A stretch of DNA of 64,000 bases from Pseudobdellovibrionaceae bacterium (lineage in GTDB: Bacteria; Bdellovibrionota; Bdellovibrionia; Bdellovibrionales; JAMPXM01), in the NCBI GenBank assembly GCA_947462815.1, contig CANHQR010000011.1, positions 1-64,000 of the forward strand. The letters run 5' to 3'. Of the stretch, positions 1 through 64,000 are shown in pieces. The notes below the pieces were generated by a model that saw only the letters and a program-made list of their open reading frames with translations, was not told the origin of the DNA and did not search any database. How positions within the stretch are numbered: position 1 is the stretch's first letter; every line of letters starts with the position of its first letter. The position numbers and the translations under genes were made by a program.

Positions 1-36
1 GATCTGGGTTTTATTTTTTGGTTTTGTGTTCGGTTT

Positions 37-54
37 ATGACGGCCGCCCGTCAT
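37..54. other. Perfect hairpin upstream of the lpxH-like gene
   Basis: ATGACGG and CCGTCAT form a 7-bp stem around a CCGC loop. A T-rich run precedes it on the plus strand, so neither strand shows stem plus T-run as in a standard terminator. It could be a 5' leader structure of the lpxH-like transcript or a weak end of an upstream gene. Confidence 0.35.
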
Positions 55-119
55 CGGTATTCGGATGGAGGGATCGGACAAGATCAAGTCCACCTTGGTC
101 CTCTCTTCGTGCTAGGCTG

Positions 120-947
120 ATGTCGATGCGTGCAATTTTTCTTTCAGATCTCCATCTGCGAGGTGCTCAGGACGAGCGGCTCAAGCTCTTGACGGAGCGT
201 CTGGATCAAGAGATCGCTGTCGGCTCGCTCACGCATTTGTTTTTACTCGGAGACATATTTGATCTTTGGGTAGGAGCTCATCAGCACTTCATTCAGGAGT
301 ACGCCCCACTTCTGTCGAGGCTGGCCAAACTTCGCGATTTCGGTGTCGCGATTCATTACTTTGAAGGCAATCACGATTTGCATTTAGCTGGTTACTGGCG
401 AGAACAGTTGGGTGCTCAGGTGCACGTTGAACCGCAACTGATCGACTTGGCTGGATGGCGTGTGCGGATCGAGCACGGTGACCAAATGAATCCCGAAGAT
501 CGCGGTTATCTTCGCTTGCGAGCATTCTTACGCACGCCGTTTATGGCTTGGGCGGCCTATGCTCTTCCGGGCGCGGTGACCGAAACGATCGGTCGCTCGA
601 TGAGTCGAGCGAGTCGAAAGTGGACATCGAGTGTGGTGATGTATCGCGATGAGGTGCAAATTCGGAAGATGGTCTTGGATCACACGCAGAGGGTTTGGCA
701 GGACGAAGAGTTTGACGTGCTGATTTCCGGTCATGTGCATGTGCGAATCGATGAGCAGATCCATGTGACATCATCTGAAAAGCCATCGGGAAAGTCTGTG
801 CGAGTGATCAACCTGGGATGTTGGCCCGGGGCTGACCGTCGGAGTCGGATCGAGGATGTCCAAGTCCTTGAGCTGAGGACCGAGATCCAGACGGCTGCAA
901 CCTCAACCGGCTGGCGTTGGGTCACTTGGTCCGGTGGCCCTCGGTAA
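120..947 (+). CDS. lpxH: UDP-2,3-diacylglucosamine hydrolase-like metallophosphoesterase
   Basis: A calcineurin-type phosphoesterase of 275 residues that probably cleaves UDP-2,3-diacylglucosamine to lipid X in lipid A synthesis at the inner membrane face. All the metal-binding blocks are visible: SDLHLRG (D10, H12), GDIFD (44-48), GNHD (83-86), HGD (119-121) and GHVH (204-207). Length is close to LpxH (about 240) and LpxH2-type enzymes. The frame is open upstream to base 18, but that extension is Arg/Ser-rich and looks like non-coding sequence. ATG 120 has an AGG a few bases upstream and begins directly with the conserved beta strand; ATG 126 is an alternative. LpxH versus an LpxH2/LpxG-like role cannot be settled from motifs alone. 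Confidence 0.8.
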   Translation: MSMRAIFLSDLHLRGAQDERLKLLTERLDQEIAVGSLTHLFLLGDIFDLWVGAHQHFIQEYAPLLSRLAKLRDFGVAIHYFEGNHDLHLAGYWREQLGAQVHVEPQLIDLAGWRVRIEHGDQMNPEDRGYLRLRAFLRTPFMAWAAYALPGAVTETIGRSMSRASRKWTSSVVMYRDEVQIRKMVLDHTQRVWQDEEFDVLISGHVHVRIDEQIHVTSSEKPSGKSVRVINLGCWPGADRRSRIEDVQVLELRTEIQTAATSTGWRWVTWSGGPR

Positions 948-960
948 ATAGCTTATCAAA

Positions 961-1008
961 TCATGTCTGAGTTGGGTCATATTTGAATCGGGTCATGTCT
1001 GATTTGGG
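961..1008. repeat. Three tandem copies of a 16-bp repeat
   Basis: Units start at 961, 977 and 993: TCATGTCTGAGTTGGG, TCATATTTGAATCGGG and TCATGTCTGATTTGGG. They lie 13 bp after the stop of the lpxH-like gene, in the gap before the convergent gene ending at 1097. The exact 16-bp spacing shows tandem duplication. Nothing coding is seen across it. Confidence 0.85.
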
Positions 1009-1096
1009 GGGGGCTTGAGCAACTTAAGGCTTCGCCGAAATGCGAGTGAGCAAAGATCACAGTTGAACGCTCGCAGTTTTCAGTCTTTCTCCCGGT

Positions 1097-1582
1097 TCAG
1101 CGCATGTATTTTTGCTGCACGTTGCAACGGGGTGCTATGCAGGCCATTCGGACTCGAATCTGCTGTTTCCATACGTCTTGCCAAAAGATTTCAAGTCGAA
1201 CACCGCCGCCCATGAAGTCGTCGAGCTTCAGTGACAAGCGACGATCTGAATAGGCATGGCGAACCCATCCTTCGGCCAAAGTGTACCCTGTCCGAGAATC
1301 GATCAAGGCCACCCAAGTTTCCGCCCGGCCATTCGTAAGACGTCGTGTCTCCATCCAGATCTGTGCGTTTCCGCCCGGCATTTCGTAAATGCCATCTTCC
1401 AATCGAATCGGGAAGGGGCAATCCCGACAGGCTGAAGCCGGTTCTGCCCAAAGCGTGAGGGCGAGCAAACCAGCCAAAAGCGCTAAGACCAATTTCAGAG
1501 CACGAACTTTGATTCGAGAGTGATTCGACGCCAGCGTTGACGTCGGCGAGTTGATCTTTGTTAGGGGTGCATTTGTTGTCAT
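1097..1582 (-). CDS. Small secreted protein of unknown function
   Basis: A 161-residue protein not recognised as a known family. A basic N-region is followed by a hydrophobic core (about residues 28-45, LKLVLALLAGLLALTLW) and an Ala-Ser-Ala site (ASA-C, near 51), so it is exported by Sec; the Cys just after the site could also make it a lipoprotein, though the lipobox is poor. The mature part is short and beta-rich, with a Cys-rich start (CRDC) and a C-terminal Cys pair. Its ATG overlaps the stop of the upstream regulator as ATGA (1579-1582), so the two are translationally coupled and probably serve one function. Confidence 0.7.
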   Translation of the reverse strand: MTTNAPLTKINSPTSTLASNHSRIKVRALKLVLALLAGLLALTLWAEPASACRDCPFPIRLEDGIYEMPGGNAQIWMETRRLTNGRAETWVALIDSRTGYTLAEGWVRHAYSDRRLSLKLDDFMGGGVRLEIFWQDVWKQQIRVRMACIAPRCNVQQKYMR

Positions 1583-3036
1583 CGTGTTGGGTCCTCAGGC
1601 TTTGCTTCAATCAAAAGCACGCGGGCCTTGGGATTCAAGTAGTATCCTGTTTTGCCGCGCAGAATGTATTCGAGGCCTCCATCGCTCTCGAGGGCGCGAC
1701 GAAGGCGTTTGATATTCACATAAATTTTGTTGTCGTGGAGCGTAGCTGAGTACCGCTGATCCCATACATGAGCGACCAGTTCCTCTTTACTCACCGTGCG
1801 ACCGCGTGCGCGGATCAAGCAGAGGAGCAGGTCGCGAAGAACGTGTTGACCCTCAAACCGGACTTCGCCCCGCTTGGATTCCTGCAGAACTCCTGAAACC
1901 AAATCGACGCGCAAATCGTAGCTGCTCGGAGAAGCGGCGGTTTGCTTGAGCAACTCTTGAATTCGCGAATGATTTTCTTCGGCCAATCTGGCCACACGTG
2001 GAAACTCTTGGGCCTTAACTCCGCGGTAGGCGAGCTCTGTATAAAGCGCGGCCTCAGTCAATGAACCCATTTTTTCGTGTATGTGTCCCAGCGCGATGAG
2101 CGTCTGGAGATAGAGAACGAGATTGGGCGAAGTTTTCAACTGTTGGAAGGCCGCCCAGGCCTGCTCCAATGCTGCTGGATATTGTCCCAAATTTCTCAAA
2201 ATCAAGGCATGCAAAAGGGGAACGGAAGCCGCGAGCTCCGGCACAGGCCAAAGCTGCATCAAGGTGTTGAGTTTCGCGAGCTCTTTGAGGGCGTCATCGT
2301 AGCGCTCACGTGCATACAACAAAGTTGCAGCCCCATAGAGCGGCCAAGCGAGGCTTCCGCGATCACCCGATTCTATGGCGGCTTGAATCGATTGTAGAAA
2401 GTAGCTCATCGCCTCGTCGTGCGAGTCGGGCTGATACACCGAGCAGAGACCCAACACGTAAAGAGCGCGAGCCTTGAGTTTGAGATCAAGGCCTTGCGTT
2501 GCGGCCTTGGCTGACAGGCGCTTCTCCAAGCGTTCGCGCAAGCTGTGAATCGCATCAAATTCTTCGCGCTCAGCAAGAACCCTCAGCAAATAGCTTTGGC
2601 ACTCGATTTCAAGATTGCTCTGCCCCTGACGGACCGCCGTTTCGGCCAATCGCTGAAAGATCTGTTGCGCGGAAACATAGTCACCGCTTCGGTAAGCATA
2701 AATGCCAGATTGAAAACGAGCACTTTGGAGGCCAATGCCGACAAGGCCAATGTGCATCTCATCCGAGGAATCCATTCGGGCATCTCGCGACGTCCGACGC
2801 GTGTCGACCTCGGTCAGATACGCATCGAGTTCCAGAGGCGAATCAAATTGTGTAGGCGATTGAATGTTCGCCAAGGGATGAGCTTTGGCGCGCGCATCAG
2901 TTGATGAATCGTAATGTGAATTGTATTGCGAATGATCTTGTTGAGAATGATCTTTCGAATGACTTTGAGCATGAGTTTGAGCCGGAGTTTTTGAGCTCGA
3001 GATCGGCGTCGAGTTTTCAGTTCCGGAGCCTGCCAT
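1579..3036 (-). CDS. TPR protein with C-terminal OmpR/PhoB-type winged helix
   Basis: A putative transcriptional regulator of 485 residues. The first 75 residues are Ser/His/Gln-rich and probably disordered. The middle (about 90-360) is a helical TPR-like array. The last 100 residues match a Trans_reg_C winged helix: the EVRFEGQHVLRDLLLCLI strand-helix start, the recognition segment KIYVNIKRLRRALE, and the wing ILRGKTGYYL. The order, TPR first and DNA-binding last, reverses the usual SARP/AfsR layout, and there is no receiver domain. ATG 3036 has a GAGGG Shine-Dalgarno about 7 bases upstream; an in-frame ATG at 3072 is less well placed. It overlaps the downstream secreted protein by ATGA, so the pair is an operon. 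Confidence 0.75.
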   Translation of the reverse strand: MAGSGTENSTPISSSKTPAQTHAQSHSKDHSQQDHSQYNSHYDSSTDARAKAHPLANIQSPTQFDSPLELDAYLTEVDTRRTSRDARMDSSDEMHIGLVGIGLQSARFQSGIYAYRSGDYVSAQQIFQRLAETAVRQGQSNLEIECQSYLLRVLAEREEFDAIHSLRERLEKRLSAKAATQGLDLKLKARALYVLGLCSVYQPDSHDEAMSYFLQSIQAAIESGDRGSLAWPLYGAATLLYARERYDDALKELAKLNTLMQLWPVPELAASVPLLHALILRNLGQYPAALEQAWAAFQQLKTSPNLVLYLQTLIALGHIHEKMGSLTEAALYTELAYRGVKAQEFPRVARLAEENHSRIQELLKQTAASPSSYDLRVDLVSGVLQESKRGEVRFEGQHVLRDLLLCLIRARGRTVSKEELVAHVWDQRYSATLHDNKIYVNIKRLRRALESDGGLEYILRGKTGYYLNPKARVLLIEAKPEDPTR

Positions 3037-3485
3037 CTTCACCCTCAAGATCACTCTGCAAACACGATCCAAAAACGAGCCGCTACGCTGACAAAATCTT
3101 GATGTGAGAGCAATGAAAAACGCACACGTACGTCGTTCTGAATATGTACCGAATATTAAGTTTCAGTGGCTGTGCCGGAAGTCAGAGATTTGAGTCTTAG
3201 CTCTTGTGAATTGAATCCGAATAAAGGCCCAGGCATTCTCAGCGGCTCTCGTGGAGAGTGCTCAAGATCGAAAACGGCGGAGCCGGACGGTGACAAGTGA
3301 TTCCGAGTTCTGGCTGCGAGCTCGGGTTGCGATTTAGGGTCGCAAGCACGGGATGCGAAATTTGGCCAGCCCATGCTTCTCGAGCGAGCGTTCGGGGCGC
3401 TTCAAGAGGTGGATTCGCCTTCAGGTCCACACGGGGTGAGCTTGACCCGGCCCCACTCAAATCCCACCCTATACTCAATCTCGAT
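3037..3485. other. Intergenic region between regulator and recN
   Basis: About 450 bp with no convincing gene. It must hold the minus-strand promoter of the TPR regulator. An ACGTACGT palindrome lies at 3126-3133 and an AT-rich patch at 3138-3160, either of which could be part of a promoter or operator. Short open frames here have Arg/Ser/Pro-rich shadow composition. Confidence 0.5.
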
Positions 3486-5414
3486 TTAGCGAGTTGCGTT
3501 GGGCTTCTTCAGCGCCTGCTTGCGGCCTGAGCCATTTTCGACCTTAGGGCGCTGAGCGCCTGAGGCTTTCGAGCCCATGGCTTCGAGCTTGGTTTTTTCC
3601 ACAGGCTTTTGCCCAGTCGAACGTTGCGCGAGGTGATGGCTGGTATTCTCTTTGGATTTCCCGGAGGTGGATTTCATCACCGCGCGGGCGGCGTCACTCA
3701 AGAGAGTTTCAGCGTGGGCCATGGATGTGGAGTTGAGCTTCTCGCCTGAAATCAAACGAGCAATTTCCCGAATGCGAGCTTGGCCGTCCAGCTCGGTGAC
3801 GCGTGTTCGAGCGATCCTTGTCGCACCGGATTGCGCGCTCGATATTGAGGGTTTTTCAGAGAGGTCTTTCGCGATGAAAAAGTGGGCCTCGCCCATCGCT
3901 GCGACTTGCGGAAGATGCGTGACGCCAATGACTTGCTGTCCAGCTGCGATCGAGCGCAAGCGTCGTCCAACTTTCTCTGCAGTTTCACCGCTGACGCCTG
4001 TATCGACCTCGTCAAAGAGATAAGTTCGAGGAAACTGTCCGACGCCGACGACCTGTTTGATCGCCAATAAGATCCGCGACAGTTCACCGCCCGATGCTGT
4101 TTTGGCGAGAGGGCGAGCTGGCTCATGCATTGAAGTCTTTGTCATAAACTCCACGGCCGATACGCCGCTCGCCAACGGCTCATCGAGTTGAACAATTTCA
4201 ACGACAAACTCTAGGCCCTTCATGTTGAGCTCGGAAAGTTCTTCGTTGGTCTCGCGCGCAAACAAAGTCGCAGCTTCCAAACGTCGTCGATGTAACTCGA
4301 CGGCAAGTTCCACCCGTCGTTGCTCGAGCGCACGTTCACGTTCAGCGAGGGCCTTAAGGCGCGAGTCGCTGCTTTGTAACTCGCCGATTTCATTTTGCAT
4401 GTGCTCGAGAGCCGCAAGAATTTCTTCGGCTGTCGAGCCGAACTTTTTTTGCAATTGACGAAGTCGGGACAGGCGTTCTTCGGCTCGATCCAAAGCCTCG
4501 GCGTCGAGATCGAGACTCGACGCATAGTCGCGAAGCTCAGCCGCAACATCAAGAATTTGTGACAACGCTGTCTCAAGACCTGAAACGCGTTCTGGTAGCG
4601 AGGGATCGAGACCGCGAAGCTCGTGAGCTCGAGAAATCAAGCGTGAGAGTCGAGTCGAGATATTGTCGTCTTCACCCTCGATCGCGGATTCGAACATTTG
4701 TACAAATTCCGTGAGGCGAGCGGCATGTTTGATACGCTTAGAGGCAGATTCGATTTCGATTTCAGCGCCAGGGGAAAGTTCGCAAGCCAGAATTTCATCA
4801 CGCTGGAAAACCAAAAAATCTAGGCGCTGAGCGCGCTCGCGCTCCGAAGCGCGGATCGTCTCCATCTCACGAATTAGATCCTGCGTCTCACGCCACAAAG
4901 ACGCGTGTTCTTGGCGGAGAGCTGTTGTGCCGGCGTACTGATCCAGCAGTTCGAGATGATAGGTCCGCGACAAAAGATGCCGATTGTCGTGCTGCCCCGT
5001 CATCTCGATCAGCGGAACAGCTTGGCCTGTGACCTCAACAAGCGGTGAGACAACTTCGCGAAGTGCACTCAACGTCGAAAGCGCCCCATTGATGTAAACT
5101 CTAGCTTTACTCGAAGCGCCCACCACACGACGAACCACCATGATCGCATCGGGGCACTCAATACCCATCGATTCCAGTCGCCTGCGCACATCAGGCCGTG
5201 ATTGGAGGTCAAAGCTGCCCTCCACGACAGCTTGGTCGGTGCCTGTTCTCACGGCCGATGCATCGGCCTTGTCGCCCATGAGAAGCGCCAGGCTCTTCAG
5301 TAGAATCGACTTTCCTGCCCCCGTTTCGCCGCTGAGAATATTCAAACCTGGACGAAATCCGATCTGAATATCTTCGATAATCGCAAAATCGCGCACCCGC
5401 AATTCCTGCAACAT
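3486..5414 (-). CDS. recN: DNA repair ATPase RecN
   Basis: An SMC-like ATPase acting in recombinational repair of double-strand breaks. The N-terminus LRVRDFAIIEDIQIGF leads to the Walker A GETGAGKS (about 29-36); long coiled coils follow; near the C-terminus are the ABC signature ASGGELSRILLAIK and Walker B TYLFDEVDTGVSG. RecN is usually about 550 residues; this one is 642, with some 80 extra residues that are Lys/Ser/Thr/Gln-rich and probably disordered. ATG 5414 is chosen because a perfect GGGAGG sits 4-5 bases upstream. nadK lies upstream on the same strand with a gap of about 50 bp, a common nadK-recN pairing. Confidence 0.95.
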   Translation of the reverse strand: MLQELRVRDFAIIEDIQIGFRPGLNILSGETGAGKSILLKSLALLMGDKADASAVRTGTDQAVVEGSFDLQSRPDVRRRLESMGIECPDAIMVVRRVVGASSKARVYINGALSTLSALREVVSPLVEVTGQAVPLIEMTGQHDNRHLLSRTYHLELLDQYAGTTALRQEHASLWRETQDLIREMETIRASERERAQRLDFLVFQRDEILACELSPGAEIEIESASKRIKHAARLTEFVQMFESAIEGEDDNISTRLSRLISRAHELRGLDPSLPERVSGLETALSQILDVAAELRDYASSLDLDAEALDRAEERLSRLRQLQKKFGSTAEEILAALEHMQNEIGELQSSDSRLKALAERERALEQRRVELAVELHRRRLEAATLFARETNEELSELNMKGLEFVVEIVQLDEPLASGVSAVEFMTKTSMHEPARPLAKTASGGELSRILLAIKQVVGVGQFPRTYLFDEVDTGVSGETAEKVGRRLRSIAAGQQVIGVTHLPQVAAMGEAHFFIAKDLSEKPSISSAQSGATRIARTRVTELDGQARIREIARLISGEKLNSTSMAHAETLLSDAARAVMKSTSGKSKENTSHHLAQRSTGQKPVEKTKLEAMGSKASGAQRPKVENGSGRKQALKKPNATR

Positions 5415-5466
5415 AAGTCCTCCCTCGGCCTTAAGTCGGTTGAGACCCAATGGTCTCTCGTTCAGT

Positions 5467-6417
5467 TCAGGCGCGTTCGCCGAACTTCAGTTTCTCTCTG
5501 AGCAGCGAAAAGAAATTGAAATCTGGATCTCGCAACGCCACATGATCGACGGCGTGCCGAGTGATGCAAACTTCATCTCGATCCGTCAGTTCACCACATC
5601 GAACCCCATCGACCGTCAGTATGGCCTTGTGATGACTCTTCTGAACTTTGAGCCGAAGCGATTGGTGATCGGGAAAGATCAAGGGCCGAGAGGTCAGTGC
5701 ATGGGGGCATACCGGCGTCACGACAATCGAGCGAGCCTCAGGGTGGAGAATCGGTCCACCCGCGGCAAGGTTGTAGGCCGTGGATCCTGTCGGTGTTGCA
5801 ATGACTAAGGCGTCGGCTTTGATGCTGCCCACGAGATGATTTTCGGAGTGTAGATCGATATTGATCAAATGCGTAATCGACCCTCGTTCGACGACAGCGT
5901 CGTTCAAGGCGATCTGGTGAGAGAGTCGATTTCGGCCACGTCTCACTTCGACGGAGAGCAGGGAGCGCATTTGCGGCTGAAGGCGGTCCTCCAGCGCTGC
6001 TTGGAGGCGGGGAAAGAGATCTTCAACCCTCGTGTCGGTCAGAAAGCCCAGCGAACCCATGTTCACGCCGAAAACTGGTATGCTGCGTTCGCCAATGAGT
6101 CTAACGGCTCCCAAATATGTACCGTCTCCCCCGAGCACCAGCATGAGGTCCAGTTGCGACATTTTTTTTGAATCGAGGGCGGGAATATCGCGAGAAATCT
6201 TTTGTCCGGGCGCCGCATAAACGCTGTGGCCTCGGTCCTTCAGCCATCGGGTGACTTCCGCAGCTTTCTTCACGGCCATTGGCGAGTTCGGACGATGTAG
6301 AATCCCGACGGAGCGCGGTTCGTCCTTACGGCTCGATTTCTTTAGCGTCGAAGGTAGGGCGGATTGAGCGCGAGCTAAAGATTTCGCTGAGGACTTAGCT
6401 GTCAACTTACCGCGCAT
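5467..6417 (-). CDS. nadK: NAD kinase
   Basis: Phosphorylates NAD to NADP in the cytoplasm. The family signature is clear: LVLGGDGTYLGAVRLI (GGDGT motif), the NMGSLGFLTD loop, LNDAVVERGSITHLINIDLH (NE/D region) and the glycine-rich ATPTGSTAYNLAAGGPILHPE. The first 35 residues are a Ser/Lys/Arg-rich extension before the conserved VGILHRPN strand; a GGGAG about 7 bases before ATG 6417 supports that start. It is followed by recN on the same strand. Confidence 0.95.
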   Translation of the reverse strand: MRGKLTAKSSAKSLARAQSALPSTLKKSSRKDEPRSVGILHRPNSPMAVKKAAEVTRWLKDRGHSVYAAPGQKISRDIPALDSKKMSQLDLMLVLGGDGTYLGAVRLIGERSIPVFGVNMGSLGFLTDTRVEDLFPRLQAALEDRLQPQMRSLLSVEVRRGRNRLSHQIALNDAVVERGSITHLINIDLHSENHLVGSIKADALVIATPTGSTAYNLAAGGPILHPEARSIVVTPVCPHALTSRPLIFPDHQSLRLKVQKSHHKAILTVDGVRCGELTDRDEVCITRHAVDHVALRDPDFNFFSLLREKLKFGERA

Positions 6418-6446
6418 ATTTGGCTCCCGAGAGTCTAAACCGATAA

Positions 6447-6496
6447 ATTTCCCACCTGCGACTTCCCACTGACTATTTCCTACCTGCGATTTCCCA
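6447..6496. repeat. Direct repeat of 22 bp just upstream of nadK
   Basis: Copies at 6447-6468 and 6475-6496 differ at 2 of 22 positions and are 28 bp apart (cores CCTGCGACTTCCCA and CCTGCGATTTCCCA). They lie 30-80 bp upstream of the nadK start, in its promoter region on the minus strand, so they could be paired regulator-binding sites or a simple duplication. Confidence 0.7.
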
Positions 6497-6609
6497 ACGA
6501 CGAGATCTGGACCGCAGCTCGCCTGAGTGAAGCCGACGTGTCATCCACATCGACTTGAGTGGTATCGACTCGAGGCGAGTTCAGTCTTCACATCAACTCA
6601 GCTTGAGAT

Positions 6610-8676
6610 TCAAATCAAGCCGTCACGTCGAAGTAGAGCGTCAGGGTCCGGCTCTCGGCCGCGAAACTTTTTGTAGAGCTGCATAGGTGGCTCTGTCCCA
6701 CCTCGGCTGAGGATGTGATCACGAAAGGCTCGCGCCACCTCCTGATCAAAGAGGCCTTTTTCTTTGAAGTACTCAAACGCATCGGCGTCCAAAACTTCGG
6801 CCCATTTGTAGGAGTAATAACCTGCTGAGTATCCGCCCGCGAAAATGTGGGAAAATGCGGTCGAAGTGCTGGTCCCATCAATCGGTGCGAAGAGAGCACT
6901 GCCGGCAGTTGCCGAGCGTTCAAAGCTCACGACATCCTGAATGCTGTTGGGGTCAACTGTGTGCCACGCCAAATCGAGAAGTGCGAAGTTCAATTGGCGA
7001 AGTGCGAAGTAGCCAGCCTGAAATTGGGAGCTTTTGCGAATCTTTTCGATCAACTCGTCGGGCATAACCTCGCCGGTTTGATAGTGCTTCGCAAAGAGCG
7101 AGAGCGACTCCTTCTCAGTGACCCAGTTCTCCATGATTTGCGAGGGGAGTTCGACAAAGTCCCAATGTACATTCGTTCCAGCGAGAGTGACGTAGCGGCA
7201 ATCGCTCAGCAATCCATGCAGAGCATGTCCGAATTCATGGAAAAGCGTTTTGACTTCGTCGAGAGTCAAGAGCGAAGGCTGTGTCGCAGTGGGTTTGGTG
7301 AAGTTGCACACAATCGCCACGTGAGGCCGCAGAACTTTGTTCGCGGCGATGTGCTGGAACAAACCTTGTTCGCGGAATGAAGTCATCCATGCGCCCGAGC
7401 GCTTGGAAGCTCGAGGAAAGAAGTCCGCGTAAAATAGGCCGATGTGTCGTCCCGTACCGCTTTCCACCACTTCGTAAGTTTTGACCTCCGGGTGATAAAC
7501 AGGGATGTCGTTTCGATCGCGGAATTCAATGCGATACAAGCGGCGCGCATGTTCAAAGACGCCTGCGATGACGTTCTCCAGCTTGAAGTACGGACGAAGC
7601 TGTTCGTCATCTAAGTCGTGGAGTTTCATCTTCAGCTTTTCGCTCCAGTAGGCGTAGTCCCAGGGCATGAAGCCGTCATCTCCCGTTACGTCTTTCTTGT
7701 GAGTTCTGACGGCCGCCAGGTCGCGTTCGGCCGCCGGTTTCACTTTGAGGAGCAAGCGCGAGAGGAAGCTCGATACCTGCTCGGGAGTCTCGGCCATACG
7801 TTCTTCGAGCACAAAGTGGGCGTGCGTTTTGTAGCTCAGCAGTTGGGCGCGCTGATGGCGCAATTGCACGATCCGCTGCACGAGCGCCGGATTGGTTTCC
7901 AGCGCGCGGGCATTATAGGCCAACCACATTTTTTGACGGAGCTCGCGTCGAGACGAGTAGGCGAGAAAGGGTGAAATGCTCGGTTGATGAAGTGTAAAGA
8001 CCCAACCCGACTTGCCACGCTCTTTGGCGGCTTCCGCAGCGGCGTCGATCGCCGATTCGGGTAGGCCTTCGAGTTCGGCGGTATCGGTCAAATGCATCTC
8101 AAAACTGTTCGTCGCCTTAAGAACGTTATCGCTGAACTCGGGAGAAAGTTTCGAAAGCTCCTGATCAAGAGCGCGCAGTTGCTCTTTCTTTTCGCCGGTC
8201 AGGAGGGCGCCATTGCGAGCGAAACGCTTGTAGACTTTCTCGGTGAGTTGTCGCTCTTCTCCGCTCAAGATAGATGATCCGTGGTTAACTTGATCGCGTG
8301 CGTCCCATACACTTTTCACACGTTGAAACAGTTCGGAATCGAGCAAGAGATCACTGTTGTAAGCTGCAAGCTTCGGAGAAATCTGTTTAGCGAGCTTTTG
8401 CATTTCGTCGTCGCTGAGAGCACCCAACAAATTGAAAAACACACCGCTGACTTGCTCGAGCTCCTCGGTCGCTGACTCGATGGCCAACACGGTGTTGTGA
8501 AAGTTGGGGGTCGAGCTGTCGGCCTTGATGCTTTGCAGTCGCGCTTTCGCGACTTCAATGCCGTGCTCAATTGCGGGCAAGAAATTCGAGGTTTGGATTT
8601 GTCCAAAGTCCGTCGCTTGATCGGGATGGGGGGAAACTTTAAAAAAGGCGCCGAAATGTGATGTCGTCATGCCCAT
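6610..8676 (-). CDS. prlC: M3 family zinc oligopeptidase (oligopeptidase A / PrlC-like)
   Basis: A cytoplasmic metallopeptidase of 688 residues that degrades short peptides, including cleaved signal peptides. The zinc motif HEFGH (LFHEFGHALHGLL, about residues 474-486) is followed by the expected third ligand region, DFVELPSQIMENW. Length equals the usual 680 of OpdA. Sequence near the C-terminus (FSHIFAGGYSAGYYSYKWAEVL) matches the substrate-contacting loop of the family. Two Met codons open the frame (8676 and 8670); neither has a strong Shine-Dalgarno. The start codon region sits inside a 6-bp hairpin (8673-8690). Confidence 0.93.
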   Translation of the reverse strand: MGMTTSHFGAFFKVSPHPDQATDFGQIQTSNFLPAIEHGIEVAKARLQSIKADSSTPNFHNTVLAIESATEELEQVSGVFFNLLGALSDDEMQKLAKQISPKLAAYNSDLLLDSELFQRVKSVWDARDQVNHGSSILSGEERQLTEKVYKRFARNGALLTGEKKEQLRALDQELSKLSPEFSDNVLKATNSFEMHLTDTAELEGLPESAIDAAAEAAKERGKSGWVFTLHQPSISPFLAYSSRRELRQKMWLAYNARALETNPALVQRIVQLRHQRAQLLSYKTHAHFVLEERMAETPEQVSSFLSRLLLKVKPAAERDLAAVRTHKKDVTGDDGFMPWDYAYWSEKLKMKLHDLDDEQLRPYFKLENVIAGVFEHARRLYRIEFRDRNDIPVYHPEVKTYEVVESGTGRHIGLFYADFFPRASKRSGAWMTSFREQGLFQHIAANKVLRPHVAIVCNFTKPTATQPSLLTLDEVKTLFHEFGHALHGLLSDCRYVTLAGTNVHWDFVELPSQIMENWVTEKESLSLFAKHYQTGEVMPDELIEKIRKSSQFQAGYFALRQLNFALLDLAWHTVDPNSIQDVVSFERSATAGSALFAPIDGTSTSTAFSHIFAGGYSAGYYSYKWAEVLDADAFEYFKEKGLFDQEVARAFRDHILSRGGTEPPMQLYKKFRGREPDPDALLRRDGLI

Positions 8677-8702
8677 CGTTTACCCGATGGAGTGCTTCAG
8701 CG

Positions 8703-8721
8703 CCCAGCGACTTTCGCTGGG
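8703..8721. terminator. Hairpin between the small membrane protein and the peptidase
   Basis: CCCAGCGA and TCGCTGGG form an 8-bp stem around CTT. It lies just beyond the stop at 8744 of the minus-strand membrane protein, so it could terminate that transcript. There is no T-run, which makes it weak or factor-dependent. Confidence 0.45.
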
Positions 8722-8743
8722 AGTTCAGCTTCGATGCGCGAAG

Positions 8744-9070
8744 TCACAAGCCTTCGCCAATGAGTGTCAGAAGCAGGCCTTTGAGGACCAGAAGAAAGAT
8801 CAGCGAAATCAAGGCTGCCGAGACAAGTTCGGCTCCCAGGCGAATGAGGGGAAGGTGCTTTTCGGCCTGCTCGGCGAGAGCCGTCCGAAGGTCGAAAGCG
8901 GCGGTGCGGGGCCCCGGAGAGGCTCCGTCGCCCTGGGACTGGAGCTCCAGCTGAGACGATGGTCGCAGGCTGAGAGCTGAGGGGGGGCGGCGACGGGGCG
9001 AAACGCGATCCCAGGACCTGAGCGAGTTTGAGCCTTTTTGAATGTTGGGTCTGTCGAGTTCGACATCCAT
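8744..9070 (-). CDS. Small C-terminally anchored membrane protein, unknown
   Basis: A 108-residue protein not recognised as a known family. The first 75 residues are polar, Ser/Pro/Arg-rich and probably disordered. The last 30 are strongly hydrophobic (SAALISLIFLLVLKGLLLTLIG), giving a single C-terminal membrane helix. It starts 12 bp after the lipoprotein gene on the same strand, so the two are likely cotranscribed. Another long frame covers the same DNA, but its product is Arg/Ser-rich without domain-like character, so this frame is preferred. Whether it is real rests mainly on the hydrophobic tail and the operon spacing. Confidence 0.55.
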   Translation of the reverse strand: MDVELDRPNIQKGSNSLRSWDRVSPRRRPPSALSLRPSSQLELQSQGDGASPGPRTAAFDLRTALAEQAEKHLPLIRLGAELVSAALISLIFLLVLKGLLLTLIGEGL

Positions 9071-9082
9071 CGTGCTGCGGCC

Positions 9083-9898
9083 TCAACGTGTGCAAATGCC
9101 GAGGCTTGCGCCCGGTCGAATCGGAGCGCAGAAAGAACCTGTGCCGCAAGAGTTCGATCCCACTTGGCAAGTCACACCGATCTGATTGTTGCACGCCAGA
9201 TTTCCGCTCTGACCTACGACTCCGTGCGGGCCGATGTGAGCGCCGACGGGAGCTCCACCCCAGAAGCCACTTTGCGGGTTGGCCGTGCCGTAACCTGCGT
9301 AACCATGAAATTGAAATCCGTGCGTGGACCAAGCAAACCATGCGACGTGGTAGCGGCGAAAACCTTGGTGAGGAACGCAAGTGAGTCCCGCTTGACCGTC
9401 GCAAACGGCGACGTAGCCAGAGGGGCAGTTACAAAAGTTGGGCGGCTGGGGCGCTACGGTTTGAACCACAGTGCCCGTCGGATAGCCGTGTCGAGCATAC
9501 CATCCTGAGTAGGGAATTCCTCCGTAGTAGGAAATGGGCTGAGCGTAAAAGTTGGGTAGTGTTTGTCCTTGGGCGCAAGTCGAAGACGGTTGCACGTCCG
9601 GAGGTGGCGTTGTCGCCACGTTTGACGGAGCCGGCGATCCACCGTCCTTGCTGCCGCATCCCGTGGCCAGTACGCCCAACAAGAGTGCGAGAGTCATACT
9701 GAACACCACAAATGGCCGCGAATGGGGTGTACGAGTTCGATCTGCCATCAACATTCGATGCTCTGAGGACGAGGGAGTGCCACCGCGCTTCATCGACAGA
9801 CATAGTCCCGTCACGAGGCGACCGAGAAGGCTTGATCCCTGCTGCCTATGAATCAATTTACCATTCAGCTTCATGGTCTTTTTCATCATCTGGTTCAT
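9083..9898 (-). CDS. Lipoprotein with Gly/Tyr/Cys-rich surface region
   Basis: An exported lipoprotein of unknown role. A hydrophobic segment ends in LATGC (lipobox, Cys near residue 81), and the mature part is rich in Gly, Tyr, Pro and Cys, with at least ten cysteines in spaced pairs such as CNCPSGYVAVC and CNNQIGVTC. This suggests a disulfide-stapled, exposed protein. The N-terminus is odd: the frame opens at ATG 9898, which has a GAGGAG Shine-Dalgarno, leaving about 60 residues before the signal core. A later Met (for example MKRGG or MADRT) would give a normal signal peptide. A small membrane protein follows after 12 bp. Confidence 0.7.
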   Translation of the reverse strand: MNQMMKKTMKLNGKLIHRQQGSSLLGRLVTGLCLSMKRGGTPSSSEHRMLMADRTRTPHSRPFVVFSMTLALLLGVLATGCGSKDGGSPAPSNVATTPPPDVQPSSTCAQGQTLPNFYAQPISYYGGIPYSGWYARHGYPTGTVVQTVAPQPPNFCNCPSGYVAVCDGQAGLTCVPHQGFRRYHVAWFAWSTHGFQFHGYAGYGTANPQSGFWGGAPVGAHIGPHGVVGQSGNLACNNQIGVTCQVGSNSCGTGSFCAPIRPGASLGICTR

Positions 9899-10038
9899 GA
9901 TCTGGGTCTCCTCGGTTCTCCCCGACGATTTCGGGCTGGGAACATTGTGCGACGGCTCAGTTCAGTGCTTTCCAACGAATCTTTAACTCAGGATGCCGTT
10001 ACGGGCGGGAAGTCTGCGAAATTCGTGCGCGTTCCCTA

Positions 10039-10059
10039 AAGTGATCTCGTTGGGTGTTG
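10039..10059 (+). repeat. Dispersed 21-nt motif, copy 1
   Basis: Reads AAGTG-AT-CTCGTTGGGTGTTG. It belongs to a five-copy family with consensus AACTG, two variable bases, then CTCGYTGRGTGTTG. This copy is intergenic, about 95 bp before the secreted-protein gene at 10152. Confidence 0.6.
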
Positions 10060-10151
10060 CGGCTTTAGCTTGCGATTAAGGAGCGTTCCTGAGGAAAATC
10101 GCAAGATCGACCCCAGAGCCGACTTGAAGGCATTTCAGGGTGGAGGCGTGA

Positions 10152-10868
10152 ATGGGCATTTTGGCTCCAATCCAAATGAAGTCGTTGAGTGTTGCGGAGT
10201 CACTCCCTACGAGATGCCATGGCGTTCGCATCAGGCTTCGGATCTTTCTCCTCGTCGCGGCCTTAGTTGGCCCATACAACGCTTTGGCAAGTCCAGCTCG
10301 ATCCGAGATTCGCCCTCAGGCCGGGCACAAGTCCCTGGGCCGTGGAACTCCGGTTGAGTTGCGCAAAGGGGAGGTTCACAGCGGGGGAAGAGCTCAAGCG
10401 CTTTTGCGCTGGCAAGGTGTCAGCGCCCTCGTGGATCAACAAGAATTGAAATTTGATTTTGTCGATACGCAGCTTCGGCCTCTTCGCGGAAGCTTGCCTT
10501 ACTACCAAGCGAGTCTTGATCGCCAAGGACGCCGACTGTTGCTGAGCTTTCCGGGACTGGGATCCGCTGTGGATGAAAGCACATTTCGGCGAGAGGTCGC
10601 GCGTTTGAAACTGGTCGGGGTGCCCTGGCAGGCTGCGGGTATTCGCGTTGATCCCGCAGACTCCACGCTGGTGATTTGGCTTGAATTGGCTGACTCTCAA
10701 GTTCGTGGCAGGAACAACCCTCAAGAAGCGAGTTTGAAGTTGATGGAGATGGATTCGAGCTTGCGGATCGCATGGACGACAGAGAATTCTTCAGAGAGCA
10801 AGTCGACAGCCATCAAGGCCTCTTTACCTCATGATGAAGCCCCATCGCAATCCAAGGAGCGGCCGTGA
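10152..10868 (+). CDS. Secreted protein, unknown, coupled to a beta-barrel gene
   Basis: A 238-residue exported protein, not recognised. An Arg-rich N-region is followed by a hydrophobic core (IFLLVAALVGPYNALA) with an Ala-x-Ala-type cleavage site near residue 46. The mature part is polar with predicted beta strands (GRRLLLSFPGL, TLVIWLELADSQV), which loosely recalls AMIN-type periplasmic domains; that is only a guess. ATG 10152 and ATG 10176 are both possible starts. The stop overlaps the next gene's GTG (GTGA at 10865-10868), so it is translationally coupled to an outer-membrane barrel and may help assemble or anchor it. Confidence 0.65.
   Translation: MGILAPIQMKSLSVAESLPTRCHGVRIRLRIFLLVAALVGPYNALASPARSEIRPQAGHKSLGRGTPVELRKGEVHSGGRAQALLRWQGVSALVDQQELKFDFVDTQLRPLRGSLPYYQASLDRQGRRLLLSFPGLGSAVDESTFRREVARLKLVGVPWQAAGIRVDPADSTLVIWLELADSQVRGRNNPQEASLKLMEMDSSLRIAWTTENSSESKSTAIKASLPHDEAPSQSKERP
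10174..10194 (+). repeat. Dispersed 21-nt motif, copy 2
   Basis: Reads AAATG-AA-GTCGTTGAGTGTTG, the most divergent member at its left end. It lies in the first codons of the gene at 10152, where ATG 10176 is a possible start. Confidence 0.45.
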
Positions 10869-11737
10869 ATTTACCCCAACCAAGACCTGGGTCAAATGAT
10901 CGGTCCGACTGCGAGCTGACTCGCGAGCGGGTCGCAACGACACGAGCTCCCGCTCAGGCGAAATCTCGCCGCGCCATAGTCCGATTAGGGATCGCCGCAG
11001 CTATGTTCTTTGGCGAGGCGGCGGATGCGAGGCGATTTGAAATGGCGCGCGAGGTGATCGCGCCGTATGTGGGGGCCACATATGGCATCTCGAATCTCAG
11101 CGACTCAGCCTATGGAAGATCGTCGGGTGCGTCGACTTTCTTTGCTGAAACTGTGAAGCAGAACACGAGTGGTGAGTTGGGCGTCACGCTCAACGTACAG
11201 GCCTTCGTTTTGAGAGTTGGCGTCGAATACATTTTTGGTCAGACCATGACGGGCGTAAAGGGAAACGACGCATCGGGTGCCCAGCTTCTTGATTTGGACT
11301 CCAAAGTATCAGCAATCGTGCCCATGGGAGCGATTGAAATTCCACTTGCTGTCGGGGTGGAGTCGCGTCTGCATCTGGGGGTCGGTGGAGGCTATGCTTT
11401 GGTCAATGTTGACAACGAGTACCGCATGACTCCTGCTGGGCTCACGGCCTATCCAGGGGTTTCAGAAACTTACTCGGAGAAGGGCAGCGGTGGGGGTATC
11501 GCCTATAAGGCCTACTTGGGCGGTGAGTTTTTGCTCACAGATACGGTCACCTTGGGGATGGATCTTGGGTATCGACATGTTCAAGCATCAAGCTTACAGG
11601 CCTCAAAATCCATGACGACTTTGTCGGGGAGCTATGCGGCCGGAGCGGATCTTTTGCTGAATAATGGTGAGCGACGATCCGTGAACTTAGGTGGCCTTTT
11701 CATCGGCACCCAGCTTCGAATCTACCTTCCGTATTGA
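10865..11737 (+). CDS. Outer-membrane beta-barrel protein, unknown
   Basis: A 290-residue probable 8- to 10-strand barrel. After a charged leader and a short hydrophobic stretch (AIVRLGIAAAMFFGEAADA), the mature sequence is a series of alternating amphipathic strands (VIAPYVGATYGIS, LHLGVGGGYALVNV, VTLGMDLGYRHVQ) ending in RRSVNLGGLFIGTQLRIYLPY, with a C-terminal aromatic residue as needed for BAM recognition. It starts with GTG overlapping the stop of the upstream secreted protein. A terminator hairpin begins within its last codons. Confidence 0.75.
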   Translation: MNLPQPRPGSNDRSDCELTRERVATTRAPAQAKSRRAIVRLGIAAAMFFGEAADARRFEMAREVIAPYVGATYGISNLSDSAYGRSSGASTFFAETVKQNTSGELGVTLNVQAFVLRVGVEYIFGQTMTGVKGNDASGAQLLDLDSKVSAIVPMGAIEIPLAVGVESRLHLGVGGGYALVNVDNEYRMTPAGLTAYPGVSETYSEKGSGGGIAYKAYLGGEFLLTDTVTLGMDLGYRHVQASSLQASKSMTTLSGSYAAGADLLLNNGERRSVNLGGLFIGTQLRIYLPY

Positions 11738-11760
11738 GCTGCGCGCTTGGCGCTCAATAC
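11731..11760. terminator. Bidirectional terminator between barrel protein and fadD
   Basis: GTATTGAGC (11731-11739) and GCTCAATAC (11752-11760) make a perfect 9-bp stem around a 12-nt loop, overlapping the stop codon of the barrel gene. A T-rich stretch (GTCTTCT) follows on the plus strand. It separates two convergent genes and could end both. Confidence 0.7.
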
Positions 11761-11779
11761 GTCTTCTCGACCGATGCTC

Positions 11780-13615
11780 CTAGTATAAAGAGTCAATGAG
11801 ATCTCGATAGCGCTCATCAACGATCTTTCTCTTAACTTTGAGAGATGGTGTGAGCTCCCCACTTTCGATCGTAAAGTCTCGAGGTAGCACGGCGAAGTTC
11901 TTGATGGATTCAAAACTCGCCAACTGTGCGTTGGCCTCTGCGACAGCACGGCGAAAGAGATCCTTTACTTTCGGATGTTCGATCATCTCCTCCAGTAAAT
12001 GCGTGCCAGATTTCGCCTGAAGGTTTTGTTCATTGGCCCAGCGTCGAAGGTGATCCTCAGCTACCGTGAGAAGCGCAACACAATACTTTCGCTGATCGCC
12101 ATGAATGTGGGCATTCGAGATGAAGGGAGAAAGTTTGAGAAGTGATTCTAAGCGCTGAGGAGCGACGTACTTTCCTCCAGCAGTCTTTATCAAATCTTTC
12201 TTGCGGTCCGTGATCTTGAGATGTCCCGATTCCGTAAACTCGCCAATGTCTCCGGTTCTAAACCACTCTCCGTCAAAGACCTCTCGAGTGGCTTCGGGAT
12301 TTTTGTAGTACTCTTTCATGACTTTTTTGCTTTTGACGAGGATCTCTCCGTCATCCGCGATTTTGATTTTGACCTCGCCAACGGGTTTACCCACCGTGCC
12401 GAAACTGTAGTCGAAGGGCGTGTTGACACAAATAGCGGCCGTGGTTTCGGTCAACCCATAGCCCTCAAGAATCAAGAGTCCGGCGGCGTGAAAGAACTCT
12501 GCAATCTCTCGGCTCAGCGGCGCTCCTCCGCTGACGGCAAAACGCAGTCTTCCTCCGAGACGATCTTGTAAGGCTTGAAAGACGAGTCGTTGGGCCACCA
12601 AGTATTGCGCCGCAGTTTGCAGAGAAACGCTCCGCTTTTCTTGCTTGCAGCGACTGACCTCGCGTCCAACGGAAAGGGCCCAGTTAAAAGCCTTGCGTCG
12701 GATCGGAGAAATGTCTGCTTGGGCTTGAATGCCAGCGTGGATTTTTTCGAAAATTCGTGGAACGCCAATCATCACCGTCGGCTTGACCTGCATCAGGTTA
12801 TCTTTGATGCGCTCGATGGATTCGGCGTATGCAATTCGATGTCCGACAACAGCTTGTCCCCAAATCTCGATGCGGCCCAGAACATGAGCAAATGGCAAAA
12901 ACGTGAGAGCGACGTCTTGTGAGGAAACGCCGAGCAGAGGAAAGGCCTCCACGACTTCGCTGAGGATTTGTTGATGCGCATGCACCACACCCTTCGGCCG
13001 ACCCGTTGTCCCTGAAGTGTAAATGATTGTCGCGATCTGATCGACGCTCAGCTTTTGCGCCGCTTCTGTGAAGAAGTTGGGTTGACGCTGCCGAACAGCG
13101 GCGCCGCTTTGCATGAACTGCTCGAGCGAAAGCGACGGGAACGTATTGTCACCTCTCATTTTTCCGCTATCTAGGCAGACCAGTGCTTGCAACGACGACC
13201 TGGTCGTTTGGGTATCTATGTTCATTGAGTGAGCACTCTGTGAGTGTACAGATGCCTGATACTTCGACCAAGTTCCTGCGGACTCAATGACGAGAACTTT
13301 CGCTTCACTGTCTTGGAGTATGAACTGAACTTCCATGGCTGTGGAAGAAGGGTAAATCGGCACCGTAATCGCCCCGATGCCGAGAATGGCGAGATCAAAA
13401 GCCGCCCATTCAAGTCGAGTCTGAGCGAGAATCGCGACGCGATCGCCGGGCTCAACGCCGAGAGATTTTAAGCCGGCGGCAATGGATTGTACCATTTCGA
13501 GATAGTCTTTCCATTGTAGATCCATCCAGCGGCCATTGCGGCAGGTGCTGACGGCCACCTTGTTTTGAAGACGATCGGCGGTGTCAAGAAAGCGTCGGAC
13601 AACTGTATCAGTCAT
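11780..13615 (-). CDS. fadD: Long-chain acyl-CoA synthetase (AMP-forming)
   Basis: Activates long-chain fatty acids to acyl-CoA through an acyl-AMP intermediate. ANL-superfamily motifs are in order: the P-loop TIIYTSGTTGRPKGVVHAH (about 188-206), A5-like LEGYGLTETTAAICVNTP, A7 EWFRTGDIGEFTESGHLKITDRKKDLIKTAGGKYVAPQ split across the domain hinge, and a C-terminal lid with PSLKVKRKIV. About 610 residues fits the FACL/ACSL-like class, not the short FadD. ATG 13615 begins at MTDTVVRRF; the frame is open to 13654. It is single-gene, convergent with the barrel gene, and could feed exogenous or prey-derived fatty acids into metabolism. Confidence 0.9.
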   Translation of the reverse strand: MTDTVVRRFLDTADRLQNKVAVSTCRNGRWMDLQWKDYLEMVQSIAAGLKSLGVEPGDRVAILAQTRLEWAAFDLAILGIGAITVPIYPSSTAMEVQFILQDSEAKVLVIESAGTWSKYQASVHSQSAHSMNIDTQTTRSSLQALVCLDSGKMRGDNTFPSLSLEQFMQSGAAVRQRQPNFFTEAAQKLSVDQIATIIYTSGTTGRPKGVVHAHQQILSEVVEAFPLLGVSSQDVALTFLPFAHVLGRIEIWGQAVVGHRIAYAESIERIKDNLMQVKPTVMIGVPRIFEKIHAGIQAQADISPIRRKAFNWALSVGREVSRCKQEKRSVSLQTAAQYLVAQRLVFQALQDRLGGRLRFAVSGGAPLSREIAEFFHAAGLLILEGYGLTETTAAICVNTPFDYSFGTVGKPVGEVKIKIADDGEILVKSKKVMKEYYKNPEATREVFDGEWFRTGDIGEFTESGHLKITDRKKDLIKTAGGKYVAPQRLESLLKLSPFISNAHIHGDQRKYCVALLTVAEDHLRRWANEQNLQAKSGTHLLEEMIEHPKVKDLFRRAVAEANAQLASFESIKNFAVLPRDFTIESGELTPSLKVKRKIVDERYRDLIDSLY

Positions 13616-13720
13616 GCGGGTCAGTGTGCCCGATTTTGGGGGGCGACTCAACACTTCGCCCAGCGTTGACGTTCGTACAAACGCGTTCGGAATCGGCGAC
13701 TTGTATCTAGAAAGCTTAGG

Positions 13721-15727
13721 TTAGGGTAGGACGCGAGGCTTGAAGGACTGCCGAGGGATCAGCGTCACGCGACGGCTGGCATTTTCGGCGACCTGTAAGT
13801 GGACCTCATCGCCAGATTTAGTCACCGGATCGAGCACCAAGACGACAAGTTTCGTATCAGCTGGCACAGTGATGCGTCCGTTTTGCGCTTGTACGGACTC
13901 CCCGTTGATCGTCAGTTGTCCTGCGCCCATGATGGCGACTTCAAGATATCCGACGCGAATGCGACTCATAGCCGCTCGGACCGACATTCGATTCGGTTGG
14001 ACCGAAAACTCTTGTGAGTGCTCAAGGTACCCTGGGGCTCTAAGGGTCAGTTTGACCTTTTTGCCTTCGGGGAGTTTGATCGTTGTCGGTGTGATCTCGC
14101 CCTTGGGTTGATCATCGATAAGAACCTCGGCTCCAGAGGGGTCGGATGTGATCGCGACCTGTGAGATCCGTTCCGGTGTCGTCGAGGTCAACTCGGTTCG
14201 ATTCGGATCCGTGGGGCTCGTGGGTCGAGAATCTTGGGTGGTACTCATGTTGCTACCCGAGCCGAGAAACTTTGAGATCACGTTGTTGAACTGCTTCGGG
14301 TCATTCACATAGAAAACGCCGCCGCCAATCAAAACGCCGAGCACCAACAGAATCACCACGAGACCACCGTAGCCTGAACTCGGCTGACCGTAGCTGTTTG
14401 ATGCCTTTGAACGTGTGCCATTGTAGGTGCCATTGTAAGTGCCGCCGTAGGCCGCGTTTGTGCCATAGGGACTAATGCTGCGAGTGCCGCCAACATTGGC
14501 GGTCGCCGAGCGGGAGCTCGAATAGGAGTTCGCCACATTTGCGACAGCGCCATCCATACGCAGATTTTTGGCTTCGACTTTGTCGTTCCTGGCCTCGATG
14601 ATATTCACTTTGCCATTTGATTGAACATCCAAGCTTTCCGTTGCAGCGGGACCGTCTTTAAGGTTGGTGTGCTGTGTGCTGGTAACTGAGGTGCTGACAG
14701 TCGTTTTGTCCGCTGCTGCCGAACTTGCGGTCGGTGATACGGAAACGTATTGAGAAAAATCTGTCTTCGCGTAATCAAGCAATTTGCGGCTGACGTCTTC
14801 GATCTCTTTCGAGAATAGGTTTTTTAGAAACTTCGCGAAGTCGGCCTTCGAGAAGTCAGGATACTTGACGTTGAGAAACTTATGCAGATCCCGATGGAAG
14901 TCATCTGCGTTTCGGTAGCGAAGATTGCGATCTTTCGCGAGCGATTTCGCGACGATCTTCTCAAGCTCGGGTGGGACTGTGGCATTGAGCTTTCGTAAAG
15001 GCTGAATATTGCAGTCTTTGATCTTGCGAAGAATCTCGATTTCGTTTTTGCCAACGAACAATCGATCGTTGGCCAAGAGTTCCCACATGATAATGCCCAA
15101 CGAAAAGATATCCGTGCGCTGGTCGACTTGCTGAGCATCGGCTTGTTCGGGAGACATATAGCCGAACTTACCTTTGAGCGTTCCGGCACGTGTTGCTTCA
15201 ACTTGCGTCTCGGCCTTCGCAATCCCGAAGTCGACCACCTTCACTTCGCCTTCGAATGAGATCATGACGTTGTGAGGTGACATATCGCGATGGATGATGT
15301 TTAACGGCTTCGCCGTCTTGGGATCAATACAGCGGTGAGCGTAGTCAAGACCTGCCGCGATCTCTTTACAGATATAGACGATGTGCTCAATCGATAGAGC
15401 AACGTTGCTGGTTTTCACCTTGTTGAGGATCTGCTTGAGGTTTCGACCATTCACCAAATCCATGACGATGTAGAATTGGGCTTTTTCCTCACCGAATTCG
15501 TTGATCGTGACGATGTTCGCATGTTGTAGATTGATCGCGATGTTCGCTTCCTCCCGGAACATCTCGATGAACTCTGGCTGCTCAGAGAACTGGGACAAGA
15601 TTCGCTTTACGGCGACAAACTTGCCAACACCTGACGAGCCGATGCTACGCGAAAGCCAAACCTCGGCCATTCCACCCATGGCGAGTTTCTCGAGTAGCAC
15701 ATATTTGCCGAAGACTTCGTAGTTCAC
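13721..15727 (-). CDS. Membrane Ser/Thr protein kinase with PEGA domain
   Basis: A eukaryotic-like kinase of 668 residues. Kinase domain about 1-280: glycine loop LAMGGMAEVW, VAVKRI lysine, catalytic IIHRDMSPHNVMI, DFG in VVDFGIAKAE, and GYMSPEQADAQQVDQRTDIFSLG. A Ser/Thr/Asn-rich linker follows with TYNG repeats, then one membrane helix (GGLVVILLVLGVLIGGGVFYV, about 458-478) and a periplasmic PEGA domain (ITSDPSGAEVLIDDQPKG onward). The kinase therefore faces the cytoplasm and the PEGA part the periplasm. It starts with GTG 15727, supported by GGGGAG. It is divergent from coaE; targets are unknown. Confidence 0.92.
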   Translation of the reverse strand: MNYEVFGKYVLLEKLAMGGMAEVWLSRSIGSSGVGKFVAVKRILSQFSEQPEFIEMFREEANIAINLQHANIVTINEFGEEKAQFYIVMDLVNGRNLKQILNKVKTSNVALSIEHIVYICKEIAAGLDYAHRCIDPKTAKPLNIIHRDMSPHNVMISFEGEVKVVDFGIAKAETQVEATRAGTLKGKFGYMSPEQADAQQVDQRTDIFSLGIIMWELLANDRLFVGKNEIEILRKIKDCNIQPLRKLNATVPPELEKIVAKSLAKDRNLRYRNADDFHRDLHKFLNVKYPDFSKADFAKFLKNLFSKEIEDVSRKLLDYAKTDFSQYVSVSPTASSAAADKTTVSTSVTSTQHTNLKDGPAATESLDVQSNGKVNIIEARNDKVEAKNLRMDGAVANVANSYSSSRSATANVGGTRSISPYGTNAAYGGTYNGTYNGTRSKASNSYGQPSSGYGGLVVILLVLGVLIGGGVFYVNDPKQFNNVISKFLGSGSNMSTTQDSRPTSPTDPNRTELTSTTPERISQVAITSDPSGAEVLIDDQPKGEITPTTIKLPEGKKVKLTLRAPGYLEHSQEFSVQPNRMSVRAAMSRIRVGYLEVAIMGAGQLTINGESVQAQNGRITVPADTKLVVLVLDPVTKSGDEVHLQVAENASRRVTLIPRQSFKPRVLP
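14415..14450. repeat. Three 12-bp tandem units inside the kinase linker
   Basis: GTGCCATTGTAG, GTGCCATTGTAA and GTGCCGCCGTAG follow each other without a gap. On the minus strand they encode a TYNG-type peptide repeat in the disordered linker just before the membrane helix. The repeat can change linker length without shifting frame. Confidence 0.8.
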
Positions 15728-15967
15728 AGAGCTCCCCGAAATGATGACGGCTCTTTCACAATTGTTTTTCGGCCAATCTCAGCGCAGGCTTGAATGAAAT
15801 TGGCAGTGGGCGCGTCCGGCTGGACCAGAGGCCAGAATCGAACTCGACTTTTGTCGATGGTCGAGGGGTAGATGACGACTTGAAAGCGATCGTGGGGTGA
15901 CCGCGGCGGCTCACATAAGGCCGAATGGGTGCATAGGGAATTTGCTCAACGTTGGTTTGGAGTTGCC

Positions 15968-16555
15968 ATGAAGTGGATTGGTTTGACCGGCGGTATCGCG
16001 TCCGGCAAGTCGAGTGTTGCGGCCATTTTGCGGCAGCACGGATTTCAAGTCGTTGATGCCGATCGACTGGCACATGATGTGATACGCGCGGGACAACCTG
16101 CTTACAGCGAGATCTTGAGTCGTTTTGGCGCGCAAGCAGTCGGCCCCGATGGTGAAATCGACAGAGTCGCGCTTGGAAAAATCGTTTTCAATGATGCGGC
16201 GGCACGGGGTGATTTGGAGCGTATCATTCATCCTCGCGTTCGAGAGCTCACCCAAAGTCTCAGAGGCCAATGGCAGCAACGTGGAGAGCGAGTCGCATTC
16301 TATGAAGTTCCGCTTCTGTTTGAGAAAAACATGGATGCTGACTTTGATGCGATCTGGGTCGTGGATTTGCCGGAGATCGATCAAATTACTCGTCTGCGAG
16401 CACGTACCGGAATGAATGCGGAAGACGCGAAGAAGAGAATGGTCGCGCAAGTGTCTCGAGCCGAACGCGTGCGCCGTGCGACAGTTCTCATCGACAATTC
16501 GGGCACGCTGGAGCAGTTGAAGGAGCGGGTGGCGGGCTTGGTGGCCTCTCTCTAA
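15968..16555 (+). CDS. coaE: Dephospho-CoA kinase
   Basis: Catalyses the last step of coenzyme A synthesis, phosphorylating the 3'-OH of dephospho-CoA. The N-terminus has the P-loop GLTGGIASGKSSVA, followed by VVDADRLAHDV, then PLLFEKNMDADFDAIWVVD and the lid RTGMNAEDAKKRM. The length, 195 residues, is typical. ATG 15968 is chosen because GGAG lies 5 bases upstream and the conserved start MKWIGLTGG follows. A copy of the 21-nt dispersed motif begins inside its stop codon. Confidence 0.95.
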   Translation: MKWIGLTGGIASGKSSVAAILRQHGFQVVDADRLAHDVIRAGQPAYSEILSRFGAQAVGPDGEIDRVALGKIVFNDAAARGDLERIIHPRVRELTQSLRGQWQQRGERVAFYEVPLLFEKNMDADFDAIWVVDLPEIDQITRLRARTGMNAEDAKKRMVAQVSRAERVRRATVLIDNSGTLEQLKERVAGLVASL

Positions 16556-16574
16556 CTGCACTCGTTGGGTGTTG
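16554..16574 (+). repeat. Dispersed 21-nt motif, copy 3
   Basis: Reads AACTG-CA-CTCGTTGGGTGTTG, overlapping the last bases of the coaE stop codon. Similarity to copy 5 continues downstream: GTCCGAAAT starts at 16584, 23 bp after CTCG, exactly as in copy 5. Confidence 0.65.
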
Positions 16575-16646
16575 AGCCAGGTGGTCCGAAATCGTCTAAA
16601 GTTCGGAAGGAGCTCAAAGCCAGTCGAGATCCAAATGACAATGAGC

Positions 16647-16662
16647 GCTTTGATATCAAAGC
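16647..16662. other. Perfect 16-bp palindrome
   Basis: GCTTTGATATCAAAGC lies between the stops of coaE (plus) and the exported protein ending at 16674 (minus). It could be part of a transcription end for either gene or a binding site. No T-run follows. Confidence 0.5.
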
Positions 16663-16673
16663 ACCGCTGACTC

Positions 16674-17447
16674 TTAGAACGAGGTGGTGGCACCAATGAG
16701 AATCGGGATTTGAATCCTACCCTGGCTCAAATTGATTCCTAGCTCAGACCGTAGAGACCAAGATTTGCCCCATGGCCATTGCCATTCAGCTCCAGCCGAA
16801 CCTCGCAGTTGCCAATTTTGGAACTTAAGAAAAGTGACGAGTTGTTCGTTGGGTACAATTCGAATCGCGAGTCCGTATTTGTAGTAGCTTCTGAGCCTTC
16901 CACGGCCTTGATTGTCTCGCTTCGAAATGTGGAGAGCGCCTGTGCCATCGCTCATTAAATCTGCTCCTGCCTCCAGCGACACTCCATCTGTTGGATGCTG
17001 CCAGTAGTTCAAGCTGAGTTGAGTGTCCGGATCTTGGATTGCATCTGTACGGTAGGCCGGTCCAGCCATAGCCGAGAGGCTCTTGCGAAAATGATAGAAA
17101 AACTCACGAGCTGTGGCTCGATCCGCCAGTTTCTCCTCGCTTTCTTTCGGCATAGTCCAGTCGAGTTCCTTAGCTCTCTGAACTTCATCGTTTGTCGCCG
17201 ACTCGGGCTCGGAATGGGCCGAGGTCGCAGCGTCTACATCTGGAGAGGTGGGAGCGGCCTGGACCTCAGACGTGCTCAATAGACCGATCAGCAGAAAGAA
17301 TACAAACAGGTATATCGTCAACTGCGCTCGTTCGGTGTTGAGCTTTTGAGGTGGAAGAGGATGAGTTGGAGGCCGAATTCCCGAGGAAGGCAGAAAAGTT
17401 TGGTCATCGTAAAGATTGGTGAATATTTGGTCCTGTGTTCGACGCAC
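16674..17447 (-). CDS. Exported protein, probably outer-membrane beta-rich, unknown
   Basis: A 257-residue exported protein, not recognised. It has a membrane segment AQLTIYLFVFFLLIGLLSTSEVQAA (about residues 41-65), read as a long signal peptide cut after VQA. The following 60 residues are acidic and disordered-looking. The last 130 show alternating strands (RLRSYYKYGLAIRIVPN, FLKFQNWQLRGSAGAEWQWPW, RSELGINLSQGRIQIPILIGATTSF) ending in Phe, as in a small barrel. GTG 17447 has GAGGAG 7 bases upstream. It is divergent from the FadL-like gene at 17540 and shares its promoter region. Confidence 0.65.
   Translation of the reverse strand: MRRTQDQIFTNLYDDQTFLPSSGIRPPTHPLPPQKLNTERAQLTIYLFVFFLLIGLLSTSEVQAAPTSPDVDAATSAHSEPESATNDEVQRAKELDWTMPKESEEKLADRATAREFFYHFRKSLSAMAGPAYRTDAIQDPDTQLSLNYWQHPTDGVSLEAGADLMSDGTGALHISKRDNQGRGRLRSYYKYGLAIRIVPNEQLVTFLKFQNWQLRGSAGAEWQWPWGKSWSLRSELGINLSQGRIQIPILIGATTSF
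17320..17340 (+). repeat. Dispersed 21-nt motif, copy 4
   Basis: Reads AACTG-CG-CTCGTTCGGTGTTG. It lies antisense within the 5' part of the gene ending at 16674, where it encodes LNTERAQ just before the signal core. Confidence 0.6.
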
Positions 17448-17539
17448 GTCACAACTCCTCGTCGTAGTGTATCTCTGGAAAATCGGTCAGACTACACTTT
17501 TAGAATACGGGTCAGCCGAGGTGAGTCTCCGGAGGTTCT

Positions 17540-18721
17540 ATGCGTGTTGGAAGTGCGATCGTTTCGATAATGGGTCTGGTTTGTGGGGGGCAGGCGATCA
17601 CTGGGAGTTTGGCTCATGCATCAGTAGGAGACTTCAAGGACTTCTCTATTCACCAGCACTATATTTCGGCTCGTGCGATGGGTATGGGTGGGGCATTTGT
17701 CGCGGCGGCTGACGACGCCACGGCGTTGTTTTTCAATCCGGCGGGGTTGGCGAACTTAAAGGAGAGTCATGTCAACCTCTCCTTGGCGCAGGCTGGAGCT
17801 GACTCCAAAGTTCCAAAGCTTGTCTCGGATATTGATGCCGCATCGAAGACCAACAACATTGCCGACATGGTGAGTTTGCTCGAGGCCAACTATGGCAATC
17901 ACTACTCTGTGCGAGTTGGTGCTTTGCATGCGATCTGGGCGCGGCCTCGCTGGGCGCTTGCGGTCATTCCCGTCGATTTGAATTTGGAGATGGAAATTCA
18001 TCAAACGGTCGGCCCCCAACTCGCCGTTGTCGCTCATCAAGATACGACGATTGCCTTTGGACGTGGGTGGAAATTGAATGTCGCCGATGGATCGATGAGT
18101 GTAGGCGCAACAGGTAAGGCTATTTACCGTGCCTACTATAATAAATCGTTGTCGGCGATCGAACTGGCTTTCGATTCAAACCTATTAAAGAAAGAAGATG
18201 TCGGTGAGGGACTCACTTTTGACTTTGATTTAGGATGGATGTGGAAGCCGAACATTCCGAAGGCGGGCTTCTGGTCTTGGATTAAGTACGTTAAACCGAC
18301 GGTTGGAGCGACGGTTCGAAATGCCGTCGACTATGGTTTCAAAACTAACATGCACGTGATTGATAGGAACTCTCGCGAGCCCGCAAAATTACAGCGACGT
18401 CTCGATGTCGGGACGATGTTTGAATTGCCGGATTGGTGGATCTGGCGCACGCGTTTTGTTGCGGACCTGCGGGATATTGGGCATGAGAACTTCACCGTTA
18501 AGAAGGGTACACATTTGGGGGTCGAGTTTTTATGGAAAGTCGCATCGTGGTGGCAAGGAGGGTGGCGCGCTGGCGTGAATCAAGGCTACTTTACCGCCGG
18601 GTTCAACGGCGACTTCGCACTATTTCGATTGGATCTCGTCACCTATGCCAACGAAGTCGGAACAAGCAGTAGTCCGAAGGCGAGCCGAGTTTATATGGCG
18701 AAGGCTTCGTTGGATTTTTGA
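17540..18721 (+). CDS. FadL/PorV-like outer-membrane protein, paralog 1
   Basis: A 393-residue outer-membrane barrel. After a signal peptide ending near residue 28 (AHA), the family hallmark appears: SARAMGMGGAFVAAADDATALFFNPAGLANL (about 43-73, in pieces). This pattern occurs in FadL/TodX, PorV and UPF0164-type barrels. The C-terminal third ends in GWRAGVNQGYFTAGF and ASLDF, with terminal Phe. GGAGG sits just before ATG 17540. Two more paralogs follow at 20994 and 23144, sharing both the N-terminal hallmark and the C-terminal NQGY-TxG motif. Likely roles are transport of hydrophobic compounds or service as a shuttle or anchor for surface proteins; the sequence does not decide. Confidence 0.82.
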   Translation: MRVGSAIVSIMGLVCGGQAITGSLAHASVGDFKDFSIHQHYISARAMGMGGAFVAAADDATALFFNPAGLANLKESHVNLSLAQAGADSKVPKLVSDIDAASKTNNIADMVSLLEANYGNHYSVRVGALHAIWARPRWALAVIPVDLNLEMEIHQTVGPQLAVVAHQDTTIAFGRGWKLNVADGSMSVGATGKAIYRAYYNKSLSAIELAFDSNLLKKEDVGEGLTFDFDLGWMWKPNIPKAGFWSWIKYVKPTVGATVRNAVDYGFKTNMHVIDRNSREPAKLQRRLDVGTMFELPDWWIWRTRFVADLRDIGHENFTVKKGTHLGVEFLWKVASWWQGGWRAGVNQGYFTAGFNGDFALFRLDLVTYANEVGTSSSPKASRVYMAKASLDF

Positions 18722-18741
18722 ACTGGTCTCGCTGAGTGTTG
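18721..18741 (+). repeat. Dispersed 21-nt motif, copy 5
   Basis: Reads AACTG-GT-CTCGCTGAGTGTTG and begins in the stop codon of FadL-like paralog 1. GTCCGAAAT follows at 18751, at the same offset as in copy 3. Confidence 0.65.
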
Positions 18742-18748
18742 CTAAAAG

Positions 18749-18767
18749 GCGTCCGAAATTTGGACGC
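18749..18767. terminator. Hairpin after FadL-like paralog 1
   Basis: GCGTCC and GGACGC form a perfect 6-bp stem around GAAATTT, 27 bp after the stop of the barrel gene. No T-run follows, so it is either a weak terminator or a border element of the neighbouring transposase gene. Confidence 0.5.
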
Positions 18768-18804
18768 GAGTCTTGTTGCAACTCAACTAGAAATCGCCCT
18801 GTGA

Positions 18805-19818
18805 TTGGTCGTGTTCTTGGTTGCGAAACACATCGTGACCCAGATCATCGAATGCCCCCATTGTAGGATCAGCCTTCAGCGCCCTCCCCAAGGAGAATCC
18901 TCGCGGTTTTCAGATGCCTTGGGGCAAATTTGTGACAAGTCGTCAAGCGTGCGCCCCTGGGGTGGCTATTGGCGCAATTGTGATGGTGTTCGATTGCCGA
19001 GGTTTAAGTGTCTCACTTGTCGGCGCACTTTCAGTCGCGCTACGGATTGTTTATATCGCGGTACAAGGCGAAGAGATCTCGCGCAGGTGATGGTGCGCGA
19101 GGCCTGCTCCGGAAAATCTTTGCGGAGAATTGCTGTGGATTGCCAGGCAGCATTTAGCACTGTTTTGCGTCACTTTGATCTTGCTGCGCGGTGGTGTGCC
19201 AATGAGAACCAAGTTGTCCGCAGTCAGCGTCAGATCTCAGGTCATTTCTACTTTGATGAGATGGGTACCACCGTGCAGAGTTATCTGAAGCCGGCTTGGA
19301 TTGGTGTGTTGGTGAGCCATGATCGAGAGATTATCGACTTCGATCTCGCGGAGGCTCCGGCGACGGGCCGTCTGGCTGCTTGTGCCCGGCGGGCTGGGGT
19401 TCATCGCCTTAACCAGCGATCGGCGATGCGTGCTCGGATTTTCCAACGACTATCCGAGAACTCTAATTTGAAACCTGATGTCATCATGACGGATCAATGG
19501 AAGGTGTATGCCTCGCAGATTCGTCAGAATTGTCCGGGTCTTTTACATATACAATTCAAAGCCAAGCGACCCCGAAGGAATTCAAAACGAGAGCTGCGCT
19601 CCGGGGGATTTGACGAGCTATTTCCTTTCAACCATACCGCAACTAAAATGCGCCATGAAGTCTCTCGCCTCGCGCGTCAGACTTGGTGTACCTCAAAGAC
19701 GATGCAAGGACTTCGAAGACACTTAGAGATTTTTAGGTTCTTTCACAATGAAGTTTACTTGCCACGATTTCGAGCGCTTCGAGCGAGAAAGTCTATTGAA
19801 CAGCGCCCCAATGAGTGA
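18805..19818 (+). mobile_element. IS1-like transposase gene, single, no clear inverted repeats
   Basis: A transposase-like protein of up to 337 residues. The N-terminus has a zinc-ribbon (IIECPHC ... FKCLTCRRTFSR), as in InsA-type proteins. A helix-turn-helix-like part follows (SGKSLRRIAVDCQAAFSTVLRHF), then a DDE-like core: GHFYFDEMGTTVQ (first Asp), DVIMTDQWKVYA (second Asp) and a C-terminal Glu region (GLRRHLEIFRFFHNEVYLPRF). The frame opens with TTG 18805; GTG 18835 (MTQIIECPHC) is a plausible start. No terminal inverted repeats were found by eye. It splits the cluster of outer-membrane protein genes and ends close to a gene remnant. Confidence 0.75.
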
Positions 19819-19831
19819 AGTCTTGCCCCAC

Positions 19832-20002
19832 TCAAGAGAAACATCGAGAGCGCTCGATGGCAATGCATGGCAGTTTTCCATCGCGGATGATGATCTTGTC
19901 ACCGAAGTCGCACATGTTGAGGCTGTCGAGATTGCCGAATCCAATAATCTGAGACTCAATCAAGTAGGGTCGAGTCGACCTATCGAGCTCAAAAGCCCAT
20001 TC
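19832..20002 (-). pseudogene. Possible gene remnant next to the transposase
   Basis: On the minus strand an open stretch of 56 codons reads like protein (IIGFGNLDSLNMCDFGD, DGKLPCIAIERS) but is preceded by an in-frame stop at 20003-20005 and has only an internal ATG. It ends 14 bp from the transposase stop and lies downstream of, and on the same strand as, the lipoprotein gene at 20023. It may be a fragment cut by the insertion. The complementary plus frame is also open, so the strand is uncertain. Confidence 0.3.
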
Positions 20003-20022
20003 TCAACAGTCACCGAGATCAG

Positions 20023-20748
20023 TTAGAGGGCCTGCAGCTGAGACAGCAACTGACTCCCGATCGTCTGCAGATTTCCGCCGGCTGAGGCGATGGAGTTCGA
20101 CAAGTTTTTGCAGATCTCCGTCGTTGAGAATGACGAACCCTCGTTGCAATACGCTGTGTTTACTTGAACGGCAATATTGCCGAGGTTCTCTTTGTCCTGC
20201 GCTGAGCCCGAGCCGGCCAGCGATGTGATCGCATTTACAACTGCGTTTTGGTCAAAGCTTCCCGACGATGGATTGAGGTTCGCGAGGTTGGCGCCGCCGG
20301 CTGTCGCAACAAAAGTTGCGAGCTTGGCCATGGTGGCAAGACGCTGCATGGAGCGGACCCCGGAGGCTGTGCAATTTGTGACAGCATTGTCGCTGGTATG
20401 GATTGAGGTCGATATATTGGTGAAGACGAGATAGGTCATGACGGTGGCCATCGGATCTGTTCCCGAGGTCGGATTGTCCTTGAGCCGCTGAAAGGCATTC
20501 GCAAATCGTTGGCCAGTGAAGCCCTGTGCTATGAAATGCGATGAACAACGAACCAAGTTCGCTTTCTCCGTGTTAATCCCGTCGACCAAATTGTAACAGC
20601 GATCGGCCTCTGAGGAGTTGAACGCAGTATCGAGACAGGCTTGGGCCTCGGCGAGTTTCACGTCATCATTCTTTTCGCAGCCGAGTAAGCCGGCCGTGGC
20701 GACGAGAATTGTTCCAAAAATCTTCAAGCTTCTTGCGCTCATTTTCAC
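20023..20748 (-). CDS. Alpha-helical lipoprotein, unknown, beside FadL-like paralog 2
   Basis: A 241-residue lipoprotein. Signal peptide KIFGTILVATAGLLGC has a lipobox with Cys near residue 24. The mature protein is helical and Ala/Asn/Ser-rich, with several cysteines (ACLDTAF, DRCYNLVDG, VRCSSHF, NCTASG, YCNEGSS, ICKNLS) that could pair in the periplasm. Family not recognised. GAGGTG precedes ATG 20748. It is divergent from FadL-like paralog 2 and probably shares its control region. The lipoprotein next to paralog 3 repeats this pairing, suggesting that such lipoproteins work with the barrels. Confidence 0.75.
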   Translation of the reverse strand: MKMSARSLKIFGTILVATAGLLGCEKNDDVKLAEAQACLDTAFNSSEADRCYNLVDGINTEKANLVRCSSHFIAQGFTGQRFANAFQRLKDNPTSGTDPMATVMTYLVFTNISTSIHTSDNAVTNCTASGVRSMQRLATMAKLATFVATAGGANLANLNPSSGSFDQNAVVNAITSLAGSGSAQDKENLGNIAVQVNTAYCNEGSSFSTTEICKNLSNSIASAGGNLQTIGSQLLSQLQAL

Positions 20749-20993
20749 CTCGCATTCTCCATTTTCAAGAGCTCAGCGCTGAACTTCAAGTCTTCCCATC
20801 TCGCGTCTCATCTTGAGGTCGAGTTTGTTGAAAATTGTCGAGCTCGAGGACACAGAATGAAGACGGGTTGGGGCGTGTGGAGTTGGGAAACATCGGGATC
20901 TCTTTGAATCACGCGACGATCGTCGAGAAATTCGGCGACCGGACTCAGGTCGGCAATGACTTGTGCCGAAATGAGACAGGTAGGAGGGGTGTC

Positions 20994-22208
20994 ATGGACG
21001 ACGCTTCGAATTCATCTTTCGGAACAAATAGATGCAGCTCGCGTGAAGGCAGTTCGTGTAACGAAAGACGTCGTGATCTTTCCAAGCTCCTTTGCCTGTC
21101 CATCTCACTCATTTTATTTGTCGCCAACGTGTTTGTGTTCGGGCATCACGCTTCGGCGCAGACCGCTCGCCCCGAGAACATGTTCAATGGTGAAATCGAC
21201 GAGTTTTACACAGGTATACGGCAGATGTCGATGGGTGGAGCCTACGTCAATGTTGTCAACGATGAGACGGCGCTCCTCACGAACCCCGCGGGCCTGGGGC
21301 GATTGCGCGATCTAACCTTCACCGTGTTTGATCCGGAGCTTCACGGTGCTTTCGCCAACACGGAATCTGTGACGCTCGACAACTACTCGGGCGCTCTCGA
21401 CATTCAAAAGCTCCTCGACATTCTCAATCGCACGAAGGGCAATCATTGGCATCTGAAGGGTCAAGTCTTTCCTTCTTTCATCGCACCGAATTTCGGAATT
21501 GGGCTTTTGGCGAAGTATCAATACAACGCGCGCGTTGATCCCACCGGAACCACCTACCGATTGGATTATGTCAGTGATTGGGCGGCTGCGATGGGGGCGA
21601 CGCTTCGGTTCTGGGATGGCATCATCAAGTTTGGCTTTGCAGGTCGCCTCGTCAATCGCACAGAAATCCACAAGGATTTGCCGGCGAACTCGACGGGACT
21701 AGAGATTCGCTCGCAGGCCAAGGAGGGAATTGGCGCGGCCGGCGATCTTGGACTCCTCATCACAGCGCCTTGGAAGTATTTGCCGTCGATCGGAGCTGTC
21801 GTCCGCGATGTGGGAGATACGACCTACACGCTGCGTGAGGGAATGTTCTACGGCACAACGGAGCGACCTGATAAAACCGACCAACGTGTCGACGTCGGAT
21901 TATCTTTTCAGCCGATCCTCGGCAATCGTGTGCGAATGCTGATTGCACTCGAGTATCGGGGCGTGACCTCGCCGATTGTCCCGGAATATGAAGATGCCAT
22001 CAAGCGCTCGCATGCGGGTCTTGAACTGAACGTCGCGGACTTTTTTTTCCTCCGGGCTGGCGCCAATCAAGGCTACTGGACCGGTGGATTGGAGTTCGCG
22101 ACGGAGAAATTTCAGCTCCAAGCAGGCTCCTACGGCGAAGAGATTGGTACGCCGACAGGTCGTCGCGAGGATCGGCGTTGGATGGGAAAGTTTTCTCTTC
22201 GATTTTAG
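20994..22208 (+). CDS. FadL/PorV-like outer-membrane protein, paralog 2
   Basis: A barrel of 404 residues. A long basic N-region precedes the signal core LLCLSISLILFVANVFVF and the cleavage region HASA. The hallmark then reads GIRQMSMGGAYVNVVNDETALLTNPAGLGRL. The C-terminal half ends in LRAGANQGYWTGGL, SYGEEIGTPTGRREDRRWMGKFSLRF, with a terminal Phe. ATG 20994 is chosen over the longer open frame (to 20835) because AGGAGG lies 6 bases upstream. Similarity to paralog 3 in the C-terminal region (EEIGTPTGRREDRRWMGK versus VELGEYPGQLEDRRYVAQ) is close. Confidence 0.85.
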   Translation: MDDASNSSFGTNRCSSREGSSCNERRRDLSKLLCLSISLILFVANVFVFGHHASAQTARPENMFNGEIDEFYTGIRQMSMGGAYVNVVNDETALLTNPAGLGRLRDLTFTVFDPELHGAFANTESVTLDNYSGALDIQKLLDILNRTKGNHWHLKGQVFPSFIAPNFGIGLLAKYQYNARVDPTGTTYRLDYVSDWAAAMGATLRFWDGIIKFGFAGRLVNRTEIHKDLPANSTGLEIRSQAKEGIGAAGDLGLLITAPWKYLPSIGAVVRDVGDTTYTLREGMFYGTTERPDKTDQRVDVGLSFQPILGNRVRMLIALEYRGVTSPIVPEYEDAIKRSHAGLELNVADFFFLRAGANQGYWTGGLEFATEKFQLQAGSYGEEIGTPTGRREDRRWMGKFSLRF

Positions 22209-22313
22209 CGTTTCGTTGGCTTGACTCCAAGCCGCCTCATTCCCCGCATTCAGTCCAGTCGAGGTCAAACGTTTGACTCAATGTCGATCGTGGGCTCGCG
22301 GTATCCTAGTCTC

Positions 22314-23153
22314 ATGAGTGGACCTTTGAAAAATTGCTGGCGTTCGTCCCAAGGATTGGGCGCCCGACTGCTCGGGATCGTGATGTTGATCGCGATCTCC
22401 ACGGCTTCGTGTGGTCAGAACGCTTTCTTAGAGTCGGCGAAGCGCGATTCAGATGCTGCACTGCTTTTTGAAGCACAAAAGCTCATGAACAAAAGTCAAT
22501 GGACCGAAGCAATTGCCAAGCTTCAGTTGATGTCGGCGACCGCGCTGGCCAAACGAGATGCAAAGGCGGCTCTGGCTTCGGCCTATGCGGGTCGTTGTGG
22601 TTTGAACCTGATTGCGTTCGCGGACGCGGTCGCCAACGCTTCGGGAAACTTGTTCCCCGTGTTTCTCAGTGTGATGCGCAATTCGGATGCCCAGGATATT
22701 TCAGATTGTATCTCCGCAGAAACCACACTGCTTTCCATCAGTGAAGCTCCAGAGTCGAGAACGGCCAATGAGAATATGCTGATGGCTTTTGTGGGTTGGG
22801 CCAAAATTGGAGCAATCCTCGCGGTCGAAGCGGACACGAATGATGATGGCACGGCCGATGGTGGTTGGGACGCGTGCACACTATCGACCAGTCTAAAAGG
22901 CGAGATCGGTACGGGGATTACGATTTCGGTCGACTCCCTCGCGGAGACGGGCACCTCCGTAGGTGGAACGCTCTCTAGCACAATTGATTCGGTTTGCTCA
23001 TCGCTGGGTGCATCGTATGACTTTTGTTCGATCACGGATGCCGATGACTTCACGGCGGACCACTTGCGAGCCATCGGTGCGTTGACGAAATCCTCGGATG
23101 ATCCCGGCGTTGGAACTTGCGCGGGGGACGTGAGCGCGTGCCTATGCCCCTAA
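22314..23153 (+). CDS. Lipoprotein with helical repeat and EF-hand-like loop, upstream of paralog 3
   Basis: A lipoprotein of about 279 residues. The signal core ARLLGIVMLIAISTASC has a lipobox-like end, with Cys near residue 33. The mature N-terminus is TPR-like (LLFEAQKLMNKSQWTEAIAKLQLM). Around the middle, EADTNDDGTADGGWDAC resembles a calcium-binding EF-hand or dockerin loop. Cysteines are scattered. The frame extends upstream to 22221; no start has a clear Shine-Dalgarno, so ATG 22314 is a choice based on signal-peptide shape. Its stop overlaps the start of FadL-like paralog 3, so the two are translationally coupled. Confidence 0.75.
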   Translation: MSGPLKNCWRSSQGLGARLLGIVMLIAISTASCGQNAFLESAKRDSDAALLFEAQKLMNKSQWTEAIAKLQLMSATALAKRDAKAALASAYAGRCGLNLIAFADAVANASGNLFPVFLSVMRNSDAQDISDCISAETTLLSISEAPESRTANENMLMAFVGWAKIGAILAVEADTNDDGTADGGWDACTLSTSLKGEIGTGITISVDSLAETGTSVGGTLSSTIDSVCSSLGASYDFCSITDADDFTADHLRAIGALTKSSDDPGVGTCAGDVSACLCP

Positions 23154-24334
23154 CTGTCATCAGGACGATCAGATTAGTTCTGAAGCGCGATCTGAAGCGC
23201 ATCATGTCGTTCGGGCTCATCTGGATTGGGCTCGGTGGAGGCCGTGCCTCGACGGCCGCTGAGTTGATGGAGTCCTACACCAGCGTTCGAGCTCTGGGCA
23301 TGGGCAACGCCTTCACGGCCGTTGCGGAAGAGGGCGATGCACTCTTCTATAATCCGGCATCGCTCTGTCAGGTTTCGGGATTTCATTGGACGATGATGGA
23401 CCCCTATGCCGGTGTGAATGGTCCTCAGGCTTTGGACGTTGTGAATTCCATGACGCAAAGTGGGTCGAGCTTTGTCGAGAAGTTCAACAATCTGTATGGC
23501 AAGAGTATTTGGGCTGGTGCAGGCGCGAAAACTTCATTCGTTTTGCCCTGCATGGGTATTGCGGCCTACGGACAGGGAAACGCGAGTATGTCCTTTGCGA
23601 ATCCCGCTTACCCGCAAATCACCCTGGCCTACGGTGTCGACTACGGTGTTGCATTGGGCGGCGCCTTGCCTTTGATTCCGGGTTTTGTGTCGTTGGGATT
23701 GACTGCCCGTCGGGTCAATCGAACCGGAACCAATTTGCCGATTGGTGCGGCGACTTTAGCGCAGCTCGATGAAAATGCGATCACTTCAGAACTTAAACGA
23801 CGTGGAACCGGGTATGCGATGGACCTGGGCTTTACGGCGACCATACCCAGTCCTGTGAAGCCGACGTTAGCGTTTACGATTCGCAATGCGGGTTTGACGA
23901 CGTTCAATCACGAGGAAGGCCCTGGGGCTCCGCCGCCGGCCGAGCCTGACATGGCCATTGGTGGATCGATCTCAATTGACTCTCTGCTTGTGACGATCAC
24001 GCCATCTTTCGACTACCGCTACTTGGATCGATCCGACATTCAAAATGGCAAAAAGTTGCATCTGGGTTTGGAGTTTGATCTACCGTTGATCACGTTGAGA
24101 GCTGGTTACTATCAGGGGTACTACACGGCGGGTGTGGGCTTGGACATGGGTGTGCTGGCTCTCGATGCGGCGACCTATGGCGTGGAGTTGGGAGAATACC
24201 CAGGGCAGCTCGAAGATCGACGCTACGTGGCTCAGATGACGATTCAAATCGGCTTAGACGGGGGCTTCTTCTCTTTATCGGGAGCTTCTGGCACGGCGGG
24301 CGGTGCGCGTCGTCGCCTGAAGCAGCGCCGCTAG
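23144..24334 (+). CDS. FadL/PorV-like outer-membrane protein, paralog 3
   Basis: A barrel of about 396 residues with signal segment RIMSFGLIWIGLGGGRAS. The hallmark is YTSVRALGMGNAFTAVAEEGDALFYNPASLCQV; strands follow, and the C-terminus carries LRAGYYQGYYTAGVGLDMGVL and EDRRYVAQMTIQIGLDGG. A Gly/Ser/Arg tail of about 20 residues (ASGTAGGARRRLKQRR) extends past the last strand, unlike the Phe ends of the other two paralogs. ATG 23144 overlaps the stop of the upstream lipoprotein (23151-23153); ATG 23204 is a later option. Confidence 0.83.
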   Translation: MPLTVIRTIRLVLKRDLKRIMSFGLIWIGLGGGRASTAAELMESYTSVRALGMGNAFTAVAEEGDALFYNPASLCQVSGFHWTMMDPYAGVNGPQALDVVNSMTQSGSSFVEKFNNLYGKSIWAGAGAKTSFVLPCMGIAAYGQGNASMSFANPAYPQITLAYGVDYGVALGGALPLIPGFVSLGLTARRVNRTGTNLPIGAATLAQLDENAITSELKRRGTGYAMDLGFTATIPSPVKPTLAFTIRNAGLTTFNHEEGPGAPPPAEPDMAIGGSISIDSLLVTITPSFDYRYLDRSDIQNGKKLHLGLEFDLPLITLRAGYYQGYYTAGVGLDMGVLALDAATYGVELGEYPGQLEDRRYVAQMTIQIGLDGGFFSLSGASGTAGGARRRLKQRR

Positions 24335-24407
24335 CTCGAATCGAGGGCAGCAAAAATCTCGTGAATTTCTCGACCTCTCTCGCCGAGGAATCTAAGCTCA
24401 GCTTTGC

Positions 24408-27400
24408 ATGTCTTACGCGAGCGAAAAGCCCGGGCTTATTATGCGTCCACTCCGATCCAGCGCGGATCGCGCTCGACGTCTTGCGCATTTTGATGGTCGC
24501 GAGGAAACTTGGTTGGTTTCGGATTTACGCTCCAAACTCGAGATTCAACGACAGCTTTTGTTGAAGGCTGATTTCGCACGGAGCGAGAGCGTTCTGCGGG
24601 CGCGGGAGTTTTGGACGATGCTGTTGCGTCGCCAGCGGCCCCGGCTTCAGATTGTATCGAAGGAGCTTTTGCTTTCGACGATTGCTGAGATCTTGCAGAC
24701 CTTGACGGAGGAGAGCTTCCAGGATCGCGCAACTAAAGTCCGCCAAGAACGCTCTTTTTCGGATCAATTCATCAGTAACCAGTTTCTTCAAACTCCGGGC
24801 GCCGCGAGCACCGTCTATAGCTACATTCAACAGCTGCTGCCCGTTCTCACCTTGGATCATGAATTTGGACTGCGTGCATGGCTCGCGGGCGAGTTCGAAG
24901 AAAATCCAAAGCAGCAAAGAGCACGGCAAAGTGCTCGTACTCGGTGGGGGCGATGGTTTGAATTAGCCGAGCTTGTGTGGAAACGACTCCTCCAACTTCG
25001 GCTCGTGGCTCCCGAGTGGGCAGCGGCTGTGCTTTCTGCCGACCGCTTTGAAACACTTCGTGTTTTGGATCTCGATCCGAGTGAAGAACTTTGGCCTCGA
25101 CTTGATCTGGAGCAGGTTTGGACGAAGCCACTTGTGGTCGATCTCGGCTTTGCGATGTCGCAAATTGAAGGTGATTTGCTTCTGGTTTGGGCGAAGTCGA
25201 CGCGGGTCGAAATTTTGATTCCGATGCTTGATCAAGGGCGAGAGCGAGATTCTCAGGTGCCCGCTCAGGGTTCATCGATCCCAGCTCTTGAGTCGAGGTC
25301 ACAACTTCACGCGTGGTCATGGCTTTTGGATAAAGCCAAGGCGAATGGTCTGGAGCCGGAAATTGTGGATGTCGACTTGATGGACGTCGCATTCGTCGAA
25401 GCCGAATCGGTCGATGTCGAATTGGGAAGCGCGACCTCACGACCTGCTCCTGAAGAGATCTGGCGAGGAAGCTTCCGCCGATTTCCCTCAGCCTCGGCTG
25501 AGGTCAAAGCGGCCGTGGCCAAAGTGAGAAATTGGCTGGATTCTGGAGTCTCACCGGCGCAAATCGCTTTAGTTCCTACCAACGTCGAAGAGTACTGGCC
25601 ATGTCTGCGCGAACATGCCGCCATCGAAGGTCTACCACTTGCGAAAGCATGGATGGCGCCTGCGCATTCAAGACCCGATGTTGCGCGTTGGTTGGCGCGG
25701 CTGAGGACATGGGCGGCCACACCCGATCGCTATGACCTACAAGTCGACTTTTTTGCACAAACATCTGGTCCTCAAGGTCAATTTGAGTCACCGATTCAGT
25801 TCGCGCGCTTTCAGGAACTCTATCGACGTGTCTATGGCGCAGACGACCTCGCTTTAGACGAAAGTGTTCGGGCTCACTACGCGCAATTGGCAATGCGTGA
25901 TGGCGAACCTCAGCCGCGCTGGACGCGTGACGAATTCTTGGTCCGCGCTCTGCATCGTGTACCCGAAGGCGTCGACTTGAGTGTGGCCGCACGCTTGGCC
26001 AAGTCGCTTCTGGAAGAGTGTCCGCCTCAAATCGAACTCTCGCCAACCTCTTGGACCTCCTATCTTGCCAACATGGCCGCACTCGTTGAATTGCCGATCG
26101 CGCCCGCAGAGCAAGGTGGGGTACAAATTTTGGCGCTTTCGGCGCTGGAAGGCGCGGGCTGCACACATGTGATTGTCATGGGACTTCACGATGCGTCACT
26201 GCGACAGCCTGCAGGCACGGCTTTGTTGGAGTCCGACATTCGCGGCATCGAGTCGTCCATGGGTTGGATCTTAGACGCCGAGGATCGGCGCCGGGCCGAG
26301 CGCGAGGCGCAATGGGTGCTCACGCAAAATTATGCAGATCTCGACGTCTATTTTGCCGAGACCAACTTTGATGGTGCGGCACTCACGCCATCTTGGCTTT
26401 GGCTTGTAGCGGTCCAAAATTTGCGACACACAGGAGTGGAGTGCGGCGCTCTCGAACTGCCGGGATCGACTCGTTTCGATGAAATTCAAGAGGCGCGATT
26501 GGCAGTGGCTCTCGGAGCCGAGACTTTGCCCCAATTCTCCTCTCAGGCCGACCGAAAATTCAGCTCCTCGGCGAGTTCTGCTGATGAGGGACCGTCAGAG
26601 TTCTCGCACAAGTTGACACTCCCTCTGCCGCTCGATCTCAAACTGCAAATGCTGCGTCTTCAGGAAGCTCGCGATGAAAATTTTGTGCATCAGGCTTTTG
26701 CGAAAGGCAAAGTCACAGGCTTGACCGCGTCTCGGCTGAGTGCTTTGTCGACATGCCCACGGCGTTTTGCCTTCGATGAAATTTTCGGTCCAGACGATTT
26801 CGGTGAATTGGATTTTGATCCCGATCCTCGGCGGCGCGGAAATTTGTTACATAAGGCTTTTGAGTTAGCGGGACTTCGCGGGTTTCCCGAGATGCTTCAG
26901 CAAGATGTTGAAGAGCTGTTGGATCAAGCTCGTGATCTTTTAGAAGGCCGTGGCCAAGAGGGGGCAGCAACTTTTCGTGGCCGTCAGCTGGTGCGAGACG
27001 AGACGCATTGGTCGGGATTGCGACGTCGCTTGGCACGATCCGTACTCCGCATGCTTCAGAATGAACGCGAACGACAAGAAAAAGAGCCCAAATTGCGGCC
27101 TCTTGGTTTTGAAACGAGGTTTCAGGGCGAGCTGGAGGGTATTCCCTTTCGCGGGGTCATTGATCGAATTGATGCGGACGTCACCGCACTGACAAAGCAG
27201 GGAAGAGCAAGCTCAGACGATCTTACTCTTCGCGCTGTCGTGATCGATTACAAGTCATCGACTCCTGCTGCGAGTTTCAAAGCTTGGGTACGAGATAAGC
27301 ACTGGCAGCTTCTCGTCTACGTCTTGGCTCTTGAAAGCGGACTCGTCGATCTCGAGAATTTACGCCTCTCGGCGCTTGGCGACTCATCTTCGCAGGCCGG

Positions 27401-27713
27401 AACTCTCCAACGTGCTCATCCAACGAAGTTTCGCGCCGTCGGCGCCTACTATCATGATGGCAAAACCATGAAGCGACGAGGAGGCTTGCGGCTCGAGGAT
27501 GAGGGAAGCGATTTATTTGATTTTTCACAGAACTCCCGCACCAAACAGAATCGATCGGATCTCGATCAGGCGCTCGGTGAGTTACGCTTGGAGATTTCGC
27601 GCGTGGCGGAGATTTTGCGGGAAGGTCAGTTTTTCCCTCTTCGTGAGGCGGACACAGCCTGTGACAGCTGTGGGTGGAGGACGGCATGTCGAGCGCCACA
27701 TCTGAAGTCCTAA
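24408..27713 (+). CDS. addB: AddB-type subunit of helicase-nuclease, PD-(D/E)XK nuclease
   Basis: The second subunit of an AddAB double-strand-break resection enzyme, 1101 residues. The C-terminal nuclease is clear: RRRGNLLHKAFELAG (motif with His), GVIDRIDADV, VVIDYKSSTPA (catalytic Asp-x-Lys) and LLVYVLALE. Cysteines at LSTCPRRFAF (about residue 783) and CDSCGWRTAC (1085, 1088, 1094) fit the four-Cys iron-sulfur staple of AddB. No Walker A sequence is seen near the N-terminus, so the helicase half is probably inactive, as in some AddB/RecC-like subunits. ATG 24408 or ATG 24441 may be the start. It overlaps addA by 28 bp. Confidence 0.88.
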   Translation: MSYASEKPGLIMRPLRSSADRARRLAHFDGREETWLVSDLRSKLEIQRQLLLKADFARSESVLRAREFWTMLLRRQRPRLQIVSKELLLSTIAEILQTLTEESFQDRATKVRQERSFSDQFISNQFLQTPGAASTVYSYIQQLLPVLTLDHEFGLRAWLAGEFEENPKQQRARQSARTRWGRWFELAELVWKRLLQLRLVAPEWAAAVLSADRFETLRVLDLDPSEELWPRLDLEQVWTKPLVVDLGFAMSQIEGDLLLVWAKSTRVEILIPMLDQGRERDSQVPAQGSSIPALESRSQLHAWSWLLDKAKANGLEPEIVDVDLMDVAFVEAESVDVELGSATSRPAPEEIWRGSFRRFPSASAEVKAAVAKVRNWLDSGVSPAQIALVPTNVEEYWPCLREHAAIEGLPLAKAWMAPAHSRPDVARWLARLRTWAATPDRYDLQVDFFAQTSGPQGQFESPIQFARFQELYRRVYGADDLALDESVRAHYAQLAMRDGEPQPRWTRDEFLVRALHRVPEGVDLSVAARLAKSLLEECPPQIELSPTSWTSYLANMAALVELPIAPAEQGGVQILALSALEGAGCTHVIVMGLHDASLRQPAGTALLESDIRGIESSMGWILDAEDRRRAEREAQWVLTQNYADLDVYFAETNFDGAALTPSWLWLVAVQNLRHTGVECGALELPGSTRFDEIQEARLAVALGAETLPQFSSQADRKFSSSASSADEGPSEFSHKLTLPLPLDLKLQMLRLQEARDENFVHQAFAKGKVTGLTASRLSALSTCPRRFAFDEIFGPDDFGELDFDPDPRRRGNLLHKAFELAGLRGFPEMLQQDVEELLDQARDLLEGRGQEGAATFRGRQLVRDETHWSGLRRRLARSVLRMLQNERERQEKEPKLRPLGFETRFQGELEGIPFRGVIDRIDADVTALTKQGRASSDDLTLRAVVIDYKSSTPAASFKAWVRDKHWQLLVYVLALESGLVDLENLRLSALGDSSSQAGTLQRAHPTKFRAVGAYYHDGKTMKRRGGLRLEDEGSDLFDFSQNSRTKQNRSDLDQALGELRLEISRVAEILREGQFFPLREADTACDSCGWRTACRAPHLKS

Positions 27714-30700
27714 GTCTTCGGCGACGTGAATTGTTCGATTTGCCTTCGGCGAACACGGATCCGGCGATCGCGGAACGCGAGAGGGCTCGTCGTACAGATC
27801 CCCGACATCAAGCTCCCGAGCGAAACGCGCTCTGGCGCGCCGGAGCTGGTGCGGGAAAGACATTTAACCTTGTGCGGAGGGTTCTGCGCCTGACGGATGA
27901 GTTTCGCCGACGCGAGGGACGTGAGCCGCGTTTGGTGATCACTACGTTCACGCGTAAAGCCACTCAAGAGCTGCGCGAAAGGCTGGTCACGGCGGCTCTG
28001 CAAGAAGCGCCGGATCTTCTGGCCTTCGTCACATCGAGATCTCAGCTTCAACTGTCGACTCTTCACGGAGTGATGGAGCAGTTCCTGCGGCGGCACGGTT
28101 TGCCACTCGGTTTAGATCCAGCCTTTCGCCTCGGAACGGCAGAAGAGATCGAGATTCTGGCTCGTCAGGCTCTTCGTGTCTTGATGGCGAAACCGGAATT
28201 TCAAGATTCGTCGAGTCTCTGGTTTGAGAAGCGCGGCTTTCGTGCCACGTTGAAACTTCTTCGGCGTGTGTCGCAAATTGAGCTCGAAGATCCGACAGCG
28301 GGTCCTGCTTCGCCGGAGCTATTGCGACGTTTGCTCCAGGACAGTGAACAAAGCGAGATCCGTCAGCTTCACGATTGGTCGGCCTTTTTGCAGCGCTCTC
28401 ATGCCGATTGGCGAGAGACGGCTGACCGAATTGAAGCCGCCTGTGCAATTTGGTCAGAGGCTCACGTATCACTTGAGCAACATCGAGTCCTGCAAAAGCG
28501 TACGGAGTTGATCGAAGGGCTCAGGCAGATCGCGGAAGCAAAGCCTCGAAACCAAGGAGCTCGCAAGCTGGAACTCCCGGAAGGCTGGGATCTCAAGATT
28601 TTTACAGAGCTTGCCGACCGTCTTTCGCAAACTCAGGCCGAGATTGAAGCTTGGGAGTCAGGGGTTCACGATCAAATTCAGCTCCGGGACTTAGCTCGTG
28701 GTTTTCAAAGCGAATTCTTCCACTTCAAACAGAGAAAAGGCTGGCTAGAAGTCGAAGACCTCGAGCTCTTGGCGCTTAGTCTTGCTCGCGAATTTCCAGA
28801 CGCGGGTCGAGACTTTTCCGAAACTTGGGATTTTTGGCTGATTGATGAATATCAAGACACCTCGCCTCGTCAGGTGAAGCTCATTGAGGCGTTGGCAGGA
28901 GACCGACCGGTTTTTGTCGTCGGAGATCCCCAACAGAGTATCTACGCTTTTCGTGGAGCTCGACCGCATGTGTTTCAAGATCGAGAAACTCTGGCCCGTC
29001 GCGAAGCTCATGAATTGGAGCTCCTCGATCAAAATCGCCGATCGCATCCGGATCTCTTGAGTTTCATCAACCGGGCGGTCGCTGGCCTGAATCGTGAACC
29101 AAATCGTGAACAGAATTGTGGAAACGGTGGTATGGCCGCCCGTGGAATGGCCCCCGGATTTCAGCCGATGCGACCTCTCGAAGATTTGCGTCAGAAAGAC
29201 CAAAGCTCTTTGACGCTCGGTCTGCAAAGTCTTGGACGCGCTGTGCTCTTTCGTGGTGGATGGCAAGGAAATGAGTCGGCGACAGGCCAGGTTCCTCGAA
29301 GAAAGGGGCCGAGCGCAGCGGAAGCTTTGCAGCTAGAGGCCGGCGAAATCGCTCAAGCGGTACAGCTTCGATTGAGTGATGGAGCTAAACCTCAGGACTG
29401 CGCGGTTCTAGGTCGAACCAATTCGGAGCTCTCAGCGGTGGCCCGCGAACTTCGGCGTCGGGGTATCCCGCATCAGCTGTACACTTCGGGTGCATTCGCG
29501 GAGCGTGAAGAAATTCAAGATCTGTGTGCGTTGTTGATCTTTCTGGAGAACCCGCATGACGATGCCAATTTAATTCATTTGGCTCGAACTCCTTGGTTGC
29601 CTGTTTGCGAATCTGTTCTTGCGGATGCGAGTGAGCGCAAATCATCTTTATGGTTGGCATTGCAGTCACGATCTGAATTAGCCGTATTGAGACAACTTCA
29701 AGATAATGCTGTGAGCTTGGGATGGACCGCGGCATTTCATCGAGCGCTGACAGGTACTCGCTTTTGGGAATGGTGTCGAGAGCTCGATCCCACGGGCCGC
29801 CGCGAAGCCAATGCGTTCAAGTTGATCGCTCAGCTCGCACGGGCTGAACGGCAGCCGGGTTTCTTGCCGAGCCGCTTCGTCGAAGAGGTTCTCGGTTCGG
29901 AAGGTGCGGAGTCCGAGAATGCAGATCGCGATGCGGCGGGAAGCGTTGAGCCGAATCGTGTCGCACTCATGACGGTACATGCGTCCAAGGGTTTAGAATT
30001 TGATCATGTCTTCATGGGGTTTCTCGCGAAAGCGGGAAAGTCCGAACGAGTGAATAATGAATTTTGCTATCACGAAGAGGCGGCGTCTTGGTGGGCGGGC
30101 CTACCGGACGAAGAGGAGAATCTGAGCACGGGCGTATTAGGCCGCCACTGGCGAGATGTCTTTAACACATGGCTCAACGACGAGAACAGACGCGTGTTGT
30201 ACGTTGCGCTCACCCGAGCCAAATCGAGTTTGTTTCTCTCAGCTCGTGGTGAGTGGCATGACGATGCTCTCATTCGGCTCTTAGGTGCAGATCATTGGAC
30301 CGACGCTGACGATCTTCGTATTCTTCAGGAGCTTCCTTCCGCGAAGGAGTGGACTTCCAATGCTCGCTCTGAGCCCCAAGTTCGTCCATCCTGGGCAAAT
30401 ACCCCGTCTTCGTTTCGGGCGGACGCAAAGACGGTTGAGGGTGGACGCACGCTTTTGAAAAGTGTTTCGGTCACTCTCCTTGTCGAGACTTTGTCAAACT
30501 CGCAAAGCGCGATGCGTGCTGGCAGCGATATTGTCTCAGGAGAAGTTCGTGGCTCCGAAGCGGCTGTCGAGCAGATTGCGGAAAGAGCGCGAATGGCGGC
30601 GTTGGGAACTCGTGTTCACGCTCTCCTTGAAATGCTTCAGCGTTGGTCGCGGGCCAACTTGCAGTCCGATCCTCGAGCCTGGCGAGAGATCATGAAAGAG

Positions 30701-31144
30701 GAAATGCGTCGATGGTTTCCAGAGCGAGAAACGGAGGTCCTTCAGGCGCTGGATTGGTTGGTCGAGGCGAGAGATTTTCCGTTTGAGGCGCTCTTGCGAT
30801 TCGGTGAGGTGGAGTGGGGATTTGCTCTTCGTGTTGCCGATAGCGTCATTGAGGGGCAGATTGATCTCTGGGGGGCTCTGCCGTCGAAAGGCGATGGACC
30901 AGGATCTGAGATCTGGATCGCCGATTATAAAACGGGAAGTCTCGCGAGCCGAGAAAAGGCGCTTCGACAACTTAAGATTTACGCCTGTGCTGTCGGAGCC
31001 AGCTTGAACTTAGATGATGATCAGGCCATCCGTCTTGTGCCGATCTACTTGTTTGAACGCCAGTTGAAAGCCGAATCGGTGCGTTTGGGTGATTTAAGAG
31101 CGGAGCTCAAGGCGAGCCTTCAAGGCCTTCAGGGCAAAGGTTGA
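27686..31144 (+). CDS. addA: AddA helicase-nuclease subunit (UvrD/Rep family)
   Basis: The ATP-driven helicase-nuclease partner of AddB, 1152 residues. Helicase motifs are in order: Walker A LWRAGAGAGKTFNLV (about 50-65), Ia VITTFTRKATQELRERL, II WLIDEYQDTSPRQ, III VVGDPQQSIYAFRGA, IV LDQNRRSHPDLL, V VALMTVHASKGLEFDHVFM and VI RRVLYVALTRAKSSLFLSA. A RecB-like nuclease ends the protein: GTRVHALLEMLQRW, EGQIDLWGAL, IWIADYKTGSL. ATG 27686 has GGAGG 5 bases upstream, inside the end of addB. No recD or recC is nearby. Its 3' end overlaps a convergent lipoprotein gene by 16 bp. Confidence 0.93.
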   Translation: MSSATSEVLSLRRRELFDLPSANTDPAIAERERARRTDPRHQAPERNALWRAGAGAGKTFNLVRRVLRLTDEFRRREGREPRLVITTFTRKATQELRERLVTAALQEAPDLLAFVTSRSQLQLSTLHGVMEQFLRRHGLPLGLDPAFRLGTAEEIEILARQALRVLMAKPEFQDSSSLWFEKRGFRATLKLLRRVSQIELEDPTAGPASPELLRRLLQDSEQSEIRQLHDWSAFLQRSHADWRETADRIEAACAIWSEAHVSLEQHRVLQKRTELIEGLRQIAEAKPRNQGARKLELPEGWDLKIFTELADRLSQTQAEIEAWESGVHDQIQLRDLARGFQSEFFHFKQRKGWLEVEDLELLALSLAREFPDAGRDFSETWDFWLIDEYQDTSPRQVKLIEALAGDRPVFVVGDPQQSIYAFRGARPHVFQDRETLARREAHELELLDQNRRSHPDLLSFINRAVAGLNREPNREQNCGNGGMAARGMAPGFQPMRPLEDLRQKDQSSLTLGLQSLGRAVLFRGGWQGNESATGQVPRRKGPSAAEALQLEAGEIAQAVQLRLSDGAKPQDCAVLGRTNSELSAVARELRRRGIPHQLYTSGAFAEREEIQDLCALLIFLENPHDDANLIHLARTPWLPVCESVLADASERKSSLWLALQSRSELAVLRQLQDNAVSLGWTAAFHRALTGTRFWEWCRELDPTGRREANAFKLIAQLARAERQPGFLPSRFVEEVLGSEGAESENADRDAAGSVEPNRVALMTVHASKGLEFDHVFMGFLAKAGKSERVNNEFCYHEEAASWWAGLPDEEENLSTGVLGRHWRDVFNTWLNDENRRVLYVALTRAKSSLFLSARGEWHDDALIRLLGADHWTDADDLRILQELPSAKEWTSNARSEPQVRPSWANTPSSFRADAKTVEGGRTLLKSVSVTLLVETLSNSQSAMRAGSDIVSGEVRGSEAAVEQIAERARMAALGTRVHALLEMLQRWSRANLQSDPRAWREIMKEEMRRWFPERETEVLQALDWLVEARDFPFEALLRFGEVEWGFALRVADSVIEGQIDLWGALPSKGDGPGSEIWIADYKTGSLASREKALRQLKIYACAVGASLNLDDDQAIRLVPIYLFERQLKAESVRLGDLRAELKASLQGLQGKG

Positions 31145-31794
31145 AAGTTCACCGTTTGCGTACCGAGCGGACCTGTAATGGTGAGTTGTACCACTTGCGA
31201 TTCGATGGCCATGGTCGAAACGGGGAAGGTCAGCACATAGGGCGAATTCCAGCGTGTATGGTAGGGAAACAAGGATTGAAGCTCGACCACGAGGCGGCGG
31301 TCTTTCTTCACTTTGGCTTCATACCGACGCCCGCCCACATCTAAGATGGCACGCCAAATGGATTTCGCGTCCGCGAGATTGTCGTTTCGACGCTCAGGTG
31401 TAAAGAAGCTCAGGAACACCACGGTTTCGGCGCTGGCCTCTTGCGTGTTGCGCTCTCGCTCTGCAGCCAGCTTCGAAGCGTCCCACTGATAGCTCTCGCC
31501 TTGGCGCTGAATCAAGGCCTCTCGAACTCGTGAATTGAGAAGCGTGGCACGAAAGTCGAAGGTGTTGTAGAGACCAGCATAATCGAGATTTCCCGCACTC
31601 CCGGACTCGATGACTTCTTTGTGAGTCTGAGGAACTCGAAACTCAGCAGGGCCTTCGGATCCCACGCCGATGAGTCGATCTTCAGAAGTTCGAGGTGTGC
31701 TGCTGCAGCCTCCCAGAATCAGCGCTAAAGCCCAGAGAGTTGAGATCGTGAGTCGCATCGGGCCTACGCATTTTCTGCCTGCAGTCAGATTCAT
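31129..31794 (-). CDS. Lipoprotein, unknown
   Basis: A 221-residue lipoprotein. The signal peptide RLTISTLWALALILGGC has a good lipobox (Cys near residue 30), followed by SSTPRTSED. The mature part mixes helix and strand, including an immunoglobulin-like C-terminus (VVELQSLFPYHTRWNSPYVLTFPVS). The family is not recognised. ATG 31794 overlaps the stop of the upstream lipase gene (ATGA) and has AAGGA about 8 bases before it; Met 13 at 31758 would give a more compact signal peptide. It probably forms an operon with the lipase-like gene. Confidence 0.72.
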   Translation of the reverse strand: MNLTAGRKCVGPMRLTISTLWALALILGGCSSTPRTSEDRLIGVGSEGPAEFRVPQTHKEVIESGSAGNLDYAGLYNTFDFRATLLNSRVREALIQRQGESYQWDASKLAAERERNTQEASAETVVFLSFFTPERRNDNLADAKSIWRAILDVGGRRYEAKVKKDRRLVVELQSLFPYHTRWNSPYVLTFPVSTMAIESQVVQLTITGPLGTQTVNFQPLP

Positions 31795-32870
31795 GTGTTC
31801 GATCCTTTTCCGCTCTGTGGGGATACACTCGCCTGAGACCTAGGAGTTTCGGACGGAGCTTGGTCTTGTTTCTTCAAGGTCGAAACAAGAAATCCATCCA
31901 AGTCTTGAAACGCTTGGTCGCGATCGAAGTCATTGTAAATTTCATGATAGGACTTCTCGTAAATTCGGAGCTCTTTCTTCAACGAGCCGAGGCACGCATA
32001 AAGAGCTTCGGAGTCGGGCCGACTCACAATTCTCTCATCACCGGCGAGTTGCATCAGGATTGGAAGTTGAATTCGTCCGGCGCCCAAGCGCACGGTCTCC
32101 ATCGCTTCGAGCATGCCAAAATACATCGCCGGCGAAATCTTATCGTGACGAAGTGGATCACTGGGGTACTTACTCCAAAGTGATTCGTCGTGTGTGAGGT
32201 GCTCGTATTTAATGTCATTCGGAAGAGTGACTTGCGGAAGCCACTTGAGCAAGGCCTTCGCGGCCAATTCTTTAAGTGCAGGAACAGGCATCGAGATTCC
32301 CATTGCCGGCGAACTCAGCACGCAAGCATGGACGGGAGCCAGAGGGCCCCACTCGACCAAGAGGCGCAATGTGATCAGCGCTCCCATCGAATGCCCGATC
32401 ATTACGATGGGCTTTCTCGAGTTTTTGAGCGGTCCGTGATGAGGATTTTGCAAATAGGTGATGAACTTTTCGAGATCGCGAGAGAAGCGGCCGAAATCAT
32501 CGATATAGCCTCTTCGGCCCTCGCTACGTCCGTGGCCCCGCAGATCCATGGCATAGATTTCGTAGCCCATGGGGATCAGGGCCTCAGCCGTACGAGCGTA
32601 GGCGTCAGAGTGTTCAGCAATGCCATGAGTTAGGACCAAGGTCGTATGCGCGAACTTGCTCGTCCAACTCTGAAAGAACAACTCACCTCCAGCGCGAGGA
32701 ATCTCCCCAACCGGGAGGTCTCCTTCAAAGTGTCCCTCTGCGCGCAGGATCTCCGTCTGACTCATTTGCTGAGTGGAGGACTCATGCTGGCGTTTGGTCG
32801 ATGAATGGTCGTTGAAGTCAGACGGCGGAATCATGACTATATTCTCGTTTGCGGGCACAATCGAGGTCAA
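31791..32870 (-). CDS. Alpha/beta hydrolase, monoacylglycerol lipase-like
   Basis: A serine hydrolase of up to 359 residues, similar to monoacylglycerol lipase / lysophospholipase (Hydrolase_4). Visible are the oxyanion strand TTLVLTHGIAEHSD, YAMDLRGHGRSEGRRGYIDDF, the nucleophile elbow VMIGHSMGALITL, the acid LMQLAGDERIVS and the His region YEKSYHEIYND. There is no signal peptide, so it is probably cytoplasmic. The first 60 residues are polar and may be disordered, or the true start may lie later; no start was fixed by a Shine-Dalgarno. It is coupled to a lipoprotein gene downstream. Confidence 0.87.
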   Translation of the reverse strand: MTSIVPANENIVMIPPSDFNDHSSTKRQHESSTQQMSQTEILRAEGHFEGDLPVGEIPRAGGELFFQSWTSKFAHTTLVLTHGIAEHSDAYARTAEALIPMGYEIYAMDLRGHGRSEGRRGYIDDFGRFSRDLEKFITYLQNPHHGPLKNSRKPIVMIGHSMGALITLRLLVEWGPLAPVHACVLSSPAMGISMPVPALKELAAKALLKWLPQVTLPNDIKYEHLTHDESLWSKYPSDPLRHDKISPAMYFGMLEAMETVRLGAGRIQLPILMQLAGDERIVSRPDSEALYACLGSLKKELRIYEKSYHEIYNDFDRDQAFQDLDGFLVSTLKKQDQAPSETPRSQASVSPQSGKGSNT

Positions 32871-32911
32871 GAGCGGTTGGACGTCGCCGATATTCTGCGT
32901 AGACTGAATTC

Positions 32912-33487
32912 ATGACGATGAATCATCGGACTTCAGCGAACCACCGATTGTCGAGACACTCGGAGATCTGGCGATCTCTTCAGCTCGGGTTGGCCGTGTG
33001 GCTGATCATCTGGTGCTCTTCCCCTGCGCTGGCGCAGGACAACGCCATTGATGGAAGCTCAGATCTGTCGCTTCATGTCGGCTACCTCCTGCCCAATCAA
33101 ATTCCGGGAGTCACCGAGATCATGCCGGTTTTTGGAGCGCGCTACGCCACGCCCTTTTTGGGGACAATGGGCGAGTTCGCCTTTGGCAACACGCATGCGG
33201 AAGGGGTCGATTTCACGACCTTCTCCGCGGGTGCCCGTGTTGACCTTCCTGAGATCGATCAATTTGTCGGCTTCGTGACGGCGGGTTTCGATTTTCATTG
33301 GTACATCCCAAACGGATCGACTTCGCGTCAGACTGAAACGGGATTTCACCTCGGTACAGGCTTGATGGTGCGCGCTGTAGAGAGTCTTTGGCTGAGAAGT
33401 GACATCAAGCTGATGGCTCAGCCTGGAACGGCTCTGTACATCGGTTTTGGCGTGATGTTTCGGCCGGAATCGACGACGAGCCCTTAG
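32912..33487 (+). CDS. Small outer-membrane beta-barrel protein, unknown
   Basis: A 191-residue protein with signal peptide LQLGLAVWLIIWCSSPALAQ (cut after ALA). The mature 145 residues form alternating strands typical of an 8-strand barrel (SDLSLHVGYLLP, FGARYATPFLGTMGEFAFGN, FVTAGFDFHWYIP, TGLMVRAVESLWLRSDIKLM, ALYIGFGVMFRP). A few polar residues follow the last aromatic strand. It is divergent from the lipase gene, with only 41 bp between. A strong terminator follows. Confidence 0.72.
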   Translation: MTMNHRTSANHRLSRHSEIWRSLQLGLAVWLIIWCSSPALAQDNAIDGSSDLSLHVGYLLPNQIPGVTEIMPVFGARYATPFLGTMGEFAFGNTHAEGVDFTTFSAGARVDLPEIDQFVGFVTAGFDFHWYIPNGSTSRQTETGFHLGTGLMVRAVESLWLRSDIKLMAQPGTALYIGFGVMFRPESTTSP

Positions 33488-33521
33488 TTTCGAATCGCAG
33501 GCTGATCTTTGAGAAAAGAAC

Positions 33522-33551
33522 GCCGCGTGAATTTGATATCACGCGGCTTTT
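33522..33551 (+). terminator. Intrinsic terminator of the small barrel gene
   Basis: GCCGCGTGA and TCACGCGGC form a perfect 9-bp stem around an 8-nt loop, followed by TTTT. It is the clearest rho-independent terminator in the window and lies 35 bp after the stop. Confidence 0.9.
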
Positions 33552-33593
33552 GCTTCTTCGATCGGAGATCGATTCGATATCAAATCGTGATTA

Positions 33594-33607
33594 AATCGAT
33601 ATCGATT
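33594..33607. other. Perfect 14-bp palindrome before a convergent gene end
   Basis: AATCGATATCGATT lies just beyond the stop (33615) of the minus-strand secreted protein. A second, imperfect palindrome (GATTCGATATCAAATC) sits about 20 bp to its left. Together they could end the minus-strand transcript. Confidence 0.45.
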
Positions 33608-33614
33608 CAGGCGC

Positions 33615-34031
33615 TCAGAACTGGCATTCCATTTCTTCGCGGTGCAGGCTCAGGTTCGCCGATGGAATATCGAGAGTTAGCAGGGCTGTTGCTCGGTTTC
33701 CTTGTTCGGGAATTACCATGTAAGCCAAGCCGTCGCTTCCAACCGCCGAGATCTGACCGTTGGTGAATGAGGGTATGCCATCAGCCTCTTTCATGACCAC
33801 CACACGCGACGATTTAACGGATCGAAACTCCGCCACTTGTGTGCCATTGGAGCTCACCGTGAGAAAGGTCGGGTCAGCATCAAAGAAATCGATGCCCACA
33901 AGGACCTCGATTTTGCGGCCGTTGATTGTTTTCGAACAGCCAATGTCACCTGGGGTAGCGTGAGCGATGGTCGTCGTTTGCAGGCCGATGATGGCGGCCG
34001 TCGCGCCAAGAAGGATACGCAGGGCTTTCAT
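33615..34031 (-). CDS. Small secreted protein, unknown
   Basis: A 138-residue exported protein with a typical signal peptide (MKALRILLGATAAIIGL, cut after AHA near residue 25). The mature 113 residues appear beta-rich (IEVLVGIDFFDADPTFLTVSS, AYMVIPEQGNRATALLTLDI), with one Cys near each end (IGCSK and MECQF) that may form a disulfide. The family is not recognised. AGGAG lies 4-5 bases before ATG 34031. It stands alone, convergent with the small barrel gene. Confidence 0.72.
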   Translation of the reverse strand: MKALRILLGATAAIIGLQTTTIAHATPGDIGCSKTINGRKIEVLVGIDFFDADPTFLTVSSNGTQVAEFRSVKSSRVVVMKEADGIPSFTNGQISAVGSDGLAYMVIPEQGNRATALLTLDIPSANLSLHREEMECQF

Positions 34032-34396
34032 GTGAACTCCTATAAGGTGGCTTGCGGGTCAGAACTTTACCGAAGACAGGCGACGCAAGAGGGCGGTTCG
34101 TGTTCCATCGCCGAGATCAACGAAAAAATTCCTTTCGCACGTCTTGTTTGAAACGCAGTTTTACCACAGCGCCTCCGAATTGGCTTCATTCGGAAACCCC
34201 GTGGAAGTTGATTCACAATGAAGCTGTAAAAAGTCGCCGAGTCATCGCTGGCGTTCACTTGAGTTCGAGTTATACAGCCCACCGAAGGCGATGCCGAATC
34301 AGTTGGATTTCTCCATGCTCTTGGCTTTCGTTTCAATCACCCCTGTTGCCATACAGATTCACGTTGACCGTGGCCGGGATTTTCACTCGCGACAGA
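34032..34396. other. Gap between secreted protein and nadB
   Basis: 365 bp without a convincing gene. It holds the minus-strand promoter and Shine-Dalgarno of the secreted protein, and the 3' end of the nadB transcript. Open frames here lack protein-like composition, and no strong hairpin was seen. Confidence 0.5.
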
Positions 34397-36079
34397 TCAA
34401 GCTCCACCGCTCAAGATCGTATCGAGTGCGGGTCGTGATTCATCCGCGTGAGGAAAATCGATATTGTAGTGAATGCCTCGCGATTCGCGCCGTCGCATGG
34501 CGCAGCGAACGGTGAGTTCGGCCACGGTGGCGATGTTGCGAAGCTCGATCGCATCGGGATGGCGATTGAGTTGATGGTCGCGTTCGATTTCGCCGCGGAT
34601 GACGTTCAGACGGGCCTGTGCGGCCGCGAGACGGCGATTGGAACGAACAATGCCGACATAGTTCCACATGAGACGGCGGATCTCGTCCCACATATGTGCG
34701 ATGGCGATGCGCTCGTCATCTTCTTGGCGACTGCCCGACAGCGACCAATCGCTCTCGAACTCCAAAGCGGGACCGAGTTCGCTAAACCAACGGCGAGCCG
34801 TTTGGGCGGCGCGATCGGCGAACACGACGGCCTCCAGGAGAGAGTTTGAAGCGAGTCGATTGGCTCCATGCAGGCCCGTGCAAGCCGACTCGCCGGCGCA
34901 CAAAAGCCCGGGAAGATCTGTTCGAGCGTCCGCATCGGTGATCACGCCGCCGCAGAGATAGTGGGCGGCCGGTACAATCGGAATCGGCTGGCAGGTCATG
35001 TCGATGCCGAAGCTCAAGCAAGTTTTGTAGATCACCGGAAAGCGTTCCCGTAAAAACTCGGGCCGCTGGTGTGTGATGTCGAGGAACATGCATTCCGCGC
35101 CCGTCTTTTTCATCTCGGCATCGATACTGCGGGCTACAATATCACGAGGTGCGAGGGCCCCGAGCGGGTGGTAGCGCTTGGCGAAGGCCTCGCCTTGAGC
35201 GTTGACGAGCTCTGCTCCTTCACCGCGAAGAGCCTCGGTGATCAAGAAGTTCCGTGCTTGGGGATGATAGAGGCAGGTCGGGTGAAACTGCATGAATTCG
35301 AGGTTCGCCACGCGAGCTCCAGCGCGCCAAGCCATCGCGATGCCGTCGCCTGTCGCGCCTGACCAATTCGAAGTGTAGAGATACACTTTGCCCGCGCCTC
35401 CCGTCGCCAGCAAGGTGACGCGTGCGAAGACATCGAAGCTTTTCATTCGACCGCGATCAAACACGTGGGCGCCGATGACGCGGGAGCGCTCGACTCGAAA
35501 TGCACCAGCGGATCGAGGTCGACGAGTGCTCGCCATCGAATCATCTTCCAAGATCAAATCTACAGCGAAATGCTGTTCACGAATTTCAATGTTGGGATGT
35601 TGTCGAACCGCCAGCATCAAGCGCTCATGAATATCTTGGCCGGTGTGATCTTGAACATGCAAAATCCGACGATGCGAGTGTCCGCCTTCGCGAGTCAGCG
35701 CCGCGGATTTGAGCGAAGTCGCGGGCGAGATCGCTGCAGAGTAGGCTTGTCCGTCGGCTGTGCGAGCATCGAAGGGAACTCCCCAGCGGACCAATTCTTC
35801 GACTCGAGCCGGTGCTTCTTCGACCACGCGGCGAACGATGTCCTCGCGACAGAGGCCTGCGCCCGCAACGAGAGTGTCTCGAACGTGACTTTCAAAGCTA
35901 TCGTCGTCGCCGACCACCGCGGCGATTCCGCCTTGGGCCATGGCGGTGTTGGTGGCGGGGGCTTCGCTCTTGGACAAAATCAAGACGCGTCCGAGGTCGG
36001 CGACCTTGAGAGCATAGGCGAGCCCCGCAAGACCCGATCCGATGACGAGAAAGTCGCAAGACTGAGAACGCTCTGGCAT
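34397..36079 (-). CDS. nadB: L-aspartate oxidase
   Basis: A flavoenzyme that oxidises L-aspartate to iminoaspartate, the first step of de novo NAD synthesis. The FAD-binding start [20 protein letters not shown], the [12 protein letters not shown] segment, [28 protein letters not shown] and [42 protein letters not shown] are all present, followed by the helical C-terminal domain. About 560 residues is slightly long. ATG 36079 (MPERSQ) is preferred because it sits close to the flavin fold; GTG 36115 is possible. Neither has a good Shine-Dalgarno. nadA and nadC are not in the window; nadK is at 5.4 kb. Confidence 0.94.
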   Translation of the reverse strand: [560 protein letters not shown]

Positions 36080-36215
36080 GGGCGGATTCGTAGAGGAAAA
36101 TGCGCTTGATGTCACGATTCGTCAGCAGGAAGAGGAAGCGTCGCGAGAACTTCAGGAGATCTTGAAGGCTCGACTGAGGTCTGGACTCGACAGACGTCTT
36201 GCTCGCCGCGTCTGA
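36078..36215 (+). CDS. Possible 45-residue charged small protein
   Basis: A short frame (MGGFVEENALDVTIR, then a Glu/Gln/Arg-rich helix ending in RRLARRV) runs between nadB and the kinase-like gene. Its ATG and the nadB ATG overlap in the same CATG (36077-36080). Codon use looks ordinary for the region and the peptide would be an amphipathic helix. There is no good Shine-Dalgarno, so it may be chance. Confidence 0.25.
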   Translation: MGGFVEENALDVTIRQQEEEASRELQEILKARLRSGLDRRLARRV

Positions 36216-36247
36216 AGTCGGCAGACTTTCAGTCTGGGGGACTTCCT

Positions 36248-39013
36248 ATGACTGTGCAAGGACAAGAGCCAAGGAATGCGACGAGTGAAATTCCGACGAC
36301 GGGCCTCAATCGCCGATCGTCACCGGCGTCCTCACCTCGAGCGCCCAAGTCGAAGGGACCAAGCCCCGTGGTGCTCACCACGATCATTGTGGTGGTCTCT
36401 GTTGTCGTCGCCGTCCTAGGAATCATTTGGAAAACTCGTGAGGTGATCGAGAAAGATCGCTCGGCCTTCTTGGCGGACTCGACCGCGAAACAGGTGTCTC
36501 CTCTTCGAAGAGTCGTTCAGCAGAGACTCGCTCAAGATCGCGCCCGCCTCGCGCAGTTTGCGACGGCGCGAAGTAGCCTTGGGCCAGGACGAGCTCGCGC
36601 GTTTGGCGACTTTGCAATGATCGCCATGTTGCAACCCAGCGCGGGCGGCACATGGACACCGCTTTGGATCGAGAAAGGTCCGCTGTATTCCCAGTTTCAA
36701 GGTCAGATTGCCGATCAGCAGGAACTGACTTTGCTCAAGAGTTTGCCCGCCGGAAAGATTCGTGAGGGTGAAACCTACTGGCAGAGATTCTCCGACAGCA
36801 AGGGACTGCCGATTTGGGCTGTGGCGATTGGTGTCGAAACGCAGGTGGTGAGTTCCGGGTCTGGAATCACGGAGGCCCTGCCGGAGGGAACAGACTATGC
36901 CACTCGCACTTCAAATGCGGCAGCCAAGTCCGGTGGAGCGAGTGAGTCCAATGAGCGCGCCGTGGTGGTAGGACTCTTCGGTCGTAACCCTCTGCTGACA
37001 GCGACTGAGGATTTTGTGGGATCGACATCGACCGCTTGGGTGGTGGACGACAAGGGCTATGCCGCCACGCACTCGAACAAAGCGCAAGTTGGCGCTCTGC
37101 TCGCAAAAGACGCGATGGTGCAGAAAATTGTCGATGAGCAAATGGCCTCCGGTGCGACTCGTTATGTGTCCAGCGAAGGTCAGCCGTTGTTTGGTGCGTT
37201 CGAGAAAGTGGATCGCAGCAATTTGTTTGTGGTGATGACAACAGATGAGCGCGCTGTGCTGTCCTCGGGAGCCAGCTTCGCGAAGACGGCAGCGACAACC
37301 GGTGGTTTGGCTGTCGTTGTCGGTGTGCTCTTGGTCATGGCGTGGTCGGGTCAGCTTCAGCGTCACGTGCCGGCTCTGGAAGCACGCAGTTCGAGTTCCA
37401 TGGGAAATCAAAGCGTCGGTTCGGGGCGCTTGGAATTGTCTGCAGCCCAGGAGGCGATCGGCGGTGCGAGCACAGGGTTTCATCGTGCACCCCGATCTCA
37501 GCAAGATCTGGGGGCGTCAGCGACCTCGGGCCTCGACGAGTCGCCCGAACCTGTGGACGAAGGGAGTGGCTTAGACTTTGAGATGACTCACGGAACCTAT
37601 GAAGGTTCCGTCTTGGGAGCGAGTGAAGTGCGCTCCAATTTGGCTCATCTGAAAGGCGACTCCGAGGCTCGCGTGATCCGTGAACGTGCTGCCGCCATCG
37701 CGTCATTCGCCAAGGGAATGGAACTGACTGTTCGCGAGCCGATGCTCGCGGCCTTGGCGCATGTGCAACTGGCTGTTGAAAAAATTCAATCCTCCAGTTC
37801 GCCGGATGAGATTTCTGAACATGTTCACTCGATCGAGAAGGATTTGCGTCGAGCCAAGGATGCCATCGATGAAATCGAGTCTCTATCGAAAGAGAAGTTT
37901 GTACCCAGTGAAGGAGCGTTGGCGGATGTCGCCCAAATTCTTCGACAGGTTTCTGATCAGTCGATGGCATGGGCCGAAAGTGAAGGCGTGCAATTGAAAT
38001 TGGAAACCAACCGAGTGCCGATTCTTCGCGCTGAACCGGGCGCACTTCGGCGTGCGCTGGAAGAGCTCTTGTCGAACTCGCGCCGGTCCTTGCGAGGCCG
38101 AAGCATTAAACAGATTCAGCTTTCGCTGACCGACACGGAAGATGCGGTCTACGTTCAGGTTTCCGATACGGGTGTGGGTATGGATCGCGATCGTGCGGCC
38201 CAGGCCTTTGAGCCTTTCTATAAAGGTTTCGATGATCTCGAGGCGCGTGGTCTGGGACTGGCGCGAGTGAAGGCCATTGTCGAGGGACATGGAGGCCGCG
38301 TTGAAATTTCCAGCCAGCCCGGAGAAGGCACCACCGTCACTTTGAAATTGCCCGTGTCGCCGGTTGAACGAGCGGCGTTCCGCGCCACGCAAAGTCAGGC
38401 GCTGGCGAGCTCGGTCGCTTCAGCTTTCGCTTCGCCAAAAGCGAAGTCCGCAACCTCAGCCGAAGGGTCTGCTGCTTCGTCGATTGCGGCGCGCCCTCAA
38501 GTCGAGCATTCCTTTCCTCGGGTTGAGGAAAGCACCGATCGTCCCTTCTCTGCAGAAGACCTGCTCACTCCTTCGCCTGTGTCGGGTGCGGATTTGGATA
38601 CGGACTCTGGCACTGGTGTTGCGGTGAAACTCGCCGGACATTCCCCGCTTCCGCCCGAACAAGCCGCGGCATTACCTAAGGCGCCTCGCTTTGACCGCGA
38701 TCACGAGTTGTCTTTCTCGATGACCGCCTCGGACATCAAACGCTTGGAAGCCGTTGAGGCCGAAATGCAAGCTCGAGAATCACAACCCAAAGAATCTCAA
38801 TCCACTGAAGCATCGTCGGAACAGCCGAAGACGTCGGTGACAGCTGAGCTCCGGCAAGCGAGTGCCCGTGCAACCTCTACGGAGTCGATCGACGTCGCCG
38901 TGCGTCCTGTGGCGACCTCGAAGATCAAATTGAATGTGCCTCCAGGGAGGCAGTCGTTGACCGCCTCGGATGACGAGTCGGGTGACGGCCTTGGTCCGCA
39001 GAAGAAGTCGTGA
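36248..39013 (+). CDS. Histidine-kinase-like sensor lacking the phospho-acceptor His
   Basis: A 921-residue membrane protein. An N-terminal helix (about 41-61) and a second (about 350-367) enclose a periplasmic dCache-like sensor. The C-terminal ATPase domain is well kept: N-box EELLSNSRRSL (about 605-615), G1 SDTGVGMDRD (about 638), F-box FEPFYKGF and G2 GLGLARVKAIVEGHGG. Where a HisKA H-box is expected the protein reads FAKGMELTVREPMLA (about 487-501), with Leu in place of His. A Ser/Ala/Glu-rich tail of about 200 residues follows the ATPase. It could be a phosphatase, an ATP-dependent sensor or act through a different residue. The pseudo-GGDEF gene starts 23 bp downstream. Confidence 0.85.
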   Translation: MTVQGQEPRNATSEIPTTGLNRRSSPASSPRAPKSKGPSPVVLTTIIVVVSVVVAVLGIIWKTREVIEKDRSAFLADSTAKQVSPLRRVVQQRLAQDRARLAQFATARSSLGPGRARAFGDFAMIAMLQPSAGGTWTPLWIEKGPLYSQFQGQIADQQELTLLKSLPAGKIREGETYWQRFSDSKGLPIWAVAIGVETQVVSSGSGITEALPEGTDYATRTSNAAAKSGGASESNERAVVVGLFGRNPLLTATEDFVGSTSTAWVVDDKGYAATHSNKAQVGALLAKDAMVQKIVDEQMASGATRYVSSEGQPLFGAFEKVDRSNLFVVMTTDERAVLSSGASFAKTAATTGGLAVVVGVLLVMAWSGQLQRHVPALEARSSSSMGNQSVGSGRLELSAAQEAIGGASTGFHRAPRSQQDLGASATSGLDESPEPVDEGSGLDFEMTHGTYEGSVLGASEVRSNLAHLKGDSEARVIRERAAAIASFAKGMELTVREPMLAALAHVQLAVEKIQSSSSPDEISEHVHSIEKDLRRAKDAIDEIESLSKEKFVPSEGALADVAQILRQVSDQSMAWAESEGVQLKLETNRVPILRAEPGALRRALEELLSNSRRSLRGRSIKQIQLSLTDTEDAVYVQVSDTGVGMDRDRAAQAFEPFYKGFDDLEARGLGLARVKAIVEGHGGRVEISSQPGEGTTVTLKLPVSPVERAAFRATQSQALASSVASAFASPKAKSATSAEGSAASSIAARPQVEHSFPRVEESTDRPFSAEDLLTPSPVSGADLDTDSGTGVAVKLAGHSPLPPEQAAALPKAPRFDRDHELSFSMTASDIKRLEAVEAEMQARESQPKESQSTEASSEQPKTSVTAELRQASARATSTESIDVAVRPVATSKIKLNVPPGRQSLTASDDESGDGLGPQKKS

Positions 39014-39036
39014 GCTGATAAGGCGGGTGTTTCTCG

Positions 39037-40854
39037 ATGAATTTGAATCAACAAGATCAGCCCATGGTCTACGTGCCTCGCGAAAAGCGCGCGTCTTTTA
39101 GCATCGCGCTGTTGGGCTCGTCCGTTGGACCAGGCCCGGAGCTTGCGGAATTGCTGAAGGCGGTAGGCTTTTCTGAAGCTCGATTTATTCCCCCTGATCC
39201 GGAAGAACGATTATCGCTGGAGCAGGCGCCCCCGCATGTTTTGCTTTTGCAGCTTTTAAGCGAGGACCAATTGGCCGAAGAAGTGAGTTGGATTCGTTCG
39301 CTGAGTCATGAGACTCAGATCATCCTCTGCGTCGAACTTCAGGGTATCGACTCCGATCTCACTCAACGTCAGGTCCTGACATGGACACAAAAGTACAACG
39401 TAGGCGACGTGCTCTGGCTCCCTATGCGGCGTGAAGCTTCGGACAGTACACAAACGAGAATTCACTTTGATGAGAACACGCAAGCGATTCGTTCACTTCG
39501 TCAGCAGCACGCGGAGTTGGCTGTAGATCGCGCCTGTCGACGACTCTTGCTACAATTTGAATTGGAGTATTGGCGAGACCGTGCCCAGCAAAGTTCAGCG
39601 AGTTCCTCGGTCGGGTCGGTCGCGTCTGTCTCGGTACCAGAAACTTTGGCCCAACCAACTGAACAGCGTGAGGTCCAGACCTTTTCCCCTGAAGTCGTAC
39701 AAGACCTTCTCGCCGAAGCCCAGCAGAGCTTGCAGTCGCTCAGTCAACAGCGCGAATTTGAGCCGCTCATTCAAGACCTGGGACATCGACTCATCCGACA
39801 CGCTCAACTCGTGCGCGAGAGTGTCATTCAGCAACTCGATCCGCAGACCTCGCAAATCCCCGATGCCCTGTCGCGAACGGATGGTTTTGCCTATCTGAAA
39901 TGGCTACCCGTGCAGATGGCGTTCAGTCTCGTCAGCTACCGAACGTCCAAGCAGAACCTTCCGACCGCTATGCCGTCTAATCTCGGCTTAGCCCTGGGGC
40001 GACGTTGGATGGATTTGTTGCCTGTGCAGACACAAGAGAGGGCGAGTCCCGCCGATCTCGCGTCGGCGCTTGCGTCGTGGCAGCCACTTCGCGAGTTTCT
40101 ACGCGACGTCTTAAAAATTCCTCGCGCTGAACTGGTATTGCACGGGCGGGTGGAGCAGCCCTTGGGCGTGATCGTGCTGAGCCCCTTGGTGTCCGAAGAT
40201 CCACAGATTGAAGCTCTTTTGGAAAATCGAATTCGGCCTTGGAAGAAAGTCTTCCAAACCAGCCGTGAGCTCATTATTCAAAGCTTTGATTTGGCTTGGA
40301 CACGCCAAGAGGCCGTGCGCGATCGCCACGCGACGGCTCGCGTGGATCGCGTGTCAGGACTTCTCAACGACACAGCCTTGCAAGAAGCTTTGGCACTCGA
40401 GATCGCCCGGGCTCGACGCCTCCATCACAGCCTCACGGTCGTGATGTTGAAACTGGACACTCCCGCCATCGACGAGGTTGCACCGCGTGTGATGGCGACT
40501 GCATTCAAGCGAATCTTGCGGAACACCGACGTTGTGGCGCGAATGACTGGCGGACGCTTTGTGGTTTTGCTCACTCACACCGAAGCACGGACGGGCGCCA
40601 AAGTCGTGGATCGATTGATTCGAATCTGTGAGAAGATCGAGATCCCGGGCCGCGTTGGAAATCTGAAGTTGCGTGCAGGCGTGATCGAGTTTCCGTCGCA
40701 CACATCTCAATACGAAGAGCTTTTGAACTTGGCGGAAGATTTGATTCCCTCCTTCGCCTCGGAGGAGCGGGTGGCTGTCGCGCTTCGGCCGATGGGCTAT
40801 GTTCCTGAGTATTTGCCTCTTGAGGCCGTGACGAAAGTTGGAGCCATCAAATGA
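39037..40854 (+). CDS. Protein with degenerate GGDEF domain
   Basis: A 605-residue cytoplasmic protein. The N-terminus (FSIALLGSSVGPGPELAELLKAVGF ... PHVLLLQLLSED, in pieces) has alternating strands like a receiver domain but no obvious phospho-Asp. The middle is helical. The last 180 residues match GGDEF: DRVSGLLNDTALQEAL, ARARRLHHSLTVVMLKLD, FKRILRNTDVVARMTGGRFVVLL. The catalytic GG[D/E]EF reads GGRFV (about 504-508), so diguanylate cyclase activity is unlikely; it may bind nucleotide or act as a scaffold. It follows the kinase-like gene by 23 bp, and its stop overlaps the alr start (ATGA at 40851-40854). Confidence 0.83.
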   Translation: MNLNQQDQPMVYVPREKRASFSIALLGSSVGPGPELAELLKAVGFSEARFIPPDPEERLSLEQAPPHVLLLQLLSEDQLAEEVSWIRSLSHETQIILCVELQGIDSDLTQRQVLTWTQKYNVGDVLWLPMRREASDSTQTRIHFDENTQAIRSLRQQHAELAVDRACRRLLLQFELEYWRDRAQQSSASSSVGSVASVSVPETLAQPTEQREVQTFSPEVVQDLLAEAQQSLQSLSQQREFEPLIQDLGHRLIRHAQLVRESVIQQLDPQTSQIPDALSRTDGFAYLKWLPVQMAFSLVSYRTSKQNLPTAMPSNLGLALGRRWMDLLPVQTQERASPADLASALASWQPLREFLRDVLKIPRAELVLHGRVEQPLGVIVLSPLVSEDPQIEALLENRIRPWKKVFQTSRELIIQSFDLAWTRQEAVRDRHATARVDRVSGLLNDTALQEALALEIARARRLHHSLTVVMLKLDTPAIDEVAPRVMATAFKRILRNTDVVARMTGGRFVVLLTHTEARTGAKVVDRLIRICEKIEIPGRVGNLKLRAGVIEFPSHTSQYEELLNLAEDLIPSFASEERVAVALRPMGYVPEYLPLEAVTKVGAIK

Positions 40855-42071
40855 TCGACCTCCATGTCTCTCGGCATCGGCCGACGGTGGCAGTTATCGA
40901 TTTGGCGGCGCTTTCCGACAATTTCCACGATCTCTATCGGGCGGCTCAGGTCGCAGCTCAAGGCTCGCGTGCGTTCTTCTTTTGTCCGATGGTCAAAGCC
41001 AATGCATATGGACATGGGGACTTGCAGGTGGTCTCCCGGCTTAGAGGTCTGGGAGCATCGTGGGTGGGGGTCGGCTTGATCGAAGAGGCTCTGCATCTTC
41101 GCAGCTCAGGAGATTCGGGCCGAATTTTGAATTTCGGTCCCTTCGACCAAGAGGGCGCACGAGCGCTCTTACAAGAAGAGGTGACGCCGGTCGTGAGTTC
41201 ACGAGCCGATCTGCAACATCTGATCGCCGCAATTCGAGTGCTCGCCTCGTCGGATCCCCAGTGGGCTAAGCCTCGTGGTGTCGAGTTTCATCTCAAGATC
41301 GAAACAGGCATGAATCGCCTCGGTATCGAATATGGCGAGCTCGATGAGATCGTCAAAGCTCTTCAGCAAGCGCCGGAGCTTCGACTCAAAGGGCTTATGA
41401 CTCACTTCGCTTCGGGCGAGGATGCGACGGACCTCGGCGGGCGAACAGAATGGCAGATGCGTGAGTTTGAACGCTGTCATCAAAAGCTCACGCGAGACCT
41501 TGACGCTGATATCCGCGATCAAATGCTTCTCCATGTTGGAAACTCGGGCGCCCTTTTGGCTTTTTCGACACAGCCACGTCAGCTGGCTGTGGGCTTTCGT
41601 CCGGGTCTCGCGCTTTATGGAGGGCTGGAGAAAGACGTCGGCGGTCTTCGTCTTCGACCCGTGTTGAGCCTCAAAAGTCGAATTGCTCAAACTCGTTGGA
41701 TCGATCCCGGCGAGAGAGTGAGTTACGGCGGGACCTGGACAGCGCTACGGCGCAGCCTCTTAGGGGTTGTTCCCTGCGGCTATGCCGACGGAGTGCGCAG
41801 GGGTTTGAGCGGAAAGATGTCGGTTCTCGTCAAAGGTCGTCGCGTGTCCGTTACCGGAGTGATCTGCATGGACTATTTCATGTGCGACTTGACCGAAGTC
41901 CAGGACGTGAAGGTGGGCGATGAGGTCACCTTGTTGGGAAGGCAGGGTCATGAAGAGATTCGAGCTGAGAATTGGGCGCGTGAGCTGGGCACCATCAGCT
42001 ACGAAGTGCTGACAGGAATCTCGGAGCGCGTGCCGCGGCTTTATGTCGACGCCTCGGTCGGGAACAATTAA
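40851..42071 (+). CDS. alr: Alanine racemase
   Basis: A PLP enzyme that makes D-alanine for peptidoglycan. The PLP lysine motif is FFCPMVKANAYGHGD (Lys near residue 46), the substrate-side region HLKIETGMNRLGIEYGEL, HFASGED, HVGNSGALL, and the second catalytic residue ERVSYGGTWTA (Tyr). CMDYFMCDLTEV and DEVTLLGRQG finish the C-terminal beta domain. About 406 residues is slightly longer than the usual 360-370. It is coupled to the upstream pseudo-GGDEF gene by ATGA, and mlaE follows after 22 bp, so cell-wall, signalling and lipid-transport genes share an operon. Confidence 0.95.
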   Translation: MIDLHVSRHRPTVAVIDLAALSDNFHDLYRAAQVAAQGSRAFFFCPMVKANAYGHGDLQVVSRLRGLGASWVGVGLIEEALHLRSSGDSGRILNFGPFDQEGARALLQEEVTPVVSSRADLQHLIAAIRVLASSDPQWAKPRGVEFHLKIETGMNRLGIEYGELDEIVKALQQAPELRLKGLMTHFASGEDATDLGGRTEWQMREFERCHQKLTRDLDADIRDQMLLHVGNSGALLAFSTQPRQLAVGFRPGLALYGGLEKDVGGLRLRPVLSLKSRIAQTRWIDPGERVSYGGTWTALRRSLLGVVPCGYADGVRRGLSGKMSVLVKGRRVSVTGVICMDYFMCDLTEVQDVKVGDEVTLLGRQGHEEIRAENWARELGTISYEVLTGISERVPRLYVDASVGNN

Positions 42072-42093
42072 GCTCGATCAAAGAGGTGAGTTC

Positions 42094-42939
42094 GTGAGTT
42101 ATGCCGAGCACCGTGAGCGCGTGAATCAGGCCTTCGATGCGGTCGGGCGCTACCTGATGAATCAGGCGCGAGAATTCGTTCGCGAGGTCGGTGAGCTTTC
42201 GCGCTTTGGCTATGAGGGTCTGCGAGTTTTCTTCCATCGACCATGGCGTGGCACGGAACTCATTTCGCACATGGAATTCATCGGCAACAAGTCCGTCACC
42301 ATCATCTTGATGAGCGGTCTTTTCACGGGCATGGCCCTGGCCTACCAGATCTATCTCGGGTTTCGGTTAGTGAATGCGGTTTCCTTGGTAGGTCCTACGG
42401 TGGGACTGGGAATTACACGCGAGCTCGGGCCAGTGCTGACGGGCTTGATTGTGTCGGCCCGAGCGGGCGGCGCGATGGCCGCCCGTCTCGGCACCATGCG
42501 CGTGACCGAGCAAATCGATGCCCTTGAAGTGATGGGTGTGAACCCCATTCAATATCTCGTCAGTCCGCGGCTCATCGCTGCGATTCTGGTCATGCCGCTT
42601 CTGACCGGCGTCTTCGACTTCATTGCCATGTTTGGCTGCTGGTTGATCTGTATTCAACTCCTCGACATGGATGAGGCCGCTTTTTTTGACCGAACGTACC
42701 TGTGGCTCGAGCCCTATCACATCAACGAAGGCCTATTCAAAGCGGCGGTGTTCGGTTTGTTCTTTGCGGTGATTTGTACTCATCGAGGTTATAACACAAA
42801 AGGTGGCGCCGAAGGTGTTGGCAATGCGACGAATCGTGGCGTCGTGCTCTCGATGGTCATGATCATTGTGCTGGACTTCTTCCTGACCAACATTATCAAT
42901 GTCTTCTACCAAATGACCGGAGACTACCGATGGAAGTGA
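42094..42939 (+). CDS. mlaE: MlaE-family ABC transporter permease
   Basis: The inner-membrane permease of an MCE lipid transport system. Motifs: the amphipathic start, GNKSVTIILMSGLFTGMALAYQIYLGF, ITRELGPVLTGLIVSARAGGAMAARLGTMRVTEQIDALEVMGVNP (the strongly conserved family block, given here in run-on parts), then further helices and CTHRGYNTKGGAEGVGNAT. The length is 281 residues from GTG 42094, which has AGAGGTGA 5 bases upstream. A longer frame to 42043 overlaps alr and is less likely. The downstream ATPase gene overlaps by 10 bp. Confidence 0.93.
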   Translation: MSYAEHRERVNQAFDAVGRYLMNQAREFVREVGELSRFGYEGLRVFFHRPWRGTELISHMEFIGNKSVTIILMSGLFTGMALAYQIYLGFRLVNAVSLVGPTVGLGITRELGPVLTGLIVSARAGGAMAARLGTMRVTEQIDALEVMGVNPIQYLVSPRLIAAILVMPLLTGVFDFIAMFGCWLICIQLLDMDEAAFFDRTYLWLEPYHINEGLFKAAVFGLFFAVICTHRGYNTKGGAEGVGNATNRGVVLSMVMIIVLDFFLTNIINVFYQMTGDYRWK

Positions 42940-43739
42940 ACTCGACCTCTTCCATCTCCATCCGTAACATCAAAAAGACTTTCGACGGCAAGGACTTCGT
43001 CTTGAACGATCTCTCTCTGGAGATCCCGCGCGGTAAGATCACCGTGATCATTGGATACTCAGGTACGGGAAAGTCGGTTCTCCTCAAGCATATCTTGGGT
43101 TTGCTGAAGCCGACGTCGGGATCGATTCGCGTATTGGGGCAGGAACTCACCGAGCTTGATGTGGATCAGCTCACGCAGCTTCGCAATCGCTTTGGCATGT
43201 TGTTTCAGTATGCGGCGCTTTTTGACGATATGACGGCGATGGAAAACGTCATGTTTCCTCTGAAAGAACATCGTCGTGAATTGAATAAGGTCCAGATGCA
43301 GGAGATCGCACGGGCCCGTCTGACCGAAGCTGGACTTTCGGAGAAGCACTTTCACAAATTGCCAGCGGAAATGTCGGGCGGGATGCGAAAGCGGGTCGGT
43401 CTAGCTCGCGCTTTGGCCCTTGATCCAGAAATTTTGGTTTATGATGAGCCGACGACGGGCCTCGATCCTGTTCTCACGGAAATGGTGGATAACCTCATTG
43501 TTTCCACACATAATTTGAGACAAGGAACGACTTCAATCGTGGTGAGTCACGATTTGTACGCGGCGTTTCGGATCGGGGACTACGTGGCGATGCTCGACAG
43601 CGGCCGAGTGCTCTTGCACGGCACGCCACAAGAGTTCCTCGATTCCGACATCGATCTGGTCAAGCGCTTCGTCGCCAAAGGCGTTCGCAAGGAGTTAGAA
43701 CCGAAAGCTTCGGCGGCCAAGCCGACTTCGGTGGAGTGA
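42930..43739 (+). CDS. mlaF: MlaF-family ABC transporter ATPase
   Basis: The ATPase powering the MlaE permease, 269 residues. Walker A GYSGTGKSVLLKH (about 47-59), Q-loop GMLFQYAALFDDM, signature MSGGMRKRVGLARAL and Walker B ILVYDEPTTGLDP, followed by the switch His in VVSHDLYAAF. A short polar extension ends the protein. The 5' end overlaps mlaE by 10 bp and the MCE protein gene follows after 1 bp, so the three genes are clearly co-translated. No mlaB or mlaC is present here. Confidence 0.95.
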   Translation: MEVNSTSSISIRNIKKTFDGKDFVLNDLSLEIPRGKITVIIGYSGTGKSVLLKHILGLLKPTSGSIRVLGQELTELDVDQLTQLRNRFGMLFQYAALFDDMTAMENVMFPLKEHRRELNKVQMQEIARARLTEAGLSEKHFHKLPAEMSGGMRKRVGLARALALDPEILVYDEPTTGLDPVLTEMVDNLIVSTHNLRQGTTSIVVSHDLYAAFRIGDYVAMLDSGRVLLHGTPQEFLDSDIDLVKRFVAKGVRKELEPKASAAKPTSVE

Positions 43740-43740
43740 T

Positions 43741-45120
43741 ATGGGGATCTTTACGGCGCCGGAGTTTAAAGTCGGTTTGCTCGTCATCGTTGTTTCAGCG
43801 GTGATCGCCGGCATGTCCGTCAAGGTCTCAAACGACCCTTCGGGTTTGGGTGCATCGAAAACGGCCTACTTCTATCTCGATGATGCCAGCGGACTCGTGA
43901 AGAACTCAGCTGTGCGCATGGCGGGGATTCCCGTCGGCATGATCAAAGATATTCAACTCGAGAATGGGCAAGCCCGACTCGAGGTCGTCCTCAAAGGCGA
44001 CACGCCGATTTCCAAATCCGCGCGCGTCGAGATTCGCCCCAACGGCATCCTAGGCGACAAATTCGTCGAGATCATCGGCGGAGACCAGCGGGATCCACCA
44101 CTTCGTAGTGGCGAGCAAATTTTGGTAGTCGACGATCGAGCCTCAGTCGATCGACTCATCGGCGAGGTCTCCAAGATCACGAAGTCACTCTCGCAAGTTG
44201 CTGAGAACATCAAAGCCGCTACCGAGGGCGATAAAGAAAAGCCCCTGGGGCGGATCATCGATAACATCGAACAAATTACCGGTGATTTGGCTGAGCTCTC
44301 AAGCTCTCGCAAAGATGAAATGGGCGAGATCGTCGACAATCTCCGAGAAACCACCGCGACGATCAACGAATTGGTCAATGATCAAAGCGAAGATGGCTTC
44401 CGTGCGGCCTGGAAAGACGCATTGAAAAGCCTGCGAAAGATCGAAGGCACCCTCCAAAACGTCGAAGATATTACCGGTAAGATCAATCGAGGCGAGGGAA
44501 CAATTGGTAAACTCGTCAATGACGAGCAGACGGTGGAAGAGCTCAACACGGCGATCTCGGGCATCAATAATTTCCTCGATGCGGGCAATAAGCTGCAGAC
44601 CGCTTTCGATTATCATTCGACTTATTTGACCGGAAACCGCGAGGCTAAGTCTTTTCTCTCGCTTCGACTCCAGCCTGGATTGGATCGCTACTATGAACTT
44701 GGCCTGGTCGATGACCCCCAGGGAACACGGGAGCGCACTTTAACGACCACAGAGGTCAATGGCGTCCAGACGGTCACGCGTGAGGATCGGCGTTTCGAAG
44801 ATCGAATCCGTTTCAATGCCCTCTTTGCCAAGAATTTCTGGGACTTTACGATCAAGGGCGGGATCATCGAGAACTCGGGCGGATTTGGCGCCGATTTTTA
44901 TCTGATGCGCCGTAAACTCCGACTGTCCGTCGAAGCTTTCGAATTCAACAACGTCAACATTCGCGCCAGCGCCAAGTACGACTTTTGGTCCGGATTGTAC
45001 GTGACGGCTGGCGGCGAAGATCTTGTATCAAAATCAGGTCGCGCTTCCGGCTTCGTCGGCGCGGGACTCTTCCTGACCAACGACGACTTGAAGTTGCTCA
45101 TGACCAGACTGCCATTCTGA
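43741..45120 (+). CDS. mlaD: MlaD-like MCE protein with beta-rich C-terminal half
   Basis: A 459-residue substrate-binding component of the Mla system. One N-terminal membrane helix (VGLLVIVVSAVIAGMSVKV) is followed by a single MCE domain (AYFYLDDASGLVKNSAVRMAGIPVGMIKDI, in pieces, through GDKFVEIIGG). A long helical region with repeated NIEQITGDLAEL and NINELVND-type segments spans about 140-290. The last 160 residues are alternating strands (AKSFLSLRLQPGLDRYYELGL, FNALFAKNFWDFTIKGGII, LSVEAFEFNNVNIRASAKYDF) ending in LLMTRLPF. MlaD in E. coli is about 180 residues; this half could be an outer-membrane or OM-contacting barrel. Confidence 0.88.
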   Translation: MGIFTAPEFKVGLLVIVVSAVIAGMSVKVSNDPSGLGASKTAYFYLDDASGLVKNSAVRMAGIPVGMIKDIQLENGQARLEVVLKGDTPISKSARVEIRPNGILGDKFVEIIGGDQRDPPLRSGEQILVVDDRASVDRLIGEVSKITKSLSQVAENIKAATEGDKEKPLGRIIDNIEQITGDLAELSSSRKDEMGEIVDNLRETTATINELVNDQSEDGFRAAWKDALKSLRKIEGTLQNVEDITGKINRGEGTIGKLVNDEQTVEELNTAISGINNFLDAGNKLQTAFDYHSTYLTGNREAKSFLSLRLQPGLDRYYELGLVDDPQGTRERTLTTTEVNGVQTVTREDRRFEDRIRFNALFAKNFWDFTIKGGIIENSGGFGADFYLMRRKLRLSVEAFEFNNVNIRASAKYDFWSGLYVTAGGEDLVSKSGRASGFVGAGLFLTNDDLKLLMTRLPF

Positions 45121-45155
45121 GGTAGGTTGGGGCGAAGCCGAAGGAGGCGATCGCC

Positions 45156-46685
45156 ATGGCCTTTCGCAACGCCCTAGTCAGCGTATCAAATAAATCCGGT
45201 CTCATCGAATTCCTCAAACCGCTCGTTGCACAAGGCCTGCGTGTCGTATCGACAGGCGGCACCTTGCGCACGCTTCGCGACGCCGGCATACCGGCTGTGG
45301 ACGTGGCGGAGCAAACTGGATTTCCCGAAGTGATGGATGGTCGAGTCAAGACCTTGCATCCGCGCGTGCACATGCCGCTTTTGGCAAGAGCCAGTCACAG
45401 CGAAGATTTCGATCTATTGAAGCGCGAAGGTCTTGAACCTTTCGACTTGGTCATCGTGAATCTCTATCCGTTTGAAGAGGCTCGGGCGCGAGGCGCTCAA
45501 GGCGATGAACTCATCGAGTACATTGATATCGGTGGTCCCAGCTTGTTAAGAGCGGCTGCGAAGAATCATTCGCGAGTCACCGTGGTCTGCGATCCGGCGG
45601 ATTACACGTGGATCGCGGAACGAGGCGAAACTTCCCTTGAAGATCGGTGTCGGTTGGCCGCCAAAGTCTATTCGCACACCTCGCGCTACGATGATCTGAT
45701 CGCCCGAACTTTGTCTGCCGATGTGGAGAGCTGGAATGGTTTGGCCGGTCGACTCGTCACCGAACTTCGTTACGGTGAGAACCCTCATCAAGCGGCGCGC
45801 TGGTATCGAGATCCCTTGGCATCGAGTGGATTACATGAAGCCGAGATTCTTCACGGCAAAGCCTTGAGCTACAATAATCTCCTCGATCTTGATTCGGCCG
45901 TCGCGGCTGTAGCTGAGTTTCGTCGACCCGCTGCCGTGGCCGTCAAGCATAACAATCCTTGTGGCGTCGGTGTGAGCGATGAGAACAGCGAGGCCATTGT
46001 TCGAGCTGTCCAACGCGCACTCACCGCAGATCCCGTCAGCGTTTTTGGCGGTATCGTGGCGATCAATCGCCAAGTCGATTTGGCTTCGGCAGAAGCTCTG
46101 GCCGGGATTTTTTTGGAATGCATCGTCGCTCCCGATTTTTCGCCCGAGGCCCTCGAGCGACTCCAAAAGAAAAAAGATCTTCGTCTGTTGAAGTGGCCCA
46201 AGCTTGCGGAGCACAAGGCGACGACGCAGTTTCGAACGGTTGCAGGTGGCTATTTGGTTCAAACGGCAGATCGAACCTCAGATTGGTCGAATCATTGGAA
46301 AGTTGAGGGCGAGCATCCGAGCAGTGAAATCAAAACGGATCTCCTCTTGGCTTGGAAAGTATGCGCCCACTTGCGAAGTAATGCGATTGCCTTGGCTTCT
46401 GGTGGACAGACCGTGGGCTTAGGCATGGGGCAGGTCAATCGTGTTGACGCAGTTGAACAGGCTCTGGCTCGCGCCCGCAAACATCATCCGGATTTGCGAC
46501 GTCCTGTGGTTCTTGCCAGCGATGCTTTCTTTCCGTTTCCGGATTCCATCGAGCTTGCGTCTGAAGCGGGAGTTCGGTGGATTATTCAGCCCGGTGGCAG
46601 CATTCGCGACAATGAAGTTCTGGCGCGTGCGCGTGCCTTAGGCGTTAACATGGTGCTGACGGGTACCCGACACTTTCGCCATTGA
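45156..46685 (+). CDS. purH: Bifunctional AICAR transformylase / IMP cyclohydrolase
   Basis: Catalyses the last two steps of IMP synthesis. The N-terminal MGS-like cyclohydrolase has LVSVSNKSGLIEFLKPL, VVSTGGTLRTLRDAG and VMDGRVKTLHPRVHM. The transformylase domain has ELRYGENPHQAARWY, AVKHNNPCGVGV, FGGIVAINRQVDLASAEA, and KVCAHLRSNAIALASGGQTVGLGMGQVNRVDAVE near the end. The length, 509, is standard. A strong AAGGAGG lies 10 bases before ATG 45156. It ends the forward run of alr-mla genes with a 35-bp gap, so it may be cotranscribed or have its own promoter. Confidence 0.95.
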   Translation: MAFRNALVSVSNKSGLIEFLKPLVAQGLRVVSTGGTLRTLRDAGIPAVDVAEQTGFPEVMDGRVKTLHPRVHMPLLARASHSEDFDLLKREGLEPFDLVIVNLYPFEEARARGAQGDELIEYIDIGGPSLLRAAAKNHSRVTVVCDPADYTWIAERGETSLEDRCRLAAKVYSHTSRYDDLIARTLSADVESWNGLAGRLVTELRYGENPHQAARWYRDPLASSGLHEAEILHGKALSYNNLLDLDSAVAAVAEFRRPAAVAVKHNNPCGVGVSDENSEAIVRAVQRALTADPVSVFGGIVAINRQVDLASAEALAGIFLECIVAPDFSPEALERLQKKKDLRLLKWPKLAEHKATTQFRTVAGGYLVQTADRTSDWSNHWKVEGEHPSSEIKTDLLLAWKVCAHLRSNAIALASGGQTVGLGMGQVNRVDAVEQALARARKHHPDLRRPVVLASDAFFPFPDSIELASEAGVRWIIQPGGSIRDNEVLARARALGVNMVLTGTRHFRH

Positions 46686-46964
46686 ACTTGGGCCAACGTC
46701 GAGGTCGCTGAGCAAGTGCCTTGAGTGTGGCCCATGCTCGTCATCCTATGCGACGACCTCGAGATCACCACCTGTGACGTGAACGAGTGCGAGGAACCAG
46801 ACCCTACCGACTTCCTTCGCGGATTTTGATGCCGAGCTGCCCACGGCGCATTACAATTTTGGAGTGTGTCTCGCGGTGCGGTCGGCGACGTTGGTCGGCG
46901 CGGCGGGCGGCACACGGAGAGCATCAAAGCATCAGAGTTTCGCCAGCTTGAATACGGAGTGTTC

Positions 46965-48791
46965 GTGTCAGACTCTCTCAGTTCGTCATCTACGGCATCG
47001 ACATCTTCTGGAGAGAAGCTTTGGCTTGTGAAGTCGGGCGATCGCATTACTGGACCGTTTGGAACGGCGGAGCTGATCCGCAAATTGAAGCTTAAGGAAG
47101 TCATTATCATCGATGAAATCATCGAACCGAACTCGCGATGGAAGCATATTCGCGATGTTCTCGAGTTTGCCGGAGTCGTCGAAGAAATCCGACACGGCCT
47201 GATGGCCAACAAAGAAGACACAGAGGTCGGTACCAAAAGCTTGGTGGATGATGAGAAAACACCAGTGACTTTGGTGCCGCGTAATTCCAGTGTGCCGTTG
47301 GAGCGACGAACAAATGTTCCCGAGCGATCGACCCCTTCCACAGCGACCCCTGAGGCACGTCCCGATACGACCTCGACGGCTGCAGCTGCGGCCAAAGTTT
47401 CGGATGATCGTGTCCTCCGTAGTACTCAGCCTTTGCCGCAGGCCCCGGCTTCTAAAGTCTTGAGCCAGACCCTGATCTGGGCTTCTGTCGCTGTTGCCGC
47501 CGCATTGGCTGGCGTCATGATGGTCAAATCCATTCAGAAGTCAGATCGCAAGATTGAACCTCAAGATCTGACCAAAGTGACAGCGGAGGCTGAGTTTGCA
47601 CTGAAGACCGGAGATGCGGCCCGCGCCTCCAATCTGTATGCCCGACTTGCCGAGTCGAGCGATGCGCCACCGGAAATTCGGCTCCGCGATGCGATTCTCA
47701 CCTTGCGTTTGGATCGGCAGACTTTAGCGGCGAAGCGAAAGTTCGAGGCTTTATTGGTCGGCGGAACTCAAGATCCACAGATTCTGACTCGCGCTCGCGT
47801 TGGACTCGCTCTGGCGAGCCAACAAAGCGACGACTCACAAGATGCGTTGGCGCGCCTTGAAAAGTTGAGCGCGGAAACCACCGCGACTCCTCTTGTATTG
47901 TTCAACTTGGCCGCCATCACTTCGGAGCAAGCCGCGTCGGCAGCGCTTCCGTATCTTCGTGGCCTCGACTCACACCCTCAGCTAGGTGAAGCCTCCATGT
48001 TGTTGCGAGCGATTGTGCTCATGGAAACTTCGGAGCCGAAATCTGTCCTGACGCTGATGAATGGCGTTGATGGGCGACGGCTTGGTCCCTACCGATTTGA
48101 GTTGCTGACTTTGGCCGCGATCGCTGAGGCCTCGGGCGATGCACGACGGCGTGCCACCACTTATCTGAACGAAGCCTGGAGCGCTGATCCACTGCAGGGC
48201 TTGGACTTCTATCAAGATCCATTGATTTACACTGAGGCTTTGCGTTGGGAGCGGACTCTGAAAGCGGTGATGAGTTGGGTGGCCAAGAGCAAAAATTCTG
48301 AGGTCAAAGCCTTGGGAGCCATCGTGATGAGTTTAGCTGAGAAGAGTGTTGAAGCTGAAGCTCTGTTGAAAGAACTCTTGGCCACTCGACCTCAAGATGC
48401 ACATTTGCTCACCGCTCAGGCGTTTTTACTCTACCGTTTGGGGCGAGTCGATGAGGCCCGCGGCGCCTTGCGATTTTTGAATGAGCCAGAAGCCGAGAAG
48501 CCACAGCTTGCGGAAATCTTGCGCGCCCGCATTTGCGCGTCGGCCGAGAGCATCGACACTTCGGCAGATCTCTGCTCGAACGTCCCATGGGACAAGCTGG
48601 CCAACTCCAAGAATGCGACGGTGTTTGTGCAGACCGAGTGGGTGAAAAGAACATTGAGATTTGACTCCTCGGACCCGGCCGCTTTGCGTGAGGCGCAGGC
48701 ACGTCTTGAGCAGCTGAAACTCAATTTTCCAGAGTCCTCGCTGGTGTTGAAGTTGACGGCTGAGCTGAGCGAAACTTCGACGTCGAGGTAA
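46965..48791 (+). CDS. GYF_2-domain membrane protein with TPR-like periplasmic part
   Basis: A protein of about 608 residues. The N-terminal domain KLWLVKSGDRITGPFGTAEL ... EIIEPNSRWKHIRDV matches the short GYF_2 fold (Trp-x-GPF pattern). A polar linker leads to one membrane helix (LIWASVAVAAALAGVMMV, about 168-185). The rest is a TPR-like helical array (TAEAEFALKTGDAARASNLYARLAE and later repeats). The start is uncertain: GTG 46965 has GGAG nearby and begins just before the domain; the frame is open to 46866. The lipoprotein gene follows after 3 bp. The GYF_2-plus-effector pattern recurs at 61169. Confidence 0.78.
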   Translation: MSDSLSSSSTASTSSGEKLWLVKSGDRITGPFGTAELIRKLKLKEVIIIDEIIEPNSRWKHIRDVLEFAGVVEEIRHGLMANKEDTEVGTKSLVDDEKTPVTLVPRNSSVPLERRTNVPERSTPSTATPEARPDTTSTAAAAAKVSDDRVLRSTQPLPQAPASKVLSQTLIWASVAVAAALAGVMMVKSIQKSDRKIEPQDLTKVTAEAEFALKTGDAARASNLYARLAESSDAPPEIRLRDAILTLRLDRQTLAAKRKFEALLVGGTQDPQILTRARVGLALASQQSDDSQDALARLEKLSAETTATPLVLFNLAAITSEQAASAALPYLRGLDSHPQLGEASMLLRAIVLMETSEPKSVLTLMNGVDGRRLGPYRFELLTLAAIAEASGDARRRATTYLNEAWSADPLQGLDFYQDPLIYTEALRWERTLKAVMSWVAKSKNSEVKALGAIVMSLAEKSVEAEALLKELLATRPQDAHLLTAQAFLLYRLGRVDEARGALRFLNEPEAEKPQLAEILRARICASAESIDTSADLCSNVPWDKLANSKNATVFVQTEWVKRTLRFDSSDPAALREAQARLEQLKLNFPESSLVLKLTAELSETSTSR

Positions 48792-48794
48792 AGA

Positions 48795-49715
48795 ATGCGC
48801 GCGGATCGTTGGCGATTCCGACCCCAGATCTCCAAGCTCGTGTCCCTGGCCGCGCCCTCGAAGACCGTTTTTTTCGGAACGTTTTTTCTATGTGTGGCGA
48901 CGGGTTGGTCGGCCTGTGATCGGCCGGCACCTTGGACGCAGCATGCGTTTACCTCGCGCACATCACCGGCTGATCCGACCGATGTACCTATGCCCTCAGC
49001 GCTTTGGTATCGTTTGACGGGTGTTCCCGTGCCGGCGTCACCACGCCCTGATGCTACCGGAGCCACTCCAACCGACGTCGCGGAATCAACGTCGTCACAT
49101 GCCCCCTCAGAAGCCGCACAGGAAGGTTCGGATCATCAAAAAGATCCACATCACGAAGCCGGAACTCAAGAGACTGAGGGCGAGTCCATTCCGTTGGCGG
49201 CCAAAGTGGGGATTGAGACCGAGCTGAAACCGATGGCTATTTATTTGATTGAAGAAGTGCGAGGCACTCTCGGAGGAAAGCACCACCGAATTGAGTTTGG
49301 TCCAGGCGGCGGTGCGATCGACCTACGTGACTTCGTGACTCAAGATCGAGGCGCTTTTCGTCTCGTGTTTGAATTTGATCCGCGCACGCGGACCAAAGAG
49401 GAGATCAAGAGCGAAGCCGACTTCGAACGCAAAGTGCTGTTTTATTCCAATGGCAAGCGACGTCGATCCCAGCAGGGTAGCTCTGTGGAATGGGTAGGTG
49501 ATGGTTGCGATCATTGGCTGGACGTGACCCAGGCCGCACTGCAAGCGGCGAGGGGCGAAGGCCTGTTGTTTGCGGTGGCCGACGCTCGCCACGTCAGTGC
49601 GTTAGCTGGAACGTTCTTTTTTAGCGTCAAATCGCCGAAGACCCCCAATTTGGTACAATTGGCACGCGTGACCTTTTACGATTCGAGCCGTCGCGCACTT
49701 CTATGTCGTATTTGA
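48795..49715 (+). CDS. Lipoprotein, unknown
   Basis: A 306-residue exported lipoprotein. A basic start is followed by a hydrophobic core (TVFFGTFFLCVATGWSAC, Cys near residue 38). A Pro/Ser/Thr/His-rich linker (about 40-125) follows, then a beta-sandwich-like domain (AIYLIEEVRGTLGGKHHRIEFGPGGGAIDL, in pieces, through FFFSVKSPKTPNLVQLARVTFYDSSRRALLCRI). The family is not recognised. It starts 3 bp after the GYF_2/TPR gene and is almost surely cotranscribed with it. Its stop codon lies in a 14-bp tandem duplication. Confidence 0.7.
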   Translation: MRADRWRFRPQISKLVSLAAPSKTVFFGTFFLCVATGWSACDRPAPWTQHAFTSRTSPADPTDVPMPSALWYRLTGVPVPASPRPDATGATPTDVAESTSSHAPSEAAQEGSDHQKDPHHEAGTQETEGESIPLAAKVGIETELKPMAIYLIEEVRGTLGGKHHRIEFGPGGGAIDLRDFVTQDRGAFRLVFEFDPRTRTKEEIKSEADFERKVLFYSNGKRRRSQQGSSVEWVGDGCDHWLDVTQAALQAARGEGLLFAVADARHVSALAGTFFFSVKSPKTPNLVQLARVTFYDSSRRALLCRI

Positions 49716-49733
49716 GGGGTCGTATTTGAGGGG
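49706..49733. repeat. Perfect 14-bp tandem duplication across a stop codon
   Basis: TCGTATTTGAGGGG occurs twice without a gap (49706-49719, 49720-49733). The first copy contains the stop TGA (49713-49715) of the lipoprotein; the second repeats it in the 3' flank. Confidence 0.9.
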
Positions 49734-49934
49734 CCAAAGTTCAGGTGTCCTGGGGCGAGCGCTCCGTCGAGCGTCGAGCCGCGCCGGTCGCGGCCGGGAC
49801 AACTCCAGAGGGCTCGATCTCATGATGAATTTGTTTGTGAATTCGGATCCGCCAACACGGGGGAGTGTGACATCTTCTCCGACTGATCGTAAGTTGACGA
49901 CTCAATGACCTGCGCATGAAATCCTCGAGGCCGC

Positions 49935-50435
49935 ATGATCGACTTTCTCAACGCCTATAAACGCTACGATCCCGCTGCGAAGTCCCGGTGGGAAATCGCC
50001 TTGCTTTATCCTGGGCCGAAGGCCGTCGCTTTTCATCGCTTGGCACATGCTCTCTACAAGATGGAATTGTTTTTCCTCGCCCGTCTTGTGGCCGAAGTCT
50101 CGAGGCTTTTGACCGGTATCGAGATTCATCCGGGTGCACGCTTAGGGCGTCGCCTCGTGATCGATCACGGCATGGGCGTTGTGATTGGTGAGACGGCCGA
50201 AGTCGGCGACGATTGCATCATCTTTCACGGGACAACTTTGGGAGGCGTTCGGTTTGAGCCGACCAAGCGGCACCCCACAGTGGGGAATCGCGTTCTCATT
50301 GGAGCGGGTGCTAAAGTGCTGGGGCCGATCACCTTGGGAGATGGATGCCGAATCGGGGCGAACGTCGTGGTCATGCGCGATGTCGCTCCGGGTGAGAAAA
50401 TCACCCTGGAGTCAGCGGCGCATGTAAAGCCCTGA
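49935..50435 (+). CDS. cysE: Serine O-acetyltransferase, short form
   Basis: Transfers acetyl from acetyl-CoA to L-serine, the first step of cysteine synthesis. The 166 residues hold the helical start ([35 protein letters not shown], in pieces) and the left-handed hexapeptide-repeat helix: [33 protein letters not shown]..., GTTLGGV and [15 protein letters not shown]. The catalytic His (IDHGMG) is present. E. coli CysE is 273 residues; the missing part is its extra N-terminal helical domain, as in short SAT/EpsC-type enzymes. ATG 49935 has CGAGG nearby. It is a single gene, with no cysK in the window. Confidence 0.92.
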
Positions 50436-50546
50436 TCGAGGCCGGTCAGAGCCCTCGGCGACGTCCCCCCAGAGAAGTCTCGAAGACGCCACGGAGACGC
50501 GGAACGGCAAGTCTCGGTAAAAAAGTGACCCTCCCTCGTTCATCGG

Positions 50547-50564
50547 GAAGCCTGATTTGGCTTC
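50547..50564 (+). terminator. Weak hairpin downstream of cysE
   Basis: GAAGCC and GGCTTC pair around TGATTT, 112 bp after the cysE stop. No T-run follows. Confidence 0.35.
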
Positions 50565-50649
50565 ACCCGCAATTTGTATCCATCGGGTGCGGCATGTCGC
50601 CACCCAGTTGCAACCCGCTCGAGGCCCCGCCTGAGGCCTAATAATTGCT

Positions 50650-50711
50650 CACCTCAACCGAGCTCACCCCAAAAATAGCGTTACTCAAAAAATGTTGAGG
50701 TGTGAGCTCGG
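50650..50711. other. Two interleaved inverted repeats (possible pseudoknot)
   Basis: CACCTCAAC (50650-50658) pairs with GTTGAGGTG (50694-50702), and CCGAGCTCAC (50658-50667) pairs with GTGAGCTCGG (50702-50711). The order is A-B-A'-B', so both stems cannot form as simple nested hairpins; the RNA could form a pseudoknot or switch between forms. It lies about 115 bp upstream of the start at 50825. Confidence 0.6.
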
Positions 50712-50824
50712 ATCGGAATGGCCCTCTCTCTTCGGTTCCTGACGCTGCTTTTGTGGCAGGTCTGTTGGGTCGGAGTTCTCGCGACTTCGAAGGCGCTTCT
50801 TGGAAGCTCCTTCATGGAGGCTCA

Positions 50825-52708
50825 ATGATAGCGCGATTGAAATCGCATCGGCGACTTGAACAACGGCTGAGCGACTGTTCCGCTGTTGTGTGGAAGTCGG
50901 GTCGCCGGTTGATAGCGGCCGCATCTCTCGTTGTCATGTCGGCCAGCTCGGCCTCCGGTGCGGGATCACGCGATGGTCTCGTTTTGCGCCACCTCGAAAA
51001 GAACACTATAGAAAATGCGGTTGGGATCTATCTCACACCGAAGGGAGAAAGGTACTTCGCCGAAAATCTTGAGCGTGTTCTCGACAACACAGGATTTTCA
51101 ATTCGTGAGGCTTACTTCCCGGTGTTGAATTGGCGAGCGGAGGCTCCTATCAGCCTCGAACACATGGCGACCGGCAACCCTGAAATGCAAGCGACCATGA
51201 CGCGAATTCGTCAGCTCCTCAGTGAATGGTTTCGTGGACTCAATGTTCAAGACCCTCAGCCGGAGGTCACAGTTCGAGGGGCCGGCTATCGTCTGAAGTT
51301 TTCGAAGCTCGCTCTGGTTGCCGATCGTCAGCTGCAGGGAATTTTGCGGCGCCAGGGTGGGGCGGTTCTCGCTCTTGAGGCTGAAATTCATGAGCTTGAG
51401 GCGGGCGCGGAGGTTGTCGCGATTCGCGATCCCCAACGTAACCCTTATCTCGGAACCTTGGGCGCCAAAGAACCCAATCTGAAAATGCGCCGTAATTCAC
51501 CACCGGTGAAACTGCGTCTGCCCTTCTACGTGAACGTCGCTGCCAATCGCAGCTTGCAGGTGGAGTCTTTACCGATGTTTTCGACCTTCGCGAGCGCCGA
51601 TTTTGACCTTCGCTACGCGGATTTGTTGGCGCCCCGAATTACCTTACAAATTGATGAACAGCTCTTTGAGATGAGTCGCGAAACCTTAATTCGCAATTTC
51701 GAGCAACACAAAACCAAGATTGTCGATCAACTCAAGATCATGCTCGATAAAATCGTGAAGACGTCTTTGCCAGAATCAATCAACGAAAAGTTGACCCAGC
51801 TGGTTCCTCAGCACCTCGAGCAAGTCAGTCCCCTTTCGCCTCCTGGTAAAGACGAATGCTCGAGTGACGCGGACTTTCTTTGGGGTCTCATGTTGCGTCG
51901 AGTATCCCTCACGCCCGATGTTCTGGCGTTGGAGCTTGCGGCGTATATTGAAGATCCCTCGCGTCGGTCGCCACGACCAGAGGCTTCAGCCATGGCTCGA
52001 GGAGCGGCGAATCTCGCGGGTACAGATCCCAAAACCTACGATTTGGCGATGACGATCAATCGCGGTTTGATCAATCGAATCCTGCAGCTTTCGCACGGAC
52101 GTGGTTACTTTGATCGATTAGATCTGGGAGACGGGGAGACCATCAAGCTTTGGAAGGCGCCGACGGTTGATCTCGATCCTTCGGCAGGCAACTCACCTCG
52201 CGAGTTCGCACAGTTGCGAGCCAGCATCGGTGTAGAGAGTGAAGTTTCCGGTTTCATGGAGTCTTTGGCCACTTCGGGCCCTGTGCGAGTGACCTTTGAT
52301 ATTTATGGTCGCATTTATCCCAACCCGACCGGTGGAAAGGGTTTGCGAGTCCGAGCTGACCGAATTGATGTGGCTTCCGTGCGAGTCGAGCGGTCCTCGC
52401 TCTCTTGGATCGGTGCCATCTTCAGTGGTTCGGTCGAGTCGGCGGCTCGCAAAAAGGTCCAAGCAGCTGCCGCACAACTTGCGGCGAAGCCGGCCGAGAT
52501 CCCTGCGGACATCGATTTACCGCCCGAGTTCTTCGGTCAGCGCTTGCAGCCGAAGGGCCTGCGCGTGGATCGGAACGGTCACTTGACGATGCTTTTGGAT
52601 TTTGGACCGATCACTTATAATTCAGTGCGCCCGCTCTCGGCGGCTGTCGGCAATCAAGAGGAGGCACGTCGCTTGGCTGCATTGGCCCGACGTTGTGCAA
52701 GTCGATGA
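50825..52708 (+). CDS. Large exported protein, possibly TULIP/BPI-like lipid-binding
   Basis: A 627-residue exported protein. ATG 50825 has GGAGG 4 bases upstream; the signal core LIAAASLVVMSASSASGA follows. The mature protein looks like two related halves. Each mixes long beta strands (LRLPFYVNVAANRSLQVESL, VRVTFDIYGRIYP) with an amphipathic helix, and the second has DLAMTINRGLINRILQLSHG, resembling the swap helix of BPI/LBP proteins. Near each half's end is a Lys/Ala-rich helix (HKTKIVDQLKIMLDKIV; ARKKVQAAAAQLAA). A TULIP fold that binds lipid in the periplasm is a hypothesis, not a recognised match. It is coupled by ATGA to the gene at 52705. Confidence 0.7.
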   Translation: MIARLKSHRRLEQRLSDCSAVVWKSGRRLIAAASLVVMSASSASGAGSRDGLVLRHLEKNTIENAVGIYLTPKGERYFAENLERVLDNTGFSIREAYFPVLNWRAEAPISLEHMATGNPEMQATMTRIRQLLSEWFRGLNVQDPQPEVTVRGAGYRLKFSKLALVADRQLQGILRRQGGAVLALEAEIHELEAGAEVVAIRDPQRNPYLGTLGAKEPNLKMRRNSPPVKLRLPFYVNVAANRSLQVESLPMFSTFASADFDLRYADLLAPRITLQIDEQLFEMSRETLIRNFEQHKTKIVDQLKIMLDKIVKTSLPESINEKLTQLVPQHLEQVSPLSPPGKDECSSDADFLWGLMLRRVSLTPDVLALELAAYIEDPSRRSPRPEASAMARGAANLAGTDPKTYDLAMTINRGLINRILQLSHGRGYFDRLDLGDGETIKLWKAPTVDLDPSAGNSPREFAQLRASIGVESEVSGFMESLATSGPVRVTFDIYGRIYPNPTGGKGLRVRADRIDVASVRVERSSLSWIGAIFSGSVESAARKKVQAAAAQLAAKPAEIPADIDLPPEFFGQRLQPKGLRVDRNGHLTMLLDFGPITYNSVRPLSAAVGNQEEARRLAALARRCASR

Positions 52709-53319
52709 AACGTACAAATGCTCTTTGGATCCATGTTTCCATTCTTCGTTTTGCGTGTCGCTCGGCTTCTCTTGCTGGCAATCGACAGGCCTTGCTGAAA
52801 TTCAGTGTCGTGGCAGCCCTTGTGTTGGGGAGCCTCCTCGCCAGCATATCTGTGTTGCCGAGTTCCGCTTCTGCACAGAACTCCTCGGCACCCCCCACGC
52901 GCACAGAGAAAATTCGCGCCTTGCAAGTTGAAAACTTGAATGCGTACCAAGGAAAGTTCCTCACGGTTTTGTATGCCATCGGTTCGAAGCCTGTGCTGAG
53001 CACGGATAACCGTCAGACGGAACTGACGGAGATTCGCGCCGTACACAGCGTGCCGATTCAAAACGGCCGAGCCATGATTCCGAGCGTGAGTTTGCCCATC
53101 GTGGGTTTCCGTCCCGCCTACAACTTCGTGATGTTTGTGGTGCACGAGCAGCGCGACTTTGTTTGGACCAATACCACCAGTCTACCTCGCGATCCGCGTG
53201 GCCTTGTGGCCAATGAGTCGAACACCTTGTCTCTTCGAGTCGCGGCTCTCACAAAGTCACAGCTGGAGCGCATCGCGGTCGAGCAGCCGAACTCGGCGGC
53301 GTTGCTATTGTCGTTTTGA
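52705..53319 (+). CDS. Secreted protein coupled to the possible TULIP-like gene
   Basis: A 204-residue exported protein of unknown family. Its ATG overlaps the stop of the previous gene (ATGA at 52705-52708). A signal peptide is visible (VVAALVLGSLLASISVLPSSASA, cut after ASA near residue 58); the N-region is long, so an internal start is possible. The mature part is beta-rich (GKFLTVLYAIGSKPVLS, AMIPSVSLPIVGFRP, FVMFVVHEQRDFVW). The tight coupling suggests it is a partner of the upstream protein. Confidence 0.68.
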   Translation: MKRTNALWIHVSILRFACRSASLAGNRQALLKFSVVAALVLGSLLASISVLPSSASAQNSSAPPTRTEKIRALQVENLNAYQGKFLTVLYAIGSKPVLSTDNRQTELTEIRAVHSVPIQNGRAMIPSVSLPIVGFRPAYNFVMFVVHEQRDFVWTNTTSLPRDPRGLVANESNTLSLRVAALTKSQLERIAVEQPNSAALLLSF

Positions 53320-53443
53320 TGAGGTGCGGAAGTGGGATGCGCCCACCTCCAAGTTCGGATAGGCCATCCAACTCATAGGCGAGGACTTGTCGACCGCTGG
53401 GCTAAGCCTTGCCAGACCTCTCGCTTCAGCGTAGGCCTATGAC

Positions 53444-54778
53444 GTGAACTCATCGTCAGGCGATAACTCGGCTTCATCAGGCAACTCAACTTCAGGCAAA
53501 GCATTGTCAGGCTCGTCGGGCGAGTCCAAGGGAGCTCGACCAAGTCTCAAGGCGCGCTTGTCTTCGCCACTCACGGCGATCTTCATGATCGTGGCTGTGG
53601 ATGTTTTGGGTTTCACCATCATTCTCCCGCTGCTGCCTTTCTATGCTGAGCAATTTGGCGCCTCGCCCTTTGTTGTGGGTGTTTTGGCGACGAGTTTTGC
53701 TTTTTGCCAATTTCTGAGTGGTCCTTGGCTCGGTCGTCTGTCGGACCGCTTCGGTCGAAAGCCTGTGTTGATGGTTTCACAAACCGGAACGTTGATTGGT
53801 TTTCTGGTTTTGGCTGTCGCCAATAGTCTGCCGCTCGTCTTTCTATCGCGAATCATCGATGGAGTGACCGCAGGAAATTTGAGTATCGCTCAGGCGGCCA
53901 TTGCGGATGTCACCGCACCCGAGAAGCGCGCGCGGGCCTTTGGCATTATCGGTATCGCGTTTGGGTTAGGTTTCTTGATTGGCCCGGGCATCGCAGGCCT
54001 TCTTTCGAAAATCGATCTGCATGCGCCGGCATATTTCGCGGCGGGCTTGTCGGCGCTGTCGATCTTCCTGACCTGGCGATTTCTTCCCGCGCCGCCGACG
54101 CGGGCGAACTCCGAACTTTTGGCAAAGGGATTGGGTTCCTTGCGCCATGCTTTTTCCCGCCCAGCTTTGCGATTGCTGTTGGCGGAGTTCTTCGTCTTCG
54201 GATTGCAGTTCGCAGGTTTCACATCGGGCTTCGCGCTATTTGCGAGTCGCCGCTTCACATGGGATGGTCATCCCGTCGGCCCGGCCGAAGTGAGCTGGCT
54301 TTTCACCTACATGGGGTTTTTGGGACTGATTCTACAAGGCTTTTTGCTCGGTCCCTTGGTCAAACGCTTTGGTGAAGCTCGTTTAGTTTGGGCGGGCTTT
54401 GCGACCTCGGTGGTGAGCTATACCATGCTCGCCTTTGTCACGGACCTGCCTGGATTGCTCATCGCCATGACCATCGGCGCGTTTGGCTCCGGCGTTTTGC
54501 GACCGGCGCTCACCGCTCTGGTTTCACAAGCCGCAGATCCTCACGAACAGGGAACCGTCTTAGGTGCGACCCAGTCTTTGGTTTCTTTAGGTCAAATTCT
54601 TGCGCCTCTGATTTCAGGTTGGATCATCGGCCTCGGCGATTCTTCCCCGGGTTTGTTGGCTTGGTGGGGTGGTTGGATGGCGATTTTGTCGTTGATCGGT
54701 GTGTTGATGCGCTCAACGGCCTTGGGCCCGGCCCCCCACGAAAAGCCTTCGAGTTCGCCCCCGGCGAATTCGCGCTGA
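53444..54778 (+). CDS. MFS drug-type exporter (TetA-like, 12 helices)
   Basis: A 444-residue major-facilitator transporter. After a Ser/Gly-rich start of about 45 residues, 12 membrane helices begin with AIFMIVAVDVLGFTIILPLLPFYAEQFGA (in pieces). The family loop motif GPWLGRLSDRFGRKPVLM (helix 2-3) and VTAGNLSIAQAAIADVTAPEKRARAFGIIG (motif C region) are typical of TetA/DHA1 drug exporters. The start is GTG 53444 with weak support; an internal Met could serve. The last 155 bp overlap the 3' end of rsmI on the opposite strand. Confidence 0.9.
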   Translation: MNSSSGDNSASSGNSTSGKALSGSSGESKGARPSLKARLSSPLTAIFMIVAVDVLGFTIILPLLPFYAEQFGASPFVVGVLATSFAFCQFLSGPWLGRLSDRFGRKPVLMVSQTGTLIGFLVLAVANSLPLVFLSRIIDGVTAGNLSIAQAAIADVTAPEKRARAFGIIGIAFGLGFLIGPGIAGLLSKIDLHAPAYFAAGLSALSIFLTWRFLPAPPTRANSELLAKGLGSLRHAFSRPALRLLLAEFFVFGLQFAGFTSGFALFASRRFTWDGHPVGPAEVSWLFTYMGFLGLILQGFLLGPLVKRFGEARLVWAGFATSVVSYTMLAFVTDLPGLLIAMTIGAFGSGVLRPALTALVSQAADPHEQGTVLGATQSLVSLGQILAPLISGWIIGLGDSSPGLLAWWGGWMAILSLIGVLMRSTALGPAPHEKPSSSPPANSR

Positions 54779-55580
54779 AAGCTTTTGAATTCTCGTATTT
54801 TTTTGATTTGTGGTCTGAGCTTTTGGTCGAATTTCCGGGATGCAGCGGATGTGCCGGATACAGCGGGTGGAGTAAGATCATAAATTCAGCCTTGCGCTCG
54901 GCTTCGGGTCGCTTCATCCAAGAGGCCAGAAGCTCTGTGAGTTTGGCTTGTAAAACAAGTTCGTCCGAACAGGTGAAGTTTGTACCCAGCGTGGCCACTC
55001 GTTGAGGAGCACGCTCGGCCAATTCCTCCAGCAGACGTTGGAGGCGATAGGGTGTATCCATCAAAACTTGTGCACGCGAGTCCCGAACGACTTCTGTGAG
55101 CTTTTCTTGTCGAGCTTCGCGTTCAGCTGGCGGAAAGCCGACAAAGTTGAACTCTCGAAGCTCGATGCCCGAAAGGGCGAGTAAACACATGAGGCTCGAG
55201 GCCCCCGGAATCGACGTCACACGACCGCCGAGGGCGCGCCATTCGCCCACGAGTTTTCCACCGGGATCGCAAAAACCCGGCGTTCCGCAGTCGCTCACCA
55301 AGGCGATTCGCGATGCAGCAGGGAGCGCACGCATGCGTTCGAGGAGCTCCGTCCAATCCGTGTCGCGCGTATGCTCATTGAGCACAGCGAGTTCAGAGTC
55401 CTGTTTTCGCTCGCGCCCCAGGCGTTTTAAGAGTGTCGTGAGCTCGCGCCACTCTTCGCCGATGACGAGTTCGGCCTCTCGCAGAAGTTGAGCGGCTCGT
55501 GGTGACAAGTCATCCGCCTGGCCGATCGGAGTGGCCACGACATAAAGTTCAGCGAGGGGGCGATTTTGGGCGTTTGTCAT
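54624..55580 (-). CDS. rsmI: 16S rRNA 2'-O-ribose methyltransferase RsmI-like
   Basis: A SAM-dependent tetrapyrrole-methylase-fold enzyme that methylates C1402 of 16S rRNA. Landmarks: LYVVATPIGQADDLSPRAAQLLREAELVIGEE (in pieces), ALVSDCGTPGFCDPGGKLV and VTSIPGASSLMCLLALSG, then FNFVGFPPAER and VLMDTPYRLQRLLEEL. The core is normal, but an 80-residue Ser/Pro/Lys-rich tail, read antisense through the end of the MFS gene, extends it to 318 residues (E. coli RsmI is 286). ATG 55580 gives MTNAQNRPLAELYV; a longer frame to 55655 would overlap the Nudix gene start. Confidence 0.88.
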   Translation of the reverse strand: MTNAQNRPLAELYVVATPIGQADDLSPRAAQLLREAELVIGEEWRELTTLLKRLGRERKQDSELAVLNEHTRDTDWTELLERMRALPAASRIALVSDCGTPGFCDPGGKLVGEWRALGGRVTSIPGASSLMCLLALSGIELREFNFVGFPPAEREARQEKLTEVVRDSRAQVLMDTPYRLQRLLEELAERAPQRVATLGTNFTCSDELVLQAKLTELLASWMKRPEAERKAEFMILLHPLYPAHPLHPGNSTKSSDHKSKKYENSKAFSANSPGANSKAFRGGPGPRPLSASTHRSTTKSPSNHPTKPTNPGKNRRGR

Positions 55581-55629
55581 CTTGCGGCCAAACTGGACGA
55601 AGCTCCGCCGGATGGTCAAGCTCAGTCCT

Positions 55630-56208
55630 ATGACCATGCAAGATAGTCGGGCCAAACTGATTCGGCCAGGAAATTGGAAGACTTTGGAAAGCCAATATCT
55701 TTTACGAGCAGGCTTGCTTTCCCTTCGCGAGGATCGGTGTGCGCTGCCGGATGGACGAGTCCACCCGCGCTACTTCACTCTCGAGTTTCCCGATTGGGTG
55801 AATGTGGTGCCCATCACCCAAGAGGGTCGCATGGTGCTGGTGGATCAGTATCGACATTCAGCGGGCGAGGCCCACCTCGAGATTCCGGGGGGCTCCGTCG
55901 AACCAGGTGAAGAGCCCATGCGAGCCGCGCTTCGAGAACTGATGGAAGAGACAGGCTTTGTTCCGGAAAATCTGGTGCTCGCGGGACGACATCGACCCAA
56001 TCCCGCGATGCAGAATAACAGCATGTGGACCTACGTCGCCTTCGGCTGTCGACGTCAAGGCGAGCCGACACCCGATCCTTTCGAAGATCTGCGCGTGCAT
56101 CAACTGGCTGTCCCAGATGTTTATGAACGACTTCGCGCTGGAGAAATTTCTCACAGCATCGTTGTGGCCTCTTTGTTCTATGCGATGCCCATGCTCGGCA
56201 TTCGCTGA
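55630..56208 (+). CDS. Nudix hydrolase, ADP-ribose pyrophosphatase-like
   Basis: A 192-residue hydrolase of nucleoside-diphosphate-linked compounds. The Nudix box GGSVEPGEEPMRAALRELMEETGFV is complete (G-x5-E-x7-REUxEExGU, given here in family notation). FTLEFPDWVNVVPITQEGRMVLVDQYRHS before it resembles ADP-ribose pyrophosphatases. The fold fits NudF-like enzymes, but the substrate cannot be fixed from the sequence. ATG 55630 or ATG 55636 may start translation; rsmI begins 50 bp away on the other strand, sharing the promoter region. Confidence 0.9.
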   Translation: MTMQDSRAKLIRPGNWKTLESQYLLRAGLLSLREDRCALPDGRVHPRYFTLEFPDWVNVVPITQEGRMVLVDQYRHSAGEAHLEIPGGSVEPGEEPMRAALRELMEETGFVPENLVLAGRHRPNPAMQNNSMWTYVAFGCRRQGEPTPDPFEDLRVHQLAVPDVYERLRAGEISHSIVVASLFYAMPMLGIR

Positions 56209-56233
56209 GCATGGTCCTGTGGGCATGCGGATC

Positions 56234-56986
56234 TTAGGAGTTTCGGCGCCAAGGGCCGTCGAAGTCTTCGATGCGAATCCAATGCGCGGCGGGTTCGATG
56301 GTCCCGCTATGACAAGTGTCGATCCACACCAAATCGATCTGCGGCAAGCTTTGCTCCACGCGCTGCAAATTGACGGGTTCATTTTCAAACAACACCAGTC
56401 GCTGATGGTGAGGTGCGCGCGCTATGAGGATTTCAGCTTTGAACTCGGCATCATCAAGATGGGCTGTGGACTTCAAAATGAGGTCGGTCCGCTCCATCGA
56501 ATGAGGAAATCCATGATGCACAAGACTCTTGATCGTGCCTTCACCCATTCGCGGCACATCACGACCGGTGAGATACATAATTTGGGCGCCTCGCGCATGC
56601 AGGTGCTTCACGAATTCCACAGCCCCGCGCAGCGGTCGATCATGTTCGAGATAGTGATTTGAGAAAAAGCCCTTCGCCCACGCGCTCTGCACTTGGCTCA
56701 CAAACTCCTTGTGTGTCGTGGTGTCGAGGCCGAGGCGAGCGAGGGGTTCCTTGAGGCCCCAATCCTGGCGTCGAATCTCGACGTTCTGCAAAAGTGCACA
56801 GGCCTCTGGAAAGCTTTGTTGATTTTGGGGGTGGGCTGCGAAATCCGTCAGGATGGCTCGGACGCGCTGACTCAAATCGAAAAGTGTGGAGTCGAGGTCA
56901 AAGACCATCAAAACTTCGCCGGGCTGGGCCAATTCTGTGGCCAGAACGAGGTCATGAAGGGGATTGGCAGAGCGCGTGGAAGACAT
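56234..56986 (-). CDS. HAD-superfamily hydrolase
   Basis: A 250-residue phosphatase-like protein. Motif I MVFDLDSTLFDLS (about 27-39, nucleophile Asp), motif II IMYLTGRDVPRMG (Thr), motif III Lys in LILKSTAHLDDAEFKAEIL, and motif IV LVLFENEPVNLQ (where acidic residues are expected, here E-N-E). It has a helical cap between I and II. It does not resemble a named phosphatase. It is convergent with the Nudix gene (25 bp between the stops) and divergent from phnD. A role in general phosphate-ester cleavage is possible; a link with the phn transporter is only positional. Confidence 0.85.
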   Translation of the reverse strand: MSSTRSANPLHDLVLATELAQPGEVLMVFDLDSTLFDLSQRVRAILTDFAAHPQNQQSFPEACALLQNVEIRRQDWGLKEPLARLGLDTTTHKEFVSQVQSAWAKGFFSNHYLEHDRPLRGAVEFVKHLHARGAQIMYLTGRDVPRMGEGTIKSLVHHGFPHSMERTDLILKSTAHLDDAEFKAEILIARAPHHQRLVLFENEPVNLQRVEQSLPQIDLVWIDTCHSGTIEPAAHWIRIEDFDGPWRRNS

Positions 56987-57080
56987 GGACTGAAAATGGC
57001 GTCTTCAGCTGGAAATGTCGAGGCTTCCCCCGGCAATCTGAACTGAATCCCGACGCACAATGCGGAGTGTTAATGCGCCC

Positions 57081-57096
57081 AAGGCCGGTTGGCCTT
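57081..57096. other. Small hairpin in the phnD upstream region
   Basis: AAGGCC and GGCCTT pair around GGTT, followed by TGC. It lies about 70 bp upstream of phnD, between divergent genes, and may be an operator or leader hairpin. Confidence 0.3.
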
Positions 57097-57164
57097 TGCT
57101 ATGACCCCGTGTCGCAAGACTTCAGAATTTTGAATCCGGTCGAGGGGCCGAGAGGGGTTAGGAC

Positions 57165-58139
57165 ATGAGTCACTTCCTGATGGAATTGATGGTCGTTCGA
57201 AACGTGATGTCGAAATGCAAAACTCAGCTCGCTGGTGTGGCGGTGATCGCGATGTGCTTGAGCTTGTCGGCCTGCACCTTCAAGAAGGCTGAAATTGGCA
57301 GCGAACAAAATCCGATCAAGTTGTTCTTCGTACCCTCGGTGGATGCCAACGTCATCGGCTCATCCTCGAAAGTGATGAAAGAGTGGCTCGAGAAGAACAC
57401 GCCCTATAAATACCAAATCAACGTCCCCCAGTCATACATTGCCGTGATCGAAGCGTTCGGCTCAGGTGGTGCAGATGTCGCGGCCCTCAACACCTCGGGA
57501 TACATCAAGGCGCATGAGAAGTACGGTGCCGAAGCCCATCTGATCGTGATCCGCCACGGTAAAAAGACCTATCAGTCGCAATTCATCGCGAAGAAGGGTC
57601 GCTTTAAGGACCTCAAAGACCTCAATGGAAAAAAGATCGCGTTTGTCGATCCTGCATCGATGTCGGGCTACCTTTTGCCGCTCAAAATGTTGATCGATGC
57701 CGGCGTCAAGATCGACGGCGACCCGGTCTTTGCGATGAAGCACGATTCAGTCGTGTCGATGGTCTACCAGGGCCAGGCCGACGCGGGCGCGACTTTCTAC
57801 TCGCCGCCCAATTCCGAAGAAGGCATTCAGGATGCGCGTCGCCTTGTGAAGACGCAGTACCCGGATGTTGAAGAGCGCATTGAGATTGTGAAGTTGACCG
57901 ACGAGATCCCAAACGATCCGATCGTTTTCCGTAAGAACTTGCCAGAGGATGTAAAGGCGAAGTTGAAGCAAGCCTTCCTCGATATGGTGAAGTCGCCAGA
58001 AGGCAAAGAGGCCTTCAAGTCGGTCTACGGCGTCACGGAGATCGAGCCGGCGACAGATCGAGATTATGATTCGGTTCGCGAGATGTTGGCGAAAATTGGC
58101 AAGTCGCCGGACGAGCTACTCAAAGAAAGCAAAAAATAA
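57165..58139 (+). CDS. phnD: Phosphonate/phosphite ABC transporter substrate-binding protein
   Basis: A 324-residue lipoprotein of the PhnD/PtxB family that captures phosphonate, phosphite or phosphate outside the inner membrane. The signal ends in LSLSAC (lipobox, Cys near residue 37). The mature N-terminus IKLFFVPSVDANVIGSSSKVMKEWLEK and AFGSGGADVAALNTSGYI fit the family's binding segment, as do VDPASMSGYLLPL and HDSVVSMVYQGQADAGATFYSP. ATG 57165 has AGGGG/AGGA upstream; Met 15 at 57207 gives a shorter signal. phnC and phnE follow on the same strand. Confidence 0.93.
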   Translation: MSHFLMELMVVRNVMSKCKTQLAGVAVIAMCLSLSACTFKKAEIGSEQNPIKLFFVPSVDANVIGSSSKVMKEWLEKNTPYKYQINVPQSYIAVIEAFGSGGADVAALNTSGYIKAHEKYGAEAHLIVIRHGKKTYQSQFIAKKGRFKDLKDLNGKKIAFVDPASMSGYLLPLKMLIDAGVKIDGDPVFAMKHDSVVSMVYQGQADAGATFYSPPNSEEGIQDARRLVKTQYPDVEERIEIVKLTDEIPNDPIVFRKNLPEDVKAKLKQAFLDMVKSPEGKEAFKSVYGVTEIEPATDRDYDSVREMLAKIGKSPDELLKESKK

Positions 58140-58217
58140 TCGCGGGCCGAAACGGTCGGGCCGATGACCGGCTGAAATCGTGGTTCATTGAGCCGAGTTG
58201 GAAACGCTGTTGACGTG

Positions 58218-58239
58218 GTCAATCGTCGGTCAACCGTCG
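58218..58239. repeat. Two 11-bp tandem units before phnC
   Basis: GTCAATCGTCG and GTCAACCGTCG are adjacent in the phnD-phnC gap, 10 bp before the Shine-Dalgarno of phnC. Confidence 0.6.
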
Positions 58240-58261
58240 GACAATCCAGAGAGGACTTCTC

Positions 58262-59092
58262 ATGAGCGCTAGCGCAAAGGACTCACAAAGCCGAAGTGCC
58301 GTATCGGCGGGATCCCACATCCTGCAGGTGCGCAATCTGCAGAAGACCTATCCCAACGGGACGCGGGCCCTGCGTGGCGTGAGCTTTGATGTCAAACGCG
58401 GCGAATTTCTTGTTGTGATTGGCTTGTCGGGGTCGGGCAAATCGACCATGCTCCGCTGTTTGAATCGCTTGCACCACCCGACGGGTGGCGAAGTCCTGTA
58501 TACGGATCGGCAAGGTCAGCAGTTGGATCTGGCGAAGTGTGAAGGCGAACAGATCTTAGAAGTGCGCCGTCGGATTGGCATGATCTTCCAGCACTTCAAC
58601 TTGATTCCTCGGCACAGCGTTCTCGAGAACGTGTTGTACGGTTCGCTCGGCCGGACCTCATCCCTCAAGAGTATCTTGGGTATGTACTCGGCTGAGGACA
58701 AAGCCAAGGCGATGAATTTTTTGAATCTTGTTGGAATCGGCGAAAAGGCGCACTTTCGTGCGGCTCAATTGAGCGGAGGTCAGCAACAGCGCGTGGCCAT
58801 AGCTCGAGCGCTGACGCAGTCGCCCGACATTCTTCTCGCGGACGAGCCGGTGGCCTCTCTCGATCCCGCGACTTGTCACGTGGTGATGGATTACCTGAAA
58901 AGGGTCAACCAGGAGTTGGGCCTCACCATCATTTGTAACCTGCACTTCTTGTCCTTGGTTCGCCAGTACGCCACGCGCGTGATCGCGTTGAAAGGTGGGG
59001 AACTCGTCTATGAGGGTTCGCCTGCAGATATCGATGAAGCTTGGTTTTCGAGAATCTATGGCGAAGGCGCCAAAGAAGTGCATATCAATTAG
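58262..59092 (+). CDS. phnC: Phosphonate ABC transporter ATPase
   Basis: The ATP-binding subunit of the PhnCDE importer, 276 residues. Walker A GLSGSGKSTMLRCLNRL (about 58-74), Q-loop IGMIFQHFNLIPRHSV, signature LSGGQQQRVAIARALTQSP, Walker B ILLADEPVASLDP and the switch region IICNLHFLSLVRQYATRVIAL. NLH in place of a plain SHD at the switch agrees with PhnC proteins. A good Shine-Dalgarno (GAGAGGA) lies 6-7 bases before ATG 58262. The 120-bp gap from phnD holds a short tandem repeat and small hairpins. Confidence 0.95.
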   Translation: MSASAKDSQSRSAVSAGSHILQVRNLQKTYPNGTRALRGVSFDVKRGEFLVVIGLSGSGKSTMLRCLNRLHHPTGGEVLYTDRQGQQLDLAKCEGEQILEVRRRIGMIFQHFNLIPRHSVLENVLYGSLGRTSSLKSILGMYSAEDKAKAMNFLNLVGIGEKAHFRAAQLSGGQQQRVAIARALTQSPDILLADEPVASLDPATCHVVMDYLKRVNQELGLTIICNLHFLSLVRQYATRVIALKGGELVYEGSPADIDEAWFSRIYGEGAKEVHIN

Positions 59093-59125
59093 AGGGCAGT
59101 TCCCAGTCGAGGGTAGTTCCCGGTG
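59092..59125. repeat. Two 17-bp tandem units after phnC
   Basis: GAGGGCAGTTCCCAGTC (59092-59108) and GAGGGTAGTTCCCGGTG (59109-59125) are adjacent, with 3 differences. They begin in the stop codon of phnC. Confidence 0.75.
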
Positions 59126-59154
59126 AGTTGAGTAGGCCCTAAGCGTCCTCCGGG

Positions 59155-60243
59155 ATGCGTTTGAAGGCGGGTGCGATGGCAAGTGCAGAAGTCTTGGTGA
59201 GCAGCGGTGGAGCGAAGTTTCGTCAAACTGTGTTTGATGCCGTTGTGTTTTCATACTTGGCGATTTTTTCAGTCGTCGCAGTGGTACGCCCCTCCGAAGA
59301 ACAGCTCTTAAACCTCGGTGAAAACGCATCGCTGTTTGGCGCTTTTGCTGTGATCGGCGCGATCCTGTCGGTGATCCTGCAGCACAAGAACATCAAAACT
59401 CTGGGTTGGATGATCTATGCCCCCCCTCACTTGAAACAGCGAAGTCAGGATGAGCTGGTCGCACCGATGCACAAGAGCCTCTGGGGTATACAGCTGATTT
59501 TGGCAGTCGTGGTCACGACTCTCGTCGGTTTTGTCATGACGAAAATCGATGTCTTGCAGCTTTTGGAAGCAGAGCGCTTCTGGCATGCGATGCGACTGTT
59601 TGCAGAGTTGGCTTCACCCAACCTCGAAATTCTTCCCAAAGCCGTCATGAAGATCATCGAGACGATTTATATCGCCTTCATGGCCACGGCGATCGCGGTA
59701 CCCGTCGCCTTTGTGCTGAGCTTTTTAATGGCCCGTAACATTATGGGCAATAGTCGGGCTGGTTTTGGAGTTTACTTTGCTCTGCGGACGATCTTCAACG
59801 TTTCACGCTCCATTGAGCCCGTGTTGTGGGCGATCATCTTTTCGATTTGGGCGACTTTCGGTCCCTTTGCGGGAATGTTAGCTCTCACCGTGCACTCCAT
59901 TGCGTCGCTCGCGAAGCAGTACTCGGAGTATGTGGAGAGCGTTGAAGATGGGCCCATTGAAGGTATTGAGTCCACGGGTGCGGGACGATTGCAGACGGTG
60001 TGGTTCGCTGTTGTTCCTCAAGTCGTACTTCCGTATATCAGCTACACGGTCTATCGATGGGATACCAATGTTCGTATGGCGACCATTTTGGGTTTTGTGG
60101 GTGGTGGTGGAATCGGCACCATGCTGATGGAGTACCAGGGTCAAGCGAAGTGGCCTGAAGTGGGGTGCATCATCTTGGTCATCGCTACGGTTGTATGGAT
60201 CATGGATACTTTTTCGGCTCACGTTCGCGCAGCGATTAAGTGA
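59155..60243 (+). CDS. phnE: Phosphonate ABC transporter permease with N-terminal extension
   Basis: The inner-membrane channel of the PhnCDE importer, 362 residues. The permease core is in the C-terminal 250: IIETIYIAFMATAIAVPVAFVLSFLMARNIM, SIEPVLWAIIFSIWATFGPFAGMLAL, the EAA-type loop EGIESTGAGRLQTVWFAVVPQ and ATILGFVGGGGIGTMLM. A typical PhnE is about 260-280; the extra N-terminal part has two helices (AVVFSYLAIFSVVAVV and FGAFAVIGAILSVIL). ATG 59155 or ATG 59176 may be the start. No C-P lyase genes are visible. Confidence 0.92.
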   Translation: MRLKAGAMASAEVLVSSGGAKFRQTVFDAVVFSYLAIFSVVAVVRPSEEQLLNLGENASLFGAFAVIGAILSVILQHKNIKTLGWMIYAPPHLKQRSQDELVAPMHKSLWGIQLILAVVVTTLVGFVMTKIDVLQLLEAERFWHAMRLFAELASPNLEILPKAVMKIIETIYIAFMATAIAVPVAFVLSFLMARNIMGNSRAGFGVYFALRTIFNVSRSIEPVLWAIIFSIWATFGPFAGMLALTVHSIASLAKQYSEYVESVEDGPIEGIESTGAGRLQTVWFAVVPQVVLPYISYTVYRWDTNVRMATILGFVGGGGIGTMLMEYQGQAKWPEVGCIILVIATVVWIMDTFSAHVRAAIK

Positions 60244-60280
60244 TTCGAGAAAAGCCAACTCGGGCTTGAGTTGACAGCTT

Positions 60281-60712
60281 TCAGTCGGGCTCCCGATTGA
60301 GGCCGGCCGTCGTCGATAGCGGCGATTGAGTCAGGTGTTCGACGACAAAATCCCGAAGCGAGTCGGGAATGTCGGCACTGACGATTTTGAACTCGTCGAT
60401 GATTTTTTGCAGATCGGGCGTGAGACTGGCGATCATGAGCGGCGAATTGTTCTTGCGAACATCCGCATCACCTTCGTCGACGAGATAGGCGCGCAGATTC
60501 TGCCCATCCCAGAAAAGCGAGACGCTTTTAAGGCGCTCGCGATGATCCAAACGAAACCAAAGCACGCGCAGCGAGTGGCCGGGTGGCGTCGCGTCTCCGT
60601 GGACTCCATAAATACTGAGATCAAATCGACGGTTACGAAACCAGCGATCGAACTGTGGACCCGTATTCGGTTTGCCGTGGATCACTTCGTACATCAGGTC
60701 TGACTTTTCCAT
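60281..60712 (-). CDS. Small cytoplasmic protein, unknown
   Basis: A 143-residue protein with no signal or membrane segment. It is not recognised. The middle is beta-rich (SLRVLWFRLDHRERLKSVSLFWDGQNLRAYLV, in pieces), the C-terminal third helical (LQKIIDEFKIVSADIPDSLRDFVVEHL). Composition and codon use look normal. It is convergent with phnE, with 37 bp between the stops and a small AACTC/GAGTT hairpin there, and has its own promoter in the gap to 61169. Confidence 0.62.
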   Translation of the reverse strand: MEKSDLMYEVIHGKPNTGPQFDRWFRNRRFDLSIYGVHGDATPPGHSLRVLWFRLDHRERLKSVSLFWDGQNLRAYLVDEGDADVRKNNSPLMIASLTPDLQKIIDEFKIVSADIPDSLRDFVVEHLTQSPLSTTAGLNREPD

Positions 60713-61168
60713 GCGGCCTCTTCTCGGCTAACGTCGAGGTCAACTCAAGGTCGATTTCTCGGGACCTCATCGGAGAAGATCGCGGGGCGATTCAACATGA
60801 GTCGGCAAGTGTTCGACACTTTGGACGGGAATTCTGCGAACTCACGAACACTCTGAAATCGATGTCGCCGTTTTCTTCGCTCTTAGAAATCTCAGACAAA
60901 TTGTCGAACCGGTGGTCACGCCTGTGGAAGTGACATGAATGCGTTTTGGTCGTCTCAAAATTGCACGAACTCGCAATTCGTCGAGGTGCTGAGATGGCTT
61001 TGTCGACTTATCTGCATAATCCGTCCCATGAGCAAATTCCCTAAGAGTTATTCACGTCTTAAGTGAGTTCATCTGGAGGCCGATGCGAACTTTGGTGTGT
61101 TGAGAGTGATGATGACTTCACCGAGTTCGTCGAGAAATCACCTGAACAAGGGTTCGGGACGCTGAGGG
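60713..61168. other. Gap between small protein and PilZ gene
   Basis: About 455 bp with no convincing gene. It holds the promoters of the divergent genes at 60712 and 61169. One short frame near 61083 has a GGAGG in front of an ATG but stops after six codons, so it is at most a leader peptide. No strong hairpin was seen. Confidence 0.5.
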
Positions 61169-62128
61169 ATGAAGATGCAAGATAAAACCATCGAATTCCA
61201 TGTTGCGAAAGGCGAGACCTGCTTAGGTCTGTTTCCGCTGAAGGAAATCCTCAAGAAAGTCGAAAGCGGAGAGCTTTCGCCAACAGACTATGTTTTCGAC
61301 GAAGTTCACAAAGATTGGGTTGCGATCGCAGCCCATCAGGCCTTTTCAGCTCACCAAGAAGTCTTCCAGCGCTTGTTGGAACAGCAAAAGAATCAGCGCC
61401 GAGCTTCCAATCCACAACTTGCAGCAGGCCAAATTCAAGAGCCCCCGTCGCTGGGAAATGGGCGGGAGGCTTGGTTTGTTCTCAAAGGCGATCATCGCTT
61501 TGGGCCCTTTGATCTTTTAGAGATCGTTCGCATGCTCCAAATGCCAGCCTCCGCTTCGCCGGCTGGCGTGGTTAGCGCGGCGTCAGGGGTGCGTGATCAG
61601 GTGGTTCCGAAAGCACCTGCGCAAACACTCAATGACTGGGACTATGTATGGACCAAACGCCTCAAGGGCTGGACGCGAATTTCACGCCTGAAAGAGTTCG
61701 CCCCCGACATGATCGAAGACTTACGTCAGCGTCTCGTCAATGAACTCGGACAACAAGTTGATGAGATCTTCTTTCGGCGTCGATACGCGCGGGCACGACA
61801 CGAAGCTTCGATTTTGGTGCACAACCATAAGCAGCTGCTCAAGGGTAAGTCCATGGAGATGGGTGCTGGAGGTTTGTCTCTCGTTTTGGAAGCGGGAGAG
61901 CTGGAAGTTGGACAAACCGTTCATCTGCATATGAAACCAAGTCGTGAGACACCAGCCTTCAATACGCAATGTGAAATTGTATCGCAGCGACCGATGAGTC
62001 GCGGAGACTTGAAGTCGACCGTTGTCTATGGACTGAGATTTTTGGATGTCGATGAAAAACTTCGTGATGAGATCGATGTCTGGGCCAATAGAAAATCCCA
62101 CGCGGGTTTCGAAGAGGGGGCCGCATGA
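61169..62128 (+). CDS. GYF_2-GYF_2-PilZ protein
   Basis: A 319-residue cytoplasmic protein. The N-terminus has two GYF_2-like domains: IEFHVAKGETCLGLFPLKEIL ... HKDWVAIAAH (about 3-60) and AWFVLKGDHRFGPFDLLEIV ... RLKGWTRISRL (about 100-180). The C-terminal PilZ domain keeps RRRYARAR (about 203, the RxxxR motif) but at the second motif, normally DxSxxG, reads EMGAGG (about 230), so c-di-GMP binding may be altered. GAGGG precedes ATG 61175; ATG 61169 is possible. Its stop overlaps the VWA lipoprotein gene (ATGA), so it heads an operon with VWA and TPR proteins. Confidence 0.83.
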   Translation: MKMQDKTIEFHVAKGETCLGLFPLKEILKKVESGELSPTDYVFDEVHKDWVAIAAHQAFSAHQEVFQRLLEQQKNQRRASNPQLAAGQIQEPPSLGNGREAWFVLKGDHRFGPFDLLEIVRMLQMPASASPAGVVSAASGVRDQVVPKAPAQTLNDWDYVWTKRLKGWTRISRLKEFAPDMIEDLRQRLVNELGQQVDEIFFRRRYARARHEASILVHNHKQLLKGKSMEMGAGGLSLVLEAGELEVGQTVHLHMKPSRETPAFNTQCEIVSQRPMSRGDLKSTVVYGLRFLDVDEKLRDEIDVWANRKSHAGFEEGAA

Positions 62129-63144
62129 AATGCCAAAGACAAGAAACTTCGAGGAAGTTTTCAGGCCGAGGCCTGAGCTGCGCTCTATCAAATTTCGTCA
62201 CCCTTTTCGCCAGCCTGATGGTGGGCTGCGGCGGACAGAAGTTTGCCGTAGAAGAAGAGAACTCATCTTTCGGTCAGGTCGCCACGTGGAACACCGAGGT
62301 GGATGTGCTCTGGGTGGTGGATACATCCTCGTCCATGGCGAAACATCAAGACCGTCTCGCTTCGCAGGTGGGTCTCTTTATTGATGGTTTGAATCGAACC
62401 GGTTTAGATTATCGCATTGCCGTTACCTCAATGGACATGAGTGGCAGTGGTTTGCGGGGTCGATTCTTTGCGCAGGCGGGAACACCAAAAATTTTGACTG
62501 CGACGACGCCCAATCTCGTCAATGTTCTCGCGGGACGTTTACGTCTGGGGGAATCTGGATCTCCGGTCGAACGCGGTCGAGAAGCCATGCAGGCTGCCCT
62601 AAGCTCACCTTTGGCGACTTCGGATAACGCTGGTTTTTTGCGACCCAACGCGCTTTTGAATGTCATTTATTTGAGCGACGAAGAAGATCAATCGCCGTCC
62701 GTGGATTACACAACTTGGTTGGATTCCATTAAGCCGCCACTTCCCTTGGGAGGACGAAATTGGTTGGCCCACTTCATGGGAGTTATGCCCAGTGACCCTA
62801 ATTGTTTCACGTCCGAATGGGGATTCTCCTCGGTTGGATATGGATACTTGAATCTTGTCGATGCGTCAGGCGGCTCCAAAGAGTCGATTTGCGACGGCAA
62901 CCTTCAGCGCGCTCTGACCAACGTTCGCGCGCGAATTCTGGAGGTCATTACGGAGTTCCCACTCGATCGAAAGCCCAACATTTCCTCCATCAAGGTCTAT
63001 GTTGACGGTCAGTTGGTCGCTCAAGATGCGAATAACGGTTGGACGTATCGCGAGAGCACCAACTCTGTGCGGTTCCATGGCTCGGCGATCCCGGGTGTCG
63101 GTGCCCGTATTCAGGTGCAGTTTGATCCGGAGGGCTTGAAGTGA
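62125..63144 (+). CDS. VWA-domain lipoprotein
   Basis: A 339-residue lipoprotein. The signal segment SNFVTLFASLMVGCGGQKF has a lipobox Cys near residue 33. A von Willebrand A domain follows: the MIDAS start WVVDTSSSMAKHQDRL, later LDYRIAVTSMDMSG, and LNVIYLSDEEDQSP. Near the C-terminus is an extra beta domain (FPLDRKPNISSIKVYVDGQLVAQ). It probably binds a partner protein through a metal site at the periplasmic side of the envelope. It overlaps the PilZ gene (ATGA) and the TPR gene (TGATG at 63142-63146), so all three are translationally coupled. Confidence 0.83.
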   Translation: MKCQRQETSRKFSGRGLSCALSNFVTLFASLMVGCGGQKFAVEEENSSFGQVATWNTEVDVLWVVDTSSSMAKHQDRLASQVGLFIDGLNRTGLDYRIAVTSMDMSGSGLRGRFFAQAGTPKILTATTPNLVNVLAGRLRLGESGSPVERGREAMQAALSSPLATSDNAGFLRPNALLNVIYLSDEEDQSPSVDYTTWLDSIKPPLPLGGRNWLAHFMGVMPSDPNCFTSEWGFSSVGYGYLNLVDASGGSKESICDGNLQRALTNVRARILEVITEFPLDRKPNISSIKVYVDGQLVAQDANNGWTYRESTNSVRFHGSAIPGVGARIQVQFDPEGLK

Positions 63145-64000
63145 TGCGAACGAACGCTCAACAGCAAAATCATTGGGACTTGACCAGGGCGATGCTGCTC
63201 TTCAGTGCGATCTTGATCGGAGGACTTTCAGCTTCTCAGGCGATCGCAGCTCAGAACGATCGAAATGAGTTGGTCGATCAGCTGAAGTTCAAAGCGGGCG
63301 ACGAGTCAGGCAACGAAATGAAGGCTCTCAAGACTGAGCTTCTGGTGATGCGCTCGGAAAAAAAGGCTCTTGAGCAGCTCCAGAGTCTGCGCAAACGCCA
63401 TAAGGGCACGCGCATGGAGGGCGAGATTCTCTATCGCCTCGCGGAAATTCATATGCGTCGAGCACGGACTTCGAGATTTTTCGAGGTGCATCGCGATTCG
63501 CAGCAAATCATTAAGGTTGCACCGACATTGGTCAAAGAGGCGAGCGAAGTTCGTCAAATCAAACAGGCTCTCAGCGTCTATAGCGAACTCGAGACGAAGT
63601 TTCCGCGCTTTCGAGCTCTTGATATTGTGATTTTTAATTCGGCCTATGCTCATCAGCAAATTGGTCAACACGATCTCGCTAAGAAACATCTGCAGCGCTT
63701 ATTGAGTCAGCATCCTCAGTCGCCTTTGGTCCCCGATGCCTTGCTGAGTCTTGGTGAGCTCCACTATCAGGACCGTCAATTCCAAGCGGCACTCACGACG
63801 TTCTTGAAAATCAAAGCCTATCCGGAAGCTCGGGCATATCCCTACGGACTCTATAAGGCCGCATGGTCCCGCTATAATTTGCAGGACGAGGACGGTGCGA
63901 TTCGACTCCTTGAGGAGACGATTGCCTTTGGCCATTTGAAGGCCAAAGAAGACGCGGTGATTGGCGGACAGAAGCTCGACTTGCGGAAAGAGGCGCTGAG
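63144..64000 (+). CDS. Exported TPR protein, cut by the window end
   Basis: The first 285 codons of a gene running past the window. The ATG overlaps the stop of the VWA gene (TGATG). A signal peptide is visible (MLLFSAILIGGLSASQAIAAQ, cut after AIA near residue 35). A charged coiled-coil-like segment follows (MKALKTELLVMRSEKKALEQL), then TPR-like repeats (EGEILYRLAEIHMRRA, LDIVIFNSAYAHQQIGQHDLAKKHLQRL, PDALLSLGELHYQDRQFQAALTTFLKI, in pieces). It resembles CpoB/YbgF-like or gliding-type periplasmic TPR proteins in layout, but which is not shown. Confidence 0.75.
   Translation, partial: MRTNAQQQNHWDLTRAMLLFSAILIGGLSASQAIAAQNDRNELVDQLKFKAGDESGNEMKALKTELLVMRSEKKALEQLQSLRKRHKGTRMEGEILYRLAEIHMRRARTSRFFEVHRDSQQIIKVAPTLVKEASEVRQIKQALSVYSELETKFPRFRALDIVIFNSAYAHQQIGQHDLAKKHLQRLLSQHPQSPLVPDALLSLGELHYQDRQFQAALTTFLKIKAYPEARAYPYGLYKAAWSRYNLQDEDGAIRLLEETIAFGHLKAKEDAVIGGQKLDLRKEAL

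Follow-up and report, generated by a model that had tools for sequence, protein, structure and literature searches.

Two-domain TULIP proteins of the BPI type are best known as lipid and endotoxin handlers of animals. The group formed by LBP, BPI and CETP (PF01273/PF02886) is eukaryotic, secreted and built of two domains, and in the BPI-type interface, as set out in Levine 2019 (PMC6791001), each domain is preceded by one extra strand and followed by two. The same paper predicts DUF4403 (PF14356) to be a full-length pseudodimeric homologue of BPI in bacteria, and this family was the only full-length bacterial counterpart of the BPI type found in the literature searched. Other bacterial members of the superfamily include P47, OrfX2 and OrfX3, with two TULIP-like domains, and the envelope-located YceB (DUF1439) and LmeA (DUF2993), each with one TULIP domain and with a link to lipid handling in the literature.

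Here, we describe a pair of coupled genes in the window (the whole stretch of DNA analysed, 64,000 nucleotides), which comes from a bacterium related to predatory Bdellovibrio. The first gene encodes a predicted two-domain TULIP, hereafter protein 1, and the second a smaller partner, hereafter protein 2. Protein 1 resembles LBP, BPI and CETP in its export, in giving its best structural match with them, in aligning with them over its full two-domain length, and in its repeated elements with interface strands; it differs from them in being bacterial, in its longer chain (~540-690 aa in most members), in having a coupled partner gene and in the lack of any detectable sequence similarity. With DUF4403 it shares a bacterial origin and, by prediction, the full-length pseudodimer of the BPI type (PMC6791001), whereas DUF4403 is ~460 aa long, has no such partner described in that source and does not match protein 1 by HMM. 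The sequence-only reading of this DNA had held bacterial TULIPs of such size to be unusual, a view that needs correction given that DUF4403 was already predicted in 2019 (PMC6791001).

The OrfX/P47 group likewise combines a bacterial origin with two TULIP-like domains, and OrfX3 and P47 give significant Foldseek matches to the model of protein 1; these matches are, however, much weaker, the genetic setting is another one, and the domains of the group stand side by side (PMC6791001). YceB and LmeA, bacterial like protein 1 and located in the envelope, as protein 1 probably is, differ from it by their single domain and, for YceB, by being a lipoprotein, and no match to either was seen here. Because the sequence of protein 1 falls under the definition of neither BPI/LBP/CETP nor DUF4403, we class it as a new TULIP family.

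Coordinates, start signals and leaders of the gene pair

Both genes are real, and homologues of both, ~30% identical over their length, are found in the same order. The features of the pair are collected in Table 1.

Table 1. Features of the gene pair, in window coordinates
Feature	Position	Strand	Basis
Shine-Dalgarno-like GGAGG, 4 nt 5' of the protein 1 ATG	50816..50820	+	Sequence reading
Protein 1 CDS, predicted two-domain TULIP (BPI/LBP-like), 627 aa	50825..52708	+	ATG-start ORF; AlphaFold2 model and Foldseek; Bdellovibrionota homologues
Predicted Sec signal peptide, protein 1 residues 1-46, site ...SASSASGA|GS	50825..50962	+	Hydropathy; A-x-A-like site; relatives share the hydrophobic leader
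Predicted N-terminal TULIP domain and interface strands, residues 62-376, long helix 285-326	51008..51952	+	DSSP of model, Foldseek; residues 89-154 of low confidence
Predicted C-terminal TULIP domain, residues 407-593, helices 413-425 and 534-554, family-invariant N417	52043..52603	+	DSSP of model, Foldseek, invariant column in alignment A5
ATGA stop/start overlap linking gene 1 and gene 2	52705..52708	+	Sequence
Protein 2 CDS, exported beta-rich partner without known family, 204 aa	52705..53319	+	ORF; family alignment A6; adjoins protein 1 in 52/54 genomes; low-confidence model

Neither protein has a lipobox; each starts with a basic n-region, then shows a hydrophobic stretch and an A-x-A-like site, and a hydrophobic N-terminus is present in 42 of the 44 protein 1 members and in all 27 protein 2 members (the two proteins of the window included). 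The n-region of protein 1 is unusually long, and a GTG at residue 22 offers an alternative start with a standard leader; the ATG start is preferred because of its ribosome-binding site. The sequence-only reading had claimed an exported protein of 627 residues, with which the open reading frame and the signal-type leader agree, as well as an ATGA-coupled second exported protein of unknown family, a description upheld by the overlap, the leader and the absence of any match between the protein 2 sequence and known families.

In the window, a hexapeptide-repeat acyltransferase gene lies upstream of the pair and an MFS transporter gene downstream, and neither is kept beside the pair in any of the relatives examined. 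The MFS transporter gene (53444-54778, + strand) is convergent with a tetrapyrrole-methylase (RsmI-like) ORF (54624-55655, - strand), the two overlapping by 155 bp; this ORF has ~100 residues C-terminal of its Pfam domain.

Predicted fold of protein 1

The AlphaFold2 model of protein 1, built from 7 aligned sequences, is of moderate confidence (mean pLDDT 63.7, pTM 0.60) and weak at residues 1-56 and 89-154, and two of the five models were poor (pLDDT 39-43). When the model was searched against the PDB using Foldseek, six matches were obtained at E<=0.001, all of them TULIPs, namely two LBP chains, CETP, BPI, OrfX3 and P47. The matches to LBP (4m4d, 2.1e-11), CETP (2obd, 1.9e-9) and BPI (1ewf, 2.3e-9, target TM 0.51) have a probability of 1.00 and ~590 alignment columns that take in both domains of protein 1, and they are followed by OrfX3 (8bgm, 2.5e-5) and P47 (6ekt, 5.7e-4). 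Takeout came next among the weaker matches, and then CD1/MHC-like chains (probability 0.3 or less) interspersed with JHBP and SPLUNC1, which are TULIPs and scored higher probabilities. The structural search is not promiscuous, as both controls were silent: the protein 1 model gave no match below 1e-3 among viral structures (BFVD) and revealed no viral relative, and the protein 2 model gave none below 1e-3 in the PDB.

The predicted fold of protein 1 is that of a TULIP, and since the LBP, CETP and BPI matches span its full length, protein 1 is likely to be a pseudodimer of the BPI type. Whole-chain TM-scores against the BPI group are modest (0.31-0.51, with a large rmsd), as would be expected when the orientation of the two domains is not confidently modelled. 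The structure prediction and structural search that the sequence-only reading had proposed thus placed LBP, CETP and BPI first, and the unrelated fold that would have spoken against a TULIP was not seen; the comparison with BPI/LBP/CETP profiles that it had also proposed gave no sequence match to PF01273/PF02886 or to the PDB sequences of that family.

The same order of elements is repeated in both halves of the model (62-376 and 407-593), namely a strand, a helix, a sheet, a long helix, a strand and two further strands. According to DSSP, the N-terminal half comprises strand 62-70, helix 72-88, the sheet, the long helix 285-326 and strands 332-337, 351-362 and 367-376, and the C-terminal half comprises strand 407-412, helix 413-425, the sheet, helix 534-554 and strands 557-563, 572-581 and 586-593. 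This order agrees with the BPI-type interface described in PMC6791001. The two similar halves announced from the sequence are therefore present in the predicted structure, but not in the sequence itself, where profile-profile comparison detected no similarity between them (hhalign probability 0.2%). As to the swap-helix-like segment announced with them, no specific swap helix was found; the two halves of the model are joined through a long helix (285-326), a strand and a Pro-Gly linker.

A conserved N-terminal motif, AVxVxITPrGxxYF, sits in the first strand and helix of the protein 1 family, and we take it to resemble the start of BPI/LBP; a short profile of the motif searched against the PDB did not retrieve BPI/LBP, and the likeness is a lead only. 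In the 44-member alignment, the sole invariant column is N417 (codon 52073-52075), an asparagine that belongs to an 'INR' motif; the motif lies in the helix that comes first in the C-terminal domain.

At the sequence level protein 1 matches no family in Pfam, NCBIfam or the PDB, and neither single proteins nor family profiles retrieved a TULIP there. The DUF4403 HMM (PF14356) did not match protein 1 of the window at E<=1, PF14356 is not among 25 of the 31 Pfam families matched by the 44 members of the protein 1 family, and the same HMM found nothing in 97 Bdellovibrionota genomes, that of the window included, in a search where no positive control gave a signal.

Distribution of the pair and linkage of its two genes

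Protein 1 is present as one copy in its own genome, and its relatives in Bdellovibrio genomes are 28-32% identical over ~560 residues. It occurs in 11/11 genomes of the Bdellovibrio genus (g20) in the first homologue search, in at least 24 genomes of this genus among the matches listed from the order-wide profile search, and in none of 12 other genomes from the family to which the window belongs; the order as a whole therefore does not depend on it. Profiles retrieved the family in 38 of the 141 genomes of the order and in 106 of 291 Bdellovibrionota genomes (weakest E ~1e-4 to 1e-6), these sensitive searches having covered Bdellovibrionota genomes. A tblastn search of plasmids found nothing. 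A pattern scan of GTDB genomes gave no match with the window protein alone and, with the alignment, matches in Bdellovibrio-type genomes only, a restriction that stems from the choice of patterns and does not prove that other genomes lack the family. In a maximum-likelihood tree, protein 1 of the window adjoins that clade of its order which contains Bdellovibrio (92/90), and vertical descent with losses fits this tree better than recent transfer.

Protein 2 forms an exported family in its own right (alignment A6), for which the model is beta-rich and of low confidence (pLDDT 56.5). It was found in 54 of the 291 genomes and adjoins protein 1 in 52 of them; of the two exceptions, one lies at a contig end (L082) and the other is a stop-containing remnant (L081). 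In the latter (L081:4387-4827), protein 2 stands without protein 1 and its matched region is interrupted by an in-frame stop, which looks like a remnant after the loss of protein 1. In 47 retrieved loci, among which three places occur twice, protein 2 follows protein 1 immediately and on the same strand. The spacing is mostly -23 to +54 nt, and among the loci other than that of the window it is exactly -4 in 12; two larger apparent overlaps reflect upstream alternative starts. The pair is conserved across the phylum, being retained while the flanking genes differ between lineages.

Several loci carry only protein 1, and in some lineages protein 1 is duplicated in tandem and protein 2 is missing, so protein 2 is not universally needed. 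The tandem protein-1-like genes (L073-L075, L079 and L084; spacing ~-7 to +10 nt), beside which no protein 2 was found, belong to other Bdellovibrionota families and possibly encode a hetero-pair of two-domain TULIPs. Other arrangements include protein 1, protein 2 and protein 1 in a row (L060:4364-8502) and two protein 1 genes with a 4 nt overlap (L062:5694-9346). In one clade, a similar protein is encoded directly downstream of the pair on the same strand (L068, L069 and L071) or downstream of protein 1 (L070), and the copy tested, that of L071, has a weak HTTM match. An MlaD-type gene, an ABC ATPase and a permease-like gene (MCE lipid transport) were observed ~2 kb from the pair in L066 (1402-3628); this cluster was rejected as a functional link, since it was met in one locus only and is encoded on the opposite strand.

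A putative periplasmic lipid carrier and the alternatives

We favour, with a fair degree of confidence, a reading in which protein 1 is a periplasmic two-pocket lipid carrier working with protein 2 as a dedicated beta-rich subunit, and the pair is probably an unrecognised periplasmic lipid-carrier system. Protein 1 would be exported by Sec and probably reside in the periplasm, where its two rolled helix/sheet tubes, built like those of BPI/LBP/CETP, would meet head to head via a central beta sheet. From the predicted fold we infer a lipid pocket in each tube, able to hold acyl chains. The most likely ligands would be envelope lipids (phospholipid or lipid A/LPS-type), which protein 1 may carry or present between the two membranes, inner and outer, on either side of the periplasm. 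Protein 2, presumably co-translated with protein 1, would most likely form a complex with it and dock, stabilise or load the carrier.

A TULIP scaffold could also serve a purpose other than transport, with protein 1 and protein 2 having a structural or assembly role, for example in outer-membrane protein or polysaccharide assembly. The ligand of protein 1 is a prediction, and some Bdellovibrio loci (L014) have a gene with a weak outer-membrane-barrel match just upstream, which would suit such a role; lipid binding is, however, a general property of the TULIP fold, and the barrel-like neighbour has no conserved fixed position, so that we regard this explanation as unlikely.

It is also quite unlikely, in our estimation, though an attractive idea, that protein 1 is a predation factor, released or displayed at the surface and acting on the outer membrane of prey as BPI does. 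It would bind LPS or lipids of the prey, thereby loosening the membrane or harvesting lipid, and protein 2 would deliver or anchor it. BPI ranks among the closest matches by structure and is an LPS-binding protein that damages the outer membranes of Gram-negative bacteria (PMC5507252); the family, moreover, is common in Bdellovibrionota and occurs in each of the 11 Bdellovibrio-genus genomes mentioned above. Against this, there is no sign of secretion beyond the periplasm, and lysis, adhesin and secretion genes are not consistently linked to the pair.

An arrangement of the OrfX/P47 type, with TULIP-like domains side by side and a complex-forming function rather than a transport role of the BPI type, would draw on the rank of OrfX3 (2.5e-5) and P47 (5.7e-4) as next-best Foldseek matches and on the fact that OrfX3 also complexes with a small partner (OrfX1-OrfX3, from the title of the PDB entry). 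Yet the LBP, CETP and BPI matches are better by 4 or more orders of magnitude, and Pfam P47 neither matches protein 1 of the window nor appears among the families listed for the 44 members, and we consider this arrangement very improbable. That the model is wrong and protein 1 belongs to an unrelated exported alpha/beta family, as a shallow alignment, a medium confidence and no sequence-level support might suggest, is hardly credible when every significant match is a TULIP and the controls are silent.

The family bears on the origin of the BPI architecture, as it would be a second bacterial BPI-like one, unlinked to DUF4403 by sequence, endowed with a constant partner and outside Pfam and NCBIfam. 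The literature searched, which covered few subscription journals, contained no account of such TULIP proteins in Bdellovibrio. The supply of lipids to Bdellovibrio during growth inside prey is poorly understood, and the pair offers a tractable candidate for the movement of lipids across the envelope in this organism. We would give a rather low chance to the broader proposal of a previously undescribed, Bdellovibrionota-wide two-protein lipid system, in which a BPI/LBP-like carrier for the bacterium's own or its prey's LPS or phospholipid works with a dedicated exported subunit; if true, a Gram-negative predator would be using the very fold that animals deploy against Gram-negative membranes.
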